In this document: positions 1 through 28,831 of the stretch, one piece after another | How positions within the stretch are numbered: position 1 is the stretch's first letter | Layout of the letters: every line of letters begins with the position of its first letter | Source of the DNA: a virus | IMG/VR virus record: IMGVR_UViG_3300044716_000828 | Location: 1-28,831 of that record | Length of the DNA stretch: 28,831 nucleotides | Strand: one strand, 5' to 3' | Translations under genes and position numbers: made by a program | The notes under the pieces: generated by a model | What the model was told of the DNA's origin: nothing | The model's database searches: none | The model's input: the letters and a program-made list of their open reading frames with translations, nothing else

Positions 1-1215
1 CTGGGTGTTATTTGAATCATCGGTCGATTCATCGAATAATACAGAATTTAAAGTTCCTGTAATGTAACTTGAGCTAAATGGAAAATTCCATTTGAGAGAG
101 GATGCTACTAAATAATCACCAAATACATCTACACTATATCCAAATTTATTATTTTTAAAGTATCCATGATCATCATCAACTATTCCGTTATGAATCTTTT
201 GAGTTTTTTCCCATCTATTATTACATCTTCTATAAATAAATGCTGAACCCCTCTTTATTAACGTAGATCCACTATATTCATAATATTGAGATTCATTTGG
301 ACATCCTATAATTGCCCAGTCACCATAAATTGATAATGATTTGCCAAAGTTATCATATGATTGAGATGATGATGAACTTGGATACATGTCAAAATACGGT
401 AATTTATAATTAAAATCTCCGTCACCATTAAATTTAGTAACTTCTACCCAACCAACGGAAGAAGACTCAAAGAAATATACGGTTCCATTGCTTGAATTGG
501 ATGAACTATTAGCAATTATAAGTCGTTGACTGCTACTAACATCTAATTTTACAGAAGATCCAAAATAATCTCCTATTATACTATTGCTTCCTGTCAGCGA
601 TGTTAAATAGTTCCAAATATTTCCCGATTTTGTATATAATAATACTTCCCCTTTATGATTGAAAGATTTATTTGCCCCTATTGCAAGGATTCCGTTTGCA
701 ATTGATACGTCACATCCAAAACTACCACTTTCTCTATTAAAAGAACTCGTAATAGTAAAGTATGGAATAACATCTTGTGTAGAAATATCGTATACATCAA
801 CATTTGAACCGGTTATTAGTGTAGTTGGATTCGGAGAATAAACAGAACAAGAAAAATATCTTGTAGCAATTGCTAAATCATTATTATACAATGATAATGC
901 GTTTCCATATTCGTTTTCTATTTTATTTACACCTGTATTGTCTGTGAAATCATATTGTATATATTGTGAATCTTCCGTCTGTAAATCATCAGTTTGTGAT
1001 AAATTGAATACATTGTTATTATCTTGATCTATAGATTTTTGAAGAGTCAAATAATCATCATATTTTCCGGTGCTATAATTGTATTTTTTAACAGATACTT
1101 CGCCGATGCTAAATCCGGACCCACTTCTAAATGACGGAGGCGATCCTACAGCAATATAATCGCCATAAGAAGCAACTTTATAACCATAATTTTCATTTTT
1201 TATATTAAAATTCAT
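1..1215 (-). CDS. FG-GAP beta-propeller virion protein (3' end beyond window)
   Basis: An uninterrupted frame of 405 codons begins at the ATG at 1215-1213 and reaches the left edge without a stop, so the C-terminus is missing. It reads MNFNIKNENYGYKVASYGDY at the start. Motifs recur about every 50-70 residues with the FG-GAP/integrin-alpha pattern (FG-x-S-V-x-gd-x-l-vGaP): YGYKVASYGDYIAVGSP, YGNALSLYNNDLAIAT, FGCDVSIANGILAIGA, FGSSVKLDV, FGKSLSIYGDWAIIGCP and FGYSVDVFGDYLVASS. Six repeats are visible, so one more could complete a seven-bladed propeller. Such propellers usually bind ligands or surfaces. Its place at the end of a structural operon, 1 base after its upstream neighbour, suggests a virion or adhesin role, which is inference. 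There is no Shine-Dalgarno; the upstream bases are A/T only apart from one C. No signal peptide is seen. Confidence 0.85.
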   Translation of the reverse strand, partial: MNFNIKNENYGYKVASYGDYIAVGSPPSFRSGSGFSIGEVSVKKYNYSTGKYDDYLTLQKSIDQDNNNVFNLSQTDDLQTEDSQYIQYDFTDNTGVNKIENEYGNALSLYNNDLAIATRYFSCSVYSPNPTTLITGSNVDVYDISTQDVIPYFTITSSFNRESGSFGCDVSIANGILAIGANKSFNHKGEVLLYTKSGNIWNYLTSLTGSNSIIGDYFGSSVKLDVSSSQRLIIANSSSNSSNGTVYFFESSSVGWVEVTKFNGDGDFNYKLPYFDMYPSSSSSQSYDNFGKSLSIYGDWAIIGCPNESQYYEYSGSTLIKRGSAFIYRRCNNRWEKTQKIHNGIVDDDHGYFKNNKFGYSVDVFGDYLVASSLKWNFPFSSSYITGTLNSVLFDESTDDSNNTQ

Positions 1216-1216
1216 A

Positions 1217-4200
1217 TTATGTTATATAATTTATATTGTAAACCGATGAACTATTTGCATAAATTTCACGGATTCCAAATCCTTTAATTGTATAATTTCC
1301 TCTAACACCATATTTTCCATAAACTTTAAGGAAGTCTACTGGTTCGCCACCTTCGGATGCGTCCTTACCATTATATGCTGTGTTGTAATATTCATTAATA
1401 TTTGTTAATTCGCCAACAGCATTTGTAAAATCACTATTACCTTGAGTGCCATACATAGTTCCGTTATATGACTTGAAATACACAGACGATGTTCCGGCAT
1501 TTTTATCTTGAGCACCACCAGCAATAATTCCTAATAGTGCATATTGAGAACCAGTTTGAGATCCGGTTATAAAATAACTATTGCCACCCACCGGATCGCC
1601 GATCAAAGATATTGATACAGGATTTACTGTCAAATTTAAATTGTGTAGTCCTGCTATCCACCTTCTATTTGCACTATAGTCACGGAATGATATGACTAAA
1701 ACATCTGTTGATTTAAAGCTAGATGGTATAGTAAAGTTTTCATTTTTAACATTTACATACTGACGATCTGGTGCTTGATGATCACTTACAAATATCTGTG
1801 TAAAATTCTTGAACATTTCGATTGATGGTGATGTCGTAACATCCCAGATTTGATAACCAAGTAATAAAAAGTCATTTATATATCCATTGAAACTTAAACT
1901 TAATACATCGTTTGCTTGAACAATATATAATTGGTCTCTCGCAGTCAAAATACCATAGTTATTTAACTGTTCCTGAGTCACACTATTTCCTACAAAAATT
2001 AAATCCTTATTAGGCCCTATCGGAACTGGACCAATTAATTGTTCTCCGTAATAATCTCTATATTTAGGAACAGGAATAAAATTTTTAAGAATAGGTGCGG
2101 TTATCGGATTTAAATCGGAATTTGGAGGATCAATAATTAATTTTGATTGTTTATAACCAAATTCGCCTCTTGAAACCGAAGGTGCGTTTCCTTCAGCTAA
2201 ATATCCTTTTATCTCCGATGAAACAGGTTGAATTTGGTATTGTTGCAATTTTCCGTTTTTGCCTACATAGGCTTTAACGGATTGCAAGTTTTTGTCTATT
2301 ACATATTTGGATGGTAATGTAAAACTAATACTTGCACCAGACCCACCGATTTTTCCATAACCATTTCCTGTAAATTGATATAAAACACTATCGTTTGTAT
2401 ATGGTGATTGTCTTTCAATCGAAATATCCAATGTAAAATCGGCAGAATAATTTGAGTCAGTATTAGTAACACTAACTGCATATAATCCCGCAAACATTTT
2501 ATTTGTGCAATTTTCTGATGGTGTAGGAATATTAGGTGTCCATTTTAGATTATATTTATTATTTTCTTGACTTGTAGGCAATTCACATCCTGATGCTGGT
2601 ATCGCATTGATTACTATTTTTGCCAATTGTTTAACGTTCTCTGTAAATTTAGAATCATTAATTTTAGTTATTATTGATTGTTTGAAATTACTAAAAGTTA
2701 CGGAGTTTATTGAGAATGTATCTATACCAAAAGGATCGGATGGGATAAATGGACCACCGCCGCCGACAATTTCAAATTCTGGATCATAACCTCCTCGTTG
2801 TAAAGTATAACCATTTAATGTTGGATGTGTAGATTTTACTGTATTCCAACTGCCTGTTACCGATGGGTCATAATATTTTTTAAGATTATAAGATGAACTG
2901 GTAATATCAGAATTCAACTGACGTGTTAAATTATTTCCACTAAAATTATATATGTCGGTGAATATGTATATAAAATCTCCGATATTTAAGTTCGCCGTTT
3001 GATAGACACTGATGTTAGTGCCGGGTGATGATGCTACTATCTTATACGTTCCAACCGCTGATGGTTTTGCATTTGACCCATTATATGTAATAGTAGGATT
3101 TACAGAGTTTGTTATATCAATATCTCCGTTTCTGGATGGAATATAAATTTTATTTATCTTTACATCTTTTATCTCATCCGACACAGTTTTTACATTCTTT
3201 AAATTCTCTGTTGTGTAAGGATATTCTTTGATGGAATTTACTTGTGTTAAATTATCAAATACAACGGTTGCGGTTGTAGGTTTAATTGTAACAGTTGCGG
3301 TTGATAAATACCCACTCTCTGAAGTTAGTCTGATCGGATCTTCTTTTGATATAAATATTTTATACGTATTCGCATCTAAAGGATAATACTGTAATTCAGT
3401 TAACGGCTTCTGTGAGGGTTTTGTAACATTATAATCAGGATATATAACGGATGACACTTTTGTATAATTGACATATTTATCTGTTCTGTATAATGTAGGA
3501 TACGTTACTCCATTAACTATTTTGTTTGAAAACGCACTTCCGTAACTTATGTAGTAAGTATCATTTTTATTGAAATGAGAAGTTGCAACAAATGTAATTC
3601 CATTACCAACAAAATATGGGTAAGTGTCATACGTAACGGTCTGAGATTCAATACTAACAGATGTATCAACTTTTACAGTTATACTTGGTTGGGTCAAACT
3701 ATATTTTGCTGAATCTGTTCCTGTAATTGTATAATTGCTGCTCAAAGTAACTGAAAAACTACCCTCTGATGCGGATGATGTTATAGTTCCTGTTGAAGGT
3801 TTCAAATTAATAGTTACAATGTTACCGTCTACTATACCGATTAAATTTGCAGTTTGATTGTTTATATTTATCGTCGTTGAATCTCCAATTTTTATATTAT
3901 TTGCACTTACGCCTGTAATTTGTAGAGATTTTTGTGTAACCGTAAATGTGACTGTCGTCGAAACTGAAGCAAATCCGTTGATAGTAGGCATTGTTTCGGC
4001 CTTCACAGTAACCGTTCCCAAAGAAGCAGCAGTTTTACTAGGAACTATATCCAATTGGTTATTATTTAGTATTCTTGCTAAATTTCCACCGCCGGTTATA
4101 GTATATTTTATTGGAAACCCATTAATACTGTCTGTCGCACTGAGTGTTCTAAAATTAAAATCTCCGTATACTATATTGTTTATAGATGGGAAATTAATAG

Positions 4201-5278
4201 AAGACGCTGCCGCGGTTATTGATAATGTGCCAGTTGATTTTCCTGTATATCTAGAATCTACAATAGTTGCCGTCACTGTATATGTTCCAACATTTTTAGC
4301 TTCATCGACATTTGATCCTACCGTGTTATATTGTAGAGAATAGTTTAATCCGGCTGGAATTGTAGTAACCGAAAGAGTTTTTGGATTTCCATCATATGCA
4401 AAAGTTGCCGAAGTAACTGTAATAGTTGCCGGTGCTTTAGTAATTTCCAGTGTTCCTGTTTTAGTTCCACAATAAAAACTGTCTACTATTTCACAATAAA
4501 CAGAATATACACCAACTTCTGTCGGCGGAGTTTCAGATCCGTTATAAGTTACTTTTACTGTTAAGTTTGGTGGAAGTGTGGTAACTGAAACTGATTTTGA
4601 AGATCCATCATAAGCATAGTTATTATTACTTATTTGAATAGTAGCATCTACGCAGTTAAAGTTTGCATTTTGTCTATCAACGAAAGTGCTTCCACTTATG
4701 ACTAAGTTTGTATTACCGTCATCTATTGCGGTGACGTGACAGTCTTCAAGTTCTTGGTTTATTTTTACACTGTAAGGAACAATTTTTTCACCAAACTTAT
4801 TTTGCGGAACAGAAAATACAGATATTTGTGAAGGCAAAGATCTATTGACTCCGCTTGTATCAAGCGATTCTAATCCAAATATTTGAGTAGGATTTTCACT
4901 TTCTTTATAATACAGATTTTTAACAGTATTATATACCAGCCTTTGATAACTATCATCGATGTTTACAGGATTGGTATCAGAGTTATAATATTTGCTATCT
5001 ACTGTATAAAAGGTAGATCCGGTAATTTCTTTGCCAATTTTGAATCTTACAAAGTCTGGATCTTGTTGTTGATATGCAATTGCAGAGGAAAATGCAGAAG
5101 AAACCTCTGACATTTTTGTTCCATCACCATAGTCAAAAAACGTTAATAACAATGATCCACTTTCACTACCACTTTGCCAACTTATTAAATCTTCGAATCT
5201 TTGATTTTGTGCGTTCCAAGATTTATTGGCAACAAATGGTGTGTATCTGATATCATTTCTTTTTAACGATTTGATCAT
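1217..5278 (-). CDS. Large structural/adhesin protein with MBG and YDG Ig-like repeats
   Basis: 1353 residues. The first ~200 residues resemble a structural-protein N-domain I associate with T4-like marine phages (around YQRLVYNTVKNLYY and ISVFSVPQNKFGEKIVPYSV), probably the virion anchor. Next come bacterial adhesin-type beta repeats. Two MBG-like units lie at about 208-280 and 283-355, each with YAYDG/FAYDG-x-x-K, TxP-x-G/N-L and VGxYxV...GTLxIT. A VYGD-type unit lies at about 360-450. A YDG-like unit at about 445-535 ends in GTDSAKYSLTQPSITV. A further unit near 725-765 contains ITYNGSNAKPSAVGTYKI. The rest to 1353 is beta-rich and unrecognised. MBG/YDG repeats are typical of long secreted surface proteins of bacteria, so a host-contact fibre or decoration is likely (inference). 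No Shine-Dalgarno; the start is 1 base after the upstream stop. Confidence 0.85.
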   Translation of the reverse strand: MIKSLKRNDIRYTPFVANKSWNAQNQRFEDLISWQSGSESGSLLLTFFDYGDGTKMSEVSSAFSSAIAYQQQDPDFVRFKIGKEITGSTFYTVDSKYYNSDTNPVNIDDSYQRLVYNTVKNLYYKESENPTQIFGLESLDTSGVNRSLPSQISVFSVPQNKFGEKIVPYSVKINQELEDCHVTAIDDGNTNLVISGSTFVDRQNANFNCVDATIQISNNNYAYDGSSKSVSVTTLPPNLTVKVTYNGSETPPTEVGVYSVYCEIVDSFYCGTKTGTLEITKAPATITVTSATFAYDGNPKTLSVTTIPAGLNYSLQYNTVGSNVDEAKNVGTYTVTATIVDSRYTGKSTGTLSITAAASSINFPSINNIVYGDFNFRTLSATDSINGFPIKYTITGGGNLARILNNNQLDIVPSKTAASLGTVTVKAETMPTINGFASVSTTVTFTVTQKSLQITGVSANNIKIGDSTTININNQTANLIGIVDGNIVTINLKPSTGTITSSASEGSFSVTLSSNYTITGTDSAKYSLTQPSITVKVDTSVSIESQTVTYDTYPYFVGNGITFVATSHFNKNDTYYISYGSAFSNKIVNGVTYPTLYRTDKYVNYTKVSSVIYPDYNVTKPSQKPLTELQYYPLDANTYKIFISKEDPIRLTSESGYLSTATVTIKPTTATVVFDNLTQVNSIKEYPYTTENLKNVKTVSDEIKDVKINKIYIPSRNGDIDITNSVNPTITYNGSNAKPSAVGTYKIVASSPGTNISVYQTANLNIGDFIYIFTDIYNFSGNNLTRQLNSDITSSSYNLKKYYDPSVTGSWNTVKSTHPTLNGYTLQRGGYDPEFEIVGGGGPFIPSDPFGIDTFSINSVTFSNFKQSIITKINDSKFTENVKQLAKIVINAIPASGCELPTSQENNKYNLKWTPNIPTPSENCTNKMFAGLYAVSVTNTDSNYSADFTLDISIERQSPYTNDSVLYQFTGNGYGKIGGSGASISFTLPSKYVIDKNLQSVKAYVGKNGKLQQYQIQPVSSEIKGYLAEGNAPSVSRGEFGYKQSKLIIDPPNSDLNPITAPILKNFIPVPKYRDYYGEQLIGPVPIGPNKDLIFVGNSVTQEQLNNYGILTARDQLYIVQANDVLSLSFNGYINDFLLLGYQIWDVTTSPSIEMFKNFTQIFVSDHQAPDRQYVNVKNENFTIPSSFKSTDVLVISFRDYSANRRWIAGLHNLNLTVNPVSISLIGDPVGGNSYFITGSQTGSQYALLGIIAGGAQDKNAGTSSVYFKSYNGTMYGTQGNSDFTNAVGELTNINEYYNTAYNGKDASEGGEPVDFLKVYGKYGVRGNYTIKGFGIREIYANSSSVYNINYIT

Positions 5279-5279
5279 T

Positions 5280-6326
5280 TTAGAAATCTAGTCTAACTTT
5301 TATCAGTGCTTCGTTGTCGAATTTCTTAAGAATGGGTTGACTAGTTTTTGCTACTGCAACTAAATCGTTATTTTCATTATATAAACCTATGGTAGTTATA
5401 TACGTTCTTGGGTCTGTATAAAACTCGGTGAAACGTATCTTTCCAGTGGTTGGTGACAAGACATAAGTTGGGTTATTAGAATAATTAAATTCTTGATTTT
5501 TAACACGAACAAAATAATGTCTTGATGGTAAATATTCAGATTTTCTTGCGTAGAAATAACTATTATTACATAAAGTTATAGAATTTAAAATCTTTTGTTG
5601 ATTTAACTTATATGCGCCTGTATTGGTTATGTCGGGAGTTAAATTAGTTCCAACAATTGATGCAACCTTATCTGCGTTTAAAACTATTATTCCATTTTTT
5701 GGATATAAAGTTCCGATACCGTCATATACTGCACTTACAGTTCCTCCTTTTGTATATGGTGATGCGATTCCATCAACAATACTTCCGCTAACGATGTTAT
5801 ATGAATCTGAAAGGTTTTCAGTAACAACATAATCGTCAACGAATGTAAAAATTCCCTTACTGCCACTCAAACTAAATTGAATATGTCCTTCATCAAGACG
5901 ATCTTTGAACTTATTTGTGGAAAATGATATAACATAAATGTTAGACGACGTTATCGTATTAGAAGCAGATGAAGTTGCAAATGAAAATTCAGTTGTATTT
6001 GATGACAATAGAATATTCTTATATTGAGAATATATTACTTTGCTAGGATATGCTTTTACCGTGCTTACATCTACAGCGGAACTTCCACTTCCATATAAAT
6101 TTCCAAACGCCACCGAAAAATATGGTTCGCCTGCATAATAAACATCATTATAATACAACCCATTTTTCAAATCATTGATGTTAGAACCGCTTGCGACAAG
6201 CTGATATGGGTTTGTATAAAATGAAGATTGTAGAGCACTTATATTTCCATTGCCCCATAAAGGTGAAGATACTCTGGAAATCTTTCCAGTAATTATATCA
6301 GTTGTTTCAAATTGTTTGAATGTCAT
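5280..6326 (-). CDS. Conserved phage structural protein
   Basis: 348 residues. I recognise the pattern PYFSVAFGNLYGSGS ... VKAYPSKVIYSQYKNILL ... IYVISFSTNKFKDRLDEGHI as a family found among virion genes of T4-like marine phages. Its exact role (baseplate, neck or decoration) is not known to me. The protein is beta-rich with no signal peptide, membrane segment or catalytic motif. It sits 1 base upstream of the MBG-repeat protein and 3 bases after the 208-residue protein, so the genes are almost certainly co-transcribed and their products may assemble together. The start at 6326 is followed by MTFKQFETTDII; no Shine-Dalgarno is visible before it. The structural assignment rests on context and remembered family resemblance, not on a search. 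Confidence 0.75.
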   Translation of the reverse strand: MTFKQFETTDIITGKISRVSSPLWGNGNISALQSSFYTNPYQLVASGSNINDLKNGLYYNDVYYAGEPYFSVAFGNLYGSGSSAVDVSTVKAYPSKVIYSQYKNILLSSNTTEFSFATSSASNTITSSNIYVISFSTNKFKDRLDEGHIQFSLSGSKGIFTFVDDYVVTENLSDSYNIVSGSIVDGIASPYTKGGTVSAVYDGIGTLYPKNGIIVLNADKVASIVGTNLTPDITNTGAYKLNQQKILNSITLCNNSYFYARKSEYLPSRHYFVRVKNQEFNYSNNPTYVLSPTTGKIRFTEFYTDPRTYITTIGLYNENNDLVAVAKTSQPILKKFDNEALIKVRLDF

Positions 6327-6329
6327 AAA

Positions 6330-6956
6330 TTAAACGGTTACAGTTACTGGAATTGTGATACTACCGCCGCTTTCATTACCTATTATAGTCAAATTTGCAG
6401 TTGTAGTTTCGGCAATACCTGGATTTGGTAAAAACTTAAATTGCAATCCTATTACCACTTGAGAAGTTTCACTTGAAACTCCGGTAAAAGATGTCACCGT
6501 ATTAGATACCGTATTTGCAGTAACGTTTACGGTAGGAACGATTGTTCCAAGGTTCTTATTTGATAGAATTGCCGTATAACCAACTGTTGTATTATAAACA
6601 GGAGTAGTGCTTGGTGAAATAATTGAATCTCCTGTGAATGTATTACGAACATTGATGTTAGTAATATTCAAGGAAATAATAGGAATAGTAGTAATACCTA
6701 AATTTAGGGTTACTAACTTATATTTCATTAGTTGGGTCTCATCAAAAAACGCTTCTAAAATTGGTGTTTTTCTTATGGCAAAATCATTAAAATTAGAACC
6801 CTCAGGATGATTTGGATCATATAAACTATAATCAATTTCATCGTCAGCCAATGCAAAGGATGTTATGTTAAGATTGCCATTTTGAGCCAACAATTCTCTT
6901 CCTTTTTTAGTTAATGTGGCGTCCACTATGATTGTTTTGTTGTCTAAATATGCCAT
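6330..6956 (-). CDS. Conserved phage virion protein (MAYLDN family)
   Basis: 208 residues. The N-terminal half, MAYLDNKTIIVDATLTKKGR followed by ELLAQNG...FALADDEIDYSLYDP, is a pattern I know from structural genes of large T4-like phages. Residues ~1-85 form this conserved part. Residues ~90-208 are Thr/Val/Asn-rich and read as one or two Ig-like beta domains (IIPTVNVTANTVSNTVTSF, TTANLTIIGNESGGSITIPV). No enzyme motif or membrane segment is seen. It lies 39 bases downstream of the 1398-residue baseplate-like protein and 3 bases before the 348-residue protein. The phrase TLTKKGRELLAQ suggests a small helical attachment element preceding the beta domain (inference). No Shine-Dalgarno is present before the ATG. 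Confidence 0.75.
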   Translation of the reverse strand: MAYLDNKTIIVDATLTKKGRELLAQNGNLNITSFALADDEIDYSLYDPNHPEGSNFNDFAIRKTPILEAFFDETQLMKYKLVTLNLGITTIPIISLNITNINVRNTFTGDSIISPSTTPVYNTTVGYTAILSNKNLGTIVPTVNVTANTVSNTVTSFTGVSSETSQVVIGLQFKFLPNPGIAETTTANLTIIGNESGGSITIPVTVTV

Positions 6957-6995
6957 ATGTTATATAAATAGTGTAGAATTCCAGTTTTTATTATT

Positions 6996-9900
6996 TTATA
7001 TATTGAAAATACTTTGACTTAAAGATAAACTTTGAGTTAAAATTGGAGAATAAGATAAAGAACTTGTCGTAGTAGATGAAGTTATCTCATAAGAACTGAT
7101 GATAGTAGTCAAGTCGGTATTACGAGATTTTACATATATTCTGTCTAAATAAACATTTCCAATTCCCAATGTAGTTTTACTTATAGTAACTGTATTATCA
7201 TTGGTGTCTTTAAATGAATCGTCATTAAAATATAAAGGTTTATCGTTCAAATAGATTTGAAACTTTGAAAACGGATTATTTTTATAAATATAGTGTTGGA
7301 AAGGCAATACATTTGTTATTTGTAAATTAGAATCTTTTAATGGAATATATTGACTTCCAATTTGTGTAAGATCATTAGAACTTGATACGGGAAATATCTT
7401 TTCTAATTTGAATTCTATAGGATTTGAAACCTTATCATTGCTATATATGTATTGAATTTCTTCAGATTTTACCAAATAACACATCTGTTTTTGTTCATAA
7501 TCATAAAACGGTTTGTTATCCGGAACATATTGGCTCAAATAACTTATATTGTCATCTGAGGATATATATCCGTTGTTAAAATTATATTGTTTAATTTCAT
7601 TTCTACTATCATTTACTTCCAATATAGGAGAATAATCATCTGTAGATGTAATTTGACTATCAACATTATCATATAAGCTTATAGAACCGTTATAAGACGT
7701 AAGTTCTTCTTTGGATGCAAATCCAGTAGAAAATTTTGGTCTTTCTAAAACCGAAGGTTCTACTAAAATACCACCCAAAAATTTTGTTCTTGCCGGAATG
7801 ATATTTCTAATTACATCAAATATGGAATTATCGATGTAATTTTTGTATAATGTTATAAATTCTTGATATAAAACTTGTTCACCGTCAAATTTATAATAAT
7901 TCTCTCTGAGAGTGTTTAGATCCTTATATGAACTTTGATTTAAATTTCCAGGATCAGCAATCGAATCCATCACATTCAAATCGCCATAAAAGTTTAAAAT
8001 ATCATCATCTTTTGACTTGAATGGTGAAATATAAACTCCCAAAATGTTTGAATCCGGAGACATTACATTCAAATTTGTCGCTACACTTTGAACGGGAGAA
8101 GGTGCAGTTGTTAATTCTTGTTCAATTCTACGGATTTTATTGTTTTTTAATTTATTTGGACCGTATTGTGATAGTATTATGCTTTGTGGCAATTCAATTA
8201 CTTCAAATTGATATGGGTATACCGATTGAGAATAGAAAGTGCAAGAGTTTGACTGTGTTACGGAATTGTAGGTAAAATTATAAGCATACCCATTTTGAGT
8301 TTCGTTGCGTTTAGTTTCTGGGAAGTCTGGATAAATTGGAACTACTGCAGAAGAACTTTGTAAATTTACAGGATAATCATAACTATACTTGAAATTTAAG
8401 TAGTCCCAAGTCTTATCAATGTTTTCATTTCCATAAAAACCGTAATTTCTACAATATTCTGTAAAATCATAATCGGATATTGGGTTTTGAATAAGTTGTA
8501 TTTTATCTAATAACCCTGTAAAAATATTAGAACTATTGTAATTTCCAAAACTTATAAACTCTTTACTAGAAAATAGTTCGTTATAGGTTCTGGTTAATAC
8601 AATGCTTGATGAATGCGCAAACGTTTCTCTATCTGAATCATATGATTTAACAACTAAATCATATTTTGTAGGAACATAATTCTCATCATTGGATGAATCG
8701 AGCAACGACGATGTTTCATTTCTTCTTAATAGAACATTGAAGAAAGAATCGTTGTTAAAAATTGGAACACTAGTAATTGATGTAGATTTATCTTGTATCT
8801 GAAATACAACATCTCCGTATTTATCTACCTTTCCTTTTTTAAGGTATATTTTCCAAGTATTAGATCCTTTATTAACCAATTCAACAACATTATTTGTCAA
8901 ATAATTTTTGTTTAACTTGAATGTAAATTCTAAAGATTTAGAACCTGAATATGGAATCGATAAATATTCATTGTTCGAATTAAATTTAGTAAAATAATAT
9001 TTTGCATCATACAAGTATGATGTCTTTTTATTTTTAAATATATCATTGCTTCCGAATTCTCTTACAGTTAAAATGTTTAATGGTATTCCGTGACATGACA
9101 AAATTAAGTTTATACATTCTTGGGTTCCTTTTGTTTTATAAATTTGAGGAAGCGTATCAAGAATTCTTTTCCAGATAGATTCGGTTTTATCCTTGTATGA
9201 TACTGTATTTGAAATATAAGATACAATCTCACTCTTGTTTGCGAAATCGGTAGAAGTATCCCAACCGAAAGTTTTTAACATGTAATATACAAAATCACTA
9301 ATATAAGTGTCGCTTGATTCCGTATTATTCAATATAGGGAAAGATTTTATATACTGGTATATATTATCGAAATGGTGTCCCGTCATTGACAAAAATAACA
9401 AATAATCCGAGTTATTTTCATCATTCTTTATATTCTCAGGAGTGTTATTTACTAAACTGTCTATATTTTCTATATCGTATTCTTCTGCTGTCAATATATA
9501 ATTATAGTAGTTTGAATTAGGATCTTTTAAACTTCCTTCTATAAGAGATTGATTGTTATACAAATACGATTCATAACCATCAAATGAATTTAAAGTTTCG
9601 TTAATTTTATCATTATTCTTTTCGATTTGAGACGAATAAGAAGATGAAATTACAATGTTAGATGCGAATGATGCAGATACCGATAATTCTGATATACTTC
9701 CGCTCAAGGAAGTTATTAACTCCAATTTGTTTTTGAACACTTTAGTTCTTATTGCGGCGGATGAAAATACCACAAATTCTGAAAAATTAGAATAGTCTAC
9801 ATTTAAAGTATTTAATTTTTTAATTACATTGATTTCCGATAAATCTCTATTCGATACATTGTCGCCTAAAGAAGAAACATTGTTTATCTTGTTTTTCTCG

Positions 9901-11192
9901 GCATTCTTCATCGGAATTGAAAAATCAGGACCCGATATCTTGAAATTTCGTGTGATTGTCTTATTAATTAATATTACATTTTGAACGATTGGTGCAATAC
10001 TAACATTTGAAATCCAACATCTAGTTTTTACATCAAAGTCGCTTGGAAGAGGAGAGTCAAGTTTTATGTATAGTTCAATTTGTTGTTCGTCCGTTTCATT
10101 TTCATTTGAATACGAATGATCTATGAATCTTACAAGTATACCATCGCCAAAGTTTAAAGCGTTTTTGTAATATGAATAGAATTTATTTATATACGTATTT
10201 TGAACAAGATTTACAACTTGTTTTACAAATAAGTCGTATACTATAGCAGAAATGGTTTGTAAATTTACAACTAAATCAGAGTTGAAAAAATTTATAATTA
10301 ATAATTGATTTAAATATTCTTTTTCAACAATATATTTTATTTGTTGATATAACTCATCAAATGTTACGATATTCTTAGAATATGTATACATCCAGTATTT
10401 AATATAATTATTTACTCCGAACAAATCTTTAAACATGATTTGATTTAAAAGATTTAACTGAACGCTTTTTGCACCATTATAAACTGAGTTTATAAACAAT
10501 ATAGCCTCATCGTCGGATTTGAATCCGAATGAATTTTTAAAATAATTTATTTCATTAGGAAATCTTGATGTGAATAACTTATAGTTATTTTCGCAATTGA
10601 AATTTTGTGTTCCTGTAGAAATTAATTCCAAAACATCTTCAATTAAAACAAGTTTTCTTGTGAAAGATTCGTATGCTAAGTTCTGATAAAATATATTATT
10701 ATCATTTGAACGTTTTGCAAATGATGGAATAAGTTTTAATTCGGTTCTTGAAGGTGAAATTTCTGAAATTATAAGTGGATAGTCTCGATTTCCAGCAACG
10801 TTTCTTAAAAAATTATAAGAAACTACATGTTGACCATCAAAAATATTTGACGAAGAAAGATCTGATTGAACATCGACCAAAATATTATTTTGGTATTTAA
10901 TATAATTGGTTTGAACCTGTCTGTAATTATATGTTATTGAGTTTCGATCAACGTCTTTATAAACTCCTACTTGCGACAAATATTTTATAGAAGACGTATT
11001 ATAATTCCACGAATTTTGTTCTCCAATTGTATTATAAGATGAAAACTCAACAACGTCTCTATCAGACTTTCCAAAGAATAGTTCAGGAGAATTAGTATTT
11101 TGATCATAATTTATAACATCCGTTTCATTAAAATATGAAGCGGTATTAAAACTAGATGTAAAATTACTTATATATGGGTATGGAAATGTCAT
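6996..11192 (-). CDS. Very large baseplate-associated protein, gp7/gpI-like
   Basis: 1398 residues, the longest gene here. Around residues 595-705 it has a helical block with SMTGHHFDNIYQYIKSF and then LPQIYKTKGTQECINLILSC, ending HGIPLNILTVREFG. This 'threshold to a short, truncated helical domain' pattern resembles the P2 gpI tail-protein family, the counterpart of T4 gp7. Its position after gp25 and gp6 homologues matches the W-J-I order of contractile-tail baseplates. Residues ~100-160 contain ISEISPSRTELKLIPSF, a motif I associate with baseplate proteins of marine myoviruses. Residues ~745-905 read as a LamG-like beta sandwich (LEFTFKLNKNYL...WKIYLKKG). The C-terminus (from ~1000) is unassigned and ends Ser/Leu-rich. 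It is longer than T4 gp7 (about 1030 residues). The upstream bases contain CTCCTCC, the complement of a Shine-Dalgarno, and no true one. Confidence 0.75.
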   Translation of the reverse strand: MTFPYPYISNFTSSFNTASYFNETDVINYDQNTNSPELFFGKSDRDVVEFSSYNTIGEQNSWNYNTSSIKYLSQVGVYKDVDRNSITYNYRQVQTNYIKYQNNILVDVQSDLSSSNIFDGQHVVSYNFLRNVAGNRDYPLIISEISPSRTELKLIPSFAKRSNDNNIFYQNLAYESFTRKLVLIEDVLELISTGTQNFNCENNYKLFTSRFPNEINYFKNSFGFKSDDEAILFINSVYNGAKSVQLNLLNQIMFKDLFGVNNYIKYWMYTYSKNIVTFDELYQQIKYIVEKEYLNQLLIINFFNSDLVVNLQTISAIVYDLFVKQVVNLVQNTYINKFYSYYKNALNFGDGILVRFIDHSYSNENETDEQQIELYIKLDSPLPSDFDVKTRCWISNVSIAPIVQNVILINKTITRNFKISGPDFSIPMKNAEKNKINNVSSLGDNVSNRDLSEINVIKKLNTLNVDYSNFSEFVVFSSAAIRTKVFKNKLELITSLSGSISELSVSASFASNIVISSSYSSQIEKNNDKINETLNSFDGYESYLYNNQSLIEGSLKDPNSNYYNYILTAEEYDIENIDSLVNNTPENIKNDENNSDYLLFLSMTGHHFDNIYQYIKSFPILNNTESSDTYISDFVYYMLKTFGWDTSTDFANKSEIVSYISNTVSYKDKTESIWKRILDTLPQIYKTKGTQECINLILSCHGIPLNILTVREFGSNDIFKNKKTSYLYDAKYYFTKFNSNNEYLSIPYSGSKSLEFTFKLNKNYLTNNVVELVNKGSNTWKIYLKKGKVDKYGDVVFQIQDKSTSITSVPIFNNDSFFNVLLRRNETSSLLDSSNDENYVPTKYDLVVKSYDSDRETFAHSSSIVLTRTYNELFSSKEFISFGNYNSSNIFTGLLDKIQLIQNPISDYDFTEYCRNYGFYGNENIDKTWDYLNFKYSYDYPVNLQSSSAVVPIYPDFPETKRNETQNGYAYNFTYNSVTQSNSCTFYSQSVYPYQFEVIELPQSIILSQYGPNKLKNNKIRRIEQELTTAPSPVQSVATNLNVMSPDSNILGVYISPFKSKDDDILNFYGDLNVMDSIADPGNLNQSSYKDLNTLRENYYKFDGEQVLYQEFITLYKNYIDNSIFDVIRNIIPARTKFLGGILVEPSVLERPKFSTGFASKEELTSYNGSISLYDNVDSQITSTDDYSPILEVNDSRNEIKQYNFNNGYISSDDNISYLSQYVPDNKPFYDYEQKQMCYLVKSEEIQYIYSNDKVSNPIEFKLEKIFPVSSSNDLTQIGSQYIPLKDSNLQITNVLPFQHYIYKNNPFSKFQIYLNDKPLYFNDDSFKDTNDNTVTISKTTLGIGNVYLDRIYVKSRNTDLTTIISSYEITSSTTTSSLSYSPILTQSLSLSQSIFNI

Positions 11193-11193
11193 A

Positions 11194-11619
11194 TTACGAT
11201 GGAGGAGTTAATTGAGATACTATAGTATTAAGTTTAGTATTTGCATCATCTCTCTCAGCTTTTAATTGCAAAATTGCATATTCTAATTCTGCAAGAGCTT
11301 CTGGAGTTATTGTTATTCCATTGCTTGAAATATTCAAACTTCCACTTGCACGAAGTATAGATTCTACGAAATTAGTTGAAGTATTCACGTTTGTATCGAT
11401 TGGAACAGTAATTGTAGGAACAAATTCATTAAATTGAACTTCAGTAATGGATTGTATTTTATTTATGTTATAATAATAATCGTATAATCCTACGTTCAAA
11501 TATTTGGTTTCAAAACTAGGATTGTTATCATCAATTACAAAATTCCCAACGCTATCTAATTTATAGGTATAGGTTCCATTTTGGATAAATTGATTTAACT
11601 GTTCTTGATACATAATCAT
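11194..11619 (-). CDS. Small protein with C-terminal coiled coil, unknown function
   Basis: 141 residues, not recognised. Residues ~1-90 are rich in Asn/Tyr/Thr and look beta-structured. Residues ~100-135 (PEALAELEYAILQLKAERDD) form a clear amphipathic helix, likely a short coiled coil, followed by VSQLTPPS. Its ATG overlaps the stop of the 800-residue gene by four bases (ATGA), which points to translational coupling. A second in-frame ATG two codons later (11613) is an equally possible start, since GAG lies five bases before it. It is wedged between two large baseplate proteins, so a small linker or chaperone-like baseplate part is plausible, but that is inference from position only. Confidence 0.7.
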   Translation of the reverse strand: MIMYQEQLNQFIQNGTYTYKLDSVGNFVIDDNNPSFETKYLNVGLYDYYYNINKIQSITEVQFNEFVPTITVPIDTNVNTSTNFVESILRASGSLNISSNGITITPEALAELEYAILQLKAERDDANTKLNTIVSQLTPPS

Positions 11620-14018
11620 CTCGTTATAGTAAATATATTACCGTTGTCAAAAATTTTAGTTTCGCCATCTATTACTGTCTTTATCAACAATCTATAATAT
11701 CTTTCAACTGGTAAAGTTGTAGTATCAAGATTAAAATAATGAATCGATCCGTCACAACTTAACTTAGTATACTCGTCAAAATCCATTATCATATTTTCAC
11801 TGTTGTTATCTTTGATCGCAAAATAAGTTTCAGATGGCAACAAACTTGAACTCAAATATTGAGACTGTTGATATCCTTTGACAAAATTCTTTAATGGAGA
11901 CTTTTCTCTTGCAAATACATTTATTCTTACTACTGATCCAAATTTGTATGTTCTATTTAAGTTCTTAACAACCACGGTATATGGATTGAAAGTATTTAAC
12001 GGAACTAGATTACCAGTTATGTATTCACTATCGTCGTATGCAATATCCAAATATGGAGAATAAATGGTATTGCTTTCTTTACTAAAGAATTTTATTGTCC
12101 CATTAACATTATCTGCATCAGATAATTCTAAAGACGAAAGTAAAATAATTCCCTCGTTAGGGACGCATCCACATATCCATCCCTTTACAATATCAGTTAC
12201 GTCAATATTAACATCAGATGTCTCATAATTAAACTGTTCTGAACAAATTAATGAACTTCCTGTCACCAAATTACAGAATTTCGGAGCAAATTTTTGAATC
12301 AAACTTTGTGAAACTTGTAAACGAGTTGATTCTTTTATATTATCAATTTTAGAATTAATACAACTCATCAAACTTGCAGAGAAGTAAGTCAATACACTTG
12401 ATGAAAATGACGTTTGATATACATTTAACGATGTTGATAGTAATGATGAAGATACACTTGAACTCAAATATCCAATATATGATTGATTCATCAAACTTGA
12501 TGATATACTAGAACTTTGATATTCAGAAGAACAACTACATTCGGTTGAATTAAACGTTAAACAATCAGATGAAACAGAGGATACTAAACTATTATAGTAA
12601 TTGTTATATGTATTATACAATGATGATGCAGATACACTTGATGATATACTTGCAGTTACCAAATTATTAATTGCAGTGTATAATTCAGAATATATTGTTG
12701 AATGAGATATACTGCTAGATAATACAGAAATATATTGACATCTTTGATTTGTATAATTTACTAAAGATGCGGATGATTCTAATACCGATTGTATACTTGA
12801 TGATAAACAAGATAAAAAGGCAGTGCTTGATGTATAAGCATAATTATATACACTTGCAGTTCCATACAAAGATGTCAATGAAGAGGACACACTTTGAGAA
12901 GTTTGATAATATGAAGATGATGCAAAATTAAATAGAAGACTATAATTTTCAGACGCAACCGAACTTGAATCCGAACAAGATGTCAATATAGAATTGAGAC
13001 AATCTGAAAGAGAACTGCTAAAACTTGAAGTTAAATTAGTATTTAAACTAGAAGAGTATTGACTTTCAAATGTAGGAGTAGAACTTGCAGTATTATAAAA
13101 CGATGTTTTTATACTTGAAGTAGGCGTAGTATAAGTATTTGGGACCGAATAAAACCAAGTTCCACCTTCATTTTGAAATGACGCAGATGCAGATGCAGAA
13201 TCTATCAAGTAATTACTTGAAGTTCCATAATAACCAACTGAGCCGGTTCCATACCAATATAGTCCTGATGTTACAGATTCGTTTCTATAATTCCAACTTA
13301 CACCTATACTATCACCGCCTGTTGCATATCTTCCAATACCCATTTCCCAACTTTGACTGATTGGATATGCATAAACTGTATAATTTAATGGAATCTCATC
13401 AACTTGAGTTGCTTTAAGTTTTAAATAAAACTTGATATCATCGGTATTTATATCTCCAGTTATTATAGATGAAGAAATTTTAGATAAATCAAATTTTAAA
13501 AGTATTCTACTTAAATCAGGATTGTTTATGTAACTATAATATGGTTGATAAACATCAGCACTTCCGCTTAGTTGACCATTTATAGATCCATTAAATTTAT
13601 ATAAAGTTCCGCTCGCATAACAAATGGAACCTGTAAATGAAGATGTTAAACTTCCAGTTACTGTTCCTGAAAAATGACCACTTGCATTTGAAAAATTTGT
13701 TAATGTAATGGGTCCGCCATTATAAGAACCTGATAATCCTCCATTAAACATCGAAGCACTAAAGTCCGCAGATTTTGATACATATAATAGAGCATAACTA
13801 TCACCACCATAGATATTACCTATCACAGATCCGGAGTAATTAACGAATGATTGACTGTAATTTCCTGTAATAGATATGCGAGTATAATTGTTTAATACTC
13901 TAGTAAGTTGAGGAATAGACTTCAACTCTAGAATTTCATCAATTCCAAAGTTTTTATTCTTATACGAACTTTCGTTGTTGATATACGTATCTTTTTCTGG
14001 ATATAAGAATATATGCAT
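11616..14018 (-). CDS. DNRLRE-type structural protein with Ser-rich insertion
   Basis: 800 residues. The flanks match the DNRLRE/carbohydrate-binding beta-sandwich pattern. The N-terminus has DTYINNESSYKNKNFGIDEI; residues ~165-180 have LSRILLKFDLSKI; residues ~600-620 have VNIDVTDIVKGWICG; and ~640-663 have IKFFSKESNTIYSPYLDIAY. Two blocks interrupt this domain. At ~60-155 there are G-S repeats (SGHFSGTVTGSLTSSFTGS), like those in the fibre at 22825. At ~270-555 a Ser-rich stretch occurs with scattered Cys and Tyr (STECSCSSEYQSSSIS). The C-terminus (~665-800) ends ERYYRLLIKTVIDGETKIF, probably a separate beta domain. It lies between the gp6 homologue and the gpI-like protein. A baseplate-attached fibre or carbohydrate-contacting subunit is likely (inference). 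A GGAA sits 12 bases before the ATG, a weak ribosome site at best. Confidence 0.75.
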   Translation of the reverse strand: MHIFLYPEKDTYINNESSYKNKNFGIDEILELKSIPQLTRVLNNYTRISITGNYSQSFVNYSGSVIGNIYGGDSYALLYVSKSADFSASMFNGGLSGSYNGGPITLTNFSNASGHFSGTVTGSLTSSFTGSICYASGTLYKFNGSINGQLSGSADVYQPYYSYINNPDLSRILLKFDLSKISSSIITGDINTDDIKFYLKLKATQVDEIPLNYTVYAYPISQSWEMGIGRYATGGDSIGVSWNYRNESVTSGLYWYGTGSVGYYGTSSNYLIDSASASASFQNEGGTWFYSVPNTYTTPTSSIKTSFYNTASSTPTFESQYSSSLNTNLTSSFSSSLSDCLNSILTSCSDSSSVASENYSLLFNFASSSYYQTSQSVSSSLTSLYGTASVYNYAYTSSTAFLSCLSSSIQSVLESSASLVNYTNQRCQYISVLSSSISHSTIYSELYTAINNLVTASISSSVSASSLYNTYNNYYNSLVSSVSSDCLTFNSTECSCSSEYQSSSISSSLMNQSYIGYLSSSVSSSLLSTSLNVYQTSFSSSVLTYFSASLMSCINSKIDNIKESTRLQVSQSLIQKFAPKFCNLVTGSSLICSEQFNYETSDVNIDVTDIVKGWICGCVPNEGIILLSSLELSDADNVNGTIKFFSKESNTIYSPYLDIAYDDSEYITGNLVPLNTFNPYTVVVKNLNRTYKFGSVVRINVFAREKSPLKNFVKGYQQSQYLSSSLLPSETYFAIKDNNSENMIMDFDEYTKLSCDGSIHYFNLDTTTLPVERYYRLLIKTVIDGETKIFDNGNIFTITR

Positions 14019-14019
14019 A

Positions 14020-15999
14020 TTAATTTACATTTCCTATTATGTCTATATCTGGATATTTGACCTCAAACACACATGGGTCCAATGAAGGATATATTATTTT
14101 ATTCTTTGTTGCGGCATTGATGTCATATTGATGTGGAGAATAATTTCCATCTTCGGATGTTAAATTATAAACACTCAATTGTGCTAGAGATTGAACACCT
14201 TCAACTCTTGCGATTTCTAATTCTAATTGACTTAAATTAATTGGTTGGGAAAATCCCCATTTATCAATATCAAAAAACTCCTTGACTTTCTGATTACAGT
14301 AATTTAAAACATCTCGTTTGTTATAATTGTTATAAATTACAATGTTATACTTGACACCGACATTAATTATGTATCCGTCAATTATATTAATTCCGTCAGT
14401 GAGTAATCTGTATTTTGATAAGTATTGTTTTAAATTATAAGATAAAACATCATTTATCGGAGTTAAATGTTTTTGAGAATCGTATGATAACACATACAAA
14501 TTAATGGAGAATGGATTACTTATATCGTAATTAATCTTTCTAAAATAATTTTCGATATCATTTGTAACTCCCGTTGCATTATTGTTGTAATCTACAAACC
14601 CACTAACATTTTTTTGTAAATTAAAATTTAAATCTGTATCAGATTTTACGTATGCCTTTGCTACACTTCCAAATCTGGAAGGCATGGATAATGATCTAAG
14701 AACATAATCATCTTTAGTAACTGCTCTGTTTTGAGAAACAAATGTTGATGTTGCATTTTGACGTATTTCTTCAACACTTTCACTATCCTTCCCACCAGTC
14801 GCTGCGATATAGTTATTAACTCTTAATGATTGCACCATCGTGTTAAATAAGTTTTGTTCGACTGGATTTAACGATGTAGAATCGTTTAACAATTCATAAG
14901 ATTGTATTCTTATGATTTCATTTACATTACAGTTAGACAATAATCCTCCACCAACGATGTAGTTTATTGTTAAAACTGTATTTGAAGGTGATACACCATA
15001 CGTATTTGTTTTTAAAAAATTGCTACTATCAAGTGAAATATCAATGTTTTCAATATTAGACAATCCTATTCCAATAACATTTGAATTTGGATATACAATT
15101 TCATCTGAATTATTATCAATATTTGCACCAAACTCTAAATATGTTATGTTATTAGCCGTAATATTACGTGTAAATTTCTTAGAAGTCTTCAAAGACTTCA
15201 TAATCTTAGGAACTTCTGTTTTATATATATAAAAACTTCCATCATTCGTCTCTATATTATCAATTTCAGTAAAAATTACGTCTTGTGCCAAATAATCGAC
15301 TTCATACCACTTGTTATTTTCAGAATCTCTTACATCAATAATTTCCAAAACATCAGTTTCATCAAATTCTACTTTATAAAACGGAGTAGCACTTCCAACG
15401 GAAACAGTTTTTGTAACTATTCTACCCGCAAACGCTTTTGCGGTTTTTCGTATTAAGAAAAATTGAGGGACGCCAAGAGAATCTCTTGAATATACTGAAA
15501 CTTCTCTTGGAGAAAACTTCGTATCGACTGAAAAATCTACTGGGTCACTTATAAGATATGATTGTCCAGATATATTTTCGAGTTGCATGTATTGCCGTAA
15601 TGACAAAGCATACTTATCGTCTGGAATATAGTTTCCATCACTATCAATCTTGGACGGAACCAATTGAAACAATTCTATTTCAGTTACCGCAGACTTTGCC
15701 GCGTATGGTTTATAACCCAAATATTTAGCTAGGGTTAAAACATTCTTCCTTTCCTCTGCAAATGGAAGTAAACTTTCCTTGAATTGATAATCAATATAGT
15801 AGGATAAAACATCGCCTACATACGCTGCCTGTTCAATAAACATTGTTCCAGGTGAAGCATCACTAAAATCTTGATAACTTCTTGGATAATAATTTTTAGC
15901 AAAATCAATCAAACCTTGCTTAAAGGAATTAAAATCCCTATTAAGATATCTGACATCTTTGTTTAGTGGTTGAAATGATTTTTGTATAATCTCTGGCAT
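14020..15999 (-). CDS. 6: Baseplate wedge protein gp6-like (Baseplate_J type)
   Basis: 659 residues, the same size class as T4 gp6 (660). The N-terminus has RDVRYLNRD-like sequence (NKDVRYLNRDFNSFKQGLID), then FSDASPGTMFIEQAAYVGDV and LSYYIDYQFKESLLPFAEER...LAKYLGYKP, the hallmark of gp6-type wedge proteins. Residues ~400-450 carry the J-domain signature GGKDSESVEEIRQNATSTFV followed by RAVTKDDYVLRSLSMPSRFG. The C-terminal part (~500-650) is the alpha/beta region seen in the family, with WGFSQPINLSQLELEIARVE. In T4-like phages gp6 dimers form the ring that holds the wedges together and controls sheath contraction. It starts 5 bases downstream of gp25, its known structural partner. No Shine-Dalgarno; the upstream bases are A/T-rich. 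Confidence 0.93.
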   Translation of the reverse strand: MPEIIQKSFQPLNKDVRYLNRDFNSFKQGLIDFAKNYYPRSYQDFSDASPGTMFIEQAAYVGDVLSYYIDYQFKESLLPFAEERKNVLTLAKYLGYKPYAAKSAVTEIELFQLVPSKIDSDGNYIPDDKYALSLRQYMQLENISGQSYLISDPVDFSVDTKFSPREVSVYSRDSLGVPQFFLIRKTAKAFAGRIVTKTVSVGSATPFYKVEFDETDVLEIIDVRDSENNKWYEVDYLAQDVIFTEIDNIETNDGSFYIYKTEVPKIMKSLKTSKKFTRNITANNITYLEFGANIDNNSDEIVYPNSNVIGIGLSNIENIDISLDSSNFLKTNTYGVSPSNTVLTINYIVGGGLLSNCNVNEIIRIQSYELLNDSTSLNPVEQNLFNTMVQSLRVNNYIAATGGKDSESVEEIRQNATSTFVSQNRAVTKDDYVLRSLSMPSRFGSVAKAYVKSDTDLNFNLQKNVSGFVDYNNNATGVTNDIENYFRKINYDISNPFSINLYVLSYDSQKHLTPINDVLSYNLKQYLSKYRLLTDGINIIDGYIINVGVKYNIVIYNNYNKRDVLNYCNQKVKEFFDIDKWGFSQPINLSQLELEIARVEGVQSLAQLSVYNLTSEDGNYSPHQYDINAATKNKIIYPSLDPCVFEVKYPDIDIIGNVN

Positions 16000-16004
16000 A
16001 AAAA

Positions 16005-16403
16005 TTATATATTATTAGTAGTTACAAAAGAGAAACTACTGGTTTGTTTGTTAAATGTAAATTGCACGTTCACCCTTATTATATAATTATTGGTATCATT
16101 GTCTTTTTGTGCGGAAGAAATGTCTAAAAACACTTGATTTACAAAAACATTTGGAAACCACGTCTGAATATCTTCTTTAATTATATTTTTTAAGATATCT
16201 TCAAAATCATCGGTTCGTTGTTCGAATAGAAAATTATACAATCTAGTTCCAAATTCTGGATTAAATCTTCGTTCAGATGGTCTTGTTAGGAAAAAGTTAA
16301 GCAAATTAGAACGTATTTGAGTGAGTGAATCATATGATTGTTGAAAATACCCACTGTTACCACGCTCTATTGGCAATGTTAATCCTATTGTAGAGTTTGC
16401 CAT
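16005..16403 (-). CDS. 25: Baseplate wedge protein gp25 (GPW/gp25 family)
   Basis: 132 residues, the same size as T4 gp25. Residues ~30-62 carry the core family motif: SNLLNFFLTRPSERRFNPEF followed by GTRLYNFLFEQ. The T/R-P-S/G-E-R/x-R segment is the conserved EPR-like turn. The C-terminal half (IIKEDIQTWFPNVFVNQVFL, VNVQFTFN) is the alpha/beta part expected for the family. In contractile tails this protein joins the wedge to the sheath and helps initiate sheath polymerisation. It precedes the gp6 homologue by 5 bases, as in many myoviruses. No Shine-Dalgarno is seen before the ATG. Function from family is well established; the assignment rests on motif, length and neighbour. Confidence 0.93.
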   Translation of the reverse strand: MANSTIGLTLPIERGNSGYFQQSYDSLTQIRSNLLNFFLTRPSERRFNPEFGTRLYNFLFEQRTDDFEDILKNIIKEDIQTWFPNVFVNQVFLDISSAQKDNDTNNYIIRVNVQFTFNKQTSSFSFVTTNNI

Positions 16404-16406
16404 AAA

Positions 16407-16877
16407 TTATTGAGATTGAACCATTCCTGTAGGTATATTACCCGATTTTTTCTTATTATCGACCGCTTTCATTAATTTTCTATAATCTCGGTTCATTACA
16501 TTCAATACCTTTGACTGTTCCTCATTTACCACTGACGTAGGTGTGGGTGTATCAATATTAATAGATTCATTCAAAGGTTGAGAATTTAATATGCTTGAAT
16601 ATCCAACGAAAGATCCTTCTTGAGGAACACCCCCAGTAGTTTCATTCAAAATTTGATTTAACATCTCATTATTTGTATACTTTTTATATTGTTTTTGAGG
16701 TGCGGGTTGTTTAACCTTCTCAGAAATAGGTTCTTTTTCTATTTTTTGGGTCGGTTCTACCTTTACGTTATTAGACAATACTTCAGTCAATATTTTTGGA
16801 ATCATTGTAGGTAAAACTACCTTCAATTCCTCTTGGATAATTGATCTTACGATGGATTTAAATTCTTCTGTTTTCAT
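16407..16877 (-). CDS. Conserved small phage protein upstream of gp25, unknown function
   Basis: 156 residues. The N-terminus (MKTEEFKSIVRSIIQEELKV, then VLPTMIPKILTEVL) is a helical, possibly coiled-coil segment. Residues ~45-70 are a charged Lys/Glu/Gln/Pro linker. Residues ~70-95 contain NNEMLNQILNETTGGVPQEG, a motif I associate with proteins next to gp25 in T4-like marine phages. Residues ~125-145 form a second helix (VMNRDYRKLMKAVDNKKK). The layout of helix, linker, short motif and basic helix suggests an assembly or adaptor peptide of the baseplate, which is inference. It ends 3 bases before gp25. No catalytic motif, membrane segment or Shine-Dalgarno is present. Confidence 0.7.
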   Translation of the reverse strand: MKTEEFKSIVRSIIQEELKVVLPTMIPKILTEVLSNNVKVEPTQKIEKEPISEKVKQPAPQKQYKKYTNNEMLNQILNETTGGVPQEGSFVGYSSILNSQPLNESINIDTPTPTSVVNEEQSKVLNVMNRDYRKLMKAVDNKKKSGNIPTGMVQSQ

Positions 16878-16911
16878 ATACTATAATTATCAAATAAAAT
16901 TCGAATATTCA

Positions 16912-17523
16912 TTAACTTATTAATGAGGTTGGATTAGAAGCGGCATTTGTGACAGATCCGGCTACATTACCTAAATTTTGAGTTGATGGTAATTGATTGC
17001 ATGGAAGTGTAAAAAATGGTGGTTTTGGTATTTCCGGCAGATTAGGTAACATATCTTTAATATTGGGTAACGTAATTGGTTCGTTCAACCACAATTTAAC
17101 CTTTTCTTTATAACCAGGAAAAGGATTTAATGCTGATAATGTAGGAACTTCAGGTATTTTGATAGATGGAAGTGATGTTAGATTAGATGATGGTAAATTC
17201 AAAGACGGAACTTGTGGCAATGACGGAATACCAGGTGCCGTTGGAATAAATTGAGTTATTCTATCTGTCAATTCTTGTTTACTTGGTAATTGAGGTAGTG
17301 GAATATCAGGTAGTGGAGGCATCGGTAATTTATCAAGTGATGACAAAGGAAAAGTTGTGCAATCAATTTGTGCCTTTTCATATTTCAATCCGGCAACGTT
17401 TTTAAGAGGTTCCGTTTTATTTATACTTGAGACCGTATTAGTTATAGATCCATTCGCTTTATTTGATATTCCAGATAAAGGGTTTGATGTCAGTGATGGT
17501 GGAGATGGAAGTGAGATAGACAT
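16912..17523 (-). CDS. Pro-rich baseplate-region protein, unknown function
   Basis: 203 residues with very high Pro, Leu and Ser content. Residues ~60-130 show repeated short Pro-Leu units (PPLPDIPLPQLP, PGIPSLPQVPSLNLP, IPEVPTLSALNPFPG). The C-terminus has LPNLPEIPKPPFFTLPCNQL. It has no globular-domain signature, membrane span or signal peptide. I do not recognise it by name. Its place between the spike gene (15 bases upstream) and the small protein before gp25 suggests an extended, polyproline-type connector in the hub or tail tip (inference). The ATG at 17523 is preceded directly by TATAAATAT; the octamer matches a T4 late promoter but lies too close to the start codon to serve this gene. 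Confidence 0.7.
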   Translation of the reverse strand: MSISLPSPPSLTSNPLSGISNKANGSITNTVSSINKTEPLKNVAGLKYEKAQIDCTTFPLSSLDKLPMPPLPDIPLPQLPSKQELTDRITQFIPTAPGIPSLPQVPSLNLPSSNLTSLPSIKIPEVPTLSALNPFPGYKEKVKLWLNEPITLPNIKDMLPNLPEIPKPPFFTLPCNQLPSTQNLGNVAGSVTNAASNPTSLIS

Positions 17524-17538
17524 ATATTTATATATAAT

Positions 17539-19386
17539 TTACTCAAAATTTATTAAATTATTTCCCTCCGTAGGTTGGGTCTGATTTAAAATAGATTCCA
17601 TAGTCATAATATTTTTTGTAAATTTATCACTTAAATCAGCAGGATTTTCACGACGAACATTACTAAATGGTGTAGATTTATATCCGCCAGGAACTCCTTC
17701 TCCATTATACGGATTTATATTAGTTTTGGAAACTAAAGAAGAATATACACCAGGAGCATAACCACCACCTGTTAAAAATACACGTTTACTTAAAATGATG
17801 CCTAAAGAATCTCTTATTTCTCTTAATTTTACTTGATCTCCCGATTTTTCAACATTACTTGGAACTGCATTCAATGTGCTTACCGGAGTTGCATTCAAAG
17901 TAGGGTCTAATCCAATGGTTTTTGTAAGATCCAATGGAGATGGATTTGCTATGCTAGTTAAAGCCGCCATAGTTCCATCATCTGCTATTCCTGTAGATAT
18001 TCCTTCCTCTGTAAAAGGAGGAACATTTGGTCCTGTCGGTCCACCACCAGAACCGCCATCTGGATGAATGTGTGGGTCAGGATGAATATGTGGATTTGGA
18101 TGAATATGCGGATGTGGGTGGGTGTGATTCATTCCATGAGTATGATCCAACAACCAATTACATAAATCATATAACCAATCAACTAATCTTTGTCCCAAAA
18201 CTGCGGGTTCATTTGTTTGATCATATTCTCCCAGATATATTACTGGAGAATTTAACACAGTTTTTGTATTTGAAGTAATAACAATTTGATTATCAGCATC
18301 AACTGTAAATTCATCATCCGTAGTTACCGCATATCTTTTTTTACTGAAATGAAATGTTTCGCCTGCTTTACTGCTGAATATTAATCTATCACTATTTACA
18401 ACAATTTGATCCCCAGTCAATTTTGGATATTTAAACAAAGAACAACCTGTAGGAGAAAATTGTTTTATTTCTTCGTTTCCTTCTTCAAATATTTTCTTTT
18501 TGACAGTTGGTATAAATGGAGATTGTGTCAATCCAGAAGTAATGTGGATTGAAGAACCATCGTTATTAACATCTTCTGTTACAAAACCTCCTGGATTAGC
18601 TTCCGTCGGAGTATTTTTAATTGGTCTCTGACGGTTTCTAATTAAGATCATTGGATTCCCACCACCCGCTGGTTTATTTGTATACGGATTTTTTATTTCG
18701 TTATAATAATCTTTATATTCTTTTGCACCTGTATCGTTATTTCTATTAGAATCATATGCAGAAAATCTTATTGATTGACCAAATCTACTTTCTAATACCG
18801 TATCACCTTCATATTTTTTAATACTTCTTACATTTTTGTTTGCTAAAAAATATCTTCCCAAAGCTCCTTTATCATCGTTTCCCGCATATTCCATGGAAAT
18901 TAAAACTGATTCCGGACCTTGATATGGTTTTAATTTTTCATTCGGGTTTGTTCTTTTTTCAACGTTTTTGTTATTGGGACCGGCGGTTCTTTCCTTTGAA
19001 AAATCAGCGGAATTATTTATAAATCCATTTAGAATATTTAATTTTCTAGTATAATATAACGTTTTAAAATATCTCCCAACGATTACTGTTTCATTTACTA
19101 ATGGATATTCTATTATTCCAGTATCTTCCATCGGAATTGCCCAGTCATTAATGTCATCTTTATTAACTTTATAGGATGAAAATAATGGTCGGACCAAAAC
19201 ACGACCTATCCAAGAATAGTCAATCGCATTTTCAGCTAATTTACCTTCGGTATTTTCTGGAACTGATGTATAATCTAATTTTACCGTTTTTGTTTTAAAA
19301 ATCGGATGGTTCTCATCTAAGATTACGTCTAAAACAACGGCAGGCTCCAGTTCATAGAAGTATTTGTTTTCGTCAATATAAGACAT
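17539..19386 (-). CDS. Baseplate hub/central spike protein, gp5-like OB-fold
   Basis: 615 residues. Residues ~50-118 read as an OB-fold module of the gp5/gpV type (YSWIGRVLVRPLFSSYKV, then IEYPLVNETVIVGRYF). The middle has features common to phage spike proteins: ESRFGQSIRFSAY near 200-212, GNPMILIRNRQRPIK near 243-257, SGLTQSPF near 280. A beta-strand run follows at ~325-385 (GDQIVVNSDRLIFSSKAGET, FHFSKKRYAV), consistent with a trimeric beta-helix. Then comes LGQRLVDWLYDLCNWLLD and a His-rich insert at ~413-442 (HPHIHPNPHIHPDPHIHPD) that could bind metal ions. The C-terminal ~170 residues are Gly/Pro/Asn-rich and unassigned. No lysozyme domain is visible, unlike T4 gp5. The product would form the membrane-puncturing needle at the tail tip. 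It is preceded by a conserved small protein 2 bases away. Confidence 0.8.
   Translation of the reverse strand: MSYIDENKYFYELEPAVVLDVILDENHPIFKTKTVKLDYTSVPENTEGKLAENAIDYSWIGRVLVRPLFSSYKVNKDDINDWAIPMEDTGIIEYPLVNETVIVGRYFKTLYYTRKLNILNGFINNSADFSKERTAGPNNKNVEKRTNPNEKLKPYQGPESVLISMEYAGNDDKGALGRYFLANKNVRSIKKYEGDTVLESRFGQSIRFSAYDSNRNNDTGAKEYKDYYNEIKNPYTNKPAGGGNPMILIRNRQRPIKNTPTEANPGGFVTEDVNNDGSSIHITSGLTQSPFIPTVKKKIFEEGNEEIKQFSPTGCSLFKYPKLTGDQIVVNSDRLIFSSKAGETFHFSKKRYAVTTDDEFTVDADNQIVITSNTKTVLNSPVIYLGEYDQTNEPAVLGQRLVDWLYDLCNWLLDHTHGMNHTHPHPHIHPNPHIHPDPHIHPDGGSGGGPTGPNVPPFTEEGISTGIADDGTMAALTSIANPSPLDLTKTIGLDPTLNATPVSTLNAVPSNVEKSGDQVKLREIRDSLGIILSKRVFLTGGGYAPGVYSSLVSKTNINPYNGEGVPGGYKSTPFSNVRRENPADLSDKFTKNIMTMESILNQTQPTEGNNLINFE
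18062..18115 (-). repeat. Three 18-bp tandem repeats coding HxH units
   Basis: Units at 18062-18079, 18080-18097 and 18098-18115 (plus-strand consensus ggatgaatatgtggattt) encode six-residue steps of the type P-H-I-H-P-D/N. They are in frame and so can change copy number without breaking the spike protein. Flanking codons extend the pattern imperfectly (HTHGMNHTHPH). Confidence 0.85.
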
Positions 19387-19388
19387 AA

Positions 19389-19766
19389 TTATTTCTTGGT
19401 AAATTCAATTGGGGTATTTAATTCTTTAGTTATTTTTTCAGCTTCTTCCATCAATTGTTTGCGTTCATCGTCTGAAAGTGCAAATCCCGATTCACCTTCT
19501 CCATTTTGATTTGTAGAACTTACTAAACGTTGAACGATTGCTGCAAGTTTTATCAACTGTTCATCATTGCGAACACCTACATCTAAATAATCTTTAATTA
19601 ACGGCACAATGACTATCGCATCATTGGCCGTTTTTATCATACTACGAAGGTCGGAAATCAAAATATCTATTTGATTTCGTTTGTCATCTGAATTGACAAC
19701 AATATCTTTAAGTACAGAAGAATATTTCTTACCTTTATATAATTCAAAATCTAAATCCATATACAT
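19389..19766 (-). CDS. Conserved small phage protein, unknown function
   Basis: 125 residues, helical and charged. The pattern DFELYKGKKYSSVLKDIVVN, then IDILISDLRSMIK...DAIVIVPLIKDYLDVGVRND and EQLIKLAAIVQRLVSS, looks like a conserved protein found beside baseplate genes of T4-like marine phages. I know no function for it. Residues ~10-90 are probably an all-helical domain; ~90-125 are acidic and end in EFTKK. An in-frame ATG two codons in (19760) is an alternative start. The first ATG lies in the loop, and the second in the stem, of a 10-bp inverted repeat. It lies 26 bases after the sigma-factor stop and 2 bases before the spike gene, so it is the first gene of the baseplate run. Confidence 0.75.
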   Translation of the reverse strand: MYMDLDFELYKGKKYSSVLKDIVVNSDDKRNQIDILISDLRSMIKTANDAIVIVPLIKDYLDVGVRNDEQLIKLAAIVQRLVSSTNQNGEGESGFALSDDERKQLMEEAEKITKELNTPIEFTKK

Positions 19767-19779
19767 ATATATATGGATT
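19754..19779. repeat. 10-bp perfect inverted repeat around a start codon
   Basis: Arms 19754-19763 (aatccatata) and 19770-19779 (tatatggatt) are perfect complements around a 6-base loop. On the minus-strand RNA the loop carries the first ATG of the 125-residue gene and the 3' arm carries its second ATG. There is no U run, so it is not a classical terminator. It could influence translation initiation or RNA processing (inference). In AT-rich DNA a chance origin is possible, though the central CC/GG pairs add weight. Confidence 0.55.
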
Positions 19780-19792
19780 ATTGAAGATTTAT

Positions 19793-20668
19793 TTAGTATA
19801 AATTGGACTGTAAAGACCCTTTGTTTAGATATGCCTTTGTTATAATATTTTGATAGTGTTTCATTTTATTTATAACCTTGGTTATCTGTTGTGTCTTACA
19901 TGAACTTATTTCACGAATATAAAGATATAATGACTTTTTATTGAACGAATCGATTCTTCCGCCATTTCTAAATAGTTCAATAACGGCATTCGCAATTCCT
20001 AAGTCTCGTTCTTTGGTAAAAATCTTATGTATATTTTTTTCCCAATAATCTATCATAAGAGCCATAAACTCAGACATTTCGGTATTTTTATGATATGCAT
20101 CTTCTACTTGTAAACATACTGCAGATTCATCGGGAGTATCCGAGATATTTACATGTTGATTGAACTTCTTATAATTTCCGTTGTTGTGGAAAATTAAATA
20201 ATTTTTGGCAACTATGCTGAAATAACTAAATGCTTTACCTTTACCCTTTTCAAATTTATGCATATTTGCTACCAAATGTGCAACCGTTTCTTTTTTGATC
20301 TCAGATGGACTATTATCAAAATAAGTAAATTTAAAGGTATTGAATATATTTTCAACCAATTTATCAAACGCATTTTTTATATGCATTTCATATATATTAT
20401 TACGAATATTTTGATCTTCTTCTTCGTTATATAATATAATATATTTTTCGGTATCATCTGTAAAATACATTTTACTTACAGATGCCTTTCTTTTCTTTCT
20501 TTTTTTAACAGGAGCAACTTCTTCTGAAATCGTAACTTCCTTTTCAGGAACAGAAACTTTTGGTTTCTTTATGGGATTCTTTTTGAGAATTGTTTTAATT
20601 TTTACTTTCTTTTTTGTAGTTGGTTTTACTACTTTTTTAACCTTTTTTAGTTTCTTAATTTTTTTCAT
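19793..20668 (-). CDS. 55: Late-transcription sigma factor, gp55-like
   Basis: 291 residues. Residues ~67-170 match the T4 gp55 family: MYFTDDTEKYIILYNEEED, then NIYEMHIKNAFDKLVENIFN, TFKFTYFD and KGKAFSYFSIVAKNYLIFHN. GKAFSYFSIVAKNYLI is the region-2-like signature of this phage sigma group. In T4, gp55 directs host RNA polymerase to late promoters (TATAAATA) with the sliding clamp and gp33. The protein is longer than T4 gp55 (185 residues). The first ~65 residues are an unusual Lys-rich tail (KKIKKLKKVKKVV...APVKKRKKRKASVSK), and there is an extra C-terminal helical part at ~190-291. AAGAGGA four bases before the ATG is a good Shine-Dalgarno, and the ATG overlaps the upstream stop (ATGA). 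Its position before the baseplate genes fits control of their expression. Confidence 0.9.
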   Translation of the reverse strand: MKKIKKLKKVKKVVKPTTKKKVKIKTILKKNPIKKPKVSVPEKEVTISEEVAPVKKRKKRKASVSKMYFTDDTEKYIILYNEEEDQNIRNNIYEMHIKNAFDKLVENIFNTFKFTYFDNSPSEIKKETVAHLVANMHKFEKGKGKAFSYFSIVAKNYLIFHNNGNYKKFNQHVNISDTPDESAVCLQVEDAYHKNTEMSEFMALMIDYWEKNIHKIFTKERDLGIANAVIELFRNGGRIDSFNKKSLYLYIREISSCKTQQITKVINKMKHYQNIITKAYLNKGSLQSNLY

Positions 20669-20925
20669 TCAGTCCTCTTGTTTAATTTTTCAATTAACTT
20701 TAGTATTTCAGAAAAAACAAAACCTACATCATCATCTTTTTGAAAAATTTGTCTATCATCAATTTTCTTTAACTGTTCTAATGTTGCACTTACATCATTT
20801 TTGTATTCCTCTATCCAATTAGATAGTGTTTCAACACGGTCATATAATCTATCCACTGACATGCTAAAATATACATTTACGCATATAGATACTGTTAATA
20901 GTATCGTCAAAACTATTATTGTCAT
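20665..20925 (-). CDS. Small single-span membrane protein with coiled coil
   Basis: 86 residues. Residues ~2-22 (TIIVLTILLTVSICVNVYF) form one membrane segment, probably a signal anchor. The rest is charged and helical: VDRLYDRVETLSNWIEEYKN, LEQLKKIDDRQIFQKDDDVG and SEILKLIEKLNKRTE. The IDDRQIF-x-KDDDVG phrase looks like a small protein I associate with T4-like cyanophages, of unknown function. The gene overlaps the start of the sigma factor by four bases, so the two are probably translationally coupled. A Shine-Dalgarno (GAGGAA at 20932-20937) lies 6 bases before the ATG and is formed by the last codons of the acidic 46-residue gene. Confidence 0.8.
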   Translation of the reverse strand: MTIIVLTILLTVSICVNVYFSMSVDRLYDRVETLSNWIEEYKNDVSATLEQLKKIDDRQIFQKDDDVGFVFSEILKLIEKLNKRTE

Positions 20926-20928
20926 AAT

Positions 20929-21069
20929 TTATTCCTCGTCATCATCATAATCGGAATCATCTAAGTATTCCTCCAAATATGATATTGCTTCATCCACAAG
21001 TTCCCAATCTTCGGTTTTATATGAAGACTTTAATAAACTTAAAATTTCTTTAATATCTGCTTGGTCCAT
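20929..21069 (-). CDS. Small acidic protein, 46 residues
   Basis: A short frame from the ATG at 21069-21067 to TAA at 20931-20929. It reads MDQADIKEILSLLKSSYKTE, DWELVDEAISYLEEYLDDSD, YDDDEE: a helical protein with a strongly acidic tail. The amino-acid make-up is protein-like, it fills the only space between two genes, and its stop lies 3 bases from the next ATG while its last codons supply that gene's ribosome site. This supports a real gene. Function is unknown. The helix-turn-helix-like DWELVDEAISYLEEYL pattern resembles small proteins of T4-like cyanophages. No Shine-Dalgarno is visible before its own ATG. Confidence 0.72.
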   Translation of the reverse strand: MDQADIKEILSLLKSSYKTEDWELVDEAISYLEEYLDDSDYDDDEE

Positions 21070-21133
21070 AATTATGCTGATATCTAAATATAGTATTCAA
21101 TATGAGAAAATCAATAAAATTTTTAATTTTAAT

Positions 21134-22144
21134 TTAAAAACTAAAATATCCCTTCAATCCGTCAGAGGATACATTTACTTCTTTTATTACTTCTTTCTCA
21201 ACAGGAACTTCTTTAATCACCTCTTTGATAATCTCCTTTTCTACCGGCACTTCCTTCACTACTTCTTTCTCAACAGGAACTTCTTTAATCACTTCTTTTG
21301 TTATGGAAGTAACACCATTATTCGTATCGGCCTCGTTTGTTGTTTCTTTTTTAGGGGTAAAAACGAGTGTTGTATTATAAGCTAACAACAAACACACTGC
21401 TAGTGGATCAAATACCGAAATCAATGCGATGATGAACCATTTTACTACTTTTGTAAGTTCTACACCAAATTCATCCGCGATAAATTTGAAAGTTTGAATA
21501 TCTTTCTTATTTCCATTTTGTATTTTTAATTCTGTAATTTGTTTATCGAATAATTGTAATTCATCTATATTTTTTTGAATCTTTTGGTTTTCTGATTCAA
21601 TGTCTTTTTGATTTTGTTCTATGAAATCTGTAGTTTGTTGTTGTATCTGACGCAATTGTATTGGGTTTCTTGCAATTAATGAATTGGTCATACTTTCATT
21701 CAATCTGGATTCTTGACTGTTTCTCAAAGTGATTAGATTTTCAATTCTTTTCTTAGATGCATCAATTTTATCTTGAGAATATTTTTTCTGATCCATTATT
21801 AATGAAATTTTTTCCTCAGATATCTTGGTTTCTAACGCCGATTGTTGATACGCACCAGTTAAATAACCAAATATACCTGCACTGGTTATCATCATCAATA
21901 CAATAACCGCCACAATCAAATATGTTTTTAAAAATAGTTGAGATTTTTGCCAGTATCTATATAGAAAGCTTGTTGCTACTAATTTACCTATCTCCAATGA
22001 ACTTGCCATTATCATTGCTGCAATAGAAGAACCACTAAATAACATTCCAATTCCAATTATGCTAAAAAATGCTGCACAACTGGCAATGAATAATGACGAC
22101 AAACCTACTATTTTTTCAAACGTGAATTGATATTTCATATTCAT
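21134..22144 (-). CDS. Multi-span membrane protein with coiled coil and KEV-repeat tail
   Basis: 336 residues from the ATG at 22144 (MNMKYQFTFEKIVG). An in-frame ATG at 22186 would give 14 more residues, but that stretch is the terminator hairpin and its U run, so I reject it. A further ATG at 22138 is possible. Hydrophobic segments lie at about 12-34, 38-58, 68-95 and 228-256. Between the last two is a ~130-residue Gln/Lys/Glu/Ile-rich coiled coil. SSLEIGKLVATSFLYRYW and ITSAGIFGYLTGAY match a membrane-protein family I know from T4-like marine phages, function unknown. The tail (~275-330) repeats E-V-P-V-E-K-E-V-I-K-E-V. Both ends are probably cytoplasmic with four spans. Possible roles are membrane remodelling or superinfection control (inference). 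Confidence 0.8.
   Translation of the reverse strand: MNMKYQFTFEKIVGLSSLFIASCAAFFSIIGIGMLFSGSSIAAMIMASSLEIGKLVATSFLYRYWQKSQLFLKTYLIVAVIVLMMITSAGIFGYLTGAYQQSALETKISEEKISLIMDQKKYSQDKIDASKKRIENLITLRNSQESRLNESMTNSLIARNPIQLRQIQQQTTDFIEQNQKDIESENQKIQKNIDELQLFDKQITELKIQNGNKKDIQTFKFIADEFGVELTKVVKWFIIALISVFDPLAVCLLLAYNTTLVFTPKKETTNEADTNNGVTSITKEVIKEVPVEKEVVKEVPVEKEIIKEVIKEVPVEKEVIKEVNVSSDGLKGYFSF
21188..21292 (-). repeat. Perfect 33-bp direct repeat in the KEV tail
   Basis: Positions 21188-21220 and 21260-21292 are identical, starting tacttctttctcaacaggaa and ending ctttaatcac, 72 bases apart and in frame. A degenerate third copy lies between them. They encode E-V-P-V-E-K-E-V units of the membrane protein. 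Identity at the DNA level suggests recent duplication or slippage. Confidence 0.85.
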
Positions 22145-22149
22145 ATATA

Positions 22150-22194
22150 TGGCAAAAATAAAAAACCCTCCATTGTTTTGTAACAACAGAGGGT
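22150..22194 (-). terminator. Rho-independent terminator after hsp20
   Basis: On the minus strand the RNA reads ACCCUCUGUUGU, a short UACAA-type loop, then the complementary arm ending GGAGGGU (about 12 pairs with two G-U). A run UUUUUUAUUUUU follows directly. The hairpin begins about 20 bases after the Hsp20 stop codon. It is the only convincing intrinsic terminator in the window and should end the fibre-Hsp20 transcript. The next gene starts 6 bases beyond the U run. Confidence 0.88.
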
Positions 22195-22215
22195 ATTATA
22201 TAAATATATAACCAA

Positions 22216-22698
22216 TTACTTAATCGTAACTTTTCTTATTTCAGTCATCGCAGGTTTTACCTTATTGAGAGTAATTAATAAAATACCATTTTCAAAAGTT
22301 GCTGATACGGTATCTTTATCAATATTTTCCCCTAAAGTAAATGATCTACGAAAACTAGAACGTTTCAATTCTCGTCTAATATATTTTCCACCTTGAGAAT
22401 CTGTAACATTTTTACTTTTACCTCCACTGACTGTAAGCACATTTTGTTCCACTTCAACATTTACATCTTGTTTACTTAAACCTGGAACTTCGGCTTCTAT
22501 AACAACTTTATCACTATAATCAATAACGTCTACTCTTGGATAAGACCCCTTTTCAAAAAAGTCTACACCAAATTCTTGGCTGAAATTAGGGACGTTTGCT
22601 TTAAAAAATTCATCGAAAATTTGATCAAATGGAGTTAAAAACTCATCACGATGAACTGCACGAAATAACGGATTAGTTTGATATTTTACTACTGACAT
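22216..22698 (-). CDS. hsp20: Hsp20 small heat-shock protein
   Basis: 160 residues, normal for the family. Residues ~53-145 are the alpha-crystallin domain: PRVDVIDYSDKVVIEAEVPG, LSKQDVNVEVEQNVLTVSGG, YIRRELKRSSFRRSFTL and the conserved FENGILLITLNK. The N-terminal arm has PFDQIFDEFFKAN, and the C-terminus ends RKVTIK, a V-x-I form of the I-x-I assembly motif. Hsp20 proteins hold unfolding proteins in soluble form; T4-like cyanophages commonly carry one, perhaps to protect virion proteins or to aid assembly. AGAAAGGA at 22705-22712, six bases before the ATG, is one of the best ribosome sites in the window. A bulged hairpin lies just upstream, and a terminator follows the gene. It is framed by fibre genes and the membrane protein. 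Confidence 0.95.
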   Translation of the reverse strand: MSVVKYQTNPLFRAVHRDEFLTPFDQIFDEFFKANVPNFSQEFGVDFFEKGSYPRVDVIDYSDKVVIEAEVPGLSKQDVNVEVEQNVLTVSGGKSKNVTDSQGGKYIRRELKRSSFRRSFTLGENIDKDTVSATFENGILLITLNKVKPAMTEIRKVTIK

Positions 22699-22713
22699 AT
22701 ATTTTCCTTTCTT

Positions 22714-22737
22714 AAATGGTCTATTTTAGACCCATTT
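22714..22737 (-). promoter_or_regulatory. Hairpin in the hsp20 leader
   Basis: Arms AAAT/ATTT and GGTCTA/TAGACC pair around a 3-base loop with one bulged base (10 pairs). The hairpin ends 1 base before the hsp20 Shine-Dalgarno. It lacks a U run, so it is not a terminator. An effect on hsp20 translation or mRNA stability is possible. The 126-base gap around it (22699-22824) holds nothing else convincing: one 12-codon frame and a TATAAATT at 22785-22792 that could be a late-promoter variant. Confidence 0.5.
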
Positions 22738-22824
22738 TCATGTATTCCTTTTGGGACATACAAGAATAATCGTTTTGATTATCTAATTTATATATATCAA
22801 CAAAATTAAAAACTTTCAATTTTT

Positions 22825-24372
22825 TTATTGCCATTCGATAATAACTTGTCCATGCGATCCGCTTCCTCCATTTATTGAAGTTAATGAATAGAATGAACTT
22901 GCACCGCCACCCCCACCGCCTGGGAAATCTCCGTTATTGCCGAACCAAGAAGATGTTATTACTCCGGATGAAGAAATACTAGTGTTAAATAATCCACCAG
23001 CTCCACCAAAATAACATGCTCCGCCAGCTGAACCGGATACTACTGTTGATGTATATCCATCCTCACCACTTACAATTACACTACCTGAAGAAAGCGATCC
23101 TTTGCCGCCTGATCCACTGTTTGGTGTAGTTACCCCGCCACCGGCACCGTATCCACCGTCGGCAAGAACTATAATAGTGCTCGATGTCAAATATACATAT
23201 GAATCTCCACCATCAATTCCACCACTTCCGAATGAAGCTGGGTTTCCTAAAGAACCTGTTCCTCCAGAACCTCCTCTTCCTACAATTACGGTTAGAATGT
23301 CAGATGATGCAGTTGGTAATAGATAGTAAGATTGTGCATATGCACCACCGCCTCCGCCTGATCCTCCTACGGAAGTTCCATAAGAAGTGGCACCACCGCC
23401 ACCACCGCCAGCACCAATTGCGGTAATTCTAAGTAATAGAGAACCAGTTGTAGGTTGAGCCGAATATGGATCAAAATTACCTTTAAATCTAAAAGTATGT
23501 GTTCCAGGAGAAGAATATGAAACTTTTCTTGTTGGTGTAAAACTTAAAATACTAGAAGTCAATGAATAACTTGAAGATATCGAATTGTTAGACAATTGAG
23601 TAAGACTGCTAGTATATGCATATAAAGAATTAGTAGAATAATCTGATGTATCAGATTTTAATGCATGTGATGAAGATTCGTTATAACTTGCAGTTATCGA
23701 AAACGAAGATGATATTGATGTGTTGCTATAACTAGATGTTAATGAATAACTTGACGACGTGCTTTGATCTGAAACCAAAGATAAAGAAGATGATGTAGAT
23801 GTAAAAGCGTAACTAGATGCATTACTATAACTAGACGTTAATGAATAACTTGATGATGGAGCAAACGCCGAACTTACAGCCGTTAGTGAAACTAGAGATA
23901 CTGATGATGTTTCAGCAAATGTTGTCAATGAAGAATAACTACTACTTATAGAATTTAACGCATTAGTAGATAAACTTGAAGAATCTGAAAATATAGAAAC
24001 AATCGAATACGAAGATGTGGAGATATTTGGCCAATTTAATGATAATGCAATTGAGGATACAGATGCCGTATTTGATGATTCTGATGATACGGAATATGAA
24101 GCAGTTGATGAGTTTGGATATTGTAATGATTCTGCCGATATCGCAATAGATGACGTTGAACTAAACCCAATAACATTGCCTGTTAATGATCCCGTTACAT
24201 TTCCTATTAATTCTCCTGTCAATGATCCGCTAAAACTGCCCGTCGAAATATTAACGATTAAATCAGACACGGATGCTCTATATGTAGTAAGAGAACTACT
24301 CTGAACGAGTGGAAAAAAATCTTCTCCAATCACTTGTCCTGGATATTGTGATAAATCGCTGATCTTTGGCAT
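22825..24372 (-). CDS. Tail-fibre protein with Ser-rich shaft and poly-Gly tip
   Basis: 515 residues. Residues 1-45 (MPKISDLSQYPGQVIGEDFF, TYRASVSDLIV) are an N-terminal attachment domain shared with the next two genes. Residues ~46-72 have G-S turns (GSFSGSLTGELIGNVTGSLT). Residues ~72-278 are a Ser/Tyr/Ala-rich shaft built of SSSYSLTSSYSN-like steps. From ~280 a beta strand block (GTHTFRFKGNFDP) leads to a glycine-rich domain: ITAIGAGGGGGGATSYG, GGSGGGGGAYAQSYYLLP, VIVGRGGSGGTGSLGNP and FPGGGGGGASSFY, ending HGQVIIEWQ. This matches the glycine-rich domain used as a receptor-binding tip in some phage adhesins (poly-Gly sandwich, as in gp38-type adhesins). It is probably the receptor contact. 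No Shine-Dalgarno. Confidence 0.85.
   Translation of the reverse strand: MPKISDLSQYPGQVIGEDFFPLVQSSSLTTYRASVSDLIVNISTGSFSGSLTGELIGNVTGSLTGNVIGFSSTSSIAISAESLQYPNSSTASYSVSSESSNTASVSSIALSLNWPNISTSSYSIVSIFSDSSSLSTNALNSISSSYSSLTTFAETSSVSLVSLTAVSSAFAPSSSYSLTSSYSNASSYAFTSTSSSLSLVSDQSTSSSYSLTSSYSNTSISSSFSITASYNESSSHALKSDTSDYSTNSLYAYTSSLTQLSNNSISSSYSLTSSILSFTPTRKVSYSSPGTHTFRFKGNFDPYSAQPTTGSLLLRITAIGAGGGGGGATSYGTSVGGSGGGGGAYAQSYYLLPTASSDILTVIVGRGGSGGTGSLGNPASFGSGGIDGGDSYVYLTSSTIIVLADGGYGAGGGVTTPNSGSGGKGSLSSGSVIVSGEDGYTSTVVSGSAGGACYFGGAGGLFNTSISSSGVITSSWFGNNGDFPGGGGGGASSFYSLTSINGGSGSHGQVIIEWQ
23552..23858 (-). repeat. Direct repeats in the Ser-rich fibre shaft
   Basis: A 34-bp unit at 23726-23759 recurs at 23825-23858 with three differences (core gttaatgaataacttga). 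A shorter, more diverged copy lies at 23552-23579. All are in frame and encode S-S-S-Y-S-L-T-S-S-Y. Similar but weaker copies fill the shaft. This looks like length variation by in-frame duplication. Confidence 0.75.
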
Positions 24373-24407
24373 AATATATTATATATATCTTTGAGTTATT
24401 AAAATAA

Positions 24408-25640
24408 TTAACATTTACTTGATAATGTTGTAGGTGGTTTTTCATCAGAAGAACCAGTCACGTTTGCAGGAGAAGAAAATGCAGCAAATGAAAATACTGC
24501 ATTTTTCATATATTGTAATGGACTCTGACTTTGAGATGACAAATATCTTGATTCTTCCCACGCACCGCCATCCCAGGGTGTTTTGGTATAAACGAGATTG
24601 TGAATATAAATGATGCCGGAAGTATTAGAACAATTGACTCCCCAACATGATATATTTTTATTTATCTCTATACAATTGGTAACTATATTGACATCTTGAG
24701 AATAATCTGATGGTAGACATCCGCCTAAAGGAGAACAATCGGCTTTAACTGTTATATATAAATTGGTTGGAACAACCTTATCGTAATTAACTACGATCAT
24801 ACACCCGGGAAAATCATCAGGTTCTGTAATAAGTGATATTTTGGAAATATTATACCATGTCAATGGCAATACATTAAAATTTTCATCTATTTTAAATGAA
24901 CAGTGTGCAAAACAGTCATTTACATTTGATAATATTGATTTTGCACGAAATGTTTTTTCAGAATATAATGACTGTGGTGCAAAAGATGCTGTTGTGGATG
25001 TCTTTGAATTTAAACTTTGATATGAATATGACATCGTAGTAACGTTATTTGCATCTAATAAAATAGAATTATCTGCATATGAACTTTTATCACTATGAAA
25101 CGAATGATAAATTGTGCCGTTATTATCTGAAGGAATTATATATCTTGCTTTGTTAGATATGCTTGATGTCAATGCATATGAAGATGTATCAGATGTTTGC
25201 GTATATTTGATATTCGAATTGTAAAAAACATAAGATGCGGTTGTTGAATAATCGGAATTGTTAACAAACGAAGATGTGTTAGAATAAATCGAATAATCAG
25301 TTACACTTGATGTCACTGAATTTATAGAATATGATGATGTTCCATTTTGAGAAGAATAATTCAAATGGTTAGTATACAAAGAATTACTACTAGTAATCGA
25401 CAACGAAGACGAGTCTATCGAACCTGTAAAAACGCCATATAAAATTCCATTATATGATCCTGTTCTAAACGTATTGAAGACATTCGATGACGTAAATGAA
25501 TAATTGGTAAATTCAGATATGCTTATGTTTTTAGTTTCGGGTTTTCCGTCACTACTAGTGACATCCGTTACTACAATTAAATCATCTCCTTGTATTAAGG
25601 ATAAAAGTAATTTTTTTAAATTTGTAATTTGATACGGCAT
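24408..25640 (-). CDS. Tail-fibre paralogue with Cys-rich C-terminal domain
   Basis: 410 residues. The N-terminus (QGDDLIVVTDVTSSDGKPET, KNISISEFTNYSFTSS) aligns by eye with those of the neighbouring fibres, followed by FRTGSYNGILYGVFTGSI. A Ser/Thr/Tyr-rich shaft covers ~60-225 (SSYSINSVTSSVTDYSIYSN). The C-terminal domain (~230-410) is different: it has nine cysteines (DCFAHC, GCM, DCSPLGGC, NC, SCWGVNC and a final SKC) and aromatic patches such as TKTPWDGGAWEESRYL. I do not recognise this domain; disulfides or metal binding could stabilise it outside the cell (inference). It lies 6 bases after the 421-residue paralogue and 35 bases before the poly-Gly fibre, with no Shine-Dalgarno. Confidence 0.8.
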   Translation of the reverse strand: MPYQITNLKKLLLSLIQGDDLIVVTDVTSSDGKPETKNISISEFTNYSFTSSNVFNTFRTGSYNGILYGVFTGSIDSSSLSITSSNSLYTNHLNYSSQNGTSSYSINSVTSSVTDYSIYSNTSSFVNNSDYSTTASYVFYNSNIKYTQTSDTSSYALTSSISNKARYIIPSDNNGTIYHSFHSDKSSYADNSILLDANNVTTMSYSYQSLNSKTSTTASFAPQSLYSEKTFRAKSILSNVNDCFAHCSFKIDENFNVLPLTWYNISKISLITEPDDFPGCMIVVNYDKVVPTNLYITVKADCSPLGGCLPSDYSQDVNIVTNCIEINKNISCWGVNCSNTSGIIYIHNLVYTKTPWDGGAWEESRYLSSQSQSPLQYMKNAVFSFAAFSSPANVTGSSDEKPPTTLSSKC

Positions 25641-25646
25641 ATAAAA

Positions 25647-26912
25647 TTATAATTTTGCACATCCTTGTATTAAATTAGATGTCTTGACAGTTTCTGTAAA
25701 TGGTATTTTATTTGGCGTCGGTTCTCCAATTGTATTTGCAAACATTACCACTGAAATATTTGATCCTATTAAAACACCATTATATGCATTTGTTGGGTCA
25801 CCATCAGCTACAGTTCCTACTCTCAGTGCAATTCCAAATTTATCATTTCCAATTGGAAATCCATAAGATCTATAAAAAAACGAAGTAGGAGTATACATTG
25901 GAAATCCATTCAATGCGATCTCAGATAAAACAGTAGTGGATTGTAAATTGACACCATTATTAATTGATACAGGCGGAGTAAAATATGATCCTGTAAATAC
26001 AATCATATTAGAAAATGTTTTTGCCATTCCTATACCTGGATCGGCAATATTTTTATATTGATTTACATTAAAATGATATTTGACATTAGGAACACCATCA
26101 ACAACTGAACCGGATAATATTACATCAAAATTAATATATGCAAATATCGTATTGTCAGAATTTTCTGCGAATTTTGCATTCAGAGAATATTCTACATTCT
26201 TTATATAATCCGCAGAGTCTGAGTAATCTGATATTGACGATGATATTGCAAATGATGCAGTAGATAGATTTACTGAAACACCATTTACATTTAATGCAGG
26301 ATCGATTTCATAATCAGACACGGATTTTTTGATGACGCCGTTATCTATTAATCCTTTGGCATAAGAAGAAGAAACTGAAAATTCCGATAATATAGAATTA
26401 TAAATTTTTCCATTATATTTTCCGTCAAATATTAAATAATCTGCAGAATTTGAATATCCGGCTATTGAAGAATCGGAAGAAACATTTGTGGAATCGGAAG
26501 ATTTATATATTAAAATATCTACATGAGATGAAGATATACTTGTATCTGAAAGAACAGAATATGAAGATGTTAAACCAACACTTGAAGATATAGAATATGA
26601 GGCAGAAACTGAAGATACGGAATATGAAGATGTAGAATTATTAGGATAATTTAAATAATTTGAAAAATCTGAATTCAAAGATAAAACAGAAGAAGTGGAA
26701 TTTGTTGATTTTCCATAATGATTTCCGACAAAATCTCCAACAAAACTTCCCGTTTTTAAATCAGTATATAATCTTGATGAGGTCAAAACGTATTTCGCCA
26801 AATCAGATACTAACAAAGCTTTAGTTTCTTTTTCACTGACATCTTGTGAAAATACAAGATCAATATCTGATACGGTATTTTTAATTAATTCATTAAGAGT
26901 TGATAATTGCAT
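25647..26912 (-). CDS. Tail-fibre paralogue with distinct C-terminal domain
   Basis: 421 residues. The N-terminus (DIDLVFSQDVSEKETKALLV, SDLAKYVLTSS) and the following LKTGSFVGDFVGNHYG match the N-domain and G-turn region of the two downstream fibres. Residues ~65-255 are the Ser-rich shaft (SSTSSYSVSSVSASYSISSS). Residues ~260-421 are a beta-rich domain (VPNVKYHFNVNQYKNIADPG, GFPIGNDKFGIALRVGTVAD) with no similarity that I can see to the tips of the other two. I do not recognise it; a receptor- or partner-binding tip is the natural reading. A weak AAGAGA lies about 10 bases before the ATG, inside the end of the upstream gene. One of three tandem paralogues. Confidence 0.8.
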   Translation of the reverse strand: MQLSTLNELIKNTVSDIDLVFSQDVSEKETKALLVSDLAKYVLTSSRLYTDLKTGSFVGDFVGNHYGKSTNSTSSVLSLNSDFSNYLNYPNNSTSSYSVSSVSASYSISSSVGLTSSYSVLSDTSISSSHVDILIYKSSDSTNVSSDSSIAGYSNSADYLIFDGKYNGKIYNSILSEFSVSSSYAKGLIDNGVIKKSVSDYEIDPALNVNGVSVNLSTASFAISSSISDYSDSADYIKNVEYSLNAKFAENSDNTIFAYINFDVILSGSVVDGVPNVKYHFNVNQYKNIADPGIGMAKTFSNMIVFTGSYFTPPVSINNGVNLQSTTVLSEIALNGFPMYTPTSFFYRSYGFPIGNDKFGIALRVGTVADGDPTNAYNGVLIGSNISVVMFANTIGEPTPNKIPFTETVKTSNLIQGCAKL

Positions 26913-26913
26913 A

Positions 26914-28831
26914 TTAGTTATCTCTTGTCAATTGATAGATGTTTAAAAATCCGTCTCCACCAAATAGATATTGGTCATCACTTATTTTAGAACTACATTT
27001 AACATTTATAGTAGAATCGATATCTCCAGAAGTATAAGGTGTATATGTGCCTATGGAATAATTATAATACGAACCACTGTCAAATGAGTTATATCCTACG
27101 ACAATAGATGAAGAATTTTCTGCAAATATATTATTAAAAGAACTCTGTTTATTAGTAATTAACTGGTTTGTTTTATTATTTCTAGGCAAAATAGTTTCAA
27201 ATTTTATAGGATTCCAATTCCACATATTTGGATTTAAGTCTTGACCGGACGGTGGAACTGTGCATCCCAAAATAAAAGATTGTCTTGTATTTTTATAATC
27301 AGAATGTCCTGTCATAATTATAAATTTATTAACTGTGTTATTTGCATTTACAATGTCCAGAACATTTACGCTATTAATTTTAGTTGGATATAAAATTGAG
27401 GATTTAAGATTGAAATTATCGGTTCTGACTATATAATCAATTCTGTGCCATTTCTGTCCACTGTCATTTGTATATAAAACTACTCCGTTATCTCCTACAA
27501 CTATAGCTTTTGTAGAATCTATTTTTGCAACATCTGTAAACACTGTGGAATTTATACTAATAGTTCTGGTAATTTCATCCAAAGATACGCCGCTAGGTAA
27601 CTTAGTTGGATCTGTCACCGTTGATCCCAACTTAACATTTTGTGTAACAGGAATTGTGCCAGCAGTAGATTGGTTTGGCGCACTTGTTGTAGTAACGTCG
27701 GACGCAACATATATAGGCAAAGTAGGATTACTTAATGTATAAGAATCACCACGAACCAATATATACTTTTTATCTGTCAATCCCACAGCTGATACTAAAT
27801 TTGTTAAAGACGCATTAGTATAAGATTTAAAAATTGGAGAAGTAGGATTAAAAATAGATCCTTGATAATCCGAACCAGTATAGTTGTTAATATATGTCGA
27901 AGATGTATATATTAATTTATTAGCGGAGATTCCATAATAATCTCCTGATACTTCATTATATCTAACTTGTTTTAAATCTTGAATAATATCTGATGATTCA
28001 GATCCTGTTCTAGGATAATGTATAGATGTAACTGTTAAATTTGAACCTGTCGAAGTAAGTATTTGTCGGTCATTTGAGTCATTCGATTCTGCCATCAGAA
28101 TTAAATTTTTATCACTGTTTTTTTGGTGAGCAATCGATACAACTTTATTATAAATCCCAGGAGCAGTAGAATTTTGAGATATATTTATTTTACTTTTATT
28201 TATGGGAAAATCTGATACCGATTTGAAAAATTTTAAAGAAGTGACTCCGAGTGATGCAAGATTGTTTAGTTTCTTGACAAATTGACTCAATGTTGATTGT
28301 GGACCTACGTCTATAAAATTGTTAACATTACAAATTGTTTGCGCAGAAATGTATGTTCCGTTTAAATATTTTTTCCAATATAATGGACCTGTATTTGAAA
28401 CTGCACCATCATCATTGCCAAATAAATATGCAATCAATGCACCACCACCGGCTGCGAGTAATATATAACCGGCCACATTTAAAACTGCTGCAATTGTAGC
28501 AAAAAACGCAGGTAATGCGGCAAATGCAAAAATTCCGCCGATTAGACCTGTAGCGATTGCAACTACTAATTGTGCCCAACCCGCCTTCTTTTCTTCTTTA
28601 TAACATGTATAATGTGTAAATCTTATTACATAACCTTCTTTTCCACATGGAAATACGGTTGTATTCCATACGGGAACATTAACGGAATTTGTGGTTAAAT
28701 TATTATTTTGTAACTGAACAGAACCAATTGTTGCTAAATTCATACTTTCAGCAAACTTTTCATCTTGTAGATCAATTAACGGTTTATTTTTATATTTTAC
28801 ATAAAAATCTAAATAATAATTCCCAACTTTA
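26914..28831 (-). CDS. Structural protein with membrane-like hairpin and Asp-box repeat (5' end beyond window)
   Basis: The frame is open to the right edge. An ATG at 28743 would give 609 residues, but 29 further in-frame codons upstream read like protein (GNYYLDFYVKYKNKPLIDLQ, DEKFAES) and no Shine-Dalgarno precedes 28743, so the true start is probably outside. Numbering from 28743, residues ~54-109 hold two Gly/Ala-rich hydrophobic segments (LVVAIATGLIGGIFAFAALP, VLNVAGYILLAAGGGALIAY) ending at a charged GNDDG. Residues ~400-440 contain KAIVVGDNGVVLYTNDSGQK then WHRI, an Asp-box/BNR beta-propeller signature. Other blades (YLFGGDGFLNIYQLTRD; SSSIVVGYNSFDSGSYYN) suggest a propeller through the C-terminus. 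It is upstream of three fibre genes, so a fibre or attachment protein is likely (inference). Confidence 0.75.
   Translation of the reverse strand, partial: KVGNYYLDFYVKYKNKPLIDLQDEKFAESMNLATIGSVQLQNNNLTTNSVNVPVWNTTVFPCGKEGYVIRFTHYTCYKEEKKAGWAQLVVAIATGLIGGIFAFAALPAFFATIAAVLNVAGYILLAAGGGALIAYLFGNDDGAVSNTGPLYWKKYLNGTYISAQTICNVNNFIDVGPQSTLSQFVKKLNNLASLGVTSLKFFKSVSDFPINKSKINISQNSTAPGIYNKVVSIAHQKNSDKNLILMAESNDSNDRQILTSTGSNLTVTSIHYPRTGSESSDIIQDLKQVRYNEVSGDYYGISANKLIYTSSTYINNYTGSDYQGSIFNPTSPIFKSYTNASLTNLVSAVGLTDKKYILVRGDSYTLSNPTLPIYVASDVTTTSAPNQSTAGTIPVTQNVKLGSTVTDPTKLPSGVSLDEITRTISINSTVFTDVAKIDSTKAIVVGDNGVVLYTNDSGQKWHRIDYIVRTDNFNLKSSILYPTKINSVNVLDIVNANNTVNKFIIMTGHSDYKNTRQSFILGCTVPPSGQDLNPNMWNWNPIKFETILPRNNKTNQLITNKQSSFNNIFAENSSSIVVGYNSFDSGSYYNYSIGTYTPYTSGDIDSTINVKCSSKISDDQYLFGGDGFLNIYQLTRDN

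Follow-up and report, generated by a model that had tools for sequence, protein, structure and literature searches.

P0001, a gene of a freshwater phage, is a single minus-strand ORF (5278..1217, 1353 aa) in which a conserved phage N-terminal domain is followed directly by domains of bacterial surface-adhesin type. It is found in IMG/VR record IMGVR_UViG_3300044716_000828, of which positions 1-28,831 are the window studied, that is, the whole 28,831-nucleotide stretch. With a probability of about 75%, P0001 is a modular adhesin attached to the tail or baseplate, composed of an anchor, a bacterial-derived Ig-like stalk that was acquired once, and a variable tip that contacts the host, the C-terminal half of a compact precursor having been relocated behind an FG-GAP propeller (Table 1). 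According to this model, residues 1-205, which in the ancestor made up one half of a compact phage protein with two domains, would hold P0001 to the virion. The stalk would consist of some six Ig-like beta-sandwich units in tandem, with MBG_3-MBG_3-YGD-YDG among them, and the fast-changing C-terminal region would be the tip in contact with the host surface. The analogy of phage tail fibres and of the tail-associated BACON repeats of crAss-like phages (PMC6949934) underlies this proposal of an anchor, a stalk and a host-binding tip.

Table 1. Features of P0001 and its neighbouring genes in the window
Feature	Coordinates	Strand	Basis
P0001: candidate modular tail-module protein (anchor, Ig-like stalk, tip)	1217..5278	-	ORF and Pfam
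Putative N-terminal anchor domain, residues 1-205	4664..5278	-	homologous to N-half of immuto gp165 and of compact IMG/VR proteins
MBG_3 domain 1, residues about 206-283	4430..4663	-	PF18887, 78.3 bits at 4433-4645
MBG_3 domain 2, residues about 284-358	4205..4429	-	PF18887, 64.1 bits at 4208-4429
YGD-type Ig-like unit, residues about 359-446	3941..4204	-	profile match to bacterial YGD units
YDG-type unit, residues about 447-533	3680..3940	-	PF18657, full length
Divergent beta-rich unit, probably Ig-like, residues about 534-680	3239..3679	-	predicted strands, patchy confidence; aligns in relatives
Third MBG-type domain, residues about 681-795	2894..3238	-	PF18887, 26.0 bits at 2978-3103; confident beta sandwich
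Variable C-terminal region (putative tip) with glycine-containing GGSGAS segment	1220..2893	-	
Downstream gene, cut by window edge: FG-GAP_2 propeller	1..1215	-	complete in L004/L006/L007, ending in compact-protein C-half
Gene 5' of P0001: immuto gp164 orthologue, synteny anchor	5280..6326	-	

The MBG_3 family (PF18887) matches P0001 with an E-value of 2.8e-35 and 120.7 bits for the whole protein, in three stretches (residues 212-282, 286-356, and about 726-767); the curated Pfam cut-off is 25 bits for MBG_3 as well as for YDG (PF18657). The two MBG-like units that the original prediction placed within residues ~208-535 are thus real, with the strand corrected to minus. The predicted extent of the array is too short, as the third MBG_3 stretch lies outside it and the Ig-like array continues to about residue 775-795. 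A YDG-type unit had also been predicted, and PF18657 aligns over its full length at 3937-3683 (E 5.2e-6 for this record), where its 21.7 bits stay below the cut-off; at the same position in orthologues the family scores above the cut-off (L021, 55.4 bits, E 7.7e-15; L018, 37.0 bits, E 4.2e-9; L015, 25.9 bits, E 1.2e-5). The remaining predicted unit, VYGD, has no Pfam match. A profile built from the phage YGD units matches YGD-type units of Verrucomicrobiota (full-sequence E 1.5e-17 and 1.7e-10, several repeats each) and nothing in shuffled ORFs, which bears out its resemblance to bacterial YGD-type units. MBG_2 (PF18676), suggested along with these families, gives no match to P0001 at E 10. 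The Pfam scan of P0001 and five orthologues contains no BACON family, Pfam and NCBIfam reveal no cell-surface sorting domain in P0001, and its N-terminus (MIKSLKRNDIRYTPF...) has, by eye, no hydrophobic signal stretch.

In the AlphaFold model, residues about 209-775 are predicted to fold into tandem beta-sandwiches, confidence being mostly high as far as about 530 and once more beyond about 660, and the modelled array comprises MBG_3-MBG_3-YGD-YDG and two further units. Foldseek matches include titin, bacterial GhpA, RTX adhesin and cadherin-type tandem repeats, all with low TM-scores, and the fold matches in BFVD include many phage Ig proteins. Because the TM-scores are low, the predicted fold indicates a generic Ig-type stalk architecture and is not a family assignment. 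The same holds for the solved GhpA of Aureispira, RTX adhesin repeats and titin I-band, which share the tandem Ig-like beta-sandwich stalk architecture with the P0001 model at just 9-16% identity.

P0001 itself is without an NCBIfam or PHROGs match. PHROGs matches of nearby genes place it inside a tail/baseplate cluster with a gp25-like baseplate wedge gene (16403..16005, PHROG 2.4e-13) and a J/gp6-like one (15999..14020, PHROG 7.3e-14). The best relatives of the latter product are those of Microcystis phage Mel-JY01 (42%), an uncultured 484-kb phage (40%) and Flavobacterium phage immuto (37%). The gene preceding P0001 (6326..5280) is related to immuto gp164 at 33% identity (E 7e-48), and in immuto, as in the window, the next gene encodes the relative of the P0001 N-domain, gp165. 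Elsewhere in the window, at 22825-24372 on the minus strand, SSYSLTSS-type repeats are followed by a terminal Gly_rich_2 domain (PF21722, 2.5e-11), and the product may be a second receptor-binding tip. An Hsp20 small heat-shock protein gene (1.3e-23) is located at 22216-22698, also on the minus strand; in both scans the reference was in its listed orientation and the ORFs were read as minus strand.

The N-terminal domain (residues 1-205) is conserved across IMG/VR contigs. BLASTP between this domain and gp165 is weak (E 0.001, residues 95-176), and in a multiple alignment the two pair over most of the length of the domain. Each of the 20 distant IMG/VR loci read has a gene for a compact, MBG-free protein of 339-374 aa, whose N-domain leads straight into a C-domain that ends ...YITTVGLYNDANELIAVGKLGQP...VVKIDI. 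These compact homologues (L029-L053) and gp165 resemble P0001 in the N-domain and in their place after a gp164-like gene, but they hold both halves in one protein and have no MBG, stalk or tip. The predicted fusion of bacterial-type adhesin domains with an N-terminal structural domain of phage origin is therefore supported, residues 1-205 occurring in other phages with the C-domain and without MBG. The predicted structure of the compact anchor protein has a mean pLDDT of only 38, and the anchor domain has no solved structural relative and no PHROG; its presumed position in the virion is therefore read from gene order.

In the clade of the window P0001 lacks the compact C-domain, which instead closes the downstream gene, where it scores 36-41 bits with the compact-C profile vs 21-25 bits with the upstream-paralogue profile. 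As the C-domain is absent from P0001 and ends the next gene, the compact ancestral protein has apparently been divided in two, with the MBG stalk and tip added to its N-half and the FG-GAP propeller to its relocated C-half. Several of the downstream proteins carry dockerin-like calcium loops (in L007, PF00404 at 1.9e-4, just below the cut-off).

Directly after the anchor, MBG_3-MBG_3-YGD-YDG is collinear in nine aligned phage sequences, which form two subclades (window/L012/L013/L015/L006 and L018/L020/L021/L025). The block is only 29-37% identical between the subclades. Over the first 800 residues, relatives from independent samples are 37-53% identical to the window, with intact frames, and an FYCG/YYCG stretch in MBG domain 1 is conserved within the window's subclade. 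The C-terminal region, on the other hand, has been exchanged: L006 has RCC1 repeats there, and L018/L021 have unrelated sequence. L007 encodes just the anchor, in a gene of 205 aa that a gap of 9 bases separates from the one that follows, and MBG_3 is absent from its 37-kb contig. Since its near relative L006 has the stalk, the bare anchor looks like a secondary loss. Baseplate wedge genes nearby (gp25-like and gp6/J-like), a conserved phage anchor and an exchanged tip agree with what a tail/baseplate adhesin would be expected to display.

L006, part of IMGVR_UViG_3300027754_000112, has RCC1 cassettes at 1801-2700 and 8401-9600, in two different tail-module genes. The cassettes have ~49-62% GC in a phage of roughly 30% GC, and identity between them reaches about 85-90% in some segments. 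L007 and the window have no insert at the RCC1 site of the 1398-aa gene, and the cassettes look like a recent foreign import. RCC1 repeats are found in at least 52 IMG/VR loci. Another IMG/VR contig group (L057-L061) encodes a protein of 923-925 aa with one weak MBG_3-like domain.

The stalk domains would descend from bacterial surface adhesins and have been acquired once, before the freshwater phage clade diversified. A search of 50,697 phage records with P0001 gives no match, and the more canonical block of L021 gives three weak matches only. By identity, the nearest relatives of the window MBG domains are repeats of Verrucomicrobiota (54%) and Geobacteraceae (49%). In a tree of MBG_3 (73 columns only, with a comb-like backbone among bacterial MBG_3), the phage domains of each subclade cluster by position and not by phage, window domain 1 grouping with domain 1 of L006/L012/L013/L015 (100/96). 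For domain 1, a single lineage in both subclades is not rejected (p-AU 0.226). Grouping by position together with this p-AU fits a single old acquisition before the clade diversified, followed by vertical descent; separate acquisition in each of the two subclades may be an alternative. The acquisition would be old, as the insert is common to the whole clade and the block, at a GC of 0.32-0.38, lies near the phage value of 0.31. Bacterial origin is supported in part and is the best reading. With 73 columns and an open backbone the tree singles out neither Bacteroidota nor any other group, and donor and direction of transfer stay short of proof. Of the proposed capture of an adhesin segment, the joining of bacterial-type domains to a phage N-domain thus stands, the 20 distant relatives lacking the insert. 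In the unrelated phage L084, a different gene (4882-7407) contains MBG_3 twice along with repeated YGD-like units, an independent acquisition. A literature search for MBG domains in phages found nothing.

The original prediction also took the repeats as a pointer to the host group. This is not upheld, as MBG_3 scores above the cut-off in few genomes of Bacteroidota (7/297) and in many of Verrucomicrobiota (38/195), the best matches are in Geobacteraceae and Verrucomicrobiota, and the insert is old; the domain hence does not indicate the host. Shine-Dalgarno signals at gene starts (window 3/19, immuto 1/27, Mel-JY01 9/25) were considered as a second route to the host. They are compatible with a host poor in such signals, for example one of the Bacteroidota, but are too weak for use.

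The role of the MBG/YDG units can be read in another way, namely that they are themselves the binding part, for example for glycan or matrix, and have kept an adhesive function instead of being a mere passive spacer. A role in binding carbohydrates and hosts has been attributed to phage Ig-like domains (PMC6949934), and retention of the FYCG/YYCG stretch in the window's subclade is suggestive of such a function. However, the block has kept its order among relatives with different C-terminal regions (L006; L018/L021), L007 manages without the block, and no MBG_3 binding activity was found in the literature searched. A fixed block order with a swapped C-terminal region is the pattern expected of a generic stalk and a specific tip, and binding by the MBG/YDG units appears unlikely.

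Their origin has likewise been weighed. That the array is a long-standing, ordinary phage Ig-like family, merely resembling MBG/YDG and owing nothing to bacterial transfer, is distinctly less probable still: MBG_3 scores far above its cut-off, identity to bacterial repeats reaches 54%, close matches are lacking among the 50,697 phage records searched, MBG_3 is frequent in Verrucomicrobiota, and the insert is absent from all 20 distant phage relatives examined. These points outweigh the commonness of tandem Ig-like domains in phages, the many phage Ig proteins among the BFVD matches and the presence of MBG_3 in the unrelated L084. The tree agrees with the bacterial affinity foreseen, the repeats falling in the comb of bacterial MBG_3 and not solely among unrelated phage Ig domains. 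Mis-assembly of the metagenome, or fusion of a bacterial contig fragment to phage genes, is highly improbable: the close relatives are indeed all metagenome contigs, yet the junction and the order recur across independent samples with intact frames at 37-53% identity, and the GC is near the phage background. An anchored adhesin with a borrowed stalk remains the preferred reading.

The closest precedent is found in crAss-like phages, in which tail-module genes contain tandem BACON repeats with a suggested role in host binding (PMC6949934), likewise Ig-like tandem repeats of bacterial-surface type in phage tail genes. P0001 differs in having MBG_3, YGD and YDG in a mixed, ordered block apparently inherited as a unit, in having as its anchor half of a split compact tail protein, and in belonging to freshwater and not gut phages. 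Bacterial surface proteins with MBG_3 and YDG (Verrucomicrobiota, Acidobacteriota, Bacteroidota and Geobacteraceae) have the same families in tandem, alternating with YGD-type units, but are usually much longer and without the phage anchor; the same four-domain block at high identity occurs in none of those examined. Phage tail proteins with borrowed bacterial Ig-like domains are thus already known, and what is new is the domain type and the split-protein context. A more tentative proposal, on which we would put limited weight, is that this phage group repeatedly imports MBG/YDG blocks, FG-GAP propellers with dockerin-like loops and RCC1 propellers between the anchor and the C-domains, making a two-gene host-attachment device from one compact protein. 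If true, the RCC1 cassettes of L006 would represent such an import shortly after it took place.

MBG_3/YGD/YDG joins the list of domains that phage tails have taken over from bacterial surfaces, and its presence in a phage should not be taken as a sign of a Bacteroidota host. Comparison of the relatives locates the join between the two halves of a compact tail-module protein. The natural series of compact protein, bare anchor, and anchor with stalk and varied tips offers a way to probe the function of the stalk.
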